In this document: positions 1 to 64,000 of the stretch, piece by piece
How the letters are laid out: each line of letters opens with the position of its first letter
Position numbering within the stretch: the stretch's first letter is position 1
Source of the DNA: Paenibacillus brasilensis
GTDB taxonomy: Bacteria; Bacillota; Bacilli; Paenibacillales; Paenibacillaceae
Assembly: GCF_009363115.1 (NCBI RefSeq)
Contig: NZ_CP045298.1
Location: 4,771,501 to 4,835,500 of the forward strand
Length of the DNA stretch: 64,000 bases
Direction: 5' to 3'
Made by a program: the position numbers and the translations under genes
The notes under the pieces: generated by a model
What the model saw: only the letters and a program-made list of their open reading frames with translations
What the model was told of the DNA's origin: nothing
Databases searched by the model: none

Positions 1-1
1 C

Positions 2-34
2 GGAGTAGGCGGAATGGTGCTGTACAAGCGGTAG
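2..34 (+). other. Possible 3' end of a gene cut by the left edge
   Basis: One frame reads ten codons (ending Met-Val-Leu-Tyr-Lys-Arg) to a TAG at 32-34. It could be the tail of a gene upstream of lutA, but too little is present to identify it. Chance openness cannot be excluded. Confidence 0.2.
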
Positions 35-132
35 CTATGGGAAGCACCATCCGACTGCGTAGTGGCGCAGCAGGCAACTTTTTAAGCTCAGTTTATATAA
101 TAGCTATTCCATGGACGGGAGGGGTGTTTCGT

Positions 133-861
133 ATGAAGGTATCTTTATTTATTACCTGTCTGAGTGATGCGATTTATCCCAAGGTGGGGGAAGCGATGGT
201 ACGCTTGCTTGCCAGATATGGTGTCGAACTGGATTTTCCGAGGGTGCAGACATGCTGCGGCCAGCCGTCCTATAACAGCGGTTACTGGGATGAAACGAGG
301 GCAGCGGCCAAAACGATTCTGAGAGCGTTTGATGACAGCGATTTTGTCGTATCTCCCTCCGGTTCCTGCACATATATGCTTCACCATTACCCCGAGCTTT
401 TCAAGGGGGAGCCCGAATGGCTGGACTCGGCGCGGAGGCTGGAGCAAAAGACGTATGAGTTTACACAATTTATGGTGCAGGTGCTTGGCGTGACCGATGT
501 GGGCGCGTCTTTTCCGCATACGGTAACCTACCATCCGTCTTGCCATGGCACGCGTTTGCTCGGCGTAAAGGAGGAGCCGATGCAGCTGCTTGGCAGCGTA
601 AAAGGCTTGCAATTGGTGCCGCTCCCTTTTGCCGAGGACTGCTGTGGCTTTGGGGGCACTTTTGCGGTGAAAATGCCGGATATTTCAGGAGCGATGGTAA
701 CGGAAAAGGTGGATCATATCAGGGAGACGGAGGCTGAGGTCCTGGTCGGACTGGACATGGCCTGCCTAATGAACATTGCCGGAAATCTTCGGTATCGGGA
801 TGAGCCGGTTCGGGTGATGCATTTGGCTGAGCTGCTGTATGAAGGAGTGAAGCACGCATGA
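133..861 (+). CDS. lutA: Lactate utilization protein LutA (CCG-domain Fe-S protein)
   Basis: LutA is the cysteine-rich subunit of the LutABC L-lactate oxidation complex, which turns lactate into pyruvate in the cytoplasm. Two cysteine-rich CCG-type modules are visible: a CCGQP motif near residue 44 and a CCGFGG motif near residue 175, with further cysteines at GSC and HPSC. At 242 residues it matches the family length of about 240. I place the start at the ATG at 133, preceded by a GGAGGGG ribosome site, rather than at an ATG further upstream in the same frame whose extra residues do not resemble LutA. A TATAAT at 96-101 may be the -10 box, without a convincing -35. The stop overlaps the lutB start (ATGA), so translation is probably coupled. 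Confidence 0.93.
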   Translation: MKVSLFITCLSDAIYPKVGEAMVRLLARYGVELDFPRVQTCCGQPSYNSGYWDETRAAAKTILRAFDDSDFVVSPSGSCTYMLHHYPELFKGEPEWLDSARRLEQKTYEFTQFMVQVLGVTDVGASFPHTVTYHPSCHGTRLLGVKEEPMQLLGSVKGLQLVPLPFAEDCCGFGGTFAVKMPDISGAMVTEKVDHIRETEAEVLVGLDMACLMNIAGNLRYRDEPVRVMHLAELLYEGVKHA

Positions 862-2378
862 CCGCTGTACATTCGCATTCCATGAGTCAAAAGGTCCGTA
901 AACGCGCGGACTTGGCCCTGAATGACGATTTTCTGCGCAAGGCTGTTCGTTTTACAACAGAGCGGCTGCGTAACGGCAAGCAGGTGGCTTCAACGCAGCA
1001 CGGAAATTGGGAGGAATGGCGTGAACGGGGCCGTCAAATTCGTTTGCATACCATTGCCCATCTGGATTATTACTTAAATCTATTCGTGGAAAATGCCCGT
1101 GCCAACGGGGTGCATATCCATTTTGCCGATACAGCCGCCGACGCGGTACGAATTACACTGGATATTGCTGCACACAGTCAGGCCCGCTCTGTCGTCAAAT
1201 CCAAGTCGATGGTGTCGGAGGAGCTGCATTTAAATCAGGCGCTGGAAGCGGCTGACATTGAGACGATTGAAAGTGACCTCGGCGAATATATTATTCAACT
1301 GGCCGGGGAAGCCCCATCTCACATCGTTATTCCTGCGATTCATAAAAACCGTTATCAGATTGCCGAGCTGCTGTCCAAAGAAGCGGGGGAGGAACTGTCC
1401 GCAGATACGACGGTATTGGCGGGTTTTGTCCGCAAAAAGCTGCGTGAAAAGTTTCTGGCGGCAGATATTGGCATGACAGGCTGTAATTTTGCCATCGCGG
1501 AGACAGGCTCCATGGTCCTGTTTGAAAATGAAGGCAATGCGCGGATGGTATCAACCTTGCCCAAAACGCAGATTACACTGATGGGCATGGAGCGGATTAT
1601 TCCATCCTGGACGGATTTGGAAGTGATGGCTACCTTGCTGCCACGCTCCGCTACCGGACAAAAGCTGACCATGTACATGTCCGGTATTTCAGGCCCGCGG
1701 CGCAGCCAGGATGCTGATGGGCCGGAGGAAATGCACATCATCATCGTGGATAACGGACGTTCGCTCCAACTGGGCAACCCCGAGTTTCAAGAGCTGCTGA
1801 ATTGTATTCGCTGCGGGGCTTGCCTTAATGCGTGTCCGGTTTACCGGCACATTGGTGGACACGCGTATGGCGGGACATATAGCGGCCCTATTGGAGCGGT
1901 ACTTACACCTGCTCTGCACGGCAACATCGAAGAGTGGAATGATATTGCGAGTGCGTCCAGTCTGTGTGGTGCGTGTTATGAAGCCTGTCCAGTCAAAATA
2001 CCATTGCATGACATGCTGGTTTATTTGCGTAGACGCAAGGTGGAGGCAGGACAAGGAGATCGGCTGGAAACGGCAGGAATGAAGGGGTTCGCGACAGTGG
2101 TTTCCAGCTCGAAGCGATTCGCAGCAGCGATAAGGCTGGGGCAGATTGCCCAGAAGGTGGTCGTCCGAAAGGGCGAAGTTACGCTCAAGCTTGGTCCGCT
2201 AAAGGGCTGGAATACGTACCGTGTGGCCCCGTCGCTGGCCAAAAAGTCCTTCCGCCAGCAATGGAGCACACTCGAACGTGAGCTGGAGCAGGAACGAAGC
2301 GTTATGCAAGCGGATGTGCGTAGCCGCATGGAGGCGATTTTGGCCGATAGAAATAAAGGAGGGTCGCAGCATGAGTGA
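858..2378 (+). CDS. lutB: Lactate utilization iron-sulfur protein LutB
   Basis: LutB is the ferredoxin-like subunit of the lactate oxidation complex and is expected to pass electrons between its 4Fe-4S clusters. The N-terminal two thirds hold the LUD domain seen in this family. Near residues 317-327 there is a CIRCGACLNACP cluster motif, and a second, CGACYEACP, lies about 50 residues later. The 506 residues are slightly longer than the usual 470-480, mostly at the C terminus. The gene overlaps lutA by four bases and lutC by eight, so the three form one operon. Confidence 0.94.
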   Translation: MTAVHSHSMSQKVRKRADLALNDDFLRKAVRFTTERLRNGKQVASTQHGNWEEWRERGRQIRLHTIAHLDYYLNLFVENARANGVHIHFADTAADAVRITLDIAAHSQARSVVKSKSMVSEELHLNQALEAADIETIESDLGEYIIQLAGEAPSHIVIPAIHKNRYQIAELLSKEAGEELSADTTVLAGFVRKKLREKFLAADIGMTGCNFAIAETGSMVLFENEGNARMVSTLPKTQITLMGMERIIPSWTDLEVMATLLPRSATGQKLTMYMSGISGPRRSQDADGPEEMHIIIVDNGRSLQLGNPEFQELLNCIRCGACLNACPVYRHIGGHAYGGTYSGPIGAVLTPALHGNIEEWNDIASASSLCGACYEACPVKIPLHDMLVYLRRRKVEAGQGDRLETAGMKGFATVVSSSKRFAAAIRLGQIAQKVVVRKGEVTLKLGPLKGWNTYRVAPSLAKKSFRQQWSTLERELEQERSVMQADVRSRMEAILADRNKGGSQHE

Positions 2379-3126
2379 AGAGCGTAATTCTTCTACGCAA
2401 ACAAAAGCAGCTCATGAAGCGTGGCTTCATCAAATGGAAGCAGAATCCCGCGCCAAGCAGGTACGCTTTATGGATGGCATTGCAGCGAAGCTTAAACGTC
2501 CGCGACAGACAGAGCCGCCCGTGCAGCCGTTTCGCGGCGCACCTGCGTTTTGGCATGATTTCGAATGGAGCGTGGAGCAGCGCATCCAGGAGTTTACCGC
2601 CAACTTTACAGATGTTGGCGGGCATGTCGCGCGTCTGCCGGATTGGGAGCAGACGGCAGACTGGATCGCGCGCAAGGCGCAGGAACTGGGAGCGGCCTAT
2701 ATTGTCCGGCAGAATGAGCCGGACCTGGATGCGCTCCAGCTGGAAGCCGCGCTGCCGGAAGTCCGGCTGTCGGTGTGGAACACCGATCCCGCCGAAGACT
2801 GGAAGGCGCGCGCCGCCGAGGCGGATATCGGCCTCGTCATGGCCGATGAGGCCGCCGCCTACACCGGCTCGGTAGCGGTGCTGTCCTCGCCGGAGAAGGG
2901 CCGCTCGGTCAGCCTGCTGCCGACCGTACTGATCATTCTTCTGCCAGTGGAGCGTCTGCGAACGCGACTCGGTGAAATTTTAAGCCGTTTTGACGAAGCT
3001 GGGCGTGAGCAATTGCCCGCAGGCATTCATTTTATTACTGGACCCAGCCGTTCATCGGATATTGAAAATGATCTGACCATCGGCGTGCACGGGCCGGGTA
3101 TTGTTTATACGCTGTTGATCGGCTAG
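2371..3126 (+). CDS. lutC: Lactate utilization protein LutC (LUD domain)
   Basis: LutC is the third subunit of the lactate oxidation complex and consists of a LUD domain, here covering roughly residues 60-250 of 251. The start is the ATG at 2371, eight bases inside lutB, with the ribosome site AAAGGAGGG at 2356-2363; an upstream in-frame ATG has no ribosome site and reads lutB in another frame. Codons across about 2640-2930 are strikingly GC-rich (runs of GCC, GGC, GCG) compared with the rest of the operon, which may reflect a patch of gene conversion or simply local drift. Confidence 0.92.
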   Translation: MSEERNSSTQTKAAHEAWLHQMEAESRAKQVRFMDGIAAKLKRPRQTEPPVQPFRGAPAFWHDFEWSVEQRIQEFTANFTDVGGHVARLPDWEQTADWIARKAQELGAAYIVRQNEPDLDALQLEAALPEVRLSVWNTDPAEDWKARAAEADIGLVMADEAAAYTGSVAVLSSPEKGRSVSLLPTVLIILLPVERLRTRLGEILSRFDEAGREQLPAGIHFITGPSRSSDIENDLTIGVHGPGIVYTLLIG

Positions 3127-3397
3127 GGGGGTTGCGAAAATACTAGGTGTTCCATACTCCGTCAGCACATTGGGCGCATTATGTATAACATAAAGGCTGG
3201 AATCTGTAAGTTGAACTGTTGCATAGGAAGTGGCGTGGACCATAATAACGGCTAATAGGCTGCATAAGCTTCATTTTTTTCGGCAGTGAACTGGATCTTA
3301 TTGAACTTCCTCTATTAAAAGATAAAGTTCTTAACAACCTGAAAGGGTAGGGCTTAAGAAACGCTTATCAACTTCTTAACATTGGTTAAGTATCAAG
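3127..3397. other. Gene-free interval after lutC
   Basis: No supported gene. The stretch holds a small inverted repeat, CTTAAC-attg-GTTAAG at 3375-3390, and several repeats of the string CTTAA. Nothing indicates a promoter or a structured RNA with confidence. Confidence 0.4.
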
Positions 3398-3447
3398 AAA
3401 AAGAACTTCCATAGCCTCAATATGAGTGGTAAGGAAGTTCTTTTTTA
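3398..3447. terminator. Bidirectional intrinsic terminator
   Basis: AAGAACTTCC at 3401-3410 pairs with GGAAGTTCTT at 3433-3442 and is followed by a T-run. The complement strand also gives a T-rich tract after the stem. It sits between lutC and the converging CHRD gene and can serve both. Confidence 0.8.
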
Positions 3448-3464
3448 ATACTCATGTCCATTTG

Positions 3465-3890
3465 TTATTTGCAACGTCTGGTTTGTTCACGTTTGATTTG
3501 TCCACGAATGGCTCCGTTTGGATGACGAATGGTGTAAACATTGACGTAAGCATTGCCCTCTCTGATTTGGCATACCAAATCATAAATGGTTTTGCCTCTG
3601 AGCGGACCGGTGAGATCACATGCACGTAGCACGCCGCTAACGACACCTCTTTTAACGGTTATCCCAAACTTCGAAGGGCCAAACAGTGTAGCAACAATAG
3701 GGCCATTTTCATCTCTGCGTCCCAGATGGATATTCGCTCGGGTTACCCGTGAGATATTGCGCACAGTCAGCTCGAAGCTTAATTGTTGGCTAGCTTGACG
3801 GTAACGAAATTCGGCGGTTCCTGTCGCATTAGTTCTGACCGGAGGTACTTCATTAGCTCCCTTTAAAATAGCTTTAAACTTATTAGACAT
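3465..3890 (-). CDS. CHRD domain protein
   Basis: This 141-residue protein is a single CHRD domain, the immunoglobulin-like fold first described in chordin and found in many bacterial surface proteins. Visible family marks are the opening FKAxLxGxxEVPP, a central ANIHLG, and the closing PNGAIRGQI. There is no signal peptide or membrane segment. I start at the ATG whose complement ends at 3890, which has GGAGGGG six bases ahead; the longer reading frame upstream adds 44 residues that do not look like the domain. The small beta-rich protein gene at 4060 is divergent. In spore formers such proteins are sometimes spore-surface components, but here that is only inference. Confidence 0.85.
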   Translation of the reverse strand: MSNKFKAILKGANEVPPVRTNATGTAEFRYRQASQQLSFELTVRNISRVTRANIHLGRRDENGPIVATLFGPSKFGITVKRGVVSGVLRACDLTGPLRGKTIYDLVCQIREGNAYVNVYTIRHPNGAIRGQIKREQTRRCK

Positions 3891-4059
3891 TACACCCCTC
3901 CTTTCCCAGTGTTGTTTTAGTGCATTCATAGAGCTAAAGAAAGGGCTGCACATTCGCCTATTCATAAGAAGTAGTGTGTTTTGCAAGTGATTCAGTCCAA
4001 GCACAAAACAATTCTTTTTCATAGTCTATGAGTATCTGATAGAGAGAGGAGGGGGAACC

Positions 4060-4482
4060 ATGGGAACATTTATTGATGGAAGAACATCCCAAAATGCTTC
4101 GACAGCCAACTCTATTGCCATTCCGATTACTGTCTTGAATACGCCAGAATTGTTTGGGCAGATCGGATTAAACACACTGGGAATTACAGGTACGCCACGG
4201 GTTCTGCTTAAAGGAACCATATCGCTCCAGCTTCCGCTTGCTTTAGTCGGAATTACGATCACCATTGTAAGAGGTACCCTTATAACTGACCCTGTTGTTT
4301 ATTCGGCAACTTCTACTTTTAGCTTGAGTGTATTGGCTCCGCAGGTCATCACGTTCTCGGCTGATGACTTTAACCCGCCGGTTACGCCACAGCTGGTGTA
4401 TACCGCTTTTGTTTCTTCAGACGCACTGGCTACGATACGGGTAGGTCCAGAGAGTTTCGACGGTATTCTGGCAGGGGACTAA
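4060..4482 (+). CDS. Small beta-rich protein, function unknown
   Basis: I do not recognise a named family with confidence. The 140 residues are rich in Val, Ile, Thr and Pro in alternating patterns typical of beta sandwiches, have almost no Lys, no Cys, and no signal peptide. The composition and the divergent CHRD neighbour recall spore-surface or exosporium-type proteins of Bacillales, but no diagnostic motif is visible. The start is well supported by AGAGGAGGGGG just ahead of the ATG. An intrinsic terminator follows at 4532. Confidence 0.75.
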   Translation: MGTFIDGRTSQNASTANSIAIPITVLNTPELFGQIGLNTLGITGTPRVLLKGTISLQLPLALVGITITIVRGTLITDPVVYSATSTFSLSVLAPQVITFSADDFNPPVTPQLVYTAFVSSDALATIRVGPESFDGILAGD

Positions 4483-4531
4483 TGTTGTGAATGAATATCG
4501 AATTATGAAATAATGAGATTTGGATTCACGA

Positions 4532-4562
4532 AGCTTCGCAGATATACCTGCGAGGCTTTTTT
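4532..4562 (+). terminator. Intrinsic terminator
   Basis: GCTTCGCAG and CTGCGAGGC form a stem with a short loop, followed by TTTTTT. It ends transcription of the gene at 4060-4482. Confidence 0.8.
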
Positions 4563-4625
4563 GTGCTTCTTTTCTTTTGCATAGAAATCAAATGAGTACA
4601 AACCTGTATTCATATGGTAAAATAA

Positions 4626-4640
4626 TGTATGCGCTTACAA
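4626..4640 (-). promoter_or_regulatory. Catabolite-responsive element (cre) for CcpA
   Basis: On the minus strand the site reads TTGTAAGCGCATACA, which fits every position of the degenerate Bacillus cre consensus WTGNAANCGNWNNCW. It lies about 54 bases upstream of the secreted esterase gene, a typical location for carbon catabolite repression of an extracellular polysaccharide-degrading enzyme. Confidence 0.7.
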
Positions 4641-4693
4641 TAAATTTGGAATATTCTTCTAGTACAATTTAATTTTTGAAGGAGGAATGAAGA

Positions 4694-5854
4694 TTGAAGT
4701 GGAAAAAAGGATTGACAGGTATGCTTTTAGCTGCTTTTTTATGTGGTGGACCAGGCTTGGGCGTAGCTCCCCCGGCATATGCGGCCACTGGCGAGTACAA
4801 GTTTGATTTTGGGGGAGGCACGGTCGAAGCAGGCTATACCGGAGTGAGCGCTTCGCTTTCCTACGACAAGTCGCGTGGCTATGGCTTCCGTACTCCTGAG
4901 AATATGCGCAATGTCAGTGCCTCCGGGACTGGAGTGGCTAGTGATGCGGTACAATTTATGGCTACCGGAACAAAAAGTAAAAACACCTTTGATGTTGATC
5001 TTCCTCCCGGATTGTATGAGGTATCGGTTACGTTAGGGAATACTTCGCGTTCGAGTATAGCCGCTGAGGGTGTGTATCAGGTTATTAATATGACAGGAAA
5101 CGGAGCCAAGGATCGCTTTCAAATTCCGGTGACAGACGGACAGCTCAACCTGCTGGCTACAGAAGGCAAAGAGGGTGCAGCTTTTACACTCAGTGCATTG
5201 GAAGTCAGGCAATTGTCTAGCAGCCCGGTCACCAATCGAACGATTTATATCGGCGGGGATTCTACCGTATGTAACTACTATCCGCTAGATAGCAGCGTGC
5301 AGGCCGGGTGGGGGCAACTGCTGCCAGCGTTTGTGAACACGAAAACTTTTCAAATTCGCAACATGGCGTCAGGCGGCCAAATTGCTAGAGGCTTCCATCA
5401 GGATGGCCAGTTGGAGGCCATTGTGAGATATATTAAGCCGGGGGATTATTTTATTCTACAGTTAGGCATTAATGATACCAATCCAAAGCATAATGAAAGC
5501 AAAGCGGAGTTTAAGGACTGGATGCGGGATATGATCCGTCAGGTTAAGGCCAAGGGGGCGACTGTAGTGCTATCGGCACCGCAAGGCCGAGCCACTGATT
5601 TTAATGCGAATAATGTACACAACGCTGAAAACAGATGGTATAGAAGTGCTATTTTAGCGTTGGCTCAAGAGGAACAAACCCCTTTGGTCGATCTGAACGT
5701 TCTGAGCTCAGCTTATTTCACTTCTATTGGCAAAGAGGCTACACTCGCCCTCTATATGAATGGTGACACGCTTCATCCGAACTTTGCGGGTGCAAGGGAG
5801 CTGGCACGATTGGTAGCGCAGGATTTAAAAAGACAGGGTCTGAACGGATTCTGA
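4694..5854 (+). CDS. Secreted SGNH/GDSL esterase, rhamnogalacturonan acetylesterase type
   Basis: A signal peptide (MKWKKG, then a hydrophobic run, cleavage after AYA near residue 31) directs this 386-residue enzyme out of the cell. Residues about 35-170 form a beta-rich carbohydrate-binding-like module; residues about 180-380 are the SGNH hydrolase with the catalytic Ser in GGDST, the GGQIARGF block II Gly, the GIND block III Asn and the DTLHPN block V Asp-His. This arrangement matches rhamnogalacturonan acetylesterases such as RhgT/YesY, which deacetylate pectin. The start is TTG at 4694, eight bases after GGAGG; the nearby ATG at 4687 is out of frame. A perfect cre site upstream implies CcpA repression. 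Confidence 0.87.
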   Translation: MKWKKGLTGMLLAAFLCGGPGLGVAPPAYAATGEYKFDFGGGTVEAGYTGVSASLSYDKSRGYGFRTPENMRNVSASGTGVASDAVQFMATGTKSKNTFDVDLPPGLYEVSVTLGNTSRSSIAAEGVYQVINMTGNGAKDRFQIPVTDGQLNLLATEGKEGAAFTLSALEVRQLSSSPVTNRTIYIGGDSTVCNYYPLDSSVQAGWGQLLPAFVNTKTFQIRNMASGGQIARGFHQDGQLEAIVRYIKPGDYFILQLGINDTNPKHNESKAEFKDWMRDMIRQVKAKGATVVLSAPQGRATDFNANNVHNAENRWYRSAILALAQEEQTPLVDLNVLSSAYFTSIGKEATLALYMNGDTLHPNFAGARELARLVAQDLKRQGLNGF

Positions 5855-5988
5855 GCTTACATTACAGCGATTGGAACAACGGTCCGTTTGCGAAAGCGTC
5901 CACACGAGCGTCAACGTACATCCTACTCGAAAAACAAGGAGGGTGATATAATCATAGGAAAGCAATAGTAATGCAGGAGGAATAGAAC

Positions 5989-6312
5989 ATGCAGCCTTTC
6001 ACTGCCCGTGTGCTTCAAATTATATTGCTGATCCCTGAGGGAAAAGTAATGACTTATGGGCAAATTGCGGCAGAAGCCGGCAGTCCGAGAGGAGCCAGGC
6101 AGGTAGTCCGCATTTTGCATTCACTAAGCCAAAAACATCGGCTTCCCTGGCATAGAGTAGTCAACCGTTTGGGCGAGATTGCTTTGCAGGAGGACGGGGC
6201 CGCCTCACTGCAGCGTCTGTATTTGGAGGAAGAAGGCATACATTTTAATGCAAACGGACGTATCCCGCTTGATCAATATTTATATGATCCGCAGGCGGAG
6301 ATGGAAGAATAG
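5989..6312 (+). CDS. Alkyltransferase-like (ATL) DNA-binding protein
   Basis: The protein is a 107-residue stand-alone MGMT/Ogt C-terminal domain. It has the helix-turn-helix with GSPRGARQV, including the arginine finger region, and the active-site loop reading PWHRVV where methyltransferases have PCHRVV. Replacement of the acceptor Cys by Trp is the mark of alkyltransferase-like proteins, which bind O6-alkylguanine and hand it to nucleotide excision repair instead of removing the alkyl group. AGGAGG eight bases ahead supports the start. It appears to be a single-gene unit closed by a strong terminator. Confidence 0.9.
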   Translation: MQPFTARVLQIILLIPEGKVMTYGQIAAEAGSPRGARQVVRILHSLSQKHRLPWHRVVNRLGEIALQEDGAASLQRLYLEEEGIHFNANGRIPLDQYLYDPQAEMEE

Positions 6313-6342
6313 GCGAGGTAAAGCAAAGATTGGGTCATCACC

Positions 6343-6388
6343 AAAAGAGCCAGGACAAATCGTAGTTTGATTTGTCCTGGCTCTTTTT
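6343..6388 (+). terminator. Strong intrinsic terminator
   Basis: An 18-base arm, AGAGCCAGGACAAATC with flanking A residues, is repeated inverted after a short loop and followed by TTTTT. It follows the ATL gene. Confidence 0.9.
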
Positions 6389-6452
6389 AATCTAGCACGT
6401 CATGCGGCGATGGGCATGCCCGTTCATTTATAGCTAAATTTCGCCTGTCGGC

Positions 6453-6641
6453 TTATCCAATCAGGTGCTGCTGATTCCGCTGGGCAAGATGAAAAGAAAT
6501 ACTGTTCATCAGCGGTATATCGTTATTTTTCCGCGCTTCCCGGATCAATTGCATCTTTTGCTGTTCCGATTCACGTAAAAAACGGGTCATCCACAAATCA
6601 GACGGTTCGTTGGTAGTTGTCATGCGAGATTCTTTTATCAT
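6453..6641 (-). CDS. Small hypothetical protein, 62 aa
   Basis: I do not recognise this family. The 62 residues are hydrophilic, charged and probably helical, with no Cys, no signal and no membrane segment. The case for a real gene is a clean AGGAGGG eight bases before the ATG and its isolated position between a terminator and the efflux operon promoter region. A second in-frame Met at residue 7 lacks its own ribosome site. Confidence 0.6.
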   Translation of the reverse strand: MIKESRMTTTNEPSDLWMTRFLRESEQQKMQLIREARKNNDIPLMNSISFHLAQRNQQHLIG

Positions 6642-6960
6642 CTATTAACCCTCCTAGTGAGCGGCTGTTATTCTTTCTCTAGTATATGTCCCAAACCTTA
6701 ATAGATGCTGTTGTTTTCCTTAAAATTAGCTGAAAATCAGGTAAAGTTCAGGTAAAAACAGTCTAATTCTGATATTTTCATGTGCACGGCGGGGCTTAGG
6801 TACGACTGGCGTTAAAGCAAAGGTTACAAAAATGTATTGTTTTTACACCTTGTACCTACATAAACAGGAAAGTACAATAGATTTCGATAGAGAGTGGAAA
6901 TTTCTGTCGAAATCTATTGAAATGATGCGAATAACGCACAGAAAGGGGAGAAATCCATCT
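6642..6960. other. Control region upstream of the efflux operon
   Basis: No gene is supported in this interval, which separates the small protein gene from the TolC-like gene. Its main feature is the inverted repeat at 6875-6919, described separately. An open frame from 6832 runs into the TolC-like gene but has no ribosome site. Confidence 0.5.
6875..6919. promoter_or_regulatory. 13-bp perfect inverted repeat upstream of efflux operon
   Basis: CAATAGATTTCGA at 6875-6887 is repeated exactly inverted as TCGAAATCTATTG at 6907-6919, with a 19-base spacer. No T-run follows, so it is not a terminator. It ends 41 bases before the TolC-like start and could be a repressor operator or a leader hairpin. 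Confidence 0.6.
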
Positions 6961-8124
6961 ATGAAGCAAAAAGCGGCTGCCACGCTGCTTGTATTGTCCT
7001 TATCAGCAGGTCTGGTCTCGACTGTCCAAGCCGACAGTGCGCCCGGAAATACATCAGCAAGTACGTCAGGTGCTTCATCTTCTGAGGTGACATCCAAGAC
7101 AACATCCGCAACGGGCCAGGCTTTGCCAACATTGACACTTAAGCAGGCAGTGGAATGGGCACAGACCAACAGCTACAACACGCGTACCACCGAGCGGGAT
7201 GTGGAGCGTCGCAGAATCGAGTTTAAGAATGCGGAAAAGAGTCTGGGAAATCCATTCGTCGATTTTATAGACGGTGAATTTGTTGATGATGACGTTTCCT
7301 GGAGAAATTATAATTCGTCGACGTTATCTTATCTAGCTAGTAAAAAACAAGCCCAGTACGCCAAAGATCAGATTTATTTTAACGTGATGAAAAGCTACCA
7401 GAGCGTGTTTGTAGCAGAGAATCAGGTGAAAAATGATCTGGAAGCGCTTGAAATTGCAAAAGCGGAGGAACAGATTGCACTCGCCAAATTTGCTCGCGGG
7501 AAGCTGTCTGAGTATGCGAAAAACGAGAGCGTGCAGGCTAGAAGTCAGGCACAGCAGACCGTAGAGCAGAGCAAGATAGCGTTGCAAAAATCACGGGATG
7601 CACTGAATTTTCTCATGGGTCAGCCTAACGGAACAGTCTATGAGTTAGTGGATCGGCCTGTGTACAAGGAACCGAAGAAACTGGATATAGAAATACATAT
7701 ACAACAGCTGATGGATATGAATCCGAATTTATGGAAGCTGGAAGACAACATCAAGACTTCGGAACTCAATGTAAGATATTTTGACTTTAACAGCGGCGCC
7801 AGTGCTTATGATCTGGCCAAGTTGGATATCGATACAGCTAAAGACGAGCTGGACAAGGGACAAAAGGATTTTGCCGAATCGCTCCGCAATCTTTATGCCA
7901 CGGTCAAGGAAAACCAAAAAAAATACGTACAACTGGAAGAAAGTCTGCGTACGGCCAAAGAGGGACTGGAGCTGGCACGCAAAAAGTGGGCCAGAGGCTT
8001 AATTATTGAGTTGGAGCTGAAAAATAGCCAGTTGAAGGTAGACCAAATTGAACGGCAAATGGAAGAACTGGCGATTGAGTTGAATCAGAATGAGTATACG
8101 TTGAACAAGCCATGGAGCACATAG
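6961..8124 (+). CDS. TolC-family (outer membrane efflux-like) protein
   Basis: A signal peptide (MKQKAAA, hydrophobic core, cleavage near residue 24 after VQA) precedes 360 residues dominated by long amphipathic helices. The helices fall into two repeats, about residues 60-215 and 245-385, as in TolC/OEP proteins, but the beta-barrel strands of Gram-negative TolC are not apparent and the length (388) is short. Paenibacillus has no classical outer membrane, so the protein probably forms a helical wall-spanning or adaptor structure; that is inference. It heads an operon with an HlyD-type adaptor and a MacB-type ABC transporter. The start at 6961 follows AAAGGGGAG; the longer frame upstream has no ribosome site. 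Confidence 0.85.
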   Translation: MKQKAAATLLVLSLSAGLVSTVQADSAPGNTSASTSGASSSEVTSKTTSATGQALPTLTLKQAVEWAQTNSYNTRTTERDVERRRIEFKNAEKSLGNPFVDFIDGEFVDDDVSWRNYNSSTLSYLASKKQAQYAKDQIYFNVMKSYQSVFVAENQVKNDLEALEIAKAEEQIALAKFARGKLSEYAKNESVQARSQAQQTVEQSKIALQKSRDALNFLMGQPNGTVYELVDRPVYKEPKKLDIEIHIQQLMDMNPNLWKLEDNIKTSELNVRYFDFNSGASAYDLAKLDIDTAKDELDKGQKDFAESLRNLYATVKENQKKYVQLEESLRTAKEGLELARKKWARGLIIELELKNSQLKVDQIERQMEELAIELNQNEYTLNKPWST

Positions 8125-8137
8125 GGAGGAAACGGCG

Positions 8138-9595
8138 TTGGCAGAAACGGTTTTAAACGATGCATTAATCAAGTTACGGAGAAAACGGAGAAAGAAGTGG
8201 ATCTGGACTGCAATTGTTCTGTTGGTTGTAGGCGGGGGCGGAACGGCTGTTTATCTGAATCTGCCCAAGGAGCAGGCCGCCCCAATGGTTCAGGACGAGA
8301 CACTTAAAGTGGAGCGCGGGGATGTGAGCGAGAAGCTGGATACGTCCGGTACAGTGCAAGCGTCCAAGGAAGTAAAGCTGAACTTCACGAGCGCAGGTGA
8401 AAATAAGCTGGCAGCAGTACACGTAAAAGCCGGGGATAAGGTGAAAAAAGGACAGGTGTTAGCGCTTCTGGACAGCTCTGAAATTAAAATGCAGATCCAG
8501 AGTGCGTCTGATAGCTTGGAGATATCCAAATCCAAGTTGGCTGAATTGGAGAAAGGGCCAAAGGCGGAGGATATTGAAATACAGGAGACAAACGTACTTC
8601 GGGCCAAAATGGCTGTCGATACAGCCAAGGAATCATTTGAGCTGGAAGAAGCTGAAAGTCAGAAGAAAGCTTCCCAAAAGCAACTGGAGCAGGCACAGAA
8701 GGCATACGATGATCAAAAGTTTTTACATGATGCCGGGGCGGTGTCCAACAGTGAATTGGAGCAGGCAGAGCAAGCGCTAAATAAAGCACAGACAGACTAT
8801 GATGGTCTGGATCTACAGTTCCGCAAAATCATGTCGCAAAAGCGTCGCGCCCTCTCAGAGGCTGAAATCGGCTACCGTTCGGCAAAGGCTGAGCTACGCA
8901 AAACTCAGGTTCCGGCTGATGCTTCCAATATTCAAGCCTCGCGGATAGAGGTTCGAAGACTGGCGACTGAGCTGGAGCAGAAAAAAAATGAACTTAACAA
9001 GCTTCAGGTCACGGCACCGTGGGACGGAGTGATCTTGAAGGTGAACGGGGATGTCGGAACCAGTCCGACGGCTCCATTTATTGTCATGAATAACTCGGAT
9101 TCCAACGATCTTAAGGTGGTTGTGAAGGTTAGTCAAACCGACATTGTCAAAGTGAAAAAAGGCCTTTCGGCGGTGTTATCTACCAATGCATATCCGGGCG
9201 AATCGTTTCCGGGGAAGGTGCAGTTTGTCTCACCGGAAGCATCTACAGATGAAGGGATGACGACGTATCTGATGGAGCTGTCCGTTCATGACCCGAAAGG
9301 GAAGCTTAAAACAGGTATGATTATGAATGTGGCCGTTATATTGGGAGTGCACAAAAATGTACTGTTCGTACCTGCAACTGCGCTGAGATCCGAAGGGGGA
9401 CAGGACGGCGTCTATCTTGCTGCGAATCCTGCAAATCCAGGGACGCGCACGTTCAAGCCCGTAGAGCTCGGATTTTACACGCCAGACCGGGTTGAATTGA
9501 AATCGGGTGTAAAGGAGGGTGACACGATTGTCATACCAGCTCCTGAAGCACCTCCAAACCCTTCCAACATGGGTGGCATGCAGGGAGGATTTTAA
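8138..9595 (+). CDS. MacA/HlyD-type efflux adaptor protein
   Basis: This is the periplasmic-adaptor-like subunit of the efflux system. An N-terminal membrane anchor (residues about 20-42) is followed by a biotinyl-lipoyl half-domain with VKAGDKVKKGQVL, a long coiled-coil hairpin (about residues 115-290), the second lipoyl half with TAPWDGVILKVNGDVG, and a beta-barrel plus membrane-proximal domain to residue 485. The C terminus is Met/Gly-rich. The start is TTG at 8138, preceded by GGGAGGA. It lies 13 bases after the TolC-like gene and six before the ATPase gene, so all four genes are one operon. Confidence 0.9.
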   Translation: MAETVLNDALIKLRRKRRKKWIWTAIVLLVVGGGGTAVYLNLPKEQAAPMVQDETLKVERGDVSEKLDTSGTVQASKEVKLNFTSAGENKLAAVHVKAGDKVKKGQVLALLDSSEIKMQIQSASDSLEISKSKLAELEKGPKAEDIEIQETNVLRAKMAVDTAKESFELEEAESQKKASQKQLEQAQKAYDDQKFLHDAGAVSNSELEQAEQALNKAQTDYDGLDLQFRKIMSQKRRALSEAEIGYRSAKAELRKTQVPADASNIQASRIEVRRLATELEQKKNELNKLQVTAPWDGVILKVNGDVGTSPTAPFIVMNNSDSNDLKVVVKVSQTDIVKVKKGLSAVLSTNAYPGESFPGKVQFVSPEASTDEGMTTYLMELSVHDPKGKLKTGMIMNVAVILGVHKNVLFVPATALRSEGGQDGVYLAANPANPGTRTFKPVELGFYTPDRVELKSGVKEGDTIVIPAPEAPPNPSNMGGMQGGF

Positions 9596-9601
9596 TAGGC
9601 T

Positions 9602-10321
9602 ATGAGATACGTTATTCAAATTGGAAATCTGAAAAAGGTGTATCAGGTCGGGGATCAGGAAATTCATGCCCTGCGTGATGTGCAGCTCGACATTGCTGAC
9701 GGTGATTTTGTTGCCATCATGGGACCGTCTGGATCAGGAAAATCAACGATGATGAATGTCATCGGCTGTCTGGATTTGCCCACATCGGGGCAATTTTACT
9801 TGGACGGTTATTCGATATTGGATGCCCGTGAGGATGAACTGGCTATTATACGCAATCAGAAAATCGGATTTGTATTTCAGAAATTTCATTTACTCCCGCG
9901 CGCAACGGCTTTGGAGAACGTGGAGCTGCCTATGATCTATGCGGGTGTTCCTGCCAAGGAACGGCGTTTGCGGGCAATGGAGGCCCTCACTAGCGTGGGA
10001 TTAGGCGATCGGATGAACAACAGGCCCAACGAATTGTCAGGCGGTCAGCAGCAACGGGTATCCATTGCGCGCGCGCTTGTGAACAATCCGGTTATTCTTT
10101 TAGCGGACGAACCGACAGGCGCATTGGACTCCAAAACCAGCGTTGAAATTATGGGGATTTTTCAGCGTCTAAACGATCAGGGGAAGACGGTTGTACTGGT
10201 TACGCATGATCAGGAGGTGGCAGAATACGCCAAGCGTCTGATTCATTTTCGTGATGGGCGGATTGAAGAGGATGAGCCTGTTGGGAAACGAACAATGGCG
10301 GCGGAGGAAGTGAGAGCATGA
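9602..10321 (+). CDS. ABC transporter ATP-binding protein, MacB/LolD type
   Basis: This 239-residue nucleotide-binding subunit powers the MacB-type transporter. Walker A reads GPSGSGKST (about residue 40), the Q-loop is FVFQKFHLL, the signature is LSGGQQQR, Walker B is VILLADEPTGALDS and the switch is VTHD. These are the features of the MacB/LolD/FtsE branch. The stop overlaps the permease start (ATGA at 10318-10321), indicating translational coupling. Confidence 0.94.
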   Translation: MRYVIQIGNLKKVYQVGDQEIHALRDVQLDIADGDFVAIMGPSGSGKSTMMNVIGCLDLPTSGQFYLDGYSILDAREDELAIIRNQKIGFVFQKFHLLPRATALENVELPMIYAGVPAKERRLRAMEALTSVGLGDRMNNRPNELSGGQQQRVSIARALVNNPVILLADEPTGALDSKTSVEIMGIFQRLNDQGKTVVLVTHDQEVAEYAKRLIHFRDGRIEEDEPVGKRTMAAEEVRA

Positions 10322-11529
10322 AATTTCGGGAAATTATCCGGGTATCGCTTAATAGTTTGCGAACCAATATGCTGCGTTCCTTGCTGACCATGTTGGGAAT
10401 TATTATTGGAGTGGCTGCCGTAATTACGATTGTAGCTATCGGAAAAGGCTCTACCGCAACGATTACGTCGCAGATTAACAGTATGGGAAATAACCTGCTT
10501 ATGATTTATCCTTATGCTCCGTATGATGGCTCCAGCTCTATGTCCTTTACTCAGACCAAAGGAATTTCACTTGAGGATATTGAAGCACTGGAACAGCAAA
10601 AATCGGTAGCAGAGGTAGCGCCAAGTGCCATGACCAATGCGGATATTACGTGGAGTCGCAATAAGGTCAGCGGGCAAATTGAGGGGACTTCGCTGGCATT
10701 CGTTCATGTGAGAAAGCTGTCGCTCGCTCAGGGCAGGTCGTTTACTCATTATGAAGTGGATAAACGGTTAAATGTTGTGGTGCTGGGGAGCGACGCGGCC
10801 CGAAATATTTTTGGACCGGATACATCCAAGGCAGTTGGTGAGACGATCATGATCAAGCAGCTCCCTTTTAAGGTGGTCGGGGTACTAACAAATTCCAACT
10901 CCAATATGAGCAATAGTTCGCAGCAGGTGTATATACCGATTACGACGGGGATGGAACGGCTGGGGAATATGAGCATTCAGCAGGTCAACGCTTCTGCGAC
11001 AACAGAGGATAAGATTGACCAGGCGCGTAATGAAATCAGGCAGACGTTGCGTATACGGCATGAGCTGAAGCCTTCCGAGGGGGATGATTTTCAGATTACG
11101 ACCCAAACGGACATTCTTGAAACGGTTTCAGGTGTGGACAAGGTTATGAATATGCTGTTGATCGGTGTGGCTGCGATTGCGCTTGGCGTCGGCGGTGTCG
11201 GCATTATGAATATTATGCTGGTGTCTGTTACGGAACGGACGAGGGAAATTGGGATTCGCAAGGCGATTGGTGCGCAGCGCAGTGATATCATGCTGCAGTT
11301 TCTGGCTGAGTCCGTTTTTCTCAGTCTAATGGGTGGATTGGTTGGCGTTATGGCGGGTCTTGGGGGCGCAAAGCTGCTCGAAAAATTCGTCCAAATGCCG
11401 ATTGTGTATTCGATGGAGCCGGTGCTGTACTCTTTTCTGTGCTGCATGGGAGTCGGTGTGTTGTTCGGAGTCTATCCGGCGCGGAAGGCGTCCAAGCTGC
11501 GTCCGATTGATGCTTTAAGATACGAATAA
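10318..11529 (+). CDS. ABC transporter permease, MacB/FtsX type
   Basis: The 403-residue permease has the MacB arrangement: one N-terminal membrane helix (residues about 21-43, preceded by LRTNMLRSLLTMLGIIIGVAAV), a large extracytoplasmic MacB_PCD domain to about residue 270, and three C-terminal helices of the FtsX domain, including the conserved GIMNIMLVSVTERTREIGIRKAIGA stretch split across the first loop. With the adaptor and the TolC-like protein it should form a mechanotransmission-type exporter of peptides or drugs; the substrate cannot be read from sequence. Confidence 0.93.
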   Translation: MKFREIIRVSLNSLRTNMLRSLLTMLGIIIGVAAVITIVAIGKGSTATITSQINSMGNNLLMIYPYAPYDGSSSMSFTQTKGISLEDIEALEQQKSVAEVAPSAMTNADITWSRNKVSGQIEGTSLAFVHVRKLSLAQGRSFTHYEVDKRLNVVVLGSDAARNIFGPDTSKAVGETIMIKQLPFKVVGVLTNSNSNMSNSSQQVYIPITTGMERLGNMSIQQVNASATTEDKIDQARNEIRQTLRIRHELKPSEGDDFQITTQTDILETVSGVDKVMNMLLIGVAAIALGVGGVGIMNIMLVSVTERTREIGIRKAIGAQRSDIMLQFLAESVFLSLMGGLVGVMAGLGGAKLLEKFVQMPIVYSMEPVLYSFLCCMGVGVLFGVYPARKASKLRPIDALRYE

Positions 11530-11532
11530 GGG

Positions 11533-11584
11533 AGCGGATACTTCCCATTACTCGCAAGAGTATGGTGAAAGTATCCGCTTTTCC
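11533..11584 (+). terminator. Intrinsic terminator of the efflux operon
   Basis: AGCGGATACTT pairs with AAGTATCCGCT across a 28-base loop and is followed by TTTTCC, starting four bases after the permease stop. Confidence 0.75.
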
Positions 11585-11737
11585 GTGTTGAATAAGCGTT
11601 TTAAACGATAAAAGACCATGAATAACTGCCTTATTTTTATATATGTGATGTTTTATATACTTTTAAAGGTTGATTTATAAATATATATGACGTATTATAT
11701 TCAATATCAGATGACAAGAAAAAAAGGAGGGGCGTTC

Positions 11738-12382
11738 ATCATCGATCTTACGGAAAGACAACTGGAAATTTTAAATATAGTACAAAAGCATGCCCCGATT
11801 ACCGGTGATCAGATTGCGGAAATGCTTAATCTCAGCAAGGCGACCATTCGGACCGACCTATCCAAGCTGGGTATTCTGGATTACATAGATGCAAAGCCCA
11901 AGGTTGGCTATTTTGTCGGAAAGCGGGGTACGCCGAACCGGGAGGAAAAATTCCGGCTCATGCAAATGAAGGTTGGCGATCTTCACGGGGTTCCGGTTAT
12001 CGTACGAGAAACAACAACGATTCAGGAAGCTGTGGTGGCACTTTTTTTGGAAAATGTGAGCAATTTGATCGTCACCGATGAAGATGGGGATTTGGCGGGT
12101 GTAGCTTCCCGCAAGGATTTGCTCAAGGTTACGTTAGGCAATCCGAATGCGGCGACCATTCCTGTCAGTCTCGTAATGACCCGTCAGGCGAATGTCGTCA
12201 CGGTTTCCCCGGAGGACACCGTTCTGGAGGCAGCCCGCAAAATTATTGCCCGTCAAATCGACAGCTTACCCGTCGTCGTCCCTTCTGACTCCGACAAACC
12301 AGGGGAACACTGGAAAGTTGTGGGACGCATTACGAAAACGAATATTATTAAAATGTTGCTCGATATGGTAGCAGAAGATTAA
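11738..12382 (+). CDS. ccpN: Gluconeogenesis repressor CcpN (HTH + two CBS domains)
   Basis: CcpN represses gluconeogenic genes such as gapB and pckA on glycolytic carbon. The protein starts with a winged HTH (LTERQLEILNIVQ, then GDQIAEMLNLSKATIRTDL), continues with the conserved AKPKVGYF hinge and ends in a pair of CBS domains (about residues 80-205) that bind nucleotides. The start is unusual. AAGGAGGGG at 11724-11732 is the only ribosome site, and no ATG, GTG or TTG follows in frame before the HTH; the codons at ideal spacing are ATC at 11738 and 11741. In-frame ATGs at 11687 and 11711 lie upstream of the ribosome site and have none themselves. ATC initiation gives 214 residues, like Bacillus CcpN (about 212). 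yqfL follows 13 bases later, as in Bacillus. Confidence 0.87.
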   Translation: MIDLTERQLEILNIVQKHAPITGDQIAEMLNLSKATIRTDLSKLGILDYIDAKPKVGYFVGKRGTPNREEKFRLMQMKVGDLHGVPVIVRETTTIQEAVVALFLENVSNLIVTDEDGDLAGVASRKDLLKVTLGNPNAATIPVSLVMTRQANVVTVSPEDTVLEAARKIIARQIDSLPVVVPSDSDKPGEHWKVVGRITKTNIIKMLLDMVAED

Positions 12383-12395
12383 TGGGAGGAATCGA

Positions 12396-13202
12396 ATGGT
12401 TCAGGCGAGCAGTCATTTTATAGCGATCTGTTCAGACTCGATTGGTGAGACGGCGGAAGCTGTCGTCCAGGCGACCATGCGCCAATTTGAGCTACCGGAC
12501 ACAGAGATCAAAAGATTTATGAATGTAAGGGATGAAGACGAGTTGAGCCGGGTGATGGAGGAGGTCGCCGAGCGGAGAGGTTTTGTTGCTTATACGCTGG
12601 TTCAGCCAGAATTGAGAGAGGCGATGAAAGAGGAGGCTGTTCGGCTGAATGTACGGGCTGTGGATATTATGGGGCCGATGATGCAGGCATTTGCAGACAC
12701 GTTTCATAATGATCCGAAGGAGAAACCCGGTCTGCTGCATCGGATGGACGACAACTATTTTCGCCGTGTGGAAGCCTTGGATTTTGCGGTTCAATACGAT
12801 GATGGCAAAGATGTCAGCGCCATTCTCAAAGCAGATATTGTATTGCTCGGGGTATCCCGTATTTCCAAAACCCCTTTATCGATGTTTCTGGCACACAAAG
12901 GTTATAAGACAGTCAACATTCCGATTGTACCGGAGCTAACGCCACCCGCACAGTTGAAGGATGTGCAGCACGGTCGGGTGTTCGGGCTGACGATCCAGCC
13001 GGAGCTGCTGCTAAAAATACGCAGTGAGCGACTAAAGGTTATGGGGCTTCCCAACAATGTGCAGTATGCCACATCGGCGCGGGTGGAGGACGAGATTGCT
13101 TATGCGCAGTCTTTGTTCAAGGAACTGAGTTGCCCGGTTATTGATGTCACGGATAAAGCGATTGAAGAAACAGCAGGTCTGATTATTAGAATGTTGCAGT
13201 AG
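12396..13202 (+). CDS. yqfL: PPDK regulatory protein family (YqfL, kinase/pyrophosphorylase)
   Basis: The 268-residue protein belongs to the DUF299/PSRP family. In plants and bacteria these enzymes switch pyruvate phosphate dikinase by ADP-dependent phosphorylation and phosphate-dependent dephosphorylation; the Bacillus member acts with CcpN in control of gluconeogenesis. The N terminus has the family's SDSIGETAE motif, and the central nucleotide-binding loop reads GVSRISKTP (about residue 152). The ribosome site is GGGAGG and the gene lies 13 bases after ccpN. Confidence 0.9.
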   Translation: MVQASSHFIAICSDSIGETAEAVVQATMRQFELPDTEIKRFMNVRDEDELSRVMEEVAERRGFVAYTLVQPELREAMKEEAVRLNVRAVDIMGPMMQAFADTFHNDPKEKPGLLHRMDDNYFRRVEALDFAVQYDDGKDVSAILKADIVLLGVSRISKTPLSMFLAHKGYKTVNIPIVPELTPPAQLKDVQHGRVFGLTIQPELLLKIRSERLKVMGLPNNVQYATSARVEDEIAYAQSLFKELSCPVIDVTDKAIEETAGLIIRMLQ

Positions 13203-13418
13203 CGTAGTAATTCTTATAGAGAAAATATGAGCTACAGGATACCGGAGTGAATAGATAAATAGCAGTAAAAACTGCTCTAAAGAAAAGATCGGCCGTAGGA
13301 TATAGGAGATTATATAAAAATAGATAAATAGACAAATAGATAAATGGCAACACGAAGCTACTTTAAAATAATGATTTGCCATGGGATAACAATGATATAG
13401 GAGAGGTGGAGGGATAGT

Positions 13419-14396
13419 ATGGAGAGTCAATTGGCATTGGAATTCGTTCGCGTAACAGAGGCGGCAGCGCTGCAATCGGCGCAATGGACAGGACGTGGAG
13501 ATAAGAATAGCGCAGACGAGGCAGCTACGGTAGCCATCCGCACCCATTTTAATGCGGTATCCATGGATGGTACGGTCGTCATTGGCGAAGGAGAAATGGA
13601 TGAGGCTCCCATGCTGTACATCGGGGAAAGAGTAGGCAATCGCAGAGGACCGGCTATAGATATCGCTGTCGACCCGCTGGAGGGAACCGAAACAGTGGCA
13701 AATGGTTTGAACAATGCTCTCTCGGTCATTGCTGCTGCACCTCGTGGAGGTTTGCTCCACGCTCCAGATATGTACATGCAAAAAATGGCTGTTGGCCCGG
13801 ACTTGGCTGGAAAGCTGTCTCTTGATGATCCGATCCCGGCTACATTGTCAAAAGCTGCACGGATACTGGGCAAGTCTTTACCCGATCTTACGGTATCCAT
13901 TCTGGACCGTACACGGCACGCTGGAATCATCAAGCTTCTGCGGGAAAGCGGCGTTCGAATCAAGCTGCTTGGTCACGGAGATGTGATGGGGGCGATTGAA
14001 ACTTGCCTGGATAGTGGCGTAGATTTGCATATCGGCTCCGGCGGCGCTCCCGAGGGTGTATTGGCCGCGGCAGCACTGAAATGCATGGGCGGAGAAATAC
14101 AGGGCCGTCTGCTGCCTCATGGCGAAGAAGAAATTGAGCGTTGCAAACGTATGGGGATCACGGATCCAGGGGCACTGCTATCCATGGCTGATATGGTTGG
14201 ACGTCAAGGTGTGATGTTTGTGGCTACTGGCGTGACACCTGGCGAGTGGTTGCAGGGGGTTCGTTCACTCCCTGGCCACAGGGCGGAAACTCACTCGGTC
14301 GTGATGCACTCGGAAACAAAAACGATTCGCTTCGTGCGTAGTATTCACCATACTACTGATGCGTCCGGTACGCTCGCTGCGGCTGCATCCTCTTAA
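13419..14396 (+). CDS. glpX: Class II fructose-1,6-bisphosphatase GlpX
   Basis: GlpX hydrolyses fructose 1,6-bisphosphate to fructose 6-phosphate, the committed gluconeogenic step. Metal and substrate motifs of the class are present: GEGEMDEAPML near residue 54, DPLEGTE near residue 87, and the GGAPEGVLAAAALKC block near residue 206. Length (325) is normal. GGAGAGGTGGAGGG precedes the ATG. Separated by about 215 bases from yqfL, it may have its own promoter, but the ccpN-yqfL-glpX order makes a gluconeogenic cluster. The gap upstream contains an ATAGATAAAT-type direct repeat at 13250-13345. Confidence 0.94.
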   Translation: MESQLALEFVRVTEAAALQSAQWTGRGDKNSADEAATVAIRTHFNAVSMDGTVVIGEGEMDEAPMLYIGERVGNRRGPAIDIAVDPLEGTETVANGLNNALSVIAAAPRGGLLHAPDMYMQKMAVGPDLAGKLSLDDPIPATLSKAARILGKSLPDLTVSILDRTRHAGIIKLLRESGVRIKLLGHGDVMGAIETCLDSGVDLHIGSGGAPEGVLAAAALKCMGGEIQGRLLPHGEEEIERCKRMGITDPGALLSMADMVGRQGVMFVATGVTPGEWLQGVRSLPGHRAETHSVVMHSETKTIRFVRSIHHTTDASGTLAAAASS

Positions 14397-14439
14397 GTCT
14401 TCACAGCTAAATGCAAGACAAACTCATCATAGGCTTAAA

Positions 14440-14478
14440 AAACAGCAAGTCTCACACTACTTGGAGACTTGCTGTTTG
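14440..14478 (+). terminator. Hairpin after glpX, probable terminator
   Basis: AACAGCAAGTCTC pairs with GAGACTTGCTGTT; the following T tract is short (TTT), so termination may be partial. Confidence 0.55.
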
Positions 14479-15205
14479 GCGTTTCCGGTTTGTTTACCGA
14501 TTGCAGAAAGTTTATAACAAAAGTTATAAATTTCCTGAAAATTGACACTTTTGAAGGAAGATAAAAGGTTTCTATTAAAGTTTGAAAAGAAAATTCATAG
14601 TTTTAGAAGAGAAAAATTCAATTTCAGATGAAATTTTTAGACGGAGAGCCAAAAAAATTCATCTCAAAATAGTTCTATAGAACTATAAAATAGCATGATT
14701 TATTAAAAAATTAAAGAGTTATTAATTTGGATTGATGTGAGCTTGATGAAATTAAATCCCATAAAATAGGATGTTAAAGGCTGTTGCGGAAAAAGGCGGA
14801 ATTTGTCGGATGATATCAGGATGAATTTGTTACATTTATGTTAATGGCATGTAAAGGTAAAATTGTTGTAGCACAAGGCTTTGGAGCTTTATTGCAAATC
14901 ATAATAATTTTGATTTTACAAAATCCATGAAAATCTGAAAGCTCGCTTTGAATCAAATTAACAGATCATGATTAGCAGGCAAATCATCCAAAAAGTGAAA
15001 TTGTTGTTTTTAAAGACTGAAAATAAATAGAATAATCTGGATTATATTTTATTTTTATGAATTCAATCAATTTAGCCCTTTTGTCCCATGCCAAGCGGTT
15101 TTAAAGTTTGTATATTTAAAAACAGCTAGAAAGTGTTGGAAGAAAAAAAGCGATATAAGGATTTACTGTAAAATCCTGAACTGCATAGAGGATGGAGGAA
15201 TTCAT
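14479..15205. other. Long AT-rich gene-free interval
   Basis: About 725 bases without a supported gene, markedly more AT-rich than the neighbours. It contains an 18-bp perfect palindrome (14669-14686) and the ribosome site of the thioesterase at the right end. The composition change fits an acquired or decayed segment next to the thioesterase/ABC remnant. Confidence 0.5.
14669..14686. promoter_or_regulatory. 18-bp perfect palindrome
   Basis: ATAGTTCTATAGAACTAT is its own reverse complement over all 18 bases. The lack of a loop makes it operator-like rather than a transcript hairpin. No regulator can be assigned. Confidence 0.4.
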
Positions 15206-16030
15206 ATGACGACTCGGTCACAATCTTGGTTTGCGAAAACCGCGGTCCATCCGGCTGAGAAGCTCCAACTATTTTGCTTCCCTTATGCCGGTGGTGGCGC
15301 TTCCATATTTGGTCCATGGAAGTCTAGACTTGCGCCCGACATTACGGTTTTACCAGTACAGCTCCCGGGACGTGAAAGCCGTTCAACAGAAGCCCCAATG
15401 GACACCATTCAGGACATTGTACACTCGCTGCTTCCTGCTATGGCTTCCTACGTACATAAGCCTTTTGCTTTTTTCGGACACAGTATGGGAGCACTGATTG
15501 CATTTGAAACAGCACGGCAGTTGTACAGCAAAACCGGAAGATTGCCTATCCACATCATCGCGTCCGGTAAATCCGCACCACATCTTCCGTATTCCAAAAA
15601 ACAACTTCATGATTTAGCAGATGAGCCTTTCACCGAAGAGCTTCGTTTAATGCAGGGAACACCTGAAGAAGTCTTGCAAAATGCAGAGTTAATGCAAATT
15701 ATTATGCCTCGTCTGCGTGCGGACTTTAAAGCATGTGAAACGTATGCTTATCAGCCTGGGAATCCGTTGGCTTGCCCGATGACCATCTTTGGCGGCATGA
15801 AGGATTACGAGGTGACCACCGATTCACTGCATGCCTGGCAGCAGCACACCACACTGCCCATAGATGTGCAAATATTCGAGGGCAATCACTTTTTCATTCA
15901 TGAACAAGAGCAGGAAGTTATCAGCGCAGTCGTGAATATTTTGTCCGCACCCTCAGCCCTGAACCACGCTGCCGCAGCTCATGCATCATACAGCACCAAT
16001 ACCCTACAACCACGATTCAGGCAGAGTTAA
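15206..16030 (+). CDS. Type II thioesterase of non-ribosomal peptide/polyketide type
   Basis: Stand-alone thioesterases of this family (GrsT, SrfAD) clear misprimed carrier proteins in NRPS/PKS assembly lines. The alpha/beta hydrolase has the FPYAGGGA oxyanion region, the nucleophile Ser93 in GHSMGA, a candidate Asp in GGMKDYEV and the catalytic His in GNHFFIHE. After residue 250 a 25-residue Ala/Ser/Gln-rich tail is unusual. The ribosome site is GGAGGA. No synthetase gene remains within the window; the next gene is a truncated ABC exporter, which suggests the rest of a lipopeptide cluster was lost. Confidence 0.9.
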   Translation: MTTRSQSWFAKTAVHPAEKLQLFCFPYAGGGASIFGPWKSRLAPDITVLPVQLPGRESRSTEAPMDTIQDIVHSLLPAMASYVHKPFAFFGHSMGALIAFETARQLYSKTGRLPIHIIASGKSAPHLPYSKKQLHDLADEPFTEELRLMQGTPEEVLQNAELMQIIMPRLRADFKACETYAYQPGNPLACPMTIFGGMKDYEVTTDSLHAWQQHTTLPIDVQIFEGNHFFIHEQEQEVISAVVNILSAPSALNHAAAAHASYSTNTLQPRFRQS

Positions 16031-16240
16031 ATGACCCACACATCACGATACACTACGTTATTAACATCTCGGCAACCAATCAATAATTAACCTACCACCA
16101 AGATGCAACTCTCAGCATAATTCAAGAACGATTTCATTCCATGCAAGCATTCATACATCCAGAGCCAGAGTTTATCTCACCATGTCCATTGCATCTTAAA
16201 AAAGTTCGCACTGCGAAAGTGTGAGCAACGAAAAAGAGGG

Positions 16241-17050
16241 ATGTCCTTGTTTCGATCAAATTCTGCTTTTCGGAGACTCGCATGTTATGTAAGACCGTAC
16301 AATCTATGGGTTTTCATAACAGTGCTCGCCTCCTTATGTTTGGCAGCCATTGACATTATTTTGGGTAAGGCCATCGAGCAAATGGCAGAGGGAACCTTTT
16401 CGTCCACCGAAAACATGATCTATCTGGTTGTTGGTATGACCCTCATTGGAATGCCCTGTAAGTTTGTGATGAGGTACGCTTCAGCGCGATTTAGCGTTAG
16501 CGCTCTACGTGACCTGAGAGGCGACCTCGTACATAAGTTTTGCGATTTACCGGTTTCCCGTGTAGAGAGGAAATTTACCGGAGATTTGGTATCCCGTCTT
16601 ACGAACAATACAGCGCTGTTACAGAATTTTTTTATCGAGCAGTTTGCCAATCTGTTTTATTTACCACTTGTGTTTACGGCATCCTTAACGTTGCTTTTAA
16701 TGACAAGCTGGAAGCTGGTTTTGGCCAGTCTAGCGCTTATGCCTGTAGGAATGATCATCACATCACTGATGAGCAGACCGATTGAAAAATATTCCGAGCA
16801 GCTTCAGGAGAAAATGGCCCATTTGAACGCGGTCGGACAGGATGCGATCGGAGGAATTCCTATCGTCAAGGCATTCAATATGCAGGCCGTGCTGTTGAAG
16901 AAGTATATGGTGATTATGGAGGAGGTCGTCAGACGCGGCCTGGGGCTGGAAAAGCGCTATGCATCCATTACTCCGGTAGGTGTGATGATGCTGGCAACAC
17001 CGATTATTTTGGTCATTGTGTACGGAGGATATCTGATTCAACAAGTATAG
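16241..17050 (+). pseudogene. Truncated ABC exporter (membrane domain only)
   Basis: The 269 residues are the membrane domain of a half-size ABC exporter: a first membrane helix at about 18-38, another at 58-76, the FSVSALRDLRGDLVHKFCDLP coupling region (split over two helices), the GDLVSRLTNN motif and helices near 140-180 and 245-265. Full-length relatives have about 580 residues, ending in an ATPase domain that is wholly absent. Homology stops at a TAG (17048-17050) and the same frame continues directly into an unrelated secreted-protein tail. The start is poorly supported: AAAAAGAGGG abuts the ATG. It lies 210 bases after the thioesterase and is probably the remnant of the peptide exporter of that cluster. 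Confidence 0.8.
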
Positions 17051-17896
17051 CTTTCGCTGGACCACCAGAACCTCAATGTAGGAGATACCGCAACTGCATC
17101 TCTTAAAGGTACGTTGACAGATGGCAGCGAAGCTGATTTAAGTAAAGCTTCTGTTCAGTATACAAGCAGTCATGAGACTGTCACGCTGGATACTTACGGA
17201 GAGCTTCGAGCAGCAAAAGAGGGGAGTGCCGAGATTACAGCGAGCGTCACGCTCCAGGGCAAAACCGTCGTATCCAATCCTGTGACGGTTATCGTCGGAA
17301 AAGCTGCAGCTGGTGAAGTGCCAGGCAAACCTGTACTTTCAGATGATAACGGGCAGGATAATGGCCTGAAGGATGGTAATTATCATATCACTATGAATCT
17401 GTGGTGGGGCACGAACGGTGATGAACTCAAGCTGTACGAAAACGGTGAGCTGATCGGGACTCTACCTTTGCAAGCTGCTTCCCCTGGAGCACAAAGTGCA
17501 GTCATTCCAGTAACAGGGAAGGCCAATGGTACCTACACGTATACTGCTGAGCTGATCAACGCTTACGGCAAAGCGACCAGTGCTCCGCTAGTCGTCAAAG
17601 TGACAGATGCTTCACCCGGCCTGCCGGTGCTGTCTCATGACAACTGGGACGGTGATGGCAACTATACGATTTCCATGAACATGTGGTGGGGCACGAATGC
17701 GACAAAATACAATTTATATGAAAATGGTGAGCTGATCGACACGCAAGAGCTGCCGAGCCAAACTCCGCAGGCTCAAAGCGCAGCCACCGACATTCAAGCT
17801 CGAAAGCCAGGCACATATGAGTATCGGGCGGAGCTGATCAATGGCTCAGGTCAAATTTCCAGCCAGACCATAAACGTCGAAGTGAAGGATCGCTAA
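17051..17896 (+). pseudogene. C-terminal fragment of a secreted protein (Big2 plus two ChiA-N/Fn3-like repeats)
   Basis: From 17051 the reading frame encodes part of a bacterial Ig-like (Big2) domain starting [18 protein letters not shown], then two related modules of about 90 residues. Each has the pattern PGxPVLSxDN ... NMWWGTN ... LYENGELI ... YxAELIN, which resembles the Fn3-like module of chitinase A N-termini and is common at the ends of Paenibacillus extracellular carbohydrate-active enzymes. There is no start codon with a ribosome site, no signal peptide and no catalytic domain, so this is a 3' fragment. It is in frame with the ABC fragment across one TAG, marking a recombination junction. 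A strong terminator follows. Confidence 0.8.
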
Positions 17897-17902
17897 ATCG
17901 TA

Positions 17903-17950
17903 AGAGCATCTATTGTCTTAACATGAGTCAATAGATGCTCCTTTTTTATT
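17903..17950 (+). terminator. Intrinsic terminator
   Basis: GAGCATCTATTG and CAATAGATGCTC form a perfect 12-bp stem followed by CTTTTTTATTT. It is probably the original terminator of the secreted protein whose tail survives. Confidence 0.9.
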
Positions 17951-18042
17951 TTTTTCTAGGCTGTCGCTCCGTATGCTTGTCTATCGGTGCCCCATCCCGA
18001 ATATTGGTCATTACAAAAAAACGGGAAAGGGGAACGGCCCAT

Positions 18043-18177
18043 TTAAGATTGGGTTGGTTGAGCCGAGAGATTATCTATATTGGTGGAGCCAAAGAAAAAT
18101 AAAACAATCAGAATTGTGATAATGATAGCCTCTGCAAAATGCTCTCCATCAAACTCACTTGCCGCAAGCTCATTCAC
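18043..18177 (-). CDS. Small single-pass membrane protein, 44 aa
   Basis: This short gene is easily missed. It begins with GTG (complement of 18175-18177), preceded by AAAGGGGT, and encodes 44 residues: an acidic N terminus (NELAASEFDGEHFAEA), one hydrophobic segment of about 15 residues rich in Ile, Leu and Phe, and a polar tail ending in QPTQS. It lies about 30 bases downstream of the gene at 18207-18560 and is probably cotranscribed with it. Small one-helix proteins of this kind are common in sporulating Bacillales. No named family is recognised. Confidence 0.55.
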   Translation of the reverse strand: MNELAASEFDGEHFAEAIIITILIVLFFFGSTNIDNLSAQPTQS

Positions 18178-18206
18178 CGTAAATTACCCCTTTCGCAATC
18201 GGCATT

Positions 18207-18560
18207 TTATTTTCCCATTTTCTTTTGAAAGGCTTGTATCACTTGATCTAGCGTCATATTCCCGTTATCATTTAAAAATTTCACCATGTTATCGACATTG
18301 GAAGGGTCTGCTGCTAATGTTTTGTATTTTCCCGTTAATCCCACAAGCAGAGTTGCTTGTCTGTATAAAGTAACGGAATCGACGTGTAGCCTTCCTGTTA
18401 ATAGCAGGGCTGCTACAATAATCTCCACATTTTTTCCATGCAGGGCGGAGAAGATAGCCGAGTTACTGTTTAATCCGTTTTTCTTTTGTCCCTTGGGGTT
18501 AGGGGATGATTTGTATTTTTGATTACGATTACGGTTTCCATTCTTTCCTAAGGAAGTCAT
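18207..18560 (-). CDS. Hypothetical protein, 117 aa
   Basis: The N-terminal 40 residues are very basic and rich in Asn, Lys and Ser (NGNRNRNQKYKSS type), followed by a helical C-terminal part with a hydrophobic stretch (EIIVAALLLTGRL) and a closing LDQVIQAFQKKMGK helix. I do not recognise it as a characterised family. The start is the ATG ending at 18560, with GGGAGGAAG nine bases ahead; a longer upstream frame lacks a ribosome site. It probably forms a two-gene unit with the 44-residue membrane protein. Confidence 0.65.
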   Translation of the reverse strand: MTSLGKNGNRNRNQKYKSSPNPKGQKKNGLNSNSAIFSALHGKNVEIIVAALLLTGRLHVDSVTLYRQATLLVGLTGKYKTLAADPSNVDNMVKFLNDNGNMTLDQVIQAFQKKMGK

Positions 18561-18668
18561 TGAATCTTCCTCCCGCCATAGTTGCCCTTGCCCGTCTTTT
18601 ATGCCATTGCAGGATAAGGACAACGGAACTGCGTGTGCTCATTCAAATTGCCGTTATATTCATATAAT

Positions 18669-18753
18669 ATGCGAAAAGAAAGTATCGGTTACTGTAAGAA
18701 TAACCCTGACTGAGTACCCCGGACTCTTATCACTTTGTAATTTCTTTTCGCAT
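18669..18753 (+). promoter_or_regulatory. Long inverted repeat in the greA leader
   Basis: ATGCGAAAAGAAA (18669-18681) is repeated perfectly inverted as TTTCTTTTCGCAT (18741-18753) around 59 bases that contain a second small hairpin, GGTTA/TAACC. A TATAAT abuts the left arm at 18663-18668. The whole lies 60 bases upstream of greA and could be a structured leader or a regulatory site. Confidence 0.45.
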
Positions 18754-18813
18754 GTTGGTTCAATTTAGAGTAAACTACAATAAAGTGAGCTAATTAGGAG
18801 TTGTGAATAATAT

Positions 18814-19293
18814 ATGTCAAACGAAGAAGTATTGTTAACCAAAGAGGGATTAGCCAAGCTGGAGGATGAGCTTAAGGAACTAAAGACCGTAAAACGCAAG
18901 GAACTGGCTGAACGTCTCAAGCTCGCAATCAGCTACGGGGACCTGAAGGAAAATAGTGAGTATCACTCCGCCAAGGACGATCAGGCGTTCATGGAAACGC
19001 GAATCATGGTATTGGAGAAAATGTTGACCAAAGCTCGGTTGGTGGATGAAAGTAATCTGGACCTTGGAACCGTTAGTATCGGTTCAACCGTCATTCTCAA
19101 TGATATCGAATTTTCGGAGAAGATGGAGTACAAAATTGTAAGTCCTGCTGAGGCAGACGTTCTGGATAATAAAATTTCCTATGAGAGCCCTTTAGGCAAG
19201 GCGCTTTTGGGAAAAGAAGTGGGAAGTATCATTCACGTAGATGCACCCATGGCTGTCATTAAATATGAGCTGCTCGAAATTAAGCTCACGTAG
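18814..19293 (+). CDS. greA: Transcription elongation factor GreA
   Basis: GreA enters the RNA polymerase secondary channel and stimulates cleavage of backtracked transcripts. The 159 residues comprise the N-terminal coiled coil (residues about 8-75) with its acidic tip in SYGDLKENSEYHSAKDDQ, followed by the FKBP-like C-terminal domain with SPLGKALLGKEVGS. The tip retains the Asp and Glu of the canonical GDLxENxEYxxAK. Upstream bases AATTAGGAG act as ribosome site. An intrinsic terminator follows. Bacillales genomes often carry a second greA copy, so this may be a paralog. Confidence 0.92.
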   Translation: MSNEEVLLTKEGLAKLEDELKELKTVKRKELAERLKLAISYGDLKENSEYHSAKDDQAFMETRIMVLEKMLTKARLVDESNLDLGTVSIGSTVILNDIEFSEKMEYKIVSPAEADVLDNKISYESPLGKALLGKEVGSIIHVDAPMAVIKYELLEIKLT

Positions 19294-19296
19294 TTC

Positions 19297-19335
19297 ATTC
19301 CCGATTCCCTTGATAAGGGAGCCGGGATTTTTTAT
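19297..19335 (+). terminator. Intrinsic terminator of greA
   Basis: ATTCCCGATTCCCT pairs with AGGGAGCCGGGAT with a small mismatch, followed by TTTTTTA. Confidence 0.8.
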
Positions 19336-19428
19336 TTTCTCGCTGCTTGCATACCAGCCTTACGGAGCATTGTCTGCGCTCCATATGCTGGACAAAATGC
19401 TCGTTATAGTTGCAGTAGTGATAATGAG

Positions 19429-19968
19429 CTAGTCCGTCATCAGAAAGCCGGCTTGCTCCAATGCAGCACAGGCATCATTAATTTTAGCTTCATCCGAGGC
19501 ATGCAAGGTATGAAGATGAATGCCGCCGGTCAGCTGGGACAAATAAGTGGCCTGGGTGGAGTTGATTTTACGGATAAAATCCTCCACTTCCCTGCGATTT
19601 CCGACCCGTATCGGAGCCGTCAGATCGCCATATACCGGATGCTCCACAATAACATCCTGCACACTTACACCATAGTCCACAATGAGCTTTAATTCCTCTT
19701 CTGTCTGTTCAGGTCGGTGATTGCACACGATAATACGTGAGGCTATGGGAGCAGCCTGCCCCGCAGGCTCCATGTAAATGTATCCTTGGCTCGTTGCCAA
19801 AATAGGCTCTTGGCTTGCTTTTAACAGGGAAATATCCTGTACAACTACTTGTCTGGAGACGGAGGCTCTTCGTGCCAGCTCGCTCCCGGTCAGCGGAGAT
19901 TCGTTCTTGAGCCACTGCAGCAGCTGCTTGCGGCGATCCGTTCCTGACCATTTTGAAGATTCAGTCAA
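19429..19968 (-). CDS. niaR: NAD biosynthesis repressor NiaR
   Basis: NiaR (YrxA) represses de novo NAD synthesis genes when niacin is plentiful. Residues about 10-65 form a winged HTH (SGTDRRKQLLQWL, then GSELARRASVSRQVVVQDI) and the rest is the 3H ligand-binding domain named for three conserved histidines, visible in CNHRP, VEHPVYG and GGIHLHTL. The ATG overlaps the stop of the upstream nifS gene (ATGA at 19965-19968), so it is the second gene of a nifS-niaR operon that diverges from nadA. Confidence 0.93.
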   Translation of the reverse strand: MTESSKWSGTDRRKQLLQWLKNESPLTGSELARRASVSRQVVVQDISLLKASQEPILATSQGYIYMEPAGQAAPIASRIIVCNHRPEQTEEELKLIVDYGVSVQDVIVEHPVYGDLTAPIRVGNRREVEDFIRKINSTQATYLSQLTGGIHLHTLHASDEAKINDACAALEQAGFLMTD

Positions 19969-21119
19969 TGAGATAAGCTCCTTTCTTGTCGATGCGTCAA
20001 ATCTGCCAAAATACCTGCCAGTACATCCAGATCCTCGATTGTAGTCGTCCTTCCGAAAGAAATACGGATAAATTGTAATGCTTCACGATCAGAGGCTCCA
20101 AGCGCTTGGAGCGCAGGCGAAGGCTCGTGGTGTCCAGCGGCACATGCGCTGCCGGTAGATATGCAGACACCGCTGCGGTTACACTCCAGCATAACATATT
20201 GTCCCTCATAACCGTGAAAAAAACATCCCACGATATGGCTGAGCGCAGTTTCTGTGCCGCTTTCCTGTATGACCAAACGCAACGGAATGGATTCTTTTTG
20301 AACTTGGCTAATAAAATATTGCCTTAACATAGCATACCGCTGCTGATGCAGCTCCATTTGTTCAGTCATCATTTCTGCTGCTGCGACAAACGCTGCAATA
20401 CCGGGAACATTAACCGTTCCGGGACGGAATCCGTTCTCATGCAGTGTGTCGGGGTACACGGGACGCCACGGGGTCCCCGGCTTGAGATATGCAGCACCGA
20501 CACCTTTCGGGCCGTACACTTTATGGCTTGATATGGAGAGGGCGTCCACTCCCAAGGCAGCTACATCAACAGGAATGTTTCCAAAGGTCTGTACCGCATC
20601 GCTGTGCAGCAAAATACCACGTTCTCGCAGTAGGGGAGACAAGGCGGCAAGATCCTGAATCAGTCCAGTTTCCGAATTGGCGTGCTGCACGGATACGAGA
20701 CCCGTGGTTTCTCTGAGATGAGGCAAGAGAGCCTCGACGGTTATTTGTCCATTCTTGTCCGGCTGTACAATCGTCAGCTCATAGCCCTGACTCTCCAGCA
20801 AAATGGCAAGATTGTACATAGAATGATGCTCCAGTGCGCTCATAATCCAATGTTTTTTGTGCTCTGGCAATCCGTTCAGAATTGACTGCACAACCAACAT
20901 ATTGGATTCCGTTCCTCCTGCTGTAAAATAAACGCCTTCCTTTTGCCCGCCAATCATATCCGCCATCCGCTGTCTGCTGTAATCGAGCACATAAGCTGCT
21001 TGGCCGCCTGCATCATGGAGGCTGCTGGAATTTCCGAACATTTTTTTATTTACTTCGTTATACATATTCAAAGCTTCGTCACACATTGGTGTAGAAGCGG
21101 CATAGTCCAGATAAATCAC
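19965..21119 (-). CDS. nifS: Cysteine desulfurase, NifS type, linked to NAD synthesis
   Basis: This PLP enzyme releases sulfur from cysteine; in Bacillus the copy next to nadA serves maturation of the quinolinate synthase 4Fe-4S cluster. Motifs include LDYAASTP at the start, the His of SALEHHS, the QTFGNIP loop with SSHKVYGPKGVGA (PLP Lys) and the catalytic Cys region CISTGSACAAGH. The start is GTG at 21117-21119, with GGGAGGA ahead; the open frame continues 35 codons upstream but without family sequence. The 384 residues are normal. Confidence 0.92.
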   Translation of the reverse strand: MIYLDYAASTPMCDEALNMYNEVNKKMFGNSSSLHDAGGQAAYVLDYSRQRMADMIGGQKEGVYFTAGGTESNMLVVQSILNGLPEHKKHWIMSALEHHSMYNLAILLESQGYELTIVQPDKNGQITVEALLPHLRETTGLVSVQHANSETGLIQDLAALSPLLRERGILLHSDAVQTFGNIPVDVAALGVDALSISSHKVYGPKGVGAAYLKPGTPWRPVYPDTLHENGFRPGTVNVPGIAAFVAAAEMMTEQMELHQQRYAMLRQYFISQVQKESIPLRLVIQESGTETALSHIVGCFFHGYEGQYVMLECNRSGVCISTGSACAAGHHEPSPALQALGASDREALQFIRISFGRTTTIEDLDVLAGILADLTHRQERSLSH

Positions 21120-21191
21120 AGCCAATCCTCCCTGTTTAAAAATAATTCCATTACAAAAATCCTTGAGATTATTGTAGGCATGTGTAAATAT

Positions 21192-21207
21192 AAGTGTCAA
21201 GACACTT
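21192..21207. promoter_or_regulatory. Probable NiaR operator in the nifS/nadA divergent region
   Basis: AAGTGTC-aa-GACACTT is a perfect 7-bp inverted repeat with two-base spacer. It lies between the divergent nifS-niaR and nadA genes, exactly where autoregulated NiaR control is expected, and its GACAC core resembles described NiaR sites. Confidence 0.6.
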
Positions 21208-21284
21208 GTAAATAGCAGGAGCACGACGGTTATCTGTTAATAAAAGCAGAGACAGACAGCCGCAAAGATAATGGAGGGATTGGG

Positions 21285-22391
21285 ATGTCTATACTTGACG
21301 TTTTACAGGGAAATCGAGGGCTGATGCCGGAGCACTATAAGACACTGATTGTTGCAGACATGGAGCATCGTGTCGCAGAGCTGAAGCAAAAATGGGGTCC
21401 AAAGCTGCTCATACCGGGCCATCACTATCAGAAGGATGAAGTCATTCAGTTCGCTGATATAACAGGAGATTCTCTACAGCTTGCCCAAATGGCCGCACAA
21501 AATCAGGAAGCAGAGTTTATTGTGTTTTGCGGAGTTCATTTTATGGCTGAAACGGCGGATATGCTGACTGCCGACCGACAAACGGTCGTGCTGCCGGATA
21601 TGCGCGCAGGCTGTTCGATGGCAGATATGGCGAATATGGAGCAAACCGAACGGGCCTGGAAGCATTTGCAGGAGCTTGTTGGAGACACGATGATTCCGTT
21701 AACCTATGTGAATTCCACAGCGGAGATCAAAGCCTTTGTAGGACGGCATGGCGGGGCTACCGTGACTTCTTCGAATGCCAAGCAAGTGCTGGAATGGGCG
21801 CTGAAGCAAAAGGAACGCATTTTGTTTTTACCGGATCAGCATTTGGGTCGCAATACAGCCTACGATCTTGGAATTCCACTGGATGAAATGGCCGTATGGA
21901 ATCCGATGACAGATCAACTGGAGACTGAACGGGACCCTGCAACCGTGAAAATTATTTTATGGAAAGGGCATTGCTCTGTACATGAAAAGTTTACGATAGA
22001 TCATATTCGCAACGTCCGTGAGCGTGACAAGAACATCCGGGTCATCGTTCATCCCGAATGCTCTTATGAGGTCGTACAGCTCGCAGATTGCGCGGGATCC
22101 ACAAAATTCATCATTGATACGATCCGTGCGGCAGAGCCGGGGACCCGATGGGCCGTTGGCACAGAGATGAATCTCGTGCAACGAATCAAGCAGCAGTACC
22201 CTGAACAGCAGATCGAATCGCTCAATCCTGATATGTGCCCTTGTCTGACCATGAACCGGATTGATCTTCCACATCTGCTGTGGTCAATGGAGCAGATTGA
22301 TCGAGGAGAGCCTGTGGGTGTGATTCGTGTGGATGATCAGGTCAGACAGGAGGCTGTACTGGCGCTGAATCGCATGCTGGCTATTCGTTAA
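21285..22391 (+). CDS. nadA: Quinolinate synthase A
   Basis: NadA condenses iminoaspartate with dihydroxyacetone phosphate to quinolinate. The protein is 368 residues, the same as in Bacillus subtilis, and the three cluster ligands fall at the same positions: Cys110 (RAGCSMAD), Cys230 (WKGHCSVH) and Cys320 (DMCPCLTMN, giving the Cys-Pro-Cys variant). The ribosome site is ATGGAGGG. Unlike the Bacillus nadB-nadC-nadA arrangement, no aspartate oxidase or phosphoribosyltransferase gene accompanies it; these must lie elsewhere or be replaced. Confidence 0.95.
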
Positions 22392-22434
22392 ACTTTTGCC
22401 GTTCCAGCGAGATTCCTTCTTGAAATCTGTGGAC

Positions 22435-23793
22435 TTATTTTAGAGAAGCAGGGAGCTTGACGGCAAGCAAACGGTTGCCGCTTTGAATAAATATCATCCC
22501 ACCGGATTTGAGCGTTGGACCGAAGGAGCGTGAGCCTGTGTTGACAGTAAACACGGGCTTCAAGGTCATCAGGTCATAGCCGTGAAATACGCCATCTGAT
22601 TGTCCGACGTAAACACCTTTGCCAAACACGTCAGCTTGAACGGTCGGATTATCACCGTAATCGTAATGGATGAATTGCCCGGAGGCCAGCTTCATGGCAA
22701 TCAGTCCGCCTGTTCTAAAATCTTGATAAAACATGCGACCTTCATAAATGGACGATAAAGGAAAAAGTTGTTCATAGCCTTCCTGCGACCACTTGCGAGC
22801 AGGTTTGCTGTCTGCTTTGTAGTTCCAGAAGTCATAGGAAGCCAGTGCCTTTCCCTGAAAGACATAAAGGTCTTTACCGTGCAGAAAAGCAGAACCATAT
22901 ATGCCTCCAGATTGGAAAGTGCCATCTTTATTTTCAGCTTCGGTCCATCGGTACTGACGATCTCCTTTGGATTCACCTGTCTTGAGGTCGTACTGGGCTA
23001 TCGTAACTTTGCGATTTACCGGGTCATCATCAATCATAACCGTATTGGCAAGAGAGTAGACCACCCCGTCTTTAACGGCCAGTGGAAAGGAAGTTCTGAA
23101 GCTGTCCCAAAGCTTTTTGCCGGTTTTAGCGTCATAGGCATTGATCTGTTCAAAGGTCAGGCTGCCCTGTACGTTATAATTGCGGATAAGGACACCATCA
23201 GTCTCCATCAGGTTGTTCAGACCATGGTATGAGTCCTTATCCTCACTGATCTTCCATTTGAGTTTGCCGCTGGCAGCATCGACAGCAGCCGTTTGCTCCG
23301 ACTGTGTAATGTATACTGTAGAGCCGATTCGATAAATGTTACCTGCCTTCGTAAATCCTAACGAAGTGGTCCATACTTTCTTGCCTGATTCTGTAACGGC
23401 ATAGATGGAGCCGTTCTGTGCCATTCCGTAGATGGTGCCATTGCTATGAATCAAAACAGGGGTAAGCTGATCACCATATTGCCACAATTTCCGGCCCGAG
23501 CTGCCCTCTAGGGCAACCAGTCTGTGGTTCGAATCAATTGCGAATACCTTACCGTTTTCCGCTACTGCAACCGCCTGCTCTGAATACTGATTTCTATCGA
23601 TTGGGATAACGGGAAAAGACCAGGAAGGCTTGATCACAGGTGCTTGGATTGAGCTGCTATAAGCTCCGTTGCTCATCGAGACGACAGATTGCTCTGCACT
23701 TGCTTTTTCAGCGAACCTGCCGCTGATCAGAGGCAGTCCAATGATGGCTACCGCCAATCCTGTTAACAATGAGTAATGTATCGTTTTTCTCAT
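22435..23793 (-). CDS. Secreted PQQ-like beta-propeller repeat protein
   Basis: A signal peptide (MRKTIHYSLLTGLAVAIIGLP, cleavage near residue 33 after ASA) precedes a propeller of repeated blades. The blades show the pattern of PQQ-like repeats, for example LVALEGSSGRKLWQYG, ESGKKVWTTS, DAASGKLKWKIS and DAKTGKKLWDS. There are no dehydrogenase catalytic motifs, so it is more likely a structural or binding propeller of the cell envelope. The ribosome site is AAAGGAGC. It converges on nadA, the two stop codons being about 45 bases apart. Confidence 0.85.
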   Translation of the reverse strand: MRKTIHYSLLTGLAVAIIGLPLISGRFAEKASAEQSVVSMSNGAYSSSIQAPVIKPSWSFPVIPIDRNQYSEQAVAVAENGKVFAIDSNHRLVALEGSSGRKLWQYGDQLTPVLIHSNGTIYGMAQNGSIYAVTESGKKVWTTSLGFTKAGNIYRIGSTVYITQSEQTAAVDAASGKLKWKISEDKDSYHGLNNLMETDGVLIRNYNVQGSLTFEQINAYDAKTGKKLWDSFRTSFPLAVKDGVVYSLANTVMIDDDPVNRKVTIAQYDLKTGESKGDRQYRWTEAENKDGTFQSGGIYGSAFLHGKDLYVFQGKALASYDFWNYKADSKPARKWSQEGYEQLFPLSSIYEGRMFYQDFRTGGLIAMKLASGQFIHYDYGDNPTVQADVFGKGVYVGQSDGVFHGYDLMTLKPVFTVNTGSRSFGPTLKSGGMIFIQSGNRLLAVKLPASLK

Positions 23794-23987
23794 ACGTGCT
23801 TGCTCCTTTAATAGTTAGTAGTGGAGTAAGGTTTTACATGAAATTCCTTTTTGATTAGACTGTAAATAAAGCCAAAAGTTTCATGATATGTTTACATTTT
23901 AGTTTTTCTTGAGTCCAGACACTAAAACCAGTTGCTTGTGAACCAGGCTGTATCTCTAATTAAAGATTAGTCGTTGACCCGGTTTCG

Positions 23988-23996
23988 TGCTATAAT
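23988..23996 (+). promoter_or_regulatory. Extended -10 promoter of the leader-yidC unit
   Basis: TGC-TATAAT matches an extended -10 element. No good -35 is seen at 17 bases; TTGACC at 23974 is too close. Transcription would begin near 24003, only a few bases before the leader ribosome site. Confidence 0.55.
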
Positions 23997-24026
23997 CGTA
24001 GCAACGAACCGAAGGAGGTGAATCCC

Positions 24027-24347
24027 TTGTTTGAGCTTCAGGACCTGCTCCCCTATTTATTTACAATCGGCTTGCTGTGTACCGTAACCTATGCGTATCT
24101 CACTCATTTGCACGGCAGTGTACCCGAATGCTGGGTAGAAGGCGGGGCTGTGCGGTCGCATGCTTCTTCACTGATGCCGATATCTGCCCGTGGACAGGAC
24201 ATGCCTGTCCGACTGGCACGCCATATTCGGCGCAAGGAAGCGCCGGATGAAGACACGTCAGATTGTTTCCCCTCGTTGAACGATAGTACAGCCAATCAAC
24301 GAGGAGGAACATATGAAACGTTTCAAGGGATTCACCTTTTGGGGTAA
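24027..24347 (+). CDS. Leader membrane peptide overlapping yidC, candidate MifM-like force sensor
   Basis: AAGGAGGTG at 24012-24020 directs a TTG start at 24027, giving 106 residues. Residues about 7-25 form one hydrophobic segment (LLPYLFTIGLLCTVTYAYL). A polar linker follows, then a basic stretch RLARHIRRK (62-70) and an acidic cluster DEDTSD (74-79). The ORF runs over the yidC ribosome site and ends 35 bases inside yidC. In Bacillus subtilis the leader MifM, with one N-terminal helix and an arrest sequence containing basic and aromatic residues and a DEEDAGS tail, stalls ribosomes when YidC activity is low and so frees the yidC2 ribosome site. The layout here is analogous: membrane segment about 50 residues before a basic/acidic stretch, followed by an SD-hiding stem. 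The arrest itself is inference. Confidence 0.7.
   Translation: MFELQDLLPYLFTIGLLCTVTYAYLTHLHGSVPECWVEGGAVRSHASSLMPISARGQDMPVRLARHIRRKEAPDEDTSDCFPSLNDSTANQRGGTYETFQGIHLLG
24271..24304 (+). promoter_or_regulatory. Stem-loop sequestering the yidC ribosome site
   Basis: CCTCGTTGA (24271-24279) pairs perfectly with TCAACGAGG (24296-24304) around a 16-base loop. The 3' arm covers GAGG of the yidC Shine-Dalgarno GAGGAGG (24301-24307). A ribosome paused near leader codon 77-79 would cover the 5' arm and open the stem. Confidence 0.75.
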
Positions 24348-25146
24348 AAAAGAACGGATATTAGGAATGATGGTATCATTGGCGGTGGTCATGCTGTTAT
24401 CTGGATGCGGTGCGACTGCTGGAGAGATTAATGCACAGACACCCGGATTTTTTAATCATTATGTAGTATTCCCGCTTTCTTGGCTCATCCAGCAATTGGC
24501 GCAATGGTTTGGTGGAAGCTTTGGACTGGCCATCATGACATTGACGTTAATTGTCCGTCTGGCGTTACTGCCGCTAATGATGCGTCAAACACGTGCTCAA
24601 CAGGGGATGAAGCGCAAGATGAGCGCCATGCAGCCCGACTTGGACCGAATTAAGAAAAAGTACGAAAATAAGAAAGATGCTGCCAGCCAGCAAAGTATGC
24701 AGCAGGAAATGATGGCACTTTACAAAGAGCATCAGTTCAATCCGCTCAATATCGGCTGTTTGCCTATTCTCATTCAGCTCCCGATATTGAGTGGCATGTA
24801 CACTGCGATCCGGTTAACCCCGGAGCTGGCCTCTCACTCCTTCCTATGGTTCCGGCTCGGACGGCCGGACTGGATTTTGGCAGTGATCGTCGCAGTCGTT
24901 TACTTGGCACAGGCCAAGCTTTCTCAGCTTCAAATGACGGCTGACCAGCGCAAGCAATTTGCCATCATGGGATATCTTTCACCCATTATGATGGCGGTCT
25001 TTTCCTTCAACGCCCCTGCAGCCATGCCACTATACTGGACAGTCAGCGGCACCTTTTTGCTGCTCCAGTCCTTATGGTTCCGTAAACGTTATCCAACGGA
25101 GGAAGTAGAGACTAAGGCTAAGCTTGGAAAAGTCACACCGACCTAA
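24313..25146 (+). CDS. yidC: Membrane protein insertase YidC/Oxa1 family
   Basis: YidC inserts membrane proteins with or without the Sec translocon. It is made as a lipoprotein: the signal ends in the lipobox LLSGC with acceptor Cys32. Five membrane segments follow, the first carrying the conserved groove arginine in TLIVRLALLPL, then the cytoplasmic coiled hairpin (about residues 95-135), and LNIGCLPILIQLPIL in the third segment. Length 277 fits SpoIIIJ/YidC2 proteins. The ribosome site GAGGAGG lies five bases before the ATG and is half buried in the leader stem, so expression likely depends on translation of the upstream ORF. Confidence 0.94.
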   Translation: MKRFKGFTFWGKKERILGMMVSLAVVMLLSGCGATAGEINAQTPGFFNHYVVFPLSWLIQQLAQWFGGSFGLAIMTLTLIVRLALLPLMMRQTRAQQGMKRKMSAMQPDLDRIKKKYENKKDAASQQSMQQEMMALYKEHQFNPLNIGCLPILIQLPILSGMYTAIRLTPELASHSFLWFRLGRPDWILAVIVAVVYLAQAKLSQLQMTADQRKQFAIMGYLSPIMMAVFSFNAPAAMPLYWTVSGTFLLLQSLWFRKRYPTEEVETKAKLGKVTPT

Positions 25147-25209
25147 AAGAAGATAATGAGTGTTTAACATCTTCATTGCGTTCCAGTATGTCTTGTGTAA
25201 TGACAGGAT

Positions 25210-25248
25210 GCCATTCGAGCCGTTAATAAGGCTTGAGTGGCTTTTTTT
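25210..25248 (+). terminator. Intrinsic terminator of yidC
   Basis: GCCATTCGAGCC pairs with GGCTTGAGTGGC (two G-U pairs) and is followed by TTTTTTT. Confidence 0.85.
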
Positions 25249-25373
25249 ATGCTGATCCTTCCTATAACACGAGTGGAGGGTTCTATGCTATTGTGCACAA
25301 TTCGCTTGCATTATTTTAGTCATTATGAAATCCTTATTGGATAAAGTTAATTTTTAACGTTGGGAGAGGACAT

Positions 25374-26045
25374 ATGGAGAATTCAACCATGTCCATTGAA
25401 TGGTATGAAAATCAAATCAGGGAGGACGGCTGCTATTGCATGAGAAGTATGCAAAAAGCACCAGGCTATATACAAAAGCTGAATTGGACAGAAAATGAAT
25501 TTTCCCAAGGTTTGACTTACATACAGATAAGAAAAGACAATAAACCAGCAGGATTTATTGAGTATGCGTTGGGTGAACAGGCATGGAGGGCAGTTCATGC
25601 CGACGGATATCTTCTGATTCATTGCTTATGGATGGGTGTGACCAGATTAGGGCTAGGCTCCAAACTTATTCAACGTTGCATCGAGGACGCTGTCAGGTTG
25701 GGTAAAAAGGGGGTCGCAGTGGTTACTAACACTGATACATCGTGGGCGCCTGGTCCCGATATTTTTCTAAAGAACGGGTTTCAGCATGTGGAGAACGCAC
25801 CTTTTTCCTTTCAGTTGTATGTTTATAAGCTGAACAGCAATCACTCTGATCCTTATTTTCCAAATAACTGGGCGCAGCGGCTGGAGCGTTTTCGTGAAGG
25901 CTTAACCATCTTCCGAACTCATCAATGCCCCTATTTGGAGATTGCCACGCAAAATGTGATTGAAGCGGCAGAGACTGTGGGTATAGAGCCCGAAATCATG
26001 TATATAAAAGCTGATTCTTTGGGTGAAAATATTAAAGAAGTGTAA
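25374..26045 (+). CDS. GNAT N-acetyltransferase, YoaP-like
   Basis: The N-terminal 150 residues are a GNAT acetyltransferase fold, with the acetyl-CoA loop in GVTRLGLGSKLIQRCIEDA and the terminal strand NGFQHVENAPFSFQLYV. The C-terminal 70 residues, with FRTHQCPYLE and an EAAETVGIE helix, resemble the thioredoxin-like YoaP domain found behind GNAT domains in Bacillus. At 223 residues it is some 25-30 shorter than Bacillus YoaP and ends abruptly after NIKEV, so the tail may be truncated. The ATG at 25374 follows GGGAGAGGA. Substrate unknown. Confidence 0.75.
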   Translation: MENSTMSIEWYENQIREDGCYCMRSMQKAPGYIQKLNWTENEFSQGLTYIQIRKDNKPAGFIEYALGEQAWRAVHADGYLLIHCLWMGVTRLGLGSKLIQRCIEDAVRLGKKGVAVVTNTDTSWAPGPDIFLKNGFQHVENAPFSFQLYVYKLNSNHSDPYFPNNWAQRLERFREGLTIFRTHQCPYLEIATQNVIEAAETVGIEPEIMYIKADSLGENIKEV

Positions 26046-26081
26046 GAACAGTAAACGAACATCACGGAGGGCCAACAAGAC

Positions 26082-26753
26082 ATGAAACAAGCACCAGCAA
26101 AGCTACCCATCTCTATAGCCCTGCTTACATGTATGGTATGTGCACTTGGCTTTGCTTTAATCGCATTATGGGTCAGCGACCATCAGGTGCGGCATTTTGA
26201 CTACATGATCATAACGGATATTCAACAGCTGGAGTCCCCAGCAATGACTCATATAATGAAGTTTTTCACCATAATCGGTAGCGGGATTCCGATTATAATC
26301 ATTATTTTAATCGCCATGTTTGTGCTGAACAGAGTATTGGGACACCGTAGAGAACTGTTGTTTTTAGTAATTGCTGTGCTGGGTTCGGTGCTGCTGAATA
26401 CGGTGCTAAAGCTGCTCTTTCACCGTGCGCGTCCCGAAATTAACCGTATTATTGAGGCGAATGGATATAGCTTTCCAAGTGGACATTCCATGACTGCTTT
26501 CAGTATGTATACGGCACTGGCCTTTATAGTGTGGAAGCATATTCCTTCCAGGCTGGGACGCATCCTGCTGACCGCGCTCAGCAGCCTACTGATTGTAGCG
26601 ATCGAGACAAGCCGTATTTATTTAGGCGTGCATTATCCAAGCGATGTTCTGGGCGGTTATTTTATGAGTGCCTGCTGGTTGGCGGCCTGTATTTGGTTTT
26701 ATCAGCGTTATGAAGAACGAAAGCCGCCACTTCGCTCTAAATCGAAAGCATAA
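26082..26753 (+). CDS. PAP2-family membrane phosphatase
   Basis: This six-helix membrane enzyme has the three motifs of the phosphatidic acid phosphatase 2 superfamily: KLLFHRARP, SGHS within FPSGHSM, and SRIYLGVHYPSD. Members dephosphorylate phosphatidylglycerophosphate, diacylglycerol pyrophosphate or undecaprenyl pyrophosphate. The sequence resembles Bacillus YodM. The ribosome site is CGGAGGG. It converges on a second PAP2 gene of a different subfamily, sharing one bidirectional terminator. Confidence 0.88.
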   Translation: MKQAPAKLPISIALLTCMVCALGFALIALWVSDHQVRHFDYMIITDIQQLESPAMTHIMKFFTIIGSGIPIIIIILIAMFVLNRVLGHRRELLFLVIAVLGSVLLNTVLKLLFHRARPEINRIIEANGYSFPSGHSMTAFSMYTALAFIVWKHIPSRLGRILLTALSSLLIVAIETSRIYLGVHYPSDVLGGYFMSACWLAACIWFYQRYEERKPPLRSKSKA

Positions 26754-26777
26754 CCGGTGACAGACCCATAAAGCTGT

Positions 26778-26809
26778 AAAAAAGCAGACGCATTAGCGCC
26801 TGCTTTTTA
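26778..26809. terminator. Bidirectional terminator between two PAP2 genes
   Basis: AAGCAGACGC and GCGCCTGCTT form a stem with one G-T position and are flanked by A and T runs on both sides. The stop of the minus-strand gene lies inside it. Confidence 0.8.
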
Positions 26810-27443
26810 TTTGGGCAGAGGAAGTGGGACCAGTGATGTGAGTCCTGGCCTGTACAGCAGGCTTGAGCCCCAGTTTTTTCTCCCCATTTTCATAAAAAAT
26901 AATAGCCGCCTGTATGAAGATACCAGGAAGCTTCCGACGCCGTATGAATGTATGAATGCCGACAGCGCACCCTGCCCCAATGACCGCACCTGCCAATATA
27001 TCCGAAGGATAATGTACACCGGTCCAGACTCGAGATACAGCAATGAGAATCGCCAGGAAAACCCAAAGCACGCGATATTTTTGACGATGAAGCCACAAAA
27101 TTGCGGCCAGAGCAAAAGCTCCAAGGGCATGATTACTCGGAAATGAAGCGTTAGCCTCGTGGTGAATAAGCTGGATAACAGCATGTCCGACGAAAGGACG
27201 ATCCCTGTAAAACAAATGCCCCAGGCCCCAACTGATTGCAAAGCCAATGCTAATAGTGACAACAGCTTCTATAACCATCATCCGATGTGGCATTTTAAAG
27301 GAGAACCAGTAAATCAGCAAAGCCACTCCAAACAAATAAGGTGCATATTGAGCCAAGAAACGCATGATTCCATTTAAAAAGGAAAGGTGATTAGCCAGTT
27401 CATTGATCCAGTGAAATAAAGCATAGTCTACATTAATTAACAT
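26793..27443 (-). CDS. Undecaprenyl-diphosphatase, BcrC-like PAP2 protein
   Basis: BcrC-type enzymes recycle undecaprenyl pyrophosphate for cell-wall synthesis and give bacitracin resistance. Motifs are GHLFYRDRPF, ASFPSNHA and SRVWTGVHYPSD, in a membrane protein with an N-terminal INELANHLSFLNGIMRF stretch typical of BcrC. The start is the ATG ending at 27443, with AAGGAGT nine bases ahead. It is adjacent and divergent to a two-component system; the same pairing recurs at 54-57 kb with clearly paralogous proteins. The 45-residue tail after the last helix is polar. Confidence 0.9.
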   Translation of the reverse strand: MLINVDYALFHWINELANHLSFLNGIMRFLAQYAPYLFGVALLIYWFSFKMPHRMMVIEAVVTISIGFAISWGLGHLFYRDRPFVGHAVIQLIHHEANASFPSNHALGAFALAAILWLHRQKYRVLWVFLAILIAVSRVWTGVHYPSDILAGAVIGAGCAVGIHTFIRRRKLPGIFIQAAIIFYENGEKKLGLKPAVQARTHITGPTSSAQIKSRR

Positions 27444-27589
27444 GAATAAATTACTCCTTAACATCAAAAAATGAATTACAAAATTACATTATAGAGGGTC
27501 TCAACGAATAAAAGCTTAAAATCAAATAAAAAATGCATGTCTTTCCCATTCCTCAATTTGTTTTTCTATAAAAAATAGGTGGTTTTGCG

Positions 27590-28300
27590 GTGAAAAAATC
27601 GGTACTGGTCATTGATGACGAAGAAAAAATATCCAGATTACTCCAATTGGAATTATCCCACGAAGGATATGCAGTTGAAATTGCGCAGACGGGCAAAGAA
27701 GGATTGGAAAAGGCTTTGGCACAGACATGGGATATCATCATTTTGGATGTGATGCTGCCGGAGCTTAACGGAGTCGAGGTGTTGAAGCAGTTTCGAAAAG
27801 TGGACAATCATACGCCCATTATTATGGTCACTGCACGTAACAGAACGACTGATAAGGTCTCCGGTCTGGATGAAGGTGCGAATGATTATATTACGAAGCC
27901 TTTTGAAATCGAGGAGCTATTAGCGCGGATGCGGGCCAGTATGAGGCATCAATTGGAGCCTAAAGCCACTCCTTCACAAGAAGGGGAGAAGCTCCCGTGT
28001 CTTCAGGTCGATAGCCTGGTGCTTGAATCCAAAACACGCTCTGTAATGCGGGAAGGGAAGCGAATCGAGCTTACGCCCAAAGAATTTGATCTGCTTCACT
28101 ACCTCATGGAGCATAAAAATCAAGTATTGCAGCGCAATCAACTGATTCAGGATGTGTGGGGGTTTGATTTTGTGGGGGATACGAATGTAGTCGATGTGTA
28201 TATCCGATACGTTCGTAAAAAGGTGGATCATGGCTACAAAAAAAAGCTGATTAAAACCGTACGTGGCGTAGGATATTGTATCAGGGAGGAAGACCGTTGA
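27590..28300 (+). CDS. OmpR-family response regulator
   Basis: The receiver domain (1-120) has the acidic pair DDEE, phospho-Asp in LDVMLPE (about residue 53), Thr in VTARN and Lys in YITKPFEIEEL. A linker precedes the winged-helix DNA-binding domain (about 140-235) with LTPKEFDLLHYLM and NVVDVYIRYVRKKV. The start is GTG at 27590 after AGGTGG. The stop overlaps the kinase start (TTGA). The adjacent BcrC-like gene suggests a cell-envelope stress or antibiotic response, which is inference. Confidence 0.93.
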   Translation: MKKSVLVIDDEEKISRLLQLELSHEGYAVEIAQTGKEGLEKALAQTWDIIILDVMLPELNGVEVLKQFRKVDNHTPIIMVTARNRTTDKVSGLDEGANDYITKPFEIEELLARMRASMRHQLEPKATPSQEGEKLPCLQVDSLVLESKTRSVMREGKRIELTPKEFDLLHYLMEHKNQVLQRNQLIQDVWGFDFVGDTNVVDVYIRYVRKKVDHGYKKKLIKTVRGVGYCIREEDR

Positions 28301-29673
28301 AGCTGCGGACCAAAATTACACTGCTCAGCTCAATTCTAGTGATGACCATTCTCCTGTTTGTTGACGTTACCGTTCATCTGTTGTTTGTCAAAATCGCCAC
28401 TCGCAATGAAAGAGAAGTGCTGCAAAATAAGTGGACTGATATCATTACCGAGACCGGTTCCAAGATGATTCTAAAAAATGCATGGGGACCTGAGTTGAAG
28501 GATGAGCTTGCAGGAGACACAATTTTGAGGGTTTTTGACCAGCAATCCCGCCTTTTGTATGAAGTAAGTCGTCAGTCCCGCTTCAAGCTGGGTAACTTAC
28601 GTTTTAACACTTCTCAAAGCTCACAGCTGACAGAGGTACAGGGTCATAAGATCCTGGTAATTCATCTTCCGATGCTTTCTGCTGAAGGAAATCAAGAGGG
28701 AACGCTGGAGATCGTGGAAAAATGGGATGCGCTCGAAAATAATCTTAATATTTTAAATACGATCCTCATCACCTCGACTACAGGAGCCATGTTACTTAGT
28801 CTTGTAGGTAGCACGATTTTAGCAAATGCCATATTGCTACCTATTTCGAGCAGTATTCAGACGATGCAGGAAATTGAAAGAAGCCTTAAATTTAAAAAAA
28901 TCCCTGCTCGCACCCACAATCAAGATGAATTGTCCCAAATGACCGCAACCTTTAATCGAATGATGGACAGATTGGAAGAGAGCTTTCAGAGCCAGCAACA
29001 ATTCGTATCAGATGCTTCGCATGAGCTGAATACGACATTAATGATCATTGAGGGCTATGCTAATATGCTGCGACGGTGGGGCACACGTGATGAGGATATT
29101 CATAAGGAATCCATTGAATCAATCTATGAAGAAACTCAGCGAATGCGAACGATGACACAGCAATTACTGACTTTGGCTTCCTCACAGCAGAAAGACTCGG
29201 AGCCGTATGAGCGAATAGAGCTGATCGGGTGCTGTCAACAGGTGGTTGCACATCTCAAGCCTGTACATGATCGTCAGATTACTATTTTTACAGATGAAAA
29301 AGAAATCTGGCTTGATGCCAGCCTTGCAAAAATCAAGCAGCTGCTGCTTATCTTGCTCGATAATGCTCTAAAGTACAGCTCAGATCCAATTGATATCCGG
29401 TTGTCTACAGATGAAAAAGATGTGCACATCCAGGTCAAGGATTATGGAATCGGGATACCAGAGAGCGAGATCAAGCGAGTCTTTGAACGATTTTATCGTG
29501 TAGATAGCTCCAGGCATCGTAAAACCGGAGGAACCGGGCTTGGGCTGCCCATTGCCAAGGCGATTACAGACGCACATCAAGGTACGATATGTATGGAAAG
29601 CGTAGAAGGAGAAGGAACACAGGTGACCGTCACATTGCCTCGAAGACAACAGGAAGGGCTGTCCCTCCGGTAG
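28297..29673 (+). CDS. Sensor histidine kinase, variant H-box
   Basis: The kinase has two membrane helices (about residues 5-30 and 152-180), an extracytoplasmic sensor of about 120 residues, a HAMP linker, HisKA and HATPase domains. The H-box reads ASHELNTTL, with Asn and Thr in place of the usual Arg and Pro of HELRTP; the phospho-acceptor His242 and Glu remain. N-box DNALKYS, G1 DYGIGIP, F-box FERFYRVD and G2 GGTGLGLP are intact. I start at TTG 28297, which overlaps the regulator stop and follows AGGGAGGA; an ATG 21 bases upstream has no ribosome site. Confidence 0.92.
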   Translation: MKLRTKITLLSSILVMTILLFVDVTVHLLFVKIATRNEREVLQNKWTDIITETGSKMILKNAWGPELKDELAGDTILRVFDQQSRLLYEVSRQSRFKLGNLRFNTSQSSQLTEVQGHKILVIHLPMLSAEGNQEGTLEIVEKWDALENNLNILNTILITSTTGAMLLSLVGSTILANAILLPISSSIQTMQEIERSLKFKKIPARTHNQDELSQMTATFNRMMDRLEESFQSQQQFVSDASHELNTTLMIIEGYANMLRRWGTRDEDIHKESIESIYEETQRMRTMTQQLLTLASSQQKDSEPYERIELIGCCQQVVAHLKPVHDRQITIFTDEKEIWLDASLAKIKQLLLILLDNALKYSSDPIDIRLSTDEKDVHIQVKDYGIGIPESEIKRVFERFYRVDSSRHRKTGGTGLGLPIAKAITDAHQGTICMESVEGEGTQVTVTLPRRQQEGLSLR

Positions 29674-29700
29674 ACATATCTACTCGCGGAACAGCCCTTT
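29654..29700 (+). terminator. Hairpin terminator overlapping the kinase stop
   Basis: AAGGGCTGT pairs with ACAGCCCTT, then TTGTGTTG. The stem's left arm lies inside the last codons of the kinase gene. Confidence 0.65.
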
Positions 29701-29753
29701 GTGTTGATATTTATAAGTGGACATAATGAAATGGACTCTTATCTATGCTTGTC

Positions 29754-30227
29754 CTAGAGGACACGACGAGCTGTAGTGTAATGGGAATTCCACCAGCCTG
29801 AATTAAGATCCGTGATCGTTACGCCACCTTTACCAAATGTGTGTAGAATCTTGCCGTCTCCCATATAAATGGCTACATGGTGAATTGGCGCATAGAAAAA
29901 GACCAAATCGCCTTTTTGCAGCTGACTACGTGGTACAAAAGTACCGACGGTCGATTGCTCTCTGGACGAACGCGGGAGCTTGACTCCATTTTGTCCAAAT
30001 ACATATTGAGTAAATGAAGAGCAATCAAAAGAGCTTGTGTTGCCTGCGGGTGCTCCATGTTGATAGCGTACACCCATAAACTGGGAACCTGTAGAAATAA
30101 TCCGATCAGCTGTGCTGACAGAAGCGGCATGAGTAGTGTCTGGTCCAACGATAAAGCTTCCTGCGCCGAAGGCCAAAGTCATTGTAAAGCAAATTCCCAT
30201 CCATAATTTTTTTGAAGTGTGTTTCAT
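29754..30227 (-). CDS. Secreted NlpC/P60 endopeptidase
   Basis: A signal peptide (MKHTSKKLWMGICF, cleavage near residue 35 after HAA) is followed by a single NlpC/P60 domain of about 120 residues. The catalytic Cys lies in FDCSSF, the first His in IHHVAIYMG and the third polar residue in ILHTFGKGG. There are no LysM or SH3 repeats. Such enzymes cut peptidoglycan peptides between D-Glu and the diamino acid. The start is supported by GGAGGAATG-type sequence upstream on the minus strand. Confidence 0.92.
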   Translation of the reverse strand: MKHTSKKLWMGICFTMTLAFGAGSFIVGPDTTHAASVSTADRIISTGSQFMGVRYQHGAPAGNTSSFDCSSFTQYVFGQNGVKLPRSSREQSTVGTFVPRSQLQKGDLVFFYAPIHHVAIYMGDGKILHTFGKGGVTITDLNSGWWNSHYTTARRVL

Positions 30228-30590
30228 TTAAACATTCCTCCGTTATTTCGTATTTTGTATCTTGTCGTGATGTCCTGAGATGACAATAACACAAATATAA
30301 TATCCGGAATTTACCACTCAAGGTTACAATCCTGTTACCCCAACGCTTTTTCCTCATTTATTAGAAAACGATGAGAATTTTCACCTGAAATTTTGATTGA
30401 CAGAACGTGCATTTCCCCCTTATCACTGGGTCCGTATGACAAAAAGCGACTTGCAGACGATTCGCACAAGCAAGCACGCAAAATATACATACCTATATAC
30501 TAGAGTTAATAACTTGTACGGGAACAAGCTTAGGTTCCCGTTCATATCGTAAAGATCACACCGCTTTTCCGGTCAGGAAGGAGGATTCAT
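30228..30590. other. Divergent promoter region
   Basis: No gene is supported. A TTGACA at 30397-30402 is followed 17 bases later only by TTATCA, a weak -10. Near the right end, ACGGGAAC/GTTCCCGT (about 30518-30545) makes a hairpin just before the ribosome site of the glycosyltransferase and may be a leader structure. Confidence 0.4.
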
Positions 30591-31625
30591 ATGGCTTCAA
30601 AACAGATTAAAATGCCCAAAGGTCAACGTCTAAGCATTGTTCAGGTCATTTCCAACTATCCCAATGCACAACCGGTCCCTTCCATCAAGGGTGGAACGGA
30701 AAAGGTCGTGTATGAATTGACGGAGGAACTGGTAAGACGAGGACATCATGTATCTTTGTTTGCCGCCCGTGGGAGTAGGAGCAGTGCGCGACTGATTACC
30801 TATCCTAAGGGTATGAAGCACGATCAGATCCACCAGTACGTTCTTCAGCACATGCCTCCCGGCACACAAATCATTCACGATCATACCTTTCGCACTGCTG
30901 TGGGACGCAGGAAGCTGCCTTGTCCGTCGATATGCACAGTTCATCTTCCAGTGAAGAGATATGGTGAAAATCCAGTATTTGTAAGTAAGCGGGCGCGCCA
31001 GCTTATGGGCGATGGCAAAGGATTTTATGTCTATAACGGTATCAACACACATGAATACGAGTTCAGCAGCGAGAAGCACGGCTATTTGCTGTTCATGGGC
31101 AGAATTATACGAGATAAAGGTGTATTGCAAGCCATTCAGGTTGCAGAACAAACAGGAAAAAGACTGCTTATTGCCGGACCTATCAAAGCCCCGATATTTT
31201 TTCGCCAAGAGATTCAAAAGCGAATTCAGCACAATCCCAAAATCCGCTATGTAGGGGCGGTGGGAGGGGAACAGAAGCAGAAGTTGCTAAAGCATGCTGA
31301 ATGTCTGTTGTTTCCGACACTGTGGGAAGAGCCTTTCGGACTTGTGATGGTAGAGGCGATGGCATGTGGAACACCCGTACTCGCTTTAAAAAATGGCTCC
31401 GTTCCCGAGGTGCTGTCGGGCTTTCCACAGCTAATTTGCAAATCGGTTGACCAAATGGCACGAAAAGTGAAGCAAAAAAAATACCCGTCACCAGCCAAAC
31501 TTCGCCAGTATGTCACACAAAGATTTACCAACAAACAGATGACCGATAAATATGTAAGGCTATACCGTGAAATCATCCGTCGGCAAGGCCAGAAGAAAAG
31601 CCAGGGATTGCCTAAGCGGAGGTGA
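30591..31625 (+). CDS. Family 4 glycosyltransferase
   Basis: The 344-residue enzyme has the GT-B layout of GT4. The N-terminal domain begins with SIVQVIS and a GGTEKVVYEL loop; the C-terminal domain begins LLFMGRIIRDKG and contains the donor-binding EPFGLVMVEAMACGTPV motif near residue 251. It transfers an activated sugar to an unknown acceptor. The C terminus is very basic. The ribosome site is AAGGAGG. It is followed within six bases by a peptidase-like gene and then a terminator, forming a two-gene operon. Confidence 0.9.
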   Translation: MASKQIKMPKGQRLSIVQVISNYPNAQPVPSIKGGTEKVVYELTEELVRRGHHVSLFAARGSRSSARLITYPKGMKHDQIHQYVLQHMPPGTQIIHDHTFRTAVGRRKLPCPSICTVHLPVKRYGENPVFVSKRARQLMGDGKGFYVYNGINTHEYEFSSEKHGYLLFMGRIIRDKGVLQAIQVAEQTGKRLLIAGPIKAPIFFRQEIQKRIQHNPKIRYVGAVGGEQKQKLLKHAECLLFPTLWEEPFGLVMVEAMACGTPVLALKNGSVPEVLSGFPQLICKSVDQMARKVKQKKYPSPAKLRQYVTQRFTNKQMTDKYVRLYREIIRRQGQKKSQGLPKRR

Positions 31626-31630
31626 AAGGG

Positions 31631-32356
31631 ATGCAGGTCAAACAGTATATGCTTGGAAAGGGTTATTCTTGGGCTACTCCTTATTATATAGCCACAGGGG
31701 AGCAGGGAGGTCCGCATGTGATGGTGGTCGCGGGCATCCACGGCAAGGAAATCGCAAGCATTCGCGCGGCTGAGAAGCTGGTGGAGCTGTTGAATCAGCA
31801 GAAGCTGCACATCAGCCAGGGCAAGCTTATCATCGTGCCTATTGTGAATCAAGAAGCTTATCGCAAACGAATCAGGGGCGTACCCGATCTCAATCGAACC
31901 TTTCCACGCAAAAAAAAGCAGGCGGCATCCAATCGACTTTCCGCTGCTGTATTCGAGTTGGCACAGAAGCATCAACCCGAGTGGTATTTGGACCTGCATG
32001 AGGCCAACGGACTGTCTCAAAAGGACAACAAGGTACTCGGCCAGACGATAATTTCCAATAGCGGCAATCCGGCGGTCCCTGCTGTTCGTAGGGTTATAAA
32101 GCTAATGAATCGTTCCATCAAGCTGCAAGACCAACATTTCAATATTCGGCTGCGCGAACTTTCCGGCTCCTCCCGTACGGCAGCAGCCCGAATCTTAGGC
32201 GCACGCGCGGTCACGGTGGAAACATGCTGGAGTCTACCCAAGAAGGTACGTATAAAGTATCATTTGGAGATCGTGCAGCATTTTTTAAGAGAAGCCGGAC
32301 TGGTCAAGGCCAATGGAGTATATTTAGCTGCCAAGGTTAGAACTGTTACTCCATGA
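31631..32356 (+). CDS. M14-like zinc hydrolase (succinylglutamate desuccinylase/aspartoacylase family)
   Basis: This 241-residue protein carries the zinc site of the AstE/ASPA branch of M14 carboxypeptidases: His and Glu in GIHGKE near residue 38 and a later His in LDLHEANG near residue 122. An Arg-rich substrate loop, PDLNRTFPRKKK, follows the family pattern. Members remove acyl or amino acid groups; the substrate here is unknown. I start at ATG 31631, seven bases after GGAGGTG; a GTG three codons earlier overlaps that ribosome site. It is translated just behind the glycosyltransferase gene. Confidence 0.82.
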   Translation: MQVKQYMLGKGYSWATPYYIATGEQGGPHVMVVAGIHGKEIASIRAAEKLVELLNQQKLHISQGKLIIVPIVNQEAYRKRIRGVPDLNRTFPRKKKQAASNRLSAAVFELAQKHQPEWYLDLHEANGLSQKDNKVLGQTIISNSGNPAVPAVRRVIKLMNRSIKLQDQHFNIRLRELSGSSRTAAARILGARAVTVETCWSLPKKVRIKYHLEIVQHFLREAGLVKANGVYLAAKVRTVTP

Positions 32357-32374
32357 AATGTAACATTACAAAAT

Positions 32375-32435
32375 AAAAATCGCTTCTAGAGCTAGGGATT
32401 TTCCTCTCCCATACTCAAGAGCGATTTTTTTTATT
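32375..32435 (+). terminator. Intrinsic terminator
   Basis: AAAAATCGCT pairs with AGCGATTTTT over a long loop, then TTTTTATT. It serves the two-gene operon on the plus strand. Confidence 0.75.
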
Positions 32436-32485
32436 TGCCATTCTCGTGCACAAATTATTTTGGGCTTATGTGACATCTCTATGCG

Positions 32486-33835
32486 TCAGGATTCGGATTT
32501 ATAGAACGCGCTCACCAAGCTTTCCCCCAGGCGAACCTCGATCAGCTCCAATGGCTTATCCAGATCGGAACGGATCGTGTGATGCGTATCGACCGGGATA
32601 CGAAAGACGGAACCACTTGCTGCCGTAAAACGTTCTCCGTTCAGCATGACCTCCCCCCGGCCGGAAACGATCGTCCACACTTTCAGCCCACTACCGTGAC
32701 AATGTCCGTTTAAGCGGTGATCCGGGAGCACCGTCAAGCGTATCGCTAGAATATCGTTCAAACTCCGATGATCAAATTCGTCCAGCACCCGGTAGCTGCC
32801 CCAGGAGGCTTCCCCATGCATAGGGCGTAGCTGAAGTGTTCCCAGCTTCTCCTTGATCGCGTGGGCATGACTCTTGGCGGCAATGAGGATGCCATCAGGG
32901 CTGGCAGCAGCAATAATATCCTCCACGCCAATGACATGGAGTGGATAGGGCAGCTCATTGACGATATGCGTGCCATGAGCGGGACCACTGATCTGTCCGC
33001 GCCCAATCACCTGGTTGCCGAGTTGTTCCGTTAATGCCTGCCAGTTGCCGATGTCACGCCATTCACCCTCGTAGGGGAGGACGACGGCACGTTCGGCACG
33101 CTCCGCAATCTCCTCGTCGAAGCTGCGAACAGGGAGGCTGTCGTACATCGCGCATAATGCCTTATCGTTCAGCGGCAAATCACTACGCTCCATGCAGGCC
33201 AGTATATACTGTAGCTTAAAAGCGTAAATGCCGCAGTTCCAGAGCGCGCCTTGGCTAATAAGCAGTTGCGCTCCCATGCGATCCGGCTTTTCTGTGAAGC
33301 GGGCAACTGACGCATGGGAGGGTTTTCCCTTTCTTATCATTCGCTGACCTGGAACGATATAACCGTATTGGTCGGAAGGATGAGTGGGCCTTGTCCCAAG
33401 CATGGCCAGATCGGCTCCACTATCGAGCAACAGACCGGGGAGTGCCGCTACACTATGGAAGAAATCCTCTCCCGCAAACATATCCGCTGGAGCGATACAA
33501 ACAATTTCGTCCAACCCCACGCCATTGGCGTGAAAATGAGCAGCTGCCAATGCAGCTGCGGTGAAGGTTCCCCGTTTGGCAGGCTCACCTAGAACGGGCA
33601 GACGACCTTCCGTATGACGAAAGGCTAAATTTACCTGACTCCGATGAGTCAGCAGCAGGGCAGAGGAATCCAGCCCGGCTACAGTAAGCTGTCGATACAC
33701 TCGACTGAGCATAGATTCCTTTTGCCCGTCAGGGGCAGGCAACAATCGGAGAAACAGCTTCGAGCGGATATCGTTGGACAATGGCCACAGCCGTTTTCCA
33801 GCACCACCGCATAGCAATACGATGTGCACGGGCAC
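32486..33835 (-). CDS. Mannose-1-phosphate guanylyltransferase / phosphomannose isomerase (bifunctional)
   Basis: The 449-residue enzyme makes GDP-mannose. The nucleotidyltransferase domain opens with VLLCGGAGKRLWPLSN, the pyrophosphorylase signature, and has a RFTEKPDR substrate loop. The C-terminal 120 residues are a type II phosphomannose isomerase cupin (RLNGHCHGSGLKVWTIVSGRGEV, later PVDTHHTI). The lysine of the usual PKQF motif appears here as SKLF. Start is GTG ending at 33835, after AAGGAGGAA. It follows a DUF6492 gene on the same strand by 34 bases and likely supplies a mannose-containing surface glycan. Confidence 0.9.
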   Translation of the reverse strand: MPVHIVLLCGGAGKRLWPLSNDIRSKLFLRLLPAPDGQKESMLSRVYRQLTVAGLDSSALLLTHRSQVNLAFRHTEGRLPVLGEPAKRGTFTAAALAAAHFHANGVGLDEIVCIAPADMFAGEDFFHSVAALPGLLLDSGADLAMLGTRPTHPSDQYGYIVPGQRMIRKGKPSHASVARFTEKPDRMGAQLLISQGALWNCGIYAFKLQYILACMERSDLPLNDKALCAMYDSLPVRSFDEEIAERAERAVVLPYEGEWRDIGNWQALTEQLGNQVIGRGQISGPAHGTHIVNELPYPLHVIGVEDIIAAASPDGILIAAKSHAHAIKEKLGTLQLRPMHGEASWGSYRVLDEFDHRSLNDILAIRLTVLPDHRLNGHCHGSGLKVWTIVSGRGEVMLNGERFTAASGSVFRIPVDTHHTIRSDLDKPLELIEVRLGESLVSAFYKSES

Positions 33836-33869
33836 TTCCTCCTTCGATCCAGATCCAATGTGGACCGTA

Positions 33870-34700
33870 TCATTTTGCGGAATGTTGTTGATTTTTAGCT
33901 ATTTGATACACCTTACGTTGATGAAAGGATAAAGAACGATGGCTTTTAGCAAAGGTTCCTAATTGTTTTTGAGAGAGGGAAGATGCCCGACTATGAAGCG
34001 CTTTATTAAGTGACTTGCGTAAAATCATCCGAGAGGGCTGCATGCTGTACAGATAGTTGGCATATGTCTCATATTCGGAAAAACCAAACTGTTTTTTGCG
34101 GTTTATATTTTGGATAATCGCGTTATACCAGGGTTTCCCGTGACGGGCCTCAATGACCTGTTTAAGTCGCGAGAGCCGCGCTTTTTCAAACAGCATATAG
34201 TGAGTAACAAAGGACTTCGGTGAGGGAGCTTTAACGCCCATCAGCTTGCGGTAGGTGCGGAAATACTCAGGCTGGCTCCAGCTCCGATAATAAAATATCG
34301 TTTTGCCATCCTTTCGAAACACATGGGGACGAATCAAAATCGTATCCGCATCAATAACGAGAAAAAAAGAGGCTTTGCTAATTTTATCACCGTTCATTTT
34401 GAGCAATTGCTGATACAGCCAGCCTGAGCGGTCCCAGCGTGCCGTACCGTAACGGATTTGTTTTTTTGTGATAGGCAGTACCGTCTTCTCATCAACAAAT
34501 GTACAGCTCTTGCTTGCACACAGCCGACGAATGCCGTCGCTTTGGGGTGAAATGATATAAATGGTCCCAATTCGGTGCTGCACGTAACGGCGCAGACTGT
34601 CAATTACCAGCGGTAATGTGCCCATATCTTTATCAATGGCAGGAATCAAAACATCAATTGTAAAAGAACCCTTCTGTGACCCATCCGATTGCGCTGACAA
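33870..34700 (-). CDS. DUF6492-type glycosyltransferase-like protein
   Basis: The protein starts with a Rossmann-like strand IDVLIPAIDKD and contains a DADT motif (LVIDADTILIRP), the metal-binding DxD of GT-A glycosyltransferases. Later blocks include HYMLFEKARL and SEYETYANYL. This pattern matches the DUF6492 family, often in polysaccharide clusters of Bacillales. No membrane segment. It precedes the GDP-mannose gene on the same strand, so a mannosyl or related transfer is a reasonable guess but not shown. Confidence 0.75.
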   Translation of the reverse strand: MSAQSDGSQKGSFTIDVLIPAIDKDMGTLPLVIDSLRRYVQHRIGTIYIISPQSDGIRRLCASKSCTFVDEKTVLPITKKQIRYGTARWDRSGWLYQQLLKMNGDKISKASFFLVIDADTILIRPHVFRKDGKTIFYYRSWSQPEYFRTYRKLMGVKAPSPKSFVTHYMLFEKARLSRLKQVIEARHGKPWYNAIIQNINRKKQFGFSEYETYANYLYSMQPSRMILRKSLNKALHSRASSLSQKQLGTFAKSHRSLSFHQRKVYQIAKNQQHSAK

Positions 34701-34910
34701 TGCTATTCACTCCCTATTTATGCAAATGTACGTATTCGTGTATTGCATTATCATATGCCCGGACAAGCGATTTCGACCGGGCAAGGTCGGTTGAATATTT
34801 CTAAGCAAAGACAGGGCGAATGCAGCTTTCAGATGGGGGGATAGTGCATATGATGGATTGATCTTTTTAACAGAAGCGTTTTACTTTGAAAATAGAGGGG
34901 AGAAGGGGAA

Positions 34911-35780
34911 GTGAATACTTCACGAACACAGGCTGTACGCAGCAAGTGGCATAAGACCCAATTGCTGCTCAGGAATCAGGGGATCAAGCCTTTTATACCG
35001 GATACCCGGAAATATACCAAAGCCAATTTAAAGTCAATGCTGGAGAAGTACGGGATGGTCTATGTAAAACCCGATGGAGGAACATTCGGTAAAGGTGTGA
35101 TGAGGGTAGAGCAGGGGGAGGGTTCGCGTTTTGCCTATCAACATGAGGAAAAGCGTTTGGAGTTCAAAAACGTAGAGGCACTATATGTCAGCCTGTCGAA
35201 GAAAATAGGGAAGAAAGTCTATCTCATTCAAAAGGGGATCCATTTACTGCGTCATCAGAAACGCTACTTTGATATCCGGGTCATGGTGCAACGCAATGCA
35301 AAAGGGCCGTGGGAATCAACCGGAATTATTGGCCGACTCGGTCATCCCCGTAAAATCGTAACCAATTATCATAGCGGCGGCAAGCCGACGGCACTGGAGG
35401 AACTGCTGCAGTCTCATTCACCCAAAAACAAACAGGCTGAGCTGGTAAAGAAACTGAATGCCCTGGGCACTACCATTGCCGTCCAACTGCAAAAAACATA
35501 TCCCAATTTCCGGCAAATTGGAGTGGACATTGGACTCGATCGCAGCTTGACCCCATGGATTATTGAGGTGAACACGAAGCCTGACCCGTATATTTTTAAC
35601 CAGTTAAAAGACAAGTCGATGTACCGCAAAGTATTAAGCTATTGGCGACTAGCCAATCAAAAGAATAAAGCTACAGGTCCGAGCAAAGATAAGGATAAGG
35701 ATAAAGATAAAGATAAAGATAAAGATAAGTTAAAAGACAAGGTGAAAATTACAGGCTCTAAAAAAGCAAAAAGCTCATAA
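34911..35780 (+). CDS. YheC/YheD-family ATP-grasp protein with Asp-Lys repeat tail
   Basis: The 289-residue protein has an ATP-grasp fold as in the YheC/D spore coat-associated family: the nucleotide loop MVYVKPDGGTFGKGV near residue 47, RYFDIRVMVQRN, and the metal-binding IGVDIGLD...IIEVNTKPD block near residue 215. After residue 255 it carries a low-complexity tail of alternating Lys-Asp encoded by a six-base tandem repeat. The start is GTG at 34911 after GAGAAGGGG. Members of this family are made during sporulation, but this copy's substrate is unknown. Confidence 0.85.
   Translation: MNTSRTQAVRSKWHKTQLLLRNQGIKPFIPDTRKYTKANLKSMLEKYGMVYVKPDGGTFGKGVMRVEQGEGSRFAYQHEEKRLEFKNVEALYVSLSKKIGKKVYLIQKGIHLLRHQKRYFDIRVMVQRNAKGPWESTGIIGRLGHPRKIVTNYHSGGKPTALEELLQSHSPKNKQAELVKKLNALGTTIAVQLQKTYPNFRQIGVDIGLDRSLTPWIIEVNTKPDPYIFNQLKDKSMYRKVLSYWRLANQKNKATGPSKDKDKDKDKDKDKDKLKDKVKITGSKKAKSS
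35685..35728 (+). repeat. Hexanucleotide tandem repeat (AAAGAT/AAGGAT)
   Basis: Seven contiguous copies of a six-base unit encode Lys-Asp dipeptides. The first units read AAGGAT, the later ones AAAGAT. Copy-number change would keep the reading frame and alter only tail length. Confidence 0.85.
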
Positions 35781-35820
35781 GTGAGGAATCGGTTCAGTGA
35801 CTGAAGCTCTGAGAGAAATA

Positions 35821-35851
35821 AAAGGATGAATATCTTATTGATTCATCCTTC
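35821..35851 (+). terminator. Hairpin after the ATP-grasp gene
   Basis: AAGGATGAAT pairs with ATTCATCCTT; only CTTAC follows, so it is a weak terminator at best. Confidence 0.5.
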
Positions 35852-35891
35852 TTACATAAATAGCGGGGGTACCCGAATTCACATCTGCGAT

Positions 35892-36008
35892 ATGCCGATT
35901 GACGCTGGAAATTTTACGGCGATACCCGGAATCGCTCGAAACGGTTTTGTGAATGTAATGAAAACAGTGGAATTGGAAAAACTATATGAAAACAATCAGA
36001 ACTGAGGT
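35892..36008 (+). other. Possible gene remnant, about 38 codons
   Basis: An open frame ending at TGA 36006-36008 reads MPIDAGNFTAIPGIARNGF and onward to YENNQN. Codon choice looks gene-like and the frame is open back to about 35850, but there is no ribosome site. It may be the 3' end of a lost gene. Confidence 0.25.
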
Positions 36009-36016
36009 CTTGGTAT

Positions 36017-36724
36017 ATGGAATTATGGGAAACCATGTTAAGATCAATATTTGCATTTACCCTAATGATGATTGTAGCACGTATATTGGGCAAACCGACT
36101 ATTTCCCAAATGACCTACCATGATTTTGTGGCTGCCATTACATTGGGCTCCATTACCGCGAATCTTTCCTTTAATAGCTCAGTAGGGGTATGGAATTTAA
36201 TAACTTCTTTACTTATATTTTCGGGAATTGCTTACTTGCTAATGTTTCTCGCCATGAAGAACCGAAAGCTGAGAAGTTGGTTATCGGGGAAACCAACCGT
36301 GTTAATTCAGGAAGGGAAAATTTTGGAGAGTAATATGAAAAAGCTTAGGATTACACTGGATACACTGAATCAGGAGCTAAGAAGTAAAAATATTTTTAAT
36401 ATTCAAGACGTTCATTACGCCGTACTCGAAATGAATGGAGCCATTTCCGTATTACCCAAGTGGGAAAGTAAACCTGTAACCAGAAAAGATTTGCATTTGG
36501 ACGATCGTTCCGAGCATATTTTTCCTATTGAATTGATGATGGACGGGAGCATCATTGAAGCTAATTTGAAGGACAATAACATTACAACAGATTGGCTGCA
36601 TGCACAGATAAAAAAGAAGGGGCTTTCGATTGAGAACATCAATTATGCCGTAATCAGTTCTGATGGTAGTATATTTTTTGATGAATATAAGGATCGAATC
36701 AAGCATCCGGTTGATAAAGAATGA
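36017..36724 (+). CDS. DUF421 membrane protein (YetF/YrbG type)
   Basis: The 235-residue protein has three N-terminal membrane helices (about residues 8-25, 35-52, 60-78) followed by cytoplasmic repeats. The helices carry the family sequence ARILGKPTISQMTYHDFVAAITLGSI and the soluble part has the RSKNIFNIQDVHYAVLEMNG pattern, with a second copy ending INYAVISSDG. DUF421 proteins are widespread in spore formers and of unsettled function. The ATG has only a weak ribosome site (GAGGTCTTGGT), so another start is possible, but the first helix needs this Met. Confidence 0.88.
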   Translation: MELWETMLRSIFAFTLMMIVARILGKPTISQMTYHDFVAAITLGSITANLSFNSSVGVWNLITSLLIFSGIAYLLMFLAMKNRKLRSWLSGKPTVLIQEGKILESNMKKLRITLDTLNQELRSKNIFNIQDVHYAVLEMNGAISVLPKWESKPVTRKDLHLDDRSEHIFPIELMMDGSIIEANLKDNNITTDWLHAQIKKKGLSIENINYAVISSDGSIFFDEYKDRIKHPVDKE

Positions 36725-36730
36725 ATGAAT

Positions 36731-36760
36731 TTGATTTCATTAACATTAAAGGTATATAAT
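36731..36760 (+). promoter_or_regulatory. SigmaA-type promoter of the bicupin gene
   Basis: TTGATT at 36731-36736 and TATAAT at 36755-36760 are separated by 18 bases, 57 bases upstream of the bicupin start. Confidence 0.55.
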
Positions 36761-36817
36761 AGGTATACACAATTAAGTAAACATAGACATATGAAATGAT
36801 TTTAAGGAGGAATCGCT

Positions 36818-37849
36818 ATGAAATCATTTAAGTATGCATTGGAGAAAAAGGAACCCAGAACCGGACCGGGAGGCATCACACGTGGGGCTTCGGTCCATGA
36901 TTTTCCTGTATCGGAAGGAATAGCAGGGGTGTCCATGCGATTGGAACCGGGTGGAATGCGTGAGCTTCACTGGCATGCCAATGCGGCTGAATGGGCTTAT
37001 GTGGTTAGCGGCTCCTGCCGGACAACCGTTATCCATCCGGACGGTTCTTCGTATGTCGATATTTTTAATCCAGGTGATGTATGGTATTTTCCGCGTGGTT
37101 ATGGTCATTCGATTCAAGGTATTGGTCCTGGAGAGTGTCATTTTATATTGATTTTTGATAATGGAGATTTTTCGGAGGATCACACGTTCAGTATAACTGA
37201 TTTCATCGCACAGACTCCTGCGGAGGTTGTAAGGCAGAACCTGGGACTTGCAGCCGACGAACTGGCTCTTTTGCCAGATAAGGAAGCCTATTTTGCAAAA
37301 GGACCTGTACCTTCTAACGGATCTCATGATGCATTTCCTCGCATTTCCTCCGATCTGATCACTAAGCATCGGTATCCTTTAATGGCCAAACAGCCCAGAT
37401 TAGCACCGGGTGGTGGGACACAGCGGACAGTTACGGTAGAAGATTTTCCGATTTCTTCGACAATGGCAGGATCTGTGATTGAGCTGGAGCCGGGCGGATT
37501 ACGAGAAATGCACTGGCATCCCAATGCGGACGAATGGCAATACTATTTGGATGGTCATGCAGAAATGACTGTGTTTCTCGCTGAAGGGAATGCCGTCACA
37601 GAGCAGTTTGAAGCCGGAGATGTAGGATACGTACCCATGGGAGCCGGGCATTATATTAAAAATACCGGATCAGAGATATGCCGTATTTTGATTGGTTTTA
37701 ACAGCGGTCATTACGAAGCCATTGATCTGAGTGAGTGGATGGCTGGTAACCCAGTTGATGTATTAGCAACGAATCTGGGCCTTCCGAGAGAAATAGCGAA
37801 TAAACTGCCTCATAAATCAGTCTTCATCGCTCCAAAATCTAAATCATAA
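36818..37849 (+). CDS. Bicupin oxalate decarboxylase-like protein
   Basis: Oxalate decarboxylase is a manganese bicupin that splits oxalate to formate and CO2. Each half has the metal motif: HWHANAAEW (His51, His53, Glu58) and HWHPNADEW near residue 230, with the fourth His in GYGHSIQ and GAGHYIK. The domain I lid reads SEDHT at residues 119-123, keeping the proton-donor Glu of Bacillus OxdC (SENST). At 343 residues it lacks the 40-residue N-terminal extension of OxdC. The ribosome site is AAGGAGG, and a sigmaA-type promoter lies upstream. A second paralog is at 60.9-62.1 kb. Confidence 0.85.
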   Translation: MKSFKYALEKKEPRTGPGGITRGASVHDFPVSEGIAGVSMRLEPGGMRELHWHANAAEWAYVVSGSCRTTVIHPDGSSYVDIFNPGDVWYFPRGYGHSIQGIGPGECHFILIFDNGDFSEDHTFSITDFIAQTPAEVVRQNLGLAADELALLPDKEAYFAKGPVPSNGSHDAFPRISSDLITKHRYPLMAKQPRLAPGGGTQRTVTVEDFPISSTMAGSVIELEPGGLREMHWHPNADEWQYYLDGHAEMTVFLAEGNAVTEQFEAGDVGYVPMGAGHYIKNTGSEICRILIGFNSGHYEAIDLSEWMAGNPVDVLATNLGLPREIANKLPHKSVFIAPKSKS

Positions 37850-37860
37850 GTCAGCGAAAC

Positions 37861-37907
37861 AGCCCGCTTTTTGTTCCCCGCATATATGGGGGAGCAGAAA
37901 GCGGGCT
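37861..37907 (+). terminator. Large hairpin after bicupin gene
   Basis: AGCCCGCTTT...CCCC pairs with GGGG...AAAGCGGGCT, a long stem with internal mismatch. No T-run follows, so termination is uncertain. Confidence 0.5.
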
Positions 37908-38023
37908 AATTGAACAACCTGTAACTCTATGCTATCCTTATGTATTAATAGAGAATAAATATAGTAATATTTAATTTCTGCGCCCATAAACGTCAGATGA
38001 TATGATCAATAGGAGGGATAAAC

Positions 38024-38803
38024 ATGTGTTCTTTCATTGAACTTAACAATGTGAGCTGGAAAAGAGACAATCGTACCATACTGGATCAAATCAACTGGAA
38101 GGTAGCCGAAGGTGAGCACTGGGCTGTGCTTGGACTGAATGGATCGGGTAAAACAACGATGCTGAATATGATCAATGGTTACATATGGCCAACTACAGGT
38201 AGTGTGAGTGTGTTGGGACATACGTTCGGGGACGTGGATCTGAGGGAGCTGCGCAAATCTATCGGCTGGGTCAGCTCCTCTTTACAGGAGAGAATCAATG
38301 GTAGTCAGCGCACGCAGGATGTTGTCATTAGCGGCAAATTTGCCTCCATTGGACTTTATGATCAAACAACGGATTCGGATTTTGAGCAGGCCGTACACCT
38401 CATGACCCAACTGGGCTGTGCTCACCTCGTGGACCGATTGTATCAAGGATGTTCACAGGGGGAGAAGCAAAAAGTGCTTATTGCCCGCGCGCTCATGGCC
38501 TCACCCAAGCTGCTGATTTTGGACGAGGCGTGTAACGGCTTGGACTTCTTTTCCCGGGAATCCTTACTTACTAGCATTCATCAGCTGTCCGAATCGCCAG
38601 GTTCCCCGAATTTATTATATGTCACACATCATATCGAGGAAATTTTACCAATGTACACGCATACGATTCTGATACGCCGGGGGACTGTTTTCGCTAAAGG
38701 TAAAACGACAGACATTCTGAGCAGTGAAACGCTTAGTGCCTTTTTTGAAACCCCTGTGCAAGTAGAATGGAGACAGGAGCGTGCATGGCTATCTATGGTG
38801 TAG
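38024..38803 (+). CDS. ABC ATPase, YlmA-like, without partner permease
   Basis: The 259-residue ATPase has Walker A GLNGSGKTT near residue 44, Walker B KLLILDEACNGLD and the switch His in VTHH. The signature motif is CSQGEKQKV rather than LSGGQ, a variant seen in YlmA/ModF-type proteins. No permease gene is adjacent: the gene sits between a bicupin and gerW, each apparently independent. It may act with a distant permease or as a soluble regulator. The ribosome site is AGGAGGG. Confidence 0.85.
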   Translation: MCSFIELNNVSWKRDNRTILDQINWKVAEGEHWAVLGLNGSGKTTMLNMINGYIWPTTGSVSVLGHTFGDVDLRELRKSIGWVSSSLQERINGSQRTQDVVISGKFASIGLYDQTTDSDFEQAVHLMTQLGCAHLVDRLYQGCSQGEKQKVLIARALMASPKLLILDEACNGLDFFSRESLLTSIHQLSESPGSPNLLYVTHHIEEILPMYTHTILIRRGTVFAKGKTTDILSSETLSAFFETPVQVEWRQERAWLSMV

Positions 38804-38878
38804 AGAGTCAATTCGGTTTATTCTCTTCCAATCCTGACTACAATGACATAAGAGAATCATTGTAGAGAGGTGAATGGA

Positions 38879-39286
38879 ATGTCAGAGCATCCATTACAAT
38901 CTTTTATGGAAACGGTCAAAGATCACTTAAAGGACATGGTGAACGTCAATACGACCATTGGAGAACCGGTTGTCGTGTCTGACGGCACCATTATCATCCC
39001 TGTTTGTAAAGTAAGCTATGGATTTGCGGCAGGTGGCCGCGATTTGGACAAACGCAACCAGGAATCCACAAGGGGGATGCCCTCATTCGGCGGAGGTATG
39101 GGCGGAGGTGCGTCTGTAACACCTCTCGCCATTATAATTATCGGCAAAATGGGCGTTCAAACAGTCTATCTGGATAACTCTCCTACGGTATATGACAAGA
39201 TTTTGGACATGGCGCCACATCTATTGGATAAATTACATAAACTTATCAAGGAATACCATACAGAAGAAGGTGATAATAGTCAGTGA
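38879..39286 (+). CDS. gerW: Spore germination protein GerW (YtfJ family)
   Basis: GerW proteins are made in the forespore and are needed for normal germination in Bacillus subtilis. The 135 residues carry the family pattern: GEPVVVSDGTIIIPVCKVSYGF, a Gly-rich loop (SFGGGMGGGASVTPLAIIII) and the helix toward the end. I use the ATG at 38879, six bases after GAGAGGTG, rather than the GTG at 38870 that overlaps it. Its 3' end overlaps the converging polyphosphate kinase gene by seven bases. Confidence 0.9.
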   Translation: MSEHPLQSFMETVKDHLKDMVNVNTTIGEPVVVSDGTIIIPVCKVSYGFAAGGRDLDKRNQESTRGMPSFGGGMGGGASVTPLAIIIIGKMGVQTVYLDNSPTVYDKILDMAPHLLDKLHKLIKEYHTEEGDNSQ

Positions 39287-41403
39287 ATCAGGTCTGACTC
39301 GTTTGTGTATGCAAAAGATGCCAACGGGGTTATGCGGTCGTTTTGAATTGGAAAAGCGTTATTTTTCCTTATTACAAGATTTTTGGCCTCTAATTGGCTA
39401 CAGCAGGGGGGCTGTTCATTGTGCACCATGACATATTGGCCATCGGGAAGCAGCTGTCGGGCTTTAATATTATCATCTAGCAACAGCAATAAATATTGGA
39501 TGATGACAGATTGATGCTCTTCATTTAATAGCGGACACATTAATTCAATCCGCTTGTCCATATTTCGGGTCATCCAGTCTGCACTGGACAGCCACAATTG
39601 GGGCGTGCCAGCATTTTCAAAATAAAAAATACGGGAGTGCTCCAAAAATCGGCCGACAATGCTGCGAACGGTAATATTGTCGCTCAGTCCGGGAATTCCT
39701 GGACGCAAGCAGCAGATACCACGAACGATCAGATCAATTCGGACGCCTGCCTGGGAAGCAGAATATAGTTGGTCGACCAACTGTTTATTCGATAACGAGT
39801 TCATTTTGGCTATAATCCTTGCAGGTTTACCGCTCAATGCATTTTCCACTTCACGCTGAATGCAGTCTACCAACTGTTGTTTCAAATGCGCTGGAGCTAC
39901 GCTGAGGTAATGCCACTGGCTCGGGGCGGAAAATCCTGTGATTTTATTGAATAAATTGGAGACATCTTCGCCGATCTCCGGATAGGAAGAGAACAGTCCG
40001 ATATCTGTAAATATTTGTGCCGACACTTCATTGTAATTTCCAGTGGCGACATGAATGTAACGTCTAAGAGAATCTGCTTCCTTACGTACAACCAAAACCA
40101 TTTTGGCATGAATTTTCAACCCGGGCAGGCCATAAACGACATGGCATCCTGCTTTTTCCAATTCTTTTGCCCATTCGATATTTCGGGCTTCATCGAAGCG
40201 TGCTTTCAACTCAACGACTACTGTGACCTGCTTTCCTAATTCGGCAGCTCGATTCAAAGATCGGATAATCCGTGAATTACCATTTACGCGATACAAGGTC
40301 ATTTTAATAGCCATAACGGATGGATCGACCGCTGAATGTTCGACAAAATCGTTAACAACGTCAAACGATTCATAAGGATGAAGTAAGAGAACATCTCTTT
40401 TTCGCAGCACTGAAAAAAAATCGTCCGTCTTCGTAAACTCCAACGGATAAAGAGGATCAAATCTTGAATGCTTGAGATGCTCAAAGCCCTCAACCGAATT
40501 GGCGAATGACATAAAGTAGCTCAAGTCAATAGGTCCATCATTCGTAATTAAAAACTGGCTTTCTATTTCCAGTTCTTTTTCTAGCCATTCCAATGCAAAA
40601 GGATCAAAACCCTTTTCTATTTCCAAACGAATCGGAGTGCCCCATTTTCTTGCGCGCAATACTTTTTCCACTTCATCAAGGATATCCTCCGCTTCTTCCT
40701 CATTTAAATCAAGATCTGCATTTCGAGTTAAACGGAATGTATGGAAAGTAATAGGCGTATAGGTAGTAAACAAAGTGTGAATATGCTGCTTAATCAAATC
40801 TTCGAGCAAAATAAACTGCCATTGATCATGATCCGATAGAGACGGAACTTTAATATAACGAGGCAGATTGGATGGAATTTCAACCAAGGCAATATAAACT
40901 TCCTTGCCCGATGCATCGGAAGGCGGCTTCAAACCGACGGCCAAATATACACTTTTTGAACGAATCAGAGGGAAAGGACGGCTTTTATCAATAGCTAGAG
41001 GAGTTAGCACGGGAAATACTTTTTCAAGATAATAGGTCTCCATTTCCCTCTTCTGCACAGAATTAAGCTCGCCATAAGTAGTAAAAGCAAGGCCCTCTTC
41101 CTTTAGCAGTTGAATAATCCGGGCATAGGTTGAATACTGATCTGCTACTAATTGCTCAATCATGACAATTACTTTATGCTGTAGCTGTTGTGGAGTAAAG
41201 CCAGTGAAATCGACCTCTTGATTGCCAGCTCTAATTTTATCCATAAGTCCTGCGACCCTGACACTGACAAACTCATCCAGATTGGTGGAAACAATTGATA
41301 TGAACTTTGTTCGCTCCAACAGAGGAGTGCTTTCGTCCTGTGCTTCCTCAAGAACACGTCTGTTAAATTGAAGCCAGCTTATTTCACGATTAATATAGTT
41401 CAC
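39280..41403 (-). CDS. ppk1: Polyphosphate kinase 1
   Basis: PPK1 reversibly transfers the ATP gamma-phosphate to growing polyphosphate chains. The 707 residues show the N domain (NREISWLQFNRRVL), the head domain, and two phospholipase-D-like C domains. The catalytic His is in LPGLKIHAKM; a second conserved His precedes ATGNYNE. The start is GTG at 41401-41403, seven bases after GGAGG; an open frame runs 38 codons further without family sequence. The C terminus is extended past the usual end by about 20 residues. Confidence 0.94.
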   Translation of the reverse strand: MNYINREISWLQFNRRVLEEAQDESTPLLERTKFISIVSTNLDEFVSVRVAGLMDKIRAGNQEVDFTGFTPQQLQHKVIVMIEQLVADQYSTYARIIQLLKEEGLAFTTYGELNSVQKREMETYYLEKVFPVLTPLAIDKSRPFPLIRSKSVYLAVGLKPPSDASGKEVYIALVEIPSNLPRYIKVPSLSDHDQWQFILLEDLIKQHIHTLFTTYTPITFHTFRLTRNADLDLNEEEAEDILDEVEKVLRARKWGTPIRLEIEKGFDPFALEWLEKELEIESQFLITNDGPIDLSYFMSFANSVEGFEHLKHSRFDPLYPLEFTKTDDFFSVLRKRDVLLLHPYESFDVVNDFVEHSAVDPSVMAIKMTLYRVNGNSRIIRSLNRAAELGKQVTVVVELKARFDEARNIEWAKELEKAGCHVVYGLPGLKIHAKMVLVVRKEADSLRRYIHVATGNYNEVSAQIFTDIGLFSSYPEIGEDVSNLFNKITGFSAPSQWHYLSVAPAHLKQQLVDCIQREVENALSGKPARIIAKMNSLSNKQLVDQLYSASQAGVRIDLIVRGICCLRPGIPGLSDNITVRSIVGRFLEHSRIFYFENAGTPQLWLSSADWMTRNMDKRIELMCPLLNEEHQSVIIQYLLLLLDDNIKARQLLPDGQYVMVHNEQPPCCSQLEAKNLVIRKNNAFPIQNDRITPLASFAYTNESDLIH

Positions 41404-41563
41404 GGCGCACGCCTCCATCTGCCTATTCTTTTTTTCTAAATAATAAATACCGTATTTTTTGGAACAATTGCCATGTGGCACTGAGGCGAATCGTGATCGT
41501 GTCGGGAATATTCTCATCGTTTTTAGTCATATGGTTAGGTTCCTCTCGTTATTAAAATAGGGA

Positions 41564-41588
41564 AAACTCGCTAAACGAGGTTAGCGAG
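41564..41588 (-). terminator. Intrinsic terminator (minus strand)
   Basis: CTCGCTAA pairs with TTAGCGAG around a short loop; on the minus strand TTTTCC follows. It lies 20 bases beyond the glycine-zipper gene stop. Confidence 0.65.
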
Positions 41589-41607
41589 CGATATGGATAT
41601 TTTTTAT

Positions 41608-42003
41608 TTATTCGTGAGATGTTGTTGTCTGCATTGCATCCACGACCGGGCCTGGTGTTGATGACTCCGCTCCTTTTGCTGCGGATTGTGTCAGGTTGCA
41701 CACCAAACGGCTGTTAACAAGCATACTGCCTGCTTGCGTTCCCACTGTATGACCCACACTGTTCCCTAACAGCCCACCAACAACGGACCCAAGTACGGTC
41801 CCTACGCCTGGCAGCAGCGAAGTTCCGAGGATTGCCCCATACTCAATACCGGCCATGACCCCGAGTGCTCCAGTCAAATTCCCTGACGTATGAACCATAT
41901 AATCTTTGTTATCCATTTGTCCTTTCGTCAAGCTAATGGTATCCTGCAGCTGGGTTATACCTCCGGAAATAAGACCTCCCCATAATGAATTGCCTTGTAG
42001 CAT
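41608..42003 (-). CDS. Glycine-zipper membrane-associated protein
   Basis: The 131 residues contain a central hydrophobic stretch rich in Gly repeats (GALGVMAGIEYGAILGTSLLPGVG, then GSVVGGLLGNSVGHTVGTQAG), the spacing of glycine-zipper membrane proteins. There is no signal peptide. The ribosome site is AAAGGAGAG. With the 71-residue protein gene upstream it lies divergent to the giant P-type ATPase, and its mixture of zipper and helix resembles small accessory proteins that accompany such ATPases. Function unknown. Confidence 0.7.
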   Translation of the reverse strand: MLQGNSLWGGLISGGITQLQDTISLTKGQMDNKDYMVHTSGNLTGALGVMAGIEYGAILGTSLLPGVGTVLGSVVGGLLGNSVGHTVGTQAGSMLVNSRLVCNLTQSAAKGAESSTPGPVVDAMQTTTSHE

Positions 42004-42094
42004 GCTGATCTCTCCTTTGTTTAATTTATTTTGTTACTCCAGGATAGTAATTCCCCACTATGCACTTTTTAAATTATTGAACATTTACCAACTG

Positions 42095-42310
42095 TTACGG
42101 TAGCAAATGATGTTCTGTATTTTTTTTCTCATTTTTTATTGCTTCTGCGGATGGCGGCTCTTTAGTACGGTCTTTGACTTGATCTGCGAGCTCAAGCGCA
42201 ATTCCTGCTCCTTTAACGGCAAGTTTACGTGCAGCTTTTCGGGCTTCGGGGGACACAGCAAGTACTAAGGCCGCAGCAGCAAAAATAATACCAAGCGGTG
42301 ATTTGGCCAC
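42095..42310 (-). CDS. Small helical protein next to P-type ATPase
   Basis: GTG start (42308-42310) after GAGGAGAGGA. The 71 residues have one N-terminal hydrophobic helix (LGIIFAAAALVLAV) and an amphipathic basic region (EARKAARKLAVKGAG), ending in a charged tail. The shape resembles YtxH or DUF5132 proteins and the 92-residue protein on the other side of the ATPase. It is divergent from the ATPase gene. No function can be assigned. Confidence 0.65.
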   Translation of the reverse strand: MAKSPLGIIFAAAALVLAVSPEARKAARKLAVKGAGIALELADQVKDRTKEPPSAEAIKNEKKNTEHHLLP

Positions 42311-42463
42311 AAAAATCCTCTCCTCAAAAAAGTTGTTAATAAAATAATTCCTTAATATGAAATTTTTATACCAGATTACATTCAGAAAACAAAATGCATA
42401 TTTTGTTAACTGTTGTTAATCATAAGTGGAGTTGATTTTAATTATGGACAAGGGAGGTTAAAT

Positions 42464-45400
42464 ATGGTGACGCTGCGAAACAAGAACAGGTTTCTTCATG
42501 TTCTACCAGGAAGGATACGAATGGAAATCTACAGCTTGCAGGGAAGCGAAGCTGCCGCAGAGCTTTTGGCCAAAAGTCTGTCAGCTTGTAGTGGAATTAA
42601 CAGAGCGGAACCTTGTACAGTGACGGGCAGAGTGCTGGTGCATTATGATGTAAAGCTTGTTTCTGAGCAGCACATTATCCATATACTCTGTGAAACAGAA
42701 GAACGGATGTGTTCGGCTAATTTAACACCCCGCCCGGATATTCGGAACGAGGCTACCTTGTCGAAGGAAGCGGAGCGCGAAGCTGCTGCTACTCAAGCTG
42801 AATTGAATATTCCTTGCCCTCTCCCGATTAACCCTACGGCACCTAAGACCAATACGGGGGAGCCGAAGGAGAAAATTCCCATTGCATTGGCTGTTTCCAT
42901 GAGCGGTTTAGCCGTGCTGGGAATCAAGCAGATCTTTTTAGGACGTTCAGCCCTGGCAAGGAGTCCGGCAACGTTCTTTTTATCGTCGCTCGTATCTGTC
43001 GTAACCGGCTACCCTTTTCTCAAGCGAGGAATTCAGACCTATTCGGATAAGAGAAAAATAAACTCAGATCTCATATTAGGTACAAGCGCTCTCGCTCTTG
43101 CACTTATGGGCGAAAATCTTGTAGCACTTGCCGGACACAGCATTTTGCAATATGTGAACTGGAAGCGAAGCCACTCTGCATTAAATGGACAGCAAGGGGC
43201 TTCTTTGTCACCGGAAATTCAAGCATATAGCGATAAAGCAGGCAAATTAGGGTTTATTGCAGCCGGAATGACTTGGGCCGTTACCCGGAACCCGTTCCGT
43301 GCAATCGCCGTCCTTCTGGCAGCAAATCCGCGCGTGGTGACCGTACCTGCCGAGTATGCCTGGAAGCAGGCTGAGCTCGTTTCAGAAGAAAGAAAATACG
43401 TAGTTCCGGAAAAAGGATCATTATCCCAACTCGCTCGAACGAAAACGATTTTATTCGAAGACTCGTCACTCCTGTTTAACCGTCCGGAGATTGAAGAAAT
43501 TCAATGCATGGCAGAGAAGGAGCAAGATGCGGATAAAGTGATATGTTTGGCGGCTTCATTAATGGAGAAAACAGAACATCCATGGAAAGAAGAGGTGTTT
43601 AGCAAGGCAAAACAAACCTGCCGGACGATCCGCACAGCTTTTCATGTGGAAGAAGAGCTACAGGGTATAAAAGGAAAAGTCAATGATATACAGGTTATCA
43701 TTGGCAGCTACACATATATGGAGGAGCACGGTATTGATTGCAGTTCCTATGAGCTTAAATCAAAGAGGCTTACAAGAAAAGAATACGATGTTCTTTTTGT
43801 CGGAAGCCAAGGAAATGGCAAAGGCGAATGTCTTGGGTTAATTGCCAGACATCGGCCATCAACGGTTAACGAATACGGCTCTACCGCCTTATCATTCAGC
43901 GAAAAAGGCTGGAGGCTTGGACTGTTGAATAACAGTCTGCATATCAGTGCTGACGAGCTTTCGCAATACGGTATGGATACAAGCTGGTCCTCTTTTGAAC
44001 AAGGCGAAGTGATTGAACGGATCGTAGTGCTCAAGCAGCAAGGCGAAGAGGTTTTATTTGTCGCCGGTCTGGAGCAAAATCCACTCAATGAGTTTTATAA
44101 GGAAGCTGGAGTCCAGACGATTTCCATTCATGAGCTGCAACCTATTCAGGAAAGCGCTCTGTACGCCGAAAGAACAGAGCGAATCGTAAACGAGCATGCT
44201 TCAATCGCTAAAAAGTGGAATCTTATAGGATCCGCTTTTGCTACATTAGGCATGATCAGTGCGCCATTGGCCAGTTTGATCGGGGATGCTTTATCACTTG
44301 TTTTTACATCCAGAACCAAAAACAGGAGTGAAGCCTTGCCATGTCCAACGGGAATTGCGTATAAGGACGAGGCTGCGGTTGCTTCCGAAGCCTTTGCCTG
44401 GCATCAGCTGCCTGGCGAACAGATTATCACGAAGTTTCAAACAAACCTACAAAGCGGGTTGACGTCTGATCAGGTACTTTCAATTCGAAGCCGATATGGT
44501 TCAAATCAGCTTGAGAGTAAAAAGCCTACTCCTTGGCTCATTGCATATTTGGGTCAATTCAAGGAATTCACAACTCTGATTCTCCTTGGTACAAGTGCAC
44601 TGGCCTTTCTTACAGGTGGATTATTCGATGGACTTGCAATGGGGGCAATTCTGCTCGCGAATGCCGCAATTGGCACAATTCAGGAACGCAAAGCGGAAAA
44701 AGTTGTGGACAAGCTGAATCAATTTCAACCCCCGGTATGTAAAGCCATCAGACAGGGCCAGCACGTAGAGCTAAACGCTGTGGAATTGGTGCCCGGCGAT
44801 ATCGTTTCCCTGGAAGCAGGGGACCGCGTTCCAGCCGATATCCGGTTGATCAACTCATGGAATATGCGAGTGAACGAGTCGACCCTGACTGGGGAATCTC
44901 TTCCCGTCGAAAAGAACGAGTCCTCTTTGCCTGAAGATTGTGCTTTATCTGAGAGAACCAACATGCTCTTTATGGGAACCGACGTGTGCGGAGGCAAGGG
45001 GATGGGTATTGTTGTACAAACCGGGATGAATACCGAGATGGGGCATTTAATGTCCCTTTTGAAGCAGCAGGAAAAAGAAGTAACCCCTTTACAGGAAAAA
45101 GTAACGTCAATTAGCAAAAAATTTGTGAAAGGCGCTCTCATCGTGGGCGGAATCGTATTCGCAATTGGTATGCTCCGTGGCATCCCTTTTCCACAAATGA
45201 TTTCGACTTCGATCACACTGGCAGCCTCTGCCATTCCTGAAGGGCTTCCGGTTACCATCACCATTGCCCTCAGCGCAGGCATCTTCCGTATGGCGAAGAA
45301 AAACGCGCTGATCCGAAAGCTCTCCTCATTGGAAACATTAGGGAGAACTACAGTTATTTGCACAGACAAGACGGGCACGTTAACCAAAAATGAAATGACG

Positions 45401-47140
45401 GTAAAAGCGCTCTCTACTGCGGATCGCGCGTGGACTGTAACAGGCAATGGCTACGAGCCGAGGGGAGCATTGGAAGAGCTTGCTCCCGAGGCTGCTGCAG
45501 CAGCTGCGGGGATCAAAAATGTTGAAAGTTACGAAAACCCCTCAACCCATCCTGATTTGACTCGCTTGCTGCAAATCTGCTTGTTATGCAATAACAGCAA
45601 GCTTGAGCAGCAGGAAGGGCAGTGGATGACCAAAGGGGATCCGACTGAGGGCGCGCTTTTGACGCTCGCGGCCAAAAACGGACTGTGGCTTAAAGATATG
45701 ACCCATTGGCATCGTGGACATGAAATTCCATTTGATTCGAAAACCGCGAAAATGAGCGTGGTTTGCAAGGACGTTCAGTCGCAGCAGGAATGCTATCTCT
45801 TTTCCAAAGGAGCCGTAGAGACGATTCTCGGCCATTGCAATCGATATCAAAAGAACGGGGAGATACTGCCTCTATCTGAAGAACAGAAGCAGCACATTAT
45901 ACAGCAAAATGAAAAGTTTTCAGCCGCAGCGTTGCGTGTGCTTGCTTTCGCGTATCGACCCTTGGATGAGAGCATCGACAATGAGTCCATTGACGACGAA
46001 TGTGAATTAATTTATGTCGGCATGACCGGCATGATGGACCCTCCCAAACCTGAAGTAGAACAAAATATTCAGGAAGCCTTTGCACTCGGGATAAAGCCTG
46101 TGATGATTACCGGTGACCACCCGATTACAGCCATTGCCATTGCGAAGCAACTCGGAATTTACAGTGATACGCAGAGTGTTGTAACTGGACATGAGCTTGA
46201 CCGTATAACAGACGAAGAGTTAAGCCAAATTGTGGACGAAGTATCCATTTTTGCCCGGGTCACGCCTGAGCACAAACTTCGCATTGTAACGGCGCTGCAA
46301 AAACGAGGACAAATCGTTGCCATGACTGGCGATGGCGTCAACGATACGCCTGCTATTAAACAAGCCAACGTTGGTATCGCAATGGGAAGAACAGGAACGG
46401 AGGTAACGAAGGAAACTGCGGATATGGTGCTAACGGAGGACCATTTCGGCACGATTATAGAGGGGGTCAAAGAAGGCCGAACAATTATTGGAAATATTCG
46501 TAAGGCACTTGGCTGTTTATTAACTGGAAATCTGGCCGAGATCATTGTCACGAGCGTTGCCGTGATGGTTGGATTGCCGATCCCTCTGGTTCCTATTCAA
46601 ATTCTGCTGATGAATTTGTTGACCGATGCTTTGCCAGCAATGGTTCTCGCTGTCAATCCAGGCCAGAAAACGAAGCAGCAGAAACGAACGGATATCGTCG
46701 ATAAAGACCTGTACCAGAAAGTGATTACAAGAGGGGTTCTGCTGGGATTGGGATCGCTCGGCTTGTTTGCCGCAAGCCTTGCAGTCGGTGCGCCTATGCC
46801 TGTGGCCCGAAGCGTTGCTTTTGCAACCTTGGTTGCGGGGCAATTGATACAAACCTTTTCGTGGCGTCAGGAAGGCTCTGAAGAAACAGTACGCGATTGG
46901 ACAAAAGATCGCTTTTTGATCGGGGCCCTTTGCGTTTCCTGGCTGGCTCTACTAGGAGCCATATATATCCCGCCATTGGCCGGGTTTTTCCATACCGCCC
47001 GTCTGCCGCTCCAATATTGGGCTCCCATCCTTGGCGTAGCCAGCTCGGTATCTCTTTTATCCAAACCGATTTTGGCTCTGATTACAAAAAAGCAGGCAAT
47101 CAGGGCTTCTCATGCAACCCAAACCTTTGCTGCGGCTTAA
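42464..47140 (+). CDS. Giant P-type ATPase: HMA-like domain, dead P1B-type half, active P2-type half
   Basis: The 1558-residue protein has an N-terminal HMA-like domain (residues about 10-75, FLHVLPGRIRMEI), then a P1B-like half (about 120-640) and a complete P2-type half (about 640-1540). In the first half the metal motif CPC is replaced by Asn288-Pro-Arg290, and the phosphorylation motif DKTGT by EDSSL (Glu332), so it cannot be phosphorylated. The second half is intact: Asp968 in ICTDKTGTLT, TGES, GDGVNDTPA, and Ca-ATPase-like site residues Glu926 (PEGLP), Asn1356/Glu1359 (NLAE), Asn1384-Thr1387-Asp1388 (NLLTD). Size and design recall mycobacterial CtpH/CtpI. ATG 42464 follows AAGGGAGG. Two small genes follow. 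Confidence 0.9.
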   Translation: MVTLRNKNRFLHVLPGRIRMEIYSLQGSEAAAELLAKSLSACSGINRAEPCTVTGRVLVHYDVKLVSEQHIIHILCETEERMCSANLTPRPDIRNEATLSKEAEREAAATQAELNIPCPLPINPTAPKTNTGEPKEKIPIALAVSMSGLAVLGIKQIFLGRSALARSPATFFLSSLVSVVTGYPFLKRGIQTYSDKRKINSDLILGTSALALALMGENLVALAGHSILQYVNWKRSHSALNGQQGASLSPEIQAYSDKAGKLGFIAAGMTWAVTRNPFRAIAVLLAANPRVVTVPAEYAWKQAELVSEERKYVVPEKGSLSQLARTKTILFEDSSLLFNRPEIEEIQCMAEKEQDADKVICLAASLMEKTEHPWKEEVFSKAKQTCRTIRTAFHVEEELQGIKGKVNDIQVIIGSYTYMEEHGIDCSSYELKSKRLTRKEYDVLFVGSQGNGKGECLGLIARHRPSTVNEYGSTALSFSEKGWRLGLLNNSLHISADELSQYGMDTSWSSFEQGEVIERIVVLKQQGEEVLFVAGLEQNPLNEFYKEAGVQTISIHELQPIQESALYAERTERIVNEHASIAKKWNLIGSAFATLGMISAPLASLIGDALSLVFTSRTKNRSEALPCPTGIAYKDEAAVASEAFAWHQLPGEQIITKFQTNLQSGLTSDQVLSIRSRYGSNQLESKKPTPWLIAYLGQFKEFTTLILLGTSALAFLTGGLFDGLAMGAILLANAAIGTIQERKAEKVVDKLNQFQPPVCKAIRQGQHVELNAVELVPGDIVSLEAGDRVPADIRLINSWNMRVNESTLTGESLPVEKNESSLPEDCALSERTNMLFMGTDVCGGKGMGIVVQTGMNTEMGHLMSLLKQQEKEVTPLQEKVTSISKKFVKGALIVGGIVFAIGMLRGIPFPQMISTSITLAASAIPEGLPVTITIALSAGIFRMAKKNALIRKLSSLETLGRTTVICTDKTGTLTKNEMTVKALSTADRAWTVTGNGYEPRGALEELAPEAAAAAAGIKNVESYENPSTHPDLTRLLQICLLCNNSKLEQQEGQWMTKGDPTEGALLTLAAKNGLWLKDMTHWHRGHEIPFDSKTAKMSVVCKDVQSQQECYLFSKGAVETILGHCNRYQKNGEILPLSEEQKQHIIQQNEKFSAAALRVLAFAYRPLDESIDNESIDDECELIYVGMTGMMDPPKPEVEQNIQEAFALGIKPVMITGDHPITAIAIAKQLGIYSDTQSVVTGHELDRITDEELSQIVDEVSIFARVTPEHKLRIVTALQKRGQIVAMTGDGVNDTPAIKQANVGIAMGRTGTEVTKETADMVLTEDHFGTIIEGVKEGRTIIGNIRKALGCLLTGNLAEIIVTSVAVMVGLPIPLVPIQILLMNLLTDALPAMVLAVNPGQKTKQQKRTDIVDKDLYQKVITRGVLLGLGSLGLFAASLAVGAPMPVARSVAFATLVAGQLIQTFSWRQEGSEETVRDWTKDRFLIGALCVSWLALLGAIYIPPLAGFFHTARLPLQYWAPILGVASSVSLLSKPILALITKKQAIRASHATQTFAAA

Positions 47141-47177
47141 ACGGCCGCAGTAATACTTAATTACAAGGAGGATCACG

Positions 47178-47456
47178 ATGCTGCAAAATAACAATATTAA
47201 TAAAATTGTAGTTGGCACTGTGCTTGCCTTTGCCGCTTCCGCTTTGCTTCCCATTGCTAAAACTACTTTTCGTCCTCTTGCCGAAGCTGGAAAGCAAGGC
47301 GGAGTCAGCTTGATCAACCGGGGCAAATCTTACCTTCAATTAGCAAGGGAGGAAATGGAAGATATCATCGCCGAAGCCCAATTTGAAAGAATGAAAAAGC
47401 AGTTGGACCAAGAAATCGCATTGCTTGACGAACCCAAAAATGAGGAGAATGGATAG
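47178..47456 (+). CDS. DUF5132-like small protein in the ATPase operon
   Basis: Ninety-two residues: an N-terminal hydrophobic helix (KIVVGTVLAFAASALLPIA), then RPLAEAGKQGGVS and a long charged helix with LAREEMEDIIAEAQFERMKK. This combination matches DUF5132-type proteins that accompany P-type ATPases with HMA-like domains. It begins 37 bases after the ATPase stop with AAGGAGGA and is directly followed by another small gene. A role as accessory or anchoring subunit is inference. Confidence 0.75.
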   Translation: MLQNNNINKIVVGTVLAFAASALLPIAKTTFRPLAEAGKQGGVSLINRGKSYLQLAREEMEDIIAEAQFERMKKQLDQEIALLDEPKNEENG

Positions 47457-47681
47457 ATGAGCGAACAAAATATAGATAATCATTTACGCGAAGCCTTAAC
47501 ACACCTGGAATTGGCCTTAAACCAAAGCGTAAGATGCGTGCTTGAGAATGATAGCGCGAAAAAAGAAATAGGTTTAAAGTGGGAACGATTTCTTGGGGAG
47601 TTTATGGGACAAATCCGGGAAAAGGGGAAAAAATCAAGGTTAAATCTGCTGGGCTGGATCAGTTTTCCAAGAATACGCTAA
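47457..47681 (+). CDS. Small hypothetical protein, last gene of the ATPase operon
   Basis: The ATG abuts the stop of the previous gene and follows GAGGAG. The 74 residues are a charged helical protein, NIDNHLREALTHLELALNQS at the start and a basic, aromatic-ending tail (RLNLLGWISFPRIR). No Cys or membrane segment. No family recognised; position suggests a functional link to the ATPase. Confidence 0.7.
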   Translation: MSEQNIDNHLREALTHLELALNQSVRCVLENDSAKKEIGLKWERFLGEFMGQIREKGKKSRLNLLGWISFPRIR

Positions 47682-47685
47682 TAGA

Positions 47686-47757
47686 GTGTATGCAGCCTCA
47701 TTCAACAGCAGGCTGCATACTGGATTCTCTACACCATAGAGAGTCTTTTTTTCTAGC
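47686..47757 (+). terminator. Tandem hairpin terminator of the ATPase operon
   Basis: GTATGCAGCC/GGCTGCATAC forms a first stem, and TCTCT/AGAGA a second, followed by CTTTTTTT. Together they close the three-gene operon. Confidence 0.75.
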
Positions 47758-47759
47758 TA

Positions 47760-48683
47760 TCATGTTACGATCATAATGAGGATAGGCAAAATCAGGAATG
47801 AGGCTAACGTGCTCCACAGGATACAGGTGGACACGAGTTTGGGCGATGCATTGAATTTTTGTGCTAAGATGACGGCATTCACGGCAACCGGCATGGAGGC
47901 CAGAATAAAAAGAACGGAGAATAAAAGGCCAGATATCCCCAGTATCAGCATGGAAAGGCAGGCTGCAAACGGAGAGAGCAGAAGCCGTATGATGAGTCCT
48001 GCATAGCTGGCTTTTTTAATAGACGGCTCCAGCTTGGAGATTTTTACATAAGCCATCTGGGTTCCAAGGATCGCCAGCACGACCGGAGAATAGGCTGCAG
48101 CAATCATCGAGACGCCCGATTGAATCCCGGAGGGCAGATGCCAATCCAGCAGCCGAAGCCCCAGGGCAAGTAGGGCTGCATAGATCGCAGGCAGTGAGAA
48201 TACCGACTTGACGGCGCTTTGAACAGAAAATTCAGAGCGGGCTGCAAAGTAAACTCCAAGGGTATTGACCAGGATCATCTGGATGACCACATACACAGAG
48301 GCCCTATCCAATCCAAGCTGCCCAAAGGCAAGTAAAATGAGCGGCAACCCATAATTCGCACTATTGGTCAGTGTGGAGATCAGGGTAAGTCCAGCGGTTT
48401 CAGGAGCACTCAGCTTTAAGATTTTCCCTGCTAATTGAGCAATTCCCCATAACAACAGTAGATTCAATATGGAAAAGGCGATAGTCTGCGCCACATCATG
48501 CCAGGAAAGCTGAGCCTTGAGCAGCGTGTCCAGAATCACTGCAGGAATTAAAAAGTACAAGTATAAAGTTGAGAGCGGCTTAGTTTCCAGCTTCATGAAT
48601 TTGCCGAGTAAAAACCCGGCAATCACTGGAAGGGACAGCGGAACGATAACAGATAAAAGAGTTGAAAGTACAATTTGAATCAT
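47760..48683 (-). CDS. AEC-family transporter
   Basis: The 307-residue membrane protein has ten predicted helices in two groups with a central polar loop, as in the auxin efflux carrier family. Marks are the N-terminal PVIAGFLLGKF and the mid-protein STLTNSANYGLPL crossover region. Bacterial members export organic acids such as malate; the substrate is not evident. I choose the ATG ending at 48683, eight bases after AAAGGATG; a GTG three codons earlier overlaps the ribosome site. Confidence 0.85.
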   Translation of the reverse strand: MIQIVLSTLLSVIVPLSLPVIAGFLLGKFMKLETKPLSTLYLYFLIPAVILDTLLKAQLSWHDVAQTIAFSILNLLLLWGIAQLAGKILKLSAPETAGLTLISTLTNSANYGLPLILLAFGQLGLDRASVYVVIQMILVNTLGVYFAARSEFSVQSAVKSVFSLPAIYAALLALGLRLLDWHLPSGIQSGVSMIAAAYSPVVLAILGTQMAYVKISKLEPSIKKASYAGLIIRLLLSPFAACLSMLILGISGLLFSVLFILASMPVAVNAVILAQKFNASPKLVSTCILWSTLASFLILPILIMIVT

Positions 48684-48829
48684 GAAATCCACTCATCCTT
48701 TCTGTAATAACAATTTTTATTATAAGATGTGGCTTTCTAGCCCGTCCAAGATGTAAATACGATCAAGCTCATAGGTATATACTATGAAGCTTCTGGTAGT
48801 TATTCTAAATATGCATTGAGTAGAACAAC

Positions 48830-48879
48830 AAAAGGGATGCCCACAGCCATGTTGAAAGGCTGGTGGAACATCCCTTTTA
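48830..48879 (-). terminator. Intrinsic terminator of trhO
   Basis: AAAGGGATG and CATCCCTTT, with inner CCACAGCCA/TGGTGG pairing, form a long stem. T-runs on both strands allow bidirectional use; on the minus strand it follows trhO. Confidence 0.75.
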
Positions 48880-48908
48880 TTATGATGAAAACAAATTTTC
48901 CTGCTGAG

Positions 48909-49802
48909 TTAAGCAGAAACAACAGCTTCCGCTTTAGTCCGGCACTCATCAGAGCAATAGTGTTGATGCTGCTCTTCGCAGTCTGGACATACGATATGCT
49001 GGAGATTACATACCGGGCAGTTGATATAATGATCGTTTGGCGTTTCACAATGGAAGCATTTGCCTACAATAACGTCCTCGTCGGTGTGGTTGATTGGAAT
49101 CGAAATCCGTTCGTCAAACACATAGCATTTACCGTCAAACAAGCGTCCTTGTACTTCCGGGTCCTTGCTGTAAGTCACAATGCCGCCATCCAGTTGGGCT
49201 ACATCGTTAAAGCCTTCTTTGATCAGAAGACCGGACAGCTTTTCGCAACGAATACCTCCGGTGCAATACGTCAGGATTTTCTTGTCCTTAAACTGGCTCA
49301 TATTGTCGCGAATCCACTGTGGAAATTCACGGAACGATTCAACTTCCGGGCGAATAGCTCCGCGGAAATGTCCGATGTCATATTCATAGTCGTTACGACC
49401 GTCCAGTACAACTACATCTTCATCTTGAAGCTGCTCATAAAAATCCTTCGGTGACAAACGCTTGCCGCTAATTTCATTAGGGTCGAGCTCATCCTCATGA
49501 CGCAGCGTAACAAGCTCCTGACGATGACGTACGAATATTTTCTTGAACGCATGACCGTCAGAATCATCTATTTTAAAAACGATATCGTGGAATTTCGGAT
49601 TGGCGCGCAAATCACGAATATACTGCTCTGTTTGCTCTACCGTACCAGACAATGTTCCGTTAATACCTTCCTCAGCAATCAAGATTCTTCCCTTGACGCC
49701 CAGCTCCTTGCAATAAGCCAGATGCTCTGCCGTAAAGGTGGCAGGATCTTCAATATTTACATATTTGTAAAACAACAAAATTCGATAAGCATGCTTACAC
49801 AC
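48909..49802 (-). CDS. trhO: tRNA uridine(34) hydroxylase TrhO (rhodanese family)
   Basis: TrhO uses oxygen to hydroxylate the wobble uridine of tRNAs, the first step to 5-methoxyuridine and 5-carboxymethoxyuridine. The 297 residues contain the N-terminal acylphosphatase-like domain ([15 protein letters not shown]), the rhodanese domain with catalytic Cys in [15 protein letters not shown], and a C-terminal Cys-rich zinc-ribbon-like tail ([28 protein letters not shown]). The start is GTG at 49800-49802 after AGAGGGTGA. Confidence 0.92.
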
Positions 49803-50154
49803 GTAAAATCACCCTCTGATTCAAGTCAAAGTTTTTAACACCAATTTTAAATGTACCACATTCTTTAAGTTAGTCAACATAAATGTATAAAAAGTGGAAA
49901 TAAAAAGGGTATTTTAAAATAGTGTGATGCAACGAAGGATATAAGCAGTATTCTACCAAATCACCCTACCGTAGGATGGCATCTGCGATAGGGTGATTTT
50001 TTTGTTGTAGAGAGTAGATATATGTTTAGGATATTTTACGGATTCGACACGATTCTTGGGAAATTGACATTTGGAACATGTTAATTTTATAGAGTACCTA
50101 TTGTTTTACAAATTTTAAATCATTCGGCGCGAACAGACTCGCGAAAGGGGTCAA
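49803..50154. other. Gene-free interval with an orphan terminator
   Basis: About 350 AT-rich bases between divergent trhO and the PfkB gene. No protein gene is supported. An intrinsic terminator at 49957-50003 points along the plus strand though no gene precedes it, which would fit a small RNA or a leader. Confidence 0.5.
49957..50003 (+). terminator. Orphan intrinsic terminator
   Basis: AATCACCCTA pairs with TAGGGTGATT, with further inner pairing, followed by TTTTTTTG. It is plus-strand oriented and no open frame lies upstream. Confidence 0.75.
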
Positions 50155-51201
50155 ATGATGAAATTAAAACTGAACCGCAATAATGAACTGAACGAGCCTT
50201 GGCCCACTAGACAACAAATACTATGTATCGGGGGAGCAAATCTAGACCGTAAAATTATGATTAAAGGTACATTTCAGCTTCACACCTCCAACCCGAGCAG
50301 CACCAGAAAGCAATCCTGCGGTGGGGTGGCTCGAAATGTAGCCGAAAATTTGGGGAGGCTAAGCCAGCAGGTCAGCCTGTTGACCGCAGTTGGCGATGAT
50401 GCCGAAGGTGAATTTATAGTCGAGCAGTCTAGACTTTACATGAATGTGATTCCGCTGCAGGTCAAGGGAGAACCGTCAACCGGGGTTTACACCGCTTTGC
50501 TGAACGAGTGTGGTAAGCTGATTGTAGCGACAGCAGAGATGGAGATTTATGATCAGATTCGTCCTTCAGCTATCCTTGAAAATATCCCCTTAATCACCTC
50601 ATCTCAGCTGGTGCTGTTGGATACTAATTTCTCAATGAACGTAATTGCTTCAACCATACGGCTATGCCAAGAACATCGAATCCCGCTTATCGTTTCTTCC
50701 GTATCAGCCTTCAAAATGAGAAAACTTCCTCGAAATTTAAACGGGGTAGGCTGGCTGGTATGTAAGCAGATGGAAGCTGAATCCTATTTGGGAATACAAC
50801 TTACAGATGATCAGCAACTACTGGACGCAACCCGAATTTTTCACCAACTCGGGGTTCAAAACGTAATTCTGATCCGGGGAACTGACAGTGTCCTATTTAC
50901 CTCCCAGGATGGAGCGTATGGGCAAATTTCTATACAGCACGATCAGGAAGTCATTGATGTCACGGGTGCTGACGATGCTTTTATTGCCGGAATGATATAT
51001 GGAATTATCCAAGGATATCCAATGGAGCAGGTATGCCAATTCGGAATCAGCTGTGTCGCCTTAACCATTCAAACAGATCGGACGGTTTCAGAGACTATTT
51101 CTCTAAATAAGCTTCATTCCATGTTCAAGGAGCTGTACGGCACACATCCGCAAAATTTTGTGTTTTTTAAAGGTGTGTATTTTAAGGAGAAAGATACATA
51201 A
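50155..51201 (+). CDS. PfkB-family carbohydrate kinase, pseudouridine-kinase-like
   Basis: The ribokinase-fold kinase has the first PfkB signature in GGVARNVAENLGRL (about residue 60) and the second in DVTGADDAFIAGMIYG (about residue 270). The latter departs from the common GAGDAF: the second Gly is Asp, while the catalytic Asp is kept. The N-x-A-x-N-x-x-R pattern resembles pseudouridine kinase and related nucleoside kinases (YeiC). No pseudouridine glycosidase gene is adjacent. The ribosome site GAAAGGGG precedes two tandem ATGs at 50155 and 50158. Confidence 0.82.
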   Translation: MMKLKLNRNNELNEPWPTRQQILCIGGANLDRKIMIKGTFQLHTSNPSSTRKQSCGGVARNVAENLGRLSQQVSLLTAVGDDAEGEFIVEQSRLYMNVIPLQVKGEPSTGVYTALLNECGKLIVATAEMEIYDQIRPSAILENIPLITSSQLVLLDTNFSMNVIASTIRLCQEHRIPLIVSSVSAFKMRKLPRNLNGVGWLVCKQMEAESYLGIQLTDDQQLLDATRIFHQLGVQNVILIRGTDSVLFTSQDGAYGQISIQHDQEVIDVTGADDAFIAGMIYGIIQGYPMEQVCQFGISCVALTIQTDRTVSETISLNKLHSMFKELYGTHPQNFVFFKGVYFKEKDT

Positions 51202-51325
51202 ATAAAGAAAAGAATCTTACCCACTTTTTGTTGCTGAAACTGTAAAGGGAGCAGGTTGCTTAATGAATCATCTGAGATACGCCATCGTTTTTCTACCACT
51301 GTTCTGCCTGTATTTGTTTTTAAAG

Positions 51326-52300
51326 GGAGGCTCTTTCGTGGCAGGGAATTTTTGATGAAGGATGCCTATTCTTTTGATACGGATTGGGAGGGATTAGACC
51401 AAACCTACTGGACCATGTTCGAGACGTATCATCGTATTTTCACACGCTGCGGTCTAAACTTTCGCGCAGTAGAGGCAGATGCGGGCGCTATTGGCGGTGA
51501 AGGAGGAACTCATGAATTTATGGCGCTTGCTGACATAGGAGAGGATACGATAGCAGCATGTACCTGCTGTGAATACGCGGCCAATCTTGAAAAAGCCGAG
51601 TCACAGGAACATGTCAGCTATTCTTCTTCTCTCAGCACAGAGCCAATGGAGAAATTTCATACTCCAGGTCTGCGCACGATAGATCAACTGGTTGAAGGGC
51701 TTCATATAGAGGCAAAAGACATCATCTAAACACTGATTTACATGGCTGATGATCAACCCATCGCTATAGTGGTTAGAGGAGATCATGACGTCAACGAAGT
51801 GAAAGATCAACATATTTTAGGTAGTGAAAAATTCGAAATAGCAAGTGCAGATATCGTATCAACGGTAACCGGGACCCCTTCCGGGTATATAGGCCTGTTT
51901 GGATTGAGGATTCCTGTATGGGTGGATTGCACAGTTGCTCAAATGTCAAACAGCATCGCCGGCGCGAACGAGCTGGAAACCCATTATCGGCATGTGAATC
52001 CAGGACGCGATATGGATCTTCGCCATGTGACGGATTTACGTAATGTCACAGAAGGGGACAGATGCCCTCGCTGTGACGAAGGGGAGTTGAAGCTTTATCG
52101 TGGTATTGAGATTGGACATGTGTTTAAAAAAAGATTCAGATTTGATAGGTATTCCAGTGAGGATCGTCGTTGGTAAAGATGCTGAGCATGGAAAAATAGA
52201 GTGGATAGAGCGAGGCGCCAGCAACAAGGAGACGATTCATATCACGGAAGCAAGCAAACGGATTTTGGACATTCAAGCATTAGTGTCTCGTAAAATATGA
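51326..52300 (+). pseudogene. proS: Decayed prolyl-tRNA synthetase
   Basis: Three segments align to bacterial ProS in order. The first, from FRGREFLMKDAYSFD, starts within motif 2 and lacks about 150 N-terminal residues. It runs to IEAKDII and ends at TAA 51727-51729, where intact enzymes have Lys (AAA to TAA). The same frame continues TLIYMADDQP through the editing domain to CPRCDEG and IGHVFK. There about 150 codons, including class II motif 3, are deleted, and the frame shifts into DLIGIPVRIVVGKDAEHGK of the anticodon-binding domain, ending at 52300. With no start, a nonsense codon and a large deletion it cannot make an enzyme; an intact copy must exist elsewhere. Confidence 0.9.
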
Positions 52301-53064
52301 CCTTCACCAAGTGTAATCTCATAAAAGCCGACCATTTGACGTGTCTGAAAACGGATCGCTTTGTGCCGCCCTATGATGATGACATTTTGAATATCAGCAG
52401 TGCCCTCCGGGGGTAGCGAAAAAGCAGTAACATAGGCGAATTCCTCACGTAATGTCGTATGAATAGCATTTATCACGTGATCGTGTTCCCTTTTACCCAT
52501 TAAGTTCATGATAATAGAGCCCTCGGCATCCAGCTTTTCTTTGACCAGCTTAAAAAATTCTCTGGATACTAAATGCAATGGCGTACCCTGCTCCGTAAAG
52601 GCGTCCAAAATAATATAGTCATAAGCATCCGATGCTTCTTGCTCCAAGATGTGACGTCCATCCCCAATCGTCACATTGTCTTTATCGTACCCAAAGAAGG
52701 TTTGGCTTAACTTCACGACCAGGGCATCCAGCTCTGCAATCTTAAAGTGTTTTTCTCTAAAATGGCCCGCAATCGTTCCGATTCCATGTCCGATGACAAA
52801 TACGTCCTCGAATGAAGGATCGTTCAGCTCCATCAGATGGATGATAGCCCTCGGGTATTCGAACAGGATACGTTGCGGATCATTCAAATCCAACGCACCT
52901 TGGACAGCCGCATTCGAAAATTGCATCACACGGAAGGACCCCTTTTCACCGTCTAGTTCCGGGGTGTCGTACACCATAATCTCATGGTTATTACTGCGCT
53001 TGCTATACAATACATCCAAGTGACTAATCTCCTTCAAGTCGTACTTCACCACCATATTAGACAT
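52273..53064 (-). CDS. Spermidine synthase-like methyltransferase-fold protein
   Basis: The 263-residue protein has the Rossmann-type aminopropyltransferase fold: an N-terminal beta region, FVIGHGIGTIAGHF as the nucleotide loop, IAELDALVVKL, DGRHIL and YDYIILDAF (second acidic motif). The polyamine-site Asp residues of true spermidine synthase are not clearly conserved, so the substrate is open. The ATG immediately abuts the stop of the upstream gene (TAAATG) with no strong ribosome site, indicating coupling. Its 3' end overlaps the proS remnant by 28 bases. Confidence 0.8.
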   Translation of the reverse strand: MSNMVVKYDLKEISHLDVLYSKRSNNHEIMVYDTPELDGEKGSFRVMQFSNAAVQGALDLNDPQRILFEYPRAIIHLMELNDPSFEDVFVIGHGIGTIAGHFREKHFKIAELDALVVKLSQTFFGYDKDNVTIGDGRHILEQEASDAYDYIILDAFTEQGTPLHLVSREFFKLVKEKLDAEGSIIMNLMGKREHDHVINAIHTTLREEFAYVTAFSLPPEGTADIQNVIIIGRHKAIRFQTRQMVGFYEITLGEGHILRDTNA

Positions 53065-53994
53065 TTATGAGCCTGTTGTCCATAGATTCAGCGGCGGGGC
53101 CGTTCTGCTCTTGCCTAGCAAGTTCAATCCGTAAAATTGTTCAATCATGCGTAGCATGGAAAAATGATTGCTTTTTTCATTATACAGGCCCTTTTTCAAA
53201 TGAGCGCCTATGATCATAGTCGGAATTTTGTTGTTGCTGCTCATATCATCTTCGTCCCATGTTACGATCAAAAGACTGTTATGCTGCGGTGCCCATCGAG
53301 CATAAGAAGATAAGTGGGCCTGCAGCCATTGATCAGCTTCCCGGATTGTGCCGTCGTGCATATCGTGTTGCAGGTTAGGAATGACAAAGGAAACCGTCGG
53401 CAGCTGATTAAAGTTTTGCGGGAAACGGGTCAAAGGCATATTGATTGAGGCAGGCAGATTGTTGAAATTTACCCACGGATTATGTTTTCTCGCATACAGG
53501 GTTTCCAGATCATATGGACCGGTAAATCCGGTTCGAGGCAGCCCCTCCGAATAGCCCCCAAACGTATATCCATGCTGTATAAGCTCTAAAGCCAGATTGC
53601 TGGTGTTCATTTTCTTTGGAGTCAAATCATTGTGGACGCCCTGATTAGAACCTGAAAACAGATCCAGGTAGTTGGGCTGACTTGGATGCTCAATCGCATA
53701 ATGATTCATCAGATTGACACCGTTTTTCATTAAATCGTTCATAAATGGAGCGGAGGGATTACCTGAGATTTTTTTCGACGAATGATTTTCTTCTACCACA
53801 ATAACAATATGGTCAATACGTTGCGGAGATTCGATAGCATTGGGCTGCGATGCTTTAACCTTCACAGACGAGTCAGCCCGGGTTAAGGCTTGAGCCGCCA
53901 TAGCATCAGAACGGACAATAAACTTACCGGCATGAGACAACATACAGAAAGCTACCGATAGAGTGATGGAGGTTATCAGTGTTTTCATTTTCAA
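53065..53994 (-). CDS. Secreted phosphoesterase (acid phosphatase/phospholipase C family)
   Basis: A signal-like N terminus (MKMKTLITSITLSVAFCML) leads into a phosphoesterase of the PF04185 type. Metal-site motifs are IVVEENHS, IEHPSQPNY(LDLFSGSN), and TWDEDD, with the later SNHFSMLRMIE His. Such enzymes hydrolyse phosphate esters or phospholipid head groups outside the cell. It is followed without gap by the spermidine-synthase-like gene. Length 309 is normal for the short acid phosphatases of this family. Confidence 0.85.
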   Translation of the reverse strand: MKMKTLITSITLSVAFCMLSHAGKFIVRSDAMAAQALTRADSSVKVKASQPNAIESPQRIDHIVIVVEENHSSKKISGNPSAPFMNDLMKNGVNLMNHYAIEHPSQPNYLDLFSGSNQGVHNDLTPKKMNTSNLALELIQHGYTFGGYSEGLPRTGFTGPYDLETLYARKHNPWVNFNNLPASINMPLTRFPQNFNQLPTVSFVIPNLQHDMHDGTIREADQWLQAHLSSYARWAPQHNSLLIVTWDEDDMSSNNKIPTMIIGAHLKKGLYNEKSNHFSMLRMIEQFYGLNLLGKSRTAPPLNLWTTGS

Positions 53995-54190
53995 GAATAC
54001 AACCTTCTTTCATGATGAACGGCTAACAGGGCCATGTTCATAGAGTCATGACTCAGCTTACACAGGGCACATTAAAATATCATGAGAAAAATAAATTGAA
54101 AAGATCATTATTTTTTAATGTACATAGAGTAAACTGATTTCTATATCAAGCGTTTAGAAAAAGACGCTCTTGCGCCTGGAAAGGAAAGCT

Positions 54191-54859
54191 ATGAAAAAGA
54201 TACTCCTGATTGAGGATGAGAAAAACTTGGCCCGTTTCATTGAGCTTGAACTAAAGCATGAATCTTACGAGGTGACTGTCGAGTACGAGGGGCGGAAAGG
54301 GTTGGAGTCTGCGTTAAGCGAGGAATGGGACATCATTCTGCTGGATTTAATGCTACCAGGCATCAATGGAATTGAAGTGTGCCGGCGGATTCGCAAAACA
54401 AAGCAAACCCCGATCATTATGCTAACTGCAAGAGACGGTGTGATGGACAAAGTGATGGGATTGGACAGTGGGGCCGATGATTATATTCCAAAGCCTTTTG
54501 CTATTGAAGAACTTTTGGCCCGGATGCGTTCTTTGCTCCGACGCAGTGGAAGTGTTGAGGATACCAAGCAAATTACCTACAAAGAGCTGGTACTGGATAG
54601 CGAGGCGCGCATTTTGACAAAAAACCAACAGATTGTTGAATTAACGAAGCGTGAATTTGATCTGCTCTCCATATTGATGCATAACATTGGACGCGTCATG
54701 ACTCGGGAGAGACTGCTGGAGCTTATATGGGGCTATGATTCGGAGGTCGAAACGAATGTTGTCGACGTGTATATTCGTTACTTGCGCAGCAAAATCGACG
54801 AGCCTGGAGAACCAAGCTTTATTCAGACATTACGCGGACTAGGATATGTGATTCGATAA
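54191..54859 (+). CDS. OmpR-family response regulator, second copy
   Basis: The receiver domain has IEDE, phospho-Asp in LDLMLPG, TARD and PKPFAIEELLAR; the DNA-binding winged helix has LTKREFDLLSILM and NVVDVYIRYLRSKID. It is clearly paralogous to the regulator at 27.6 kb. I use the ATG at 54191 after GGAAAGGAAA; a frame upstream gives seven extra residues. The stop and the kinase start overlap by one base (TAATG). Confidence 0.93.
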   Translation: MKKILLIEDEKNLARFIELELKHESYEVTVEYEGRKGLESALSEEWDIILLDLMLPGINGIEVCRRIRKTKQTPIIMLTARDGVMDKVMGLDSGADDYIPKPFAIEELLARMRSLLRRSGSVEDTKQITYKELVLDSEARILTKNQQIVELTKREFDLLSILMHNIGRVMTRERLLELIWGYDSEVETNVVDVYIRYLRSKIDEPGEPSFIQTLRGLGYVIR

Positions 54860-56277
54860 TGGCAACTTTAAAATCCGTATTCTCCAGGCTGCCCATCCGT
54901 TGGAAATTGGCGGTGTGGTCCTCGTTGCTGTTATGTATTTTGTTTGTATTGTACAATAGTGTCCAATATTTTACGATTAACCAGTGGATGGTCAGTGAGG
55001 GAGAAGTGAGCATCCGCAAGAGTATGAATGAACTCCAAAGCTTTTTTCAGGAAAAACAGATGTCAGCACAGGAAATAGTGAACAGTCGGCGATTTGTTGA
55101 GGATATGAATGATCCGCATCAAATCATTCGCATTTTGAACCAGCAAGGAATCCCACTGCTCAGCGTCAGCAACGAGCTGCCTGAGGATTGGTTTTTGCCC
55201 CAAACAGTTCAAAGCACCCGGATTATGACGGCCTGGCATTTGGAGGATCAGGTCCTGATCATGCGAAGTCCGCTGCATTCAGGCCGTTTTACGGGAACGA
55301 TTGAAATTATCAACAACATGGAAAATTTAGAGAAGGTGAGTGACAAAATAAAAGGTGTCATGATTGCAGGAGGTATAGGTGCTATTCTATTGAGCGCCTT
55401 GGGAGGAATTTTTCTTTCACGCCAGTTAATTCGTCCGATTCAATCCATGACGGATACGATGACAAGAATACGGAAAAAAGGGATACACGAGGAACGTGTG
55501 CAAGTATCCGATAACAATGACGAGCTGTCAAATCTGGGAAGAGTGTTTAATGGGCTGATGGACCAGTTAGAGCGTTCATTCTTACAGCAAAAACAGTTTG
55601 TCGAAGATGCCTCCCATGAATTACGCACACCCATTTCGATTATTGAAGGTCATATCTCCTTATTGAACCGTTGGGGTAAACACGACCCGGCCATATTGGA
55701 CGAGTCGCTTAGTGTGTCCATTCTGGAGCTTGAACGCTTGAAAGGTATTGTAAACGATCTTCTAGAGTTGACCCGAGCCGAGTCAAGAACCTCAGACCAG
55801 GATGTGCCTGCAATAGATACTCGTCACACCGTTCAGTATACGCTCACCAATTTTGCGATGCTGCATCCTGATATGAAATTCCGTGAGGAACTGAATCCCC
55901 TCGAAAAGGTACAGGTCAAGATCACGCCACAGCATTTGGAACAGCTGTTGCTGATCATGCTGGATAACGCCGTCAAATATGCAGGCTCTTCAAAAGAAAT
56001 TCTTGTAACCGGCACGTTGGAACGAAACGAGGTTTGCATTCATATTACTGATTACGGAATCGGGATTCCGACAGAGGACTTGCCTTATTTGTTCGACCGA
56101 TTTTATCGGGTGGATAAGGCAAGAAGCCGCGAACAGGGCGGAACAGGTCTGGGCCTGGCTATAGCCAAGCAGCTTGTCAAGCGATATAACGGTGACATCA
56201 GAGTGAGCAGTATTGAAAATATCGGGACAACCGTAACACTTGCTTTTCCAATGCCAGAGTCTAGATATGTTGGATAA
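54859..56277 (+). CDS. Sensor histidine kinase, second copy
   Basis: Two membrane helices (about residues 15-38 and 165-190) enclose a sensor of about 125 residues, then HAMP, HisKA with a canonical ASHELRTPI box (His253), and HATPase with DNAVKYAG, DYGIGIP, FDRFYRVD and GGTGLGLA. It is paralogous to the kinase at 28.3 kb, which has a changed H-box. A strong terminator lies directly after, and a BcrC-like gene converges on it. Confidence 0.94.
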   Translation: MATLKSVFSRLPIRWKLAVWSSLLLCILFVLYNSVQYFTINQWMVSEGEVSIRKSMNELQSFFQEKQMSAQEIVNSRRFVEDMNDPHQIIRILNQQGIPLLSVSNELPEDWFLPQTVQSTRIMTAWHLEDQVLIMRSPLHSGRFTGTIEIINNMENLEKVSDKIKGVMIAGGIGAILLSALGGIFLSRQLIRPIQSMTDTMTRIRKKGIHEERVQVSDNNDELSNLGRVFNGLMDQLERSFLQQKQFVEDASHELRTPISIIEGHISLLNRWGKHDPAILDESLSVSILELERLKGIVNDLLELTRAESRTSDQDVPAIDTRHTVQYTLTNFAMLHPDMKFREELNPLEKVQVKITPQHLEQLLLIMLDNAVKYAGSSKEILVTGTLERNEVCIHITDYGIGIPTEDLPYLFDRFYRVDKARSREQGGTGLGLAIAKQLVKRYNGDIRVSSIENIGTTVTLAFPMPESRYVG

Positions 56278-56280
56278 ATC

Positions 56281-56323
56281 AAAGAAGCTCCTAAACCATG
56301 GATATTGGTTTACGGAGCTTCTT
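56281..56323. terminator. Strong bidirectional terminator
   Basis: AAAGAAGCTCCTAAACCA pairs with TGGTTTACGGAGCTTCTTT with one bulge; A and T runs lie on both ends. It separates the kinase from the converging PAP2 gene. Confidence 0.85.
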
Positions 56324-56329
56324 TCACAC

Positions 56330-56941
56330 TCAAGCATCGTCAGATTGTGGTTTGGTTGATTTATTCCAAATTTTATGTTCTGCTTTTTCGTACAGCTCCA
56401 GACATAAATTTACCAATTGCTGAGGACGTTTGAAATGCAGGAGCAGATAGCGGGTACTAACTGCACATAAGGTACCGATCAGCGCACCAACTGCAATATC
56501 CGACGGATAATGGACACCAGCCCAGATACGAGAAAAGCTGATAAGTAAAGCTGCGGCGAGCCAGAACAATCTAAACTTCTTACCATATAGCCAAAACGTG
56601 ACCGCCAGCGCAAAAGCTCCAATAGCGTGGTCACTCGGGAAAGAGGCATTTGCCGGGTGCTTGATTAGCTGAATGACAGCGTGGGTGACGAAGGGACGAT
56701 CCCGGTACATGAGATGCCCGATGATAAAGCTGATCCCCATACCCAGACATGTAGATACGACTGCGGACACGATCATTTTCCGGTTGAGTTTATTTCTTGA
56801 AAACCAGTATAGGATTAGAGCCAAGGCGAATACATATTGGAAATCTTCGGCGAAAAAACGCATGACTCCATTCAGAAAAGCAAAAGTATTCGCTTGTTCA
56901 TTGATGAGGTGAAAAATTTGATAGTCCAGGTTGGATAACAT
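56330..56941 (-). CDS. Undecaprenyl-diphosphatase, BcrC-like PAP2 protein, second copy
   Basis: The 203-residue membrane enzyme has GHLMYRDRPF, ASFPSDHA and SRIWAGVHYPSD, and aligns along its length with the BcrC-like protein at 26.8 kb (shared stretches such as HAVIQLI and FLNGxMRF). It sits next to the paralogous two-component system, repeating the earlier pairing, although in convergent rather than divergent orientation. A ribosome site AAAGGAGTA precedes the ATG. It should recycle undecaprenyl pyrophosphate. Confidence 0.9.
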   Translation of the reverse strand: MLSNLDYQIFHLINEQANTFAFLNGVMRFFAEDFQYVFALALILYWFSRNKLNRKMIVSAVVSTCLGMGISFIIGHLMYRDRPFVTHAVIQLIKHPANASFPSDHAIGAFALAVTFWLYGKKFRLFWLAAALLISFSRIWAGVHYPSDIAVGALIGTLCAVSTRYLLLHFKRPQQLVNLCLELYEKAEHKIWNKSTKPQSDDA

Positions 56942-57160
56942 GTTAGGGATTACTCCTTTTCTAATGTGATTCGAAAGTAATATGATCTTAACTTATTAAT
57001 ATGGGAGGACTTTTAGATGAAAATTAAAATTTCATGAGAAAACGCTTTCTTGACATGACTACATCGTTGGAACTTGTCCAGGTGTCCTTTAGGAGATATA
57101 ATATACAAGGATATAATGAAGTTCGTTGTGTATATTCATACAGGAAGAGAGCGGGATATT

Positions 57161-57880
57161 ATGGGACGTAAGTGGAATAACATTAAAGAAAAGAAGGCAT
57201 CCAAGGATGCTAATACGAGTCGTATATATGCTAAATTCGGTGTGGAAATTTATGTAGCAGCCAAACAGGGTGAGCCCGATCCTGAATCTAATCGGGTGTT
57301 AAGAGTCGTATTGGAACGTGCAAAAACGTACAATGTACCGAAAGCGATCATTGACCGCGCTATTGAAAAAGCAAAAGGTGCCGGCGATGAAAACTACGTA
57401 GAGCTTCGTTATGAAGGCTTCGGGCCTAACGGTTCTATGGTTATTGTAGATGCACTGACTAATAACGTAAATCGTACAGCATCGGATGTGCGTTCTGCTT
57501 TTACTAAAAATGGTGGCAGCCTGGGTGTGAGTGGATCAGTAGCTTACATGTTTGATTCAACAGCAGTTATTGGTTTGGTAGGCAAAACGGCAGATGAAGT
57601 GCTGGAGCTGCTGATGGAGGCAGACGTAGAGGTACGTGACATCATTGAGGAAGATGAAGCCGTCATCGTATATGCAGAGCCTGACCAATTCCACGCTGTG
57701 CAAGAAGCTTTCAAGCAGGCAGGAGTGACTGAGTTTACAGTGGCCGAGCTTACCATGCTTGCCCAAAATGACATCTCACTTCCAGAGGATGCACAGGTGC
57801 AATTTGATAAATTGATTGATGCATTAGAAGATTTGGAGGATGTTCAACAGGTATACCACAATGTAGATTCCGGGGAATAG
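57161..57880 (+). CDS. yeeN: YebC/PmpR-family protein, YeeN type
   Basis: The start [20 protein letters not shown] is the short N terminus of the YeeN branch of the YebC family (others begin MAGHSKW). The 239 residues form the usual three-domain structure, with [17 protein letters not shown] in the centre. Members have been described as transcription regulators and recently as helping ribosomes through proline-rich stretches. I use the ATG at 57161, with AGGAAGAGAG a few bases upstream, since the frame before it has no family sequence. Confidence 0.92.
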
Positions 57881-57899
57881 CTTCTGTTAAACAGATTAT

Positions 57900-57933
57900 A
57901 AAAACATTGTATTTCGATACGATGTTTTTTTGT
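57900..57933 (+). terminator. Intrinsic terminator of yeeN
   Basis: AAAACATTGTAT-ttcg-ATACGATGTTTT forms a stem on a UUCG tetraloop, followed by TTTG. Confidence 0.9.
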
Positions 57934-57949
57934 TATACAGTTTTTTTCT

Positions 57950-57961
57950 GACTGATCAGTC
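57950..57961. promoter_or_regulatory. 12-bp palindrome, likely TetR-type operator
   Basis: GACTGATCAGTC is perfectly self-complementary and lies 28 bases upstream of the degraded TetR gene, the usual place for an autoregulatory site. Confidence 0.5.
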
Positions 57962-57989
57962 TTATAAAAGTATTATTTTAGGCAAGGCG

Positions 57990-58209
57990 GTGAATGTGCA
58001 GTTGGGAAGAGCAAAAGAATTGATACAGAACACGTTCTCCGTAAAGCCATGACTGTATTTTGAGAGTTGTTCGACCAGAGTCTGAGCTTTTGTCGCTGGC
58101 CCGATTTTTAAATCACGCCCGCTTGTCATTAACGTTTACTGCCAAAACAGGTGCAAGTCCGGAGGTGCTTAGCGACATCGTTCGTACGACGCTCTTGATT
58201 TTGAATTAA
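57990..58209 (+). pseudogene. Degraded TetR-family regulator
   Basis: The start GTG follows AAGGCGG and reads MNVQLGRAKE. A one-base deletion then shifts frame; the other frame gives FDTEHVLRKAMTVF, the first helix of a TetR HTH, and stops at TGA where TGG (Trp) is expected. The middle of the gene, including the recognition helix, is missing. The last 55 codons (LRVVRPESELL through DIVRTTLLILN) resemble the C-terminal helices of the family. The product cannot be functional. A GACTGATCAGTC palindrome upstream is its likely old operator. Confidence 0.7.
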
Positions 58210-58224
58210 TGAAAAATAGACGCT

Positions 58225-58247
58225 AAACGCTGTAGAGCGTTTATTTT
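58225..58247 (+). terminator. Small hairpin terminator after the TetR remnant
   Basis: AAACGCT-gt-AGAGCGTTT pairs and is followed by ATTTTT. Confidence 0.6.
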
Positions 58248-58249
58248 TA

Positions 58250-58289
58250 AAAAATTAAGACCAAACAGTCTGAAAAAATGTTTGGTCTT
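58250..58289 (-). terminator. Intrinsic terminator of the NlpC/P60 remnant
   Basis: AAGACCAAACA (58257-58267) pairs with TGTTTGGTCTT (58279-58289); on the minus strand AATTTTTT follows. Confidence 0.75.
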
Positions 58290-58846
58290 AAAAAATAAAC
58301 TCGATTGGAGCTAAGTTTAAGTTAATGTTTCTCCCTGCTCCTGCCTGGGCACGGCTTGTTCTTGGCAGCGCCACACCGTTCCTTCCGAAAATATATTGTA
58401 TATAGGAAGAGCAATCGAACTTTTTGGACTGTGGATAGGGATCAGCGCCGAACATATATGGTGTTCCCCTCAGTTGTCTACCCAAAGCAATGATAGCGGG
58501 TGCCAGTTCCTGATTCTGCTTGATCTTCACCCTTTTTTTTACGTGATGATTGGGAAGAGGAGCATTATTAAAGCGGATGGTAGGTATCCTTACTTTGGTT
58601 CCGGGCGTAATGGGTTCTTTCAGATTCTTATTGACGGATAAGAGCTGCTTGACCGTTGTATTCAGCAATCGAAAGATCTTTCCGATTTGACCTTAAAATA
58701 TCATACTCCAGAATCTCCAGTACACTGCTAAAGGGAAGATAGTTTATATTATTTTGGTTTATCAAGCGTACATGGTTGAACACTCTTCTTCTTCGTACAA
58801 AATAATCTCTCTGAAACAAGACGAGTTTGATATCAAACTGCTTCAC
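58288..58846 (-). pseudogene. Frameshifted and truncated LysM-NlpC/P60 endopeptidase
   Basis: The N-terminal frame (58846 down to 58628) reads through DLSIAEYN and stops; a shifted frame (58668 on) continues TTVKQLLSVNKNLKEP and PGTKVRIP, so the frameshift lies inside a LysM motif. The NlpC domain follows with GTPYMFGADP, the catalytic Cys in FDCSSY and LPRTSRAQA, then ends after FIF at a TAA overlapping the terminator. Both catalytic histidines that should lie further on are lost. The upstream part is also divergent from any signal peptide. Confidence 0.8.
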
Positions 58847-58947
58847 ATGCCTACCTCTTTACAGAAATTTTCTACATTATATGTTGAGGGATGTAAATAA
58901 GTCCGTTCCAGTCATGAGGATACAAAAGATAGGCTACATTGTGTCGA

Positions 58948-59724
58948 TTATAATGGTTGGGTTTGATCTTTTCCGGATTTTGTCAGGTAGATTACCAAAG
59001 TTAAAATAATTACAAGAAAAATCATGCTGGTTCCAGCCGTACCTAGGCCAAGTCCGCCATCGGTGTGAGATTGTGACAGATAATCCCCAAGTGAGGCACC
59101 GAGAGGTCGGGTCACGATGTACGCCATCCAGAAGGACCACACGGCATTAAATTTAAACCGATAGCGGGCAATCGTTAAAATACCAATCAGTGACGCGAAC
59201 ATAAGCGCTGACCTCCAATAACCTAAGTCAAGGCCCTCTGATATGAGATCACCAGCCGCCGTACCCAAGGCAAAAGTAAAGAAAATCGTTGCCCAGTAGA
59301 ATATTTCCCGTTTGGTTGTGTAAATAGAATGAATGGATAATGTTTTCTCACTCCCATACCATAGCGTGAAAGTCACCAGGAGAGCTAGTGCAAAGACGGT
59401 TGTGGTTACTTGCAGCGAAATCCCTATATGATCCACAAGGTTATCTGAGACGAGCGTGCCCACTACGCTGATGAGAGTCACCACGAGCCAGTAGATTCCG
59501 GGTATATATTTGCGTGACCTAAACTGAAATAGAAGTGTGACAAGTAAGAGAACAACCATGATCAAAGTTGTACGAGTCAACCCCCAATGCAAATTAAAGT
59601 TAAGAAAGTCGGCGGCTGTTTCTCCCACGGTAGTCGTCATAATCTTAATGATCCAGAAGAAAATGGTGATCTCCGGCACCTTGTTTAGCATTTGCAAACT
59701 AATGGATGAGTCCTCATTTTTCAT
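58948..59724 (-). CDS. COG4705-type membrane protein with four internal repeats
   Basis: The 258-residue membrane protein has about eight helices in four repeat units, each with an aromatic-Trp start and a Gly-x-x-x-(S/G)-D motif: FWIIKIMTTTVGETAADFL, YWLVVTLISVVGTLVSDNL, YWATIFFTFALGTAAGDLI and FWMAYIVTRPLGASLGDYL. This matches the uncharacterised COG4705 family. The ribosome site is GAGGAGGA. A paralog follows upstream at 59988-60743. The conserved acidic residues in the membrane suggest ion or solute transport, which is inference. Confidence 0.85.
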   Translation of the reverse strand: MKNEDSSISLQMLNKVPEITIFFWIIKIMTTTVGETAADFLNFNLHWGLTRTTLIMVVLLLVTLLFQFRSRKYIPGIYWLVVTLISVVGTLVSDNLVDHIGISLQVTTTVFALALLVTFTLWYGSEKTLSIHSIYTTKREIFYWATIFFTFALGTAAGDLISEGLDLGYWRSALMFASLIGILTIARYRFKFNAVWSFWMAYIVTRPLGASLGDYLSQSHTDGGLGLGTAGTSMIFLVIILTLVIYLTKSGKDQTQPL

Positions 59725-59905
59725 TTCTAATCCTCCTCATGAACTAGGGAACCTTATTAAATGCTTGTTCCTACTGAGCAGTGTACATAAAGAACATGAA
59801 TCGGTAGTGAGAACTAGATGTGAAAAAACCTAGAAAATTTAAATTTAGATTAGAAAATGATGAGGAGTAGTGATGCGAATTACTATATTGTGAACAGACA
59901 ATGCT

Positions 59906-59949
59906 AAAAAAGATATAGGCTCGGCTAAAGCCGGAGGCCTATATCTTTG
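59906..59949 (-). terminator. Intrinsic terminator of upstream COG4705 gene
   Basis: AAAGATATAGG and CCTATATCTTT, with inner GGCT/AGCC, form a long stem; on the minus strand TTTTTTAG follows. Confidence 0.85.
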
Positions 59950-59987
59950 TATATAAGCAGCTATGGATAACGAATCGGTACAAATGA

Positions 59988-60743
59988 TTAACTTGCGTTT
60001 AACTCCGGTGATTGTTTCATTTTAGAAGCATTTAGAGTAATGTAGATAATTAAAGCTATAAGAATTGTAACCAGTACCAGCGAAGATCCCATAGTGCCTA
60101 AATCCAAACCTCCCTTTGCGTGTGATTTGGTAAGAAGGTCTCCAAATGTCGCTCCAAAAGGACGTGTTAATACAAATGCTATCCAGAATAGAAATACTCG
60201 TGAAACATTTGTAAAATAAGTTAATAGTAAAATAATACCCAGCAAACTACCTATTAAAACCGCTCCTCCTACAAATCCAAGGCCGGAACTATCCGCCAAA
60301 AAATCACCTAAAGCAGTACCCAAAGTGTTCGAGAACAAGATGGCAATCCAATAAATTACTTCTACTTTCCGTGTAGTAATATTATTGACATTCAATGATC
60401 GCTCACTAAAATACCAAAATGAAAAAATGGCTAACAATATACAAATTAAAATGAATGATCCGGTTGCATAACCCAACCCTAGGCTACGATCCATGTAGTC
60501 TGACATGGTTGTACCAGCAGTGCTCGTTGTAAGAATAACAGTCCAATAAAGAAATGGATGATACTTCTTGGAAAAAAGTTGAAAAATAAGACTAATTAAA
60601 AAAATACTAAACAAAATCATGGAACTAATGGCATAGCCCACATTAAGAGTTTGTGACAATAAGTCACCTGCGGTTTCACCCAGCGTAGTAGCACAAATCT
60701 TCATAATCCAAAAAATGGCTGTAACTTGTGCGATTTTTTGCAT
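59988..60743 (-). CDS. COG4705-type membrane protein, paralog
   Basis: The 251-residue protein repeats the fourfold pattern of its neighbour: FWIMKICATTLGETAGDLL, YWTVILTTSTAGTTMSDYM, YWIAILFSNTLGTALGDFL and FWIAFVLTRPFGATFGDLL. The two genes probably arose by tandem duplication, but each has its own ribosome site (here GGGGAGTGAG) and a terminator separates them. Function unknown. Confidence 0.85.
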   Translation of the reverse strand: MQKIAQVTAIFWIMKICATTLGETAGDLLSQTLNVGYAISSMILFSIFLISLIFQLFSKKYHPFLYWTVILTTSTAGTTMSDYMDRSLGLGYATGSFILICILLAIFSFWYFSERSLNVNNITTRKVEVIYWIAILFSNTLGTALGDFLADSSGLGFVGGAVLIGSLLGIILLLTYFTNVSRVFLFWIAFVLTRPFGATFGDLLTKSHAKGGLDLGTMGSSLVLVTILIALIIYITLNASKMKQSPELNAS

Positions 60744-60913
60744 CTTTATTTCTCACTCCCCGAATTTTACAGCATTTTATTTTTATAAAATGCCATTTGC
60801 GTAACTATATCCGGAGATCATTAAATTCGCATTAGAAAGCAGTAAGAAATGAATGAGGATATGTTTTTTTCTGAATGCATGCACAAGACGCACGTTCACC
60901 GCTTCTTCAGGGG

Positions 60914-62101
60914 TTACCCCTTCGGGTAAAAAGAATACCCGGGATACTTGACGACAGGCCATTTTTCTTTGCGCAATTGAGAGGTCACATCGGTGCCAAC
61001 ATGTAAATTGCTCTGAATCAGTTCTGTTGGGGTGAGAGCCATCCATTGATTCAAGGAAACATCTGCAAAACGGTCACTTTTAAACATTTCTAGAAACCAA
61101 AGTGTGCTGGTGCCTGTATTTTGAATGTAATGACCGTAAGCAAAAGGCACATATCCAACATCTCCGGCTCTGAAATCAAACGTACGGGCTGCACCATTAC
61201 CGCCAAAGACAGTCATTCTTCCTTGCCCGGCAAGATAGTATTGCCATTCGTCATTATTAGGGTGCCAGTGCATTTCCCGCATAGCTCCTGGCTCAATCTC
61301 AACAAGAGCAGCTGCGATGGTTTTGGATATTGGAAAATTGGAGGAATCGACGATTCGTACGCTTCCCCCTGGTGTTTTAATTGGGGGCTGAGCTAGTAAT
61401 TTATACTTAAAGGATTGAGGTGCCGCACCATAGGGAGAGGAAACCGCTTGGCTTTGAAGAGAACCGGGAACGGCATCCTGATAGATGTATACTTGATCTT
61501 GAGGAATCGACGCAAAATCAGCTTCTGGAACACCAAAATTGGCAGACAGTACATCTTTGGGGGTATGTGCGAACCAATCGGAGATGGATAGGGTGTTTAA
61601 ATCCGAGAAGCTGCCATCATCAAAGACCAGCAAAAATTCGCAGCCGTCCTCAAGACCCTGTATAGAGTGGGGAATGCCGGGTGGGAAATACCAGAGATCG
61701 CCTGGGCCCACATCAGCAATAAAATTACGCCCGTACTGGTCGACTGCTGTAATACGGGCACTTCCCAGCAGCATATAGGACCATTCTGCTTGCTGATGCC
61801 AGTGAAGCTCACGGACACCTCCAGGCGTCAAACTCATATTTACCCCGGCTAGGGTTGTCGCAATCGGTAATTCCCTGACAGTTATTTCTCTGGACCATCC
61901 ACCATAATTAAGCTGCATATGGGCGTCTGAAAAAGAAAATCTCATGTTCGGAATGAGTCCATTATCTGTTATGGGGGGAACCAGCATATCGGGATTTTGC
62001 AAATCCCTCATCACATCACGGGGGCCCTTGTCGATGCCTCCAGCCCCATCGCTTCTGATGGGCTGTGGGACTCCGCTATTTTTCAAGCCATCATTATGCA
62101 T
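60914..62101 (-). CDS. oxdC: Oxalate decarboxylase, variant lid
   Basis: The 395 residues follow Bacillus OxdC (about 385) along the whole length, including the N-terminal [12 protein letters not shown] extension. Metal ligands are His100, His102, Glu106 ([10 protein letters not shown]) in domain I and HWHPNNDEW in domain II. The catalytic lid in domain I reads SDLNT (166-170), while OxdC has SENST. The proton-donor Glu is therefore Asp167, so the balance of decarboxylase and oxidase activity may differ. The ribosome site is GGAGAGGA. A shorter paralog lies at 36.8 kb. Confidence 0.92.
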
Positions 62102-62179
62102 GATTTGATCTTCCTCTCCAGGTTGAAGCTAAGGATAAGAGAAAATACGCATAAAGATTTTATGACCGTATGGTGAGTT

Positions 62180-62659
62180 TTATGCTGTATGCGTCAGATC
62201 TGCAAACTGTGCCTGAGTAATTTGAGCCAAATTCTGCGGATTCAACTCCAGTTGGGTTCCAATTTTCCCGGCGCTTACAACAATGGTTTCCAATTCAAGT
62301 GCGGGCTGGTCGATAAAAGTAGGATAGAGCTTTTTCATTCCGATCGGCGAGCAGCCGCCGCGAATATATCCTGTATGCTTTTGCAGGTCTTTAACAGGAA
62401 GCATTTCGATTTTTTTCTCTCCCGCGGACTTGGCAGCCTTTTTAAGATCAAGCTCTTTATGTACAGGAATCACAAAAACAAACAGATTCTGTTTGCTGTG
62501 TGCAACCAACGTTTTAAAAACCGCTTCGGGCGCTCTTTTGATCTTTTCGGCTACGTTCATACCGTCTATTTTGCCATCTTGATGATCATAGCTCAAAATA
62601 TTGTAGCTTATATGCTGCCCGTCCAATATGCGCATAGCGTTTGTTTTGCTGGTACTCAT
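62180..62659 (-). CDS. ybaK: Cys-tRNA(Pro)/Cys-tRNA(Cys) deacylase YbaK
   Basis: YbaK/EbsC proteins hydrolyse mischarged Cys-tRNA(Pro). The 159-residue protein starts MSTSKTNAMRILD and shows the INS-like editing fold with FKTLVAHSKQ, the central Lys-rich loop and GGCSPIGMKK. I use the ATG ending at 62659, after GGAAAGGAAG; the longer frame adds 21 unrelated residues. It is transcribed on its own. Confidence 0.9.
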   Translation of the reverse strand: MSTSKTNAMRILDGQHISYNILSYDHQDGKIDGMNVAEKIKRAPEAVFKTLVAHSKQNLFVFVIPVHKELDLKKAAKSAGEKKIEMLPVKDLQKHTGYIRGGCSPIGMKKLYPTFIDQPALELETIVVSAGKIGTQLELNPQNLAQITQAQFADLTHTA

Positions 62660-62986
62660 CTTATTTCTTCCTTTCCTAACTCGTGCGAGGTAATCGTTGC
62701 AACTAGAGTCGTTCCAAGGCATCCACGTAATTTTTTGCTTCTTTTAAAGAGTGAGCCCTAGCTGTTCTCAAAGTTGACACCAGAATTCCCCCTATTTCAC
62801 TTGATTTCTTCAGAAATGGCACACTGAACATCAGTTACTTCTGAATAGTATAGCAAATGATTTAAAGGAATAGGGAGATGCACATCTCTATATGTGTCAA
62901 ATAAGACTGCAAATTGACTTTTTGTAAACCAAAAGCTATATTACAGCTTATTATAACCGTTTTAATAAAACCTTGAAAAGGAGTGT
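62660..62986. other. Divergent control region
   Basis: No gene is supported between ybaK and the ROK gene. AT-rich, without a clear promoter pair. The ribosome site AAAAGGAG at 62976-62983 belongs to the ROK gene. Confidence 0.4.
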
Positions 62987-64000
62987 ATTACAATCCAGCC
63001 AGTCTCCAATAATACCATTCGGGTCAAACAAATAAATGTAGAGTTAGTCAAAAACACACTAAAATCCAAGGAATATGCGACCAAATCGTCCATAGCCAGC
63101 ATTACAGGACTTAGTGTGGCAACCTGCGGGAATATTTTGAAAGAGCTGCTTCAAACGGGAGAAGTATTAGAGATGGAATTGGAAGAATCCAACGGTGGAC
63201 GTCCGGCAAGACGGTACAAATATAACGCCGATTATTCCTATATCATCTGTTTAAACGTAAAAACGGAAGGCGGAGTGTTTTCTCTTACTTACGCTGTTGC
63301 CAATTTACTGGGTGAGATCATTGCAGAAAAGACCTCAATTGTGTCTCAGATTGATTACGAGGTAATAGAAACCCAAATTGGAGAACTGATTCATAACTAT
63401 GGAAATGTCAAAGCCATTGGTATTGGCGTTCCAGGGGTTGTCCATCAAGGGGTGATTGATGTTTGTGATATTGACCTGCTCATCGGAGTCCCGGTTGGGC
63501 CGCGTCTTCAAGACAAATATGGGTTGGAAGTTACCATGGAAAATGATATGAATCTGACAGTTTACGGGTTTTATAACATGCAAAATTATGATGAGGATAA
63601 AACCTTCGCCATTGTTAACTTTCCCAAGGACCATTTTCCGGGAGCAGGTTTTATTGTTGACGGACATTTGTTAAAGGGAAATACCAAATTTGCCGGGGAA
63701 GTTTCATTTTTACCTTTTGATGTGACGAGAGAAGAACAGCTTAAACAGCTTAATAGCACTCAAGGGTTTGTTCCACTGGCAGTCAAAACGATAACTTCCA
63801 TTATTGCGATTATTGATCCTGTATCTATCGCTTTGACCGGAGAGCTATCCAAGCCGGCTTTGCTGGACGATATTTATAACGGCTGTTTAAAGGACATCCC
63901 CAAAGAACATATGCCAGAGATTTTTGTGAAAAACGATACCTATGAAGAGTACATGAACGGGTTGATTTCGGTTACCCTCGAAAGTCTGACATACCATTTG
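62987..64000 (+). CDS. ROK-family transcriptional regulator, cut by the right edge
   Basis: The frame is open from 62987 to the window end (338 codons, incomplete). Residues about 12-60 form an HTH (KSSIASITGLSVATCGNILKEL) followed by the GGRPARRY linker; the remainder is a ROK domain with IGIGVPGVV and the NDMNLTVYG loop. XylR/NagC-type regulators of this build respond to sugars. There is no ATG, GTG or TTG in frame between the last upstream stop and the HTH. AAAAGGAG lies three bases before an ATT (62987) and nine before an ATC (62993), so initiation is probably on a non-canonical codon. The 3' end lies beyond the window. Confidence 0.85.
   Translation, partial: MTIQPVSNNTIRVKQINVELVKNTLKSKEYATKSSIASITGLSVATCGNILKELLQTGEVLEMELEESNGGRPARRYKYNADYSYIICLNVKTEGGVFSLTYAVANLLGEIIAEKTSIVSQIDYEVIETQIGELIHNYGNVKAIGIGVPGVVHQGVIDVCDIDLLIGVPVGPRLQDKYGLEVTMENDMNLTVYGFYNMQNYDEDKTFAIVNFPKDHFPGAGFIVDGHLLKGNTKFAGEVSFLPFDVTREEQLKQLNSTQGFVPLAVKTITSIIAIIDPVSIALTGELSKPALLDDIYNGCLKDIPKEHMPEIFVKNDTYEEYMNGLISVTLESLTYHL

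Follow-up and report, generated by a model that had tools for sequence, protein, structure and literature searches.

Three arrest peptides encoded upstream of yidC are listed in PMC13183943: MifM, ApcA and CliM. MifM arrests elongation at several sites (four stalls) and is released by YidC-dependent insertion. In Bacillus subtilis, as described in PMC4423224, the arrest needs residues R69, I70, W73, I74, M80 and N81, and the first published stall has Asp89 in the P site. The MifM class of PMC10987492 covers 592 Firmicutes genomes, picked by clustering, a localization signal and an acidic criterion. CliM, from Clostridia, has been experimentally shown to monitor YidC (PMC13183943). ApcA and the RAPP-type peptides (ApdA, ApdP and the RQH family) are found upstream of yidC or sec genes and have a proline in the motif, according to PMC10987492.

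The locus considered here lies in a stretch of 64,000 nucleotides from Paenibacillus brasilensis, referred to below as the window; coordinates are positions in the window and every feature is on the + strand. Comparison with relatives establishes a coding leader with a conserved helix and a conserved motif at steady spacing, a covarying stem that hides a Shine-Dalgarno sequence, and linkage of all this to yidC2. We consider it very probable that this is an arrest leader that monitors YidC in the manner of MifM and switches on a backup yidC2. In the literature searched, no paper paired Paenibacillus with MifM and a single, unrelated one paired it with an arrest peptide; the genus is not mentioned in the main text of those arrest-peptide papers that were checked for its name. 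The charge criterion of PMC10987492 (five-residue mean below -0.3 within residues 70-100), reimplemented here on the centres of the five-residue windows, is passed by 127 of 128 leaders, so some Paenibacillaceae may well sit in the supplement of that paper, and the published MifM set may already contain these leaders.

The leader ORF, its peptide and its linkage with yidC2

An extended -10 promoter (TG-N-TATAAT) is read directly at 23988-23996. It does not appear in the output of a scan for -35/-10 consensus promoters, presumably because a -35 hexamer at the correct spacing is lacking. A hexamer resembling -10 lies 18-60 nt 5' of the leader start in 96 of 128 Paenibacillaceae leaders, and in 79 it is preceded by TG. 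The leader Shine-Dalgarno, AAGGAGGT (24012-24019), has similar counterparts before the start codon in relatives. The ORF itself (24027-24347) begins with TTG at 24027 and runs for 106 codons to a stop codon at 24345-24347, sharing 35 bases with yidC; the stop lies 32 nt inside that gene. In the translation, a hydrophobic segment at about residues 7-25 is followed by a basic run (62-70) and by D74 E75 D76 T77 S78 D79, then C80. The original prediction had named the promoter, the ribosome site, the 106-codon TTG ORF, its single N-terminal helix, the basic run, the acidic DEDTSD at 74-79 and the 35-base overlap, and all of these are read directly; the coordinates that it gave are right.

Across the 128 leaders, with starts chosen by rule, TTG is found in 114, ATG in 12 and GTG in 2; the rule probably sets the start too late in L157, L158, L162, L163, L165 and L166. 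Most Paenibacillaceae leaders thus retain a weak start despite a strong Shine-Dalgarno. By leader identity the closest named loci are those of Paenibacillus sp. BJ-4 (97%) and of P. terrae, P. maysiensis, P. farraposensis and P. ottowii (85-91%). A locus labelled Paenibacillus polymyxa ISL-58 (L243) has a leader 53% identical to that of the window, as in P. xylanexedens and P. amylolyticus, and its species label may be wrong. The leader has no family in Pfam or NCBIfam at E <= 10. A profile of 20 leaders of the genus (A1) finds just four unrelated matches among PDB sequences (E 0.2-1.7), and an Rfam scan of the whole 64-kb window gives nothing at gathering score.

The gene downstream (24313-25146), the proposed target of regulation, encodes a yidC2-type membrane insertase (Pfam PF02096, 5.5e-44; NCBIfam TIGR03592, 7e-51, above cut-off). 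Its ATG at 24313 is preceded by the Shine-Dalgarno AGGAGG (24302-24307, direct reading). The same genome has a second, distant YidC (35% identity; G000:C1:2275898-2276611), and hence two YidC genes; its single leader-profile match at E <= 1 is the window locus. Further downstream, beyond yidC and a GNAT-like gene, two PAP2-like (phosphatase) genes stand tail to tail at 26082-27467, the names coming from reading the translations.

The leader and this type of yidC occur together. In a genus survey with the YidC protein as query, 73 of 75 genomes carry the window-type yidC and 2 solely the other YidC. By pattern, both motif and 3' arm of the stem are present at all 73 window-type loci, with the leader frame open save in L065 (G042:C141, a sheep-gut metagenome-assembled genome). 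There the linker is interrupted before the motif by an in-frame TGA, in the place of a TTA in the sister locus L070, and the leader is intact otherwise; as the source is such an assembly, we read the TGA as decay or an assembly error. Including 60 loci from other Paenibacillaceae genera, 133 leader loci of the family were fetched. The 60 all have yidC downstream, as loci chosen from profile matches and not a random sample. Peptide counts use 128 leaders, since L016, L017, L065, L113 and L164 were dropped by the start or motif patterns (a variant motif can be seen by eye in L113 and L164); stem counts use 132 loci (L164 dropped), with 107 distinct sequences.

Profile A1 matches 159 of 295 Paenibacillaceae genomes in 14 of 19 genera at E <= 0.01, and a profile of 49 leaders (A2) matches 178 of them in 16 of 19 genera, weak matches counted in. 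A YidC search of the same 295 genomes gives a yidC2-type match in 168 and none in 127, with the cut at E <= 1e-60, set after noting that no match fell between 7.3e-64 and 5.7e-48. A leader match is present in 168/168 genomes with a yidC2-type gene vs 10/127 of the others, the latter transcribed by hand into the comparison; Fisher's p of about 4e-71 is just a guide because the genomes are related and not independent. Eight of the 10 leader-matching genomes without a clear yidC2 have weak matches (E 2.8e-5 to 0.0099) and one YidC each. The other two, G253 and G314 of genus g13, have a strong leader match and three YidC matches apiece, none of yidC2 strength, which suggests a broken or split yidC2 with the leader remaining. 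In the class sample, A1 matches 11 genomes outside the family, the best at E 1.6e-6, and the one place inspected, in G375, is upstream of a yidC2.

Selection on the peptide is strong. For codons 2-80 dN/dS is 0.131 in frame vs 1.11 and 2.00 in the other two frames, ratios that are rough because silent sites are near saturation; the set comprised those 61 leaders of the genus (60 distinct) in which the count of codons to the conserved Pro is exactly 73. By part, the values are 0.052 for the tail before the helix, 0.056 for the helix (codons 9-28), 0.215 for the linker and 0.128 for the motif (codons 62-80). Because of this protein-level selection the leader is taken to be translated, a conclusion drawn from sequence. 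Over codons 81-90 the ratio rises to 0.905, with silent change down to 0.45 from 1.44, so protein constraint stops at codon 81 and constraint on the RNA starts there.

The predicted N-terminal transmembrane segment (codons 7-25, 24045-24101) is the best 17-residue hydrophobic window. The tail before it has no Lys or Arg in 126 of 128 leaders and two or three Asp or Glu in 120, a charge pattern that predicts N-out, C-in insertion. From the end of the helix to the conserved Pro there are 50 residues in 80 of 128 leaders and 43-52 in 124; to Asp79 there are about 56, the published MifM median (PMC10987492) being 54. The distance of about 50 residues between helix and acidic cluster in the original prediction is right. 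Spacing and predicted topology fit a helix that would emerge N-out and be inserted when the motif occupies the peptidyl transferase centre.

The putative arrest motif, RLARHIRRKEAPDEDTSDC, spans codons 62-80 (24210-24266) and is supported by conservation and its dN/dS of 0.128. In 92 distinct segments aligned on Pro (from 128 leaders), the basic side has Arg at -8 in 84, Arg or Lys at -5 in 91, Arg at -4 in 85 and Lys or Arg at -3 in 92, some of these basic positions having belonged to the pattern used for finding leaders. Nearer to Pro (92) are Glu at -2 (78), Ala or Ser at -1 (92), Asp at +1 (90), Asp or Glu at +2 (84) and Asp at +3 (88), where the counts from -1 to +3 are partly by construction, as the selection pattern was [AS]-P-[DEI]-[DEGS]-[DE]. 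Beyond these, Asp or Glu is found at +6 in 67 and Cys at +7 in 77, and +8 is variable. A Trp occurs at -11 in 29/92 and at -10 in 7/92. The last conserved residue is thus Cys80 (codon 24264-24266), next to Asp79 (24261-24263), and its codon ends 4 nt 5' of the 5' arm of the stem in the window. Conservation takes in more than the acidic cluster named in the original prediction and runs as far as Cys80. Conservation of C-terminal residues across Paenibacillus yidC loci, expected from that prediction, is strongly borne out by the 73/73 loci and by dN/dS.

The stem over the yidC Shine-Dalgarno

Directly after the motif, a 5' arm, CCTCGTTGA (24271-24279), pairs exactly over 9 bp with a 3' arm, TCAACGAGG (24296-24304), that takes the first half of the yidC Shine-Dalgarno. 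This perfect stem, at these positions, was part of the original prediction and is confirmed to the base. The fold of 24240-24340 has -27.5 kcal/mol (z = -2.5; 4 of 200 dinucleotide shuffles are equally or more stable), and adds six further pairs that cover the remaining half of the Shine-Dalgarno except one base. In the 107 distinct sequences 92.6% of cells are paired; all nine pairs are kept in 73 and at least seven in 95. RNAalifold, with the structure not supplied, predicts 8 of the 9 pairs.

The pairing covaries, as had been anticipated for compensatory changes across yidC loci. There are 123 two-sided changes vs a mean of 34.8 (sd 5.1) in shuffled alignments, and 0 of 500 shuffles reach 123. 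The covariation score is 0.394 vs 0.166 in shuffles, and slid structures score 0.020-0.122. Two-sided changes occur in 7 of the 9 pairs, a number that alone is not unusual (106/500 shuffles). In L023 they replace leader residues on both arms (S by L, R by Q), and the leaders of L066, L069 and L071 change frame between the arms with the stem kept; since residues or frame change while the stem stays, the RNA is what is kept there.

The geometry is steady. The Pro codon begins 28 nt ahead of the 5' arm in 94 of 107 sequences; of the 13 exceptions, 11 deviate by whole codons. A 16-nt loop is found in 81, and in 74 the start codon follows the end of the 3' arm by 9 nt. The conservation of the locus, the stem pairing, the covariation and the protein selection together mean that the arrangement of leader and stem is not due to chance.

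A toeprint lies about 15-16 nt from the P-site codon. The ribosome was modelled here by leaving out the covered RNA up to +15. Over the 107 sequences, opening the Shine-Dalgarno takes a median of 10.2 kcal/mol in free RNA, 3.9 in free RNA after shuffling of arm and loop, and 1.8 when the model has a ribosome at Asp79. The modelled ribosome lowers the cost by more than 2 kcal/mol in 105 of 107, and in the window from 11.9 to 2.7 kcal/mol. A ribosome paused near codons 77-79 had been expected to cover the 5' arm, and that register agrees with the model at Asp79.

Of the 132 loci, 123 have a leader frame that passes the yidC start, with the stop seen in 80 and the frame still open where the fetched DNA ends in 43, so in most loci a released ribosome would cross the yidC start site, which may add to repression. 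The stop lies in the 5' arm in 5 loci and in the loop in 4. These nine early stops include all four leaders that are in frame with yidC (L139, L152, L163 and L166), where an early stop matters because the leader would otherwise fuse to YidC.

Proposed mechanism and alternatives

In the mechanism proposed here, the N-terminal helix would be a YidC substrate of N-out topology. When insertion is slow, the motif RRKEAPDEDTSDC would stall the ribosome; from the end of conservation at Cys80 and the MifM alignment given below, we infer a stall with the P site at about Asp79 and the A site at Cys80. The stalled ribosome would cover most of the 5' arm, the stem would open and yidC2 would be translated. 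Working insertion would pull on the nascent chain and release the arrest, and the ribosome would then cross the yidC start and go on to its own stop; the stem would refold behind it and yidC2 would stay low. The conservation, the covariation and the selection described above all support the MifM-like arrest leader controlling yidC that the original prediction had put forward, with arrest, release by insertion and induction of yidC as its conditional part. If so, Paenibacillus is predicted to hold a spare insertase that is silent until the main one fails.

Two other accounts dispense with arrest. If the leader were only coupled to yidC in translation, passing ribosomes would open the stem and yidC would be read with no specific arrest or sensing; with a leader frame that is open past the yidC start in 123/132 loci, no elongating ribosome would leave the stem closed. 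A conserved peptide is not required for coupling, but codons 2-80 are strongly selected and the 50-residue distance from helix to Pro is kept in most leaders, and coupling gives no account of why protein selection ends at codon 81, where the stem begins; we reject it as very improbable. The conserved helix and basic-acidic segment, together with the linkage to yidC2 in 168/168 genomes, could also belong to a small membrane protein that works in its own right, e.g., as a partner of YidC, the stem then being ordinary translational repression. Such a protein would have an unconserved C-terminus that stops in the 5' arm, in the loop or past the yidC start (5, 4 and 123 of 132 loci) and no protein-level constraint at codons 81-90, and for a protein acting in trans the steady distance from motif to stem has no role. 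This account is likewise rejected as very improbable, somewhat more so than coupling.

The other question about the arrest leader is whether its origin is shared with MifM. Five Bacillus proteins (L217-L221) were taken as MifM because they are upstream of yidC2 and because counting back from residue 95, assigned to the end of L220, recovers the published R69, I70, W73, I74, M80 and N81 together with the acidic residues 86-89. Three of the five (L217, L219 and L220) were scored singly, against 2000 shuffled decoys with composition kept in two halves and local patterns not kept. With profile A2, L219 scores 12.3 bits and L220 15.9, each above all decoys and in register from helix to acidic cluster, and L217 scores 6.9 (3/2000 as high). 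Among leaders upstream of yidC in other Bacilli, L199 (19.0 bits) and L225 (14.1) also outrank all decoys, whereas L200 (7.0; 6 as high) and L204 (0.6; 335) do not. With A1 the decoys as high number 0, 1 and 4 for L219, L220 and L217, and 0, 0, 1 and 16 for L199, L225, L200 and L204. In reverse, a MifM profile scores the top Paenibacillaceae leaders 9.9 and 9.7, with 7.2 for the best of 1782 scored decoys. The window leader aligns with MifM with no gap, Pro83 matching Pro73, Asp89 matching Asp79 and residue 90 matching Cys80, and some genera retain W-[IL]-x-R-x-V-x-R.

These results speak against an independent invention, in which a Paenibacillaceae leader with MifM logic would have arisen separately around R-K-E-A-P-D-D-D-x-x-D-C. 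Such an origin is possible but rather unlikely, and several observations favour it. In a profile-profile comparison by hhalign with five close Bacillus MifM rows the probability is 2%, which is not significant, and none of the five MifM genomes is among the 36 matches at E <= 0.1 in the class-wide search with A1. M80-N81 of MifM align with K70-E71 of the window, a replacement by K-E, and the window peptide has no Trp in the place of W73. Arrest peptides upstream of sec and yidC have emerged repeatedly, as described in PMC10987492, and convergence on a helix with a basic-acidic motif is possible as a source of the similarity because the decoys do not keep local patterns. A related reading, still more doubtful, is a YidC sensor of the Paenibacillaceae's own, either independent or with its contact residues replaced. 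It would have the core K-E-(A/S)-P-D-(D/E)-D-x-x-D, Asp79 in the P site, a requirement for Cys-tRNA in the A site and one main stall, and released ribosomes would sweep the yidC ribosome site and block initiation, making a two-sided switch. A common origin with MifM, the leader being a strongly diverged relative, is likely on these alignments, though not proven. The original prediction of an independent or strongly diverged sensor thus leans to the second alternative and is not settled, with the decoy scores on one side and the 2% of hhalign on the other.

Comparison with MifM and other arrest peptides

The leader shares with MifM the place directly upstream of the second YidC gene, one N-terminal helix, an acidic cluster about 55 residues after it, and a stem that hides the yidC2 Shine-Dalgarno. 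The sequences differ, with a core of RRKEAPDEDTSDC here and RITTWIRKVxRMNSPxNDxED in MifM. The leaders here also have a conserved Cys after the acidic run and mostly TTG starts, and their ORF crosses the yidC start in 123/132 loci; the mifM ORF at L219, in Bacillus, stops short of that start. Few of the MifM-critical residues R69, I70, W73, I74, M80 and N81 are retained in the window peptide, and for that reason the leader is named MifM-like and not MifM. The leader occurs in most genera of Paenibacillaceae, and its motif departs from that of MifM at the majority of known critical positions.

Leaders of other kinds are found in four other families of Bacilli. L198, L199, L200, L204 and L225 are different short leaders directly upstream of yidC, each combining a helix with a C-terminal stretch that is charged and mostly acidic; in L199, L200 and L204 a repeat complementary to the Shine-Dalgarno is seen by eye. 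A search of 398 class genomes with L198, a Bacillus MifM protein, finds its own genome and four others, all of one genus, and nine further matches (E 0.0028-0.043), of which the one inspected, G607 (L225), is upstream of a yidC. The class of yidC leaders seems wider and more varied than MifM proper. The natural series from Paenibacillus through other Bacilli to Bacillus offers a view of how an arrest motif swaps its contacts while keeping its place and its job, and lets one ask whether the A-site Cys belongs to the arrest motif.

The ApcA and RAPP-type peptides share with this leader a proline in the motif and, for ApcA, the place upstream of yidC; they differ from its core, K-E-A/S-P-D-[D/E]-D. 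Membership in the RAPP type was rejected, as RAPP, RAPG and RAGP are absent from the window peptide (K-E-A-P-D), and Glu at -2 (78/92 segments) and Asp at +1 (90/92, partly by selection) are the rule among its relatives. CliM of Clostridia (uC_KYxIW) resembles it in being an arrest leader upstream of yidC with one helix and a stem that hides the Shine-Dalgarno; assignment to CliM was likewise rejected, since neither KYxIW nor KWxIW is found in the window leader. SecM and VemP differ in controlling secA and secD2/F2 and have unrelated motifs. What they have in common with the mechanism proposed here, as they are described in PMC10987492, is arrest in cis that opens a stem hiding the Shine-Dalgarno of a localization gene.
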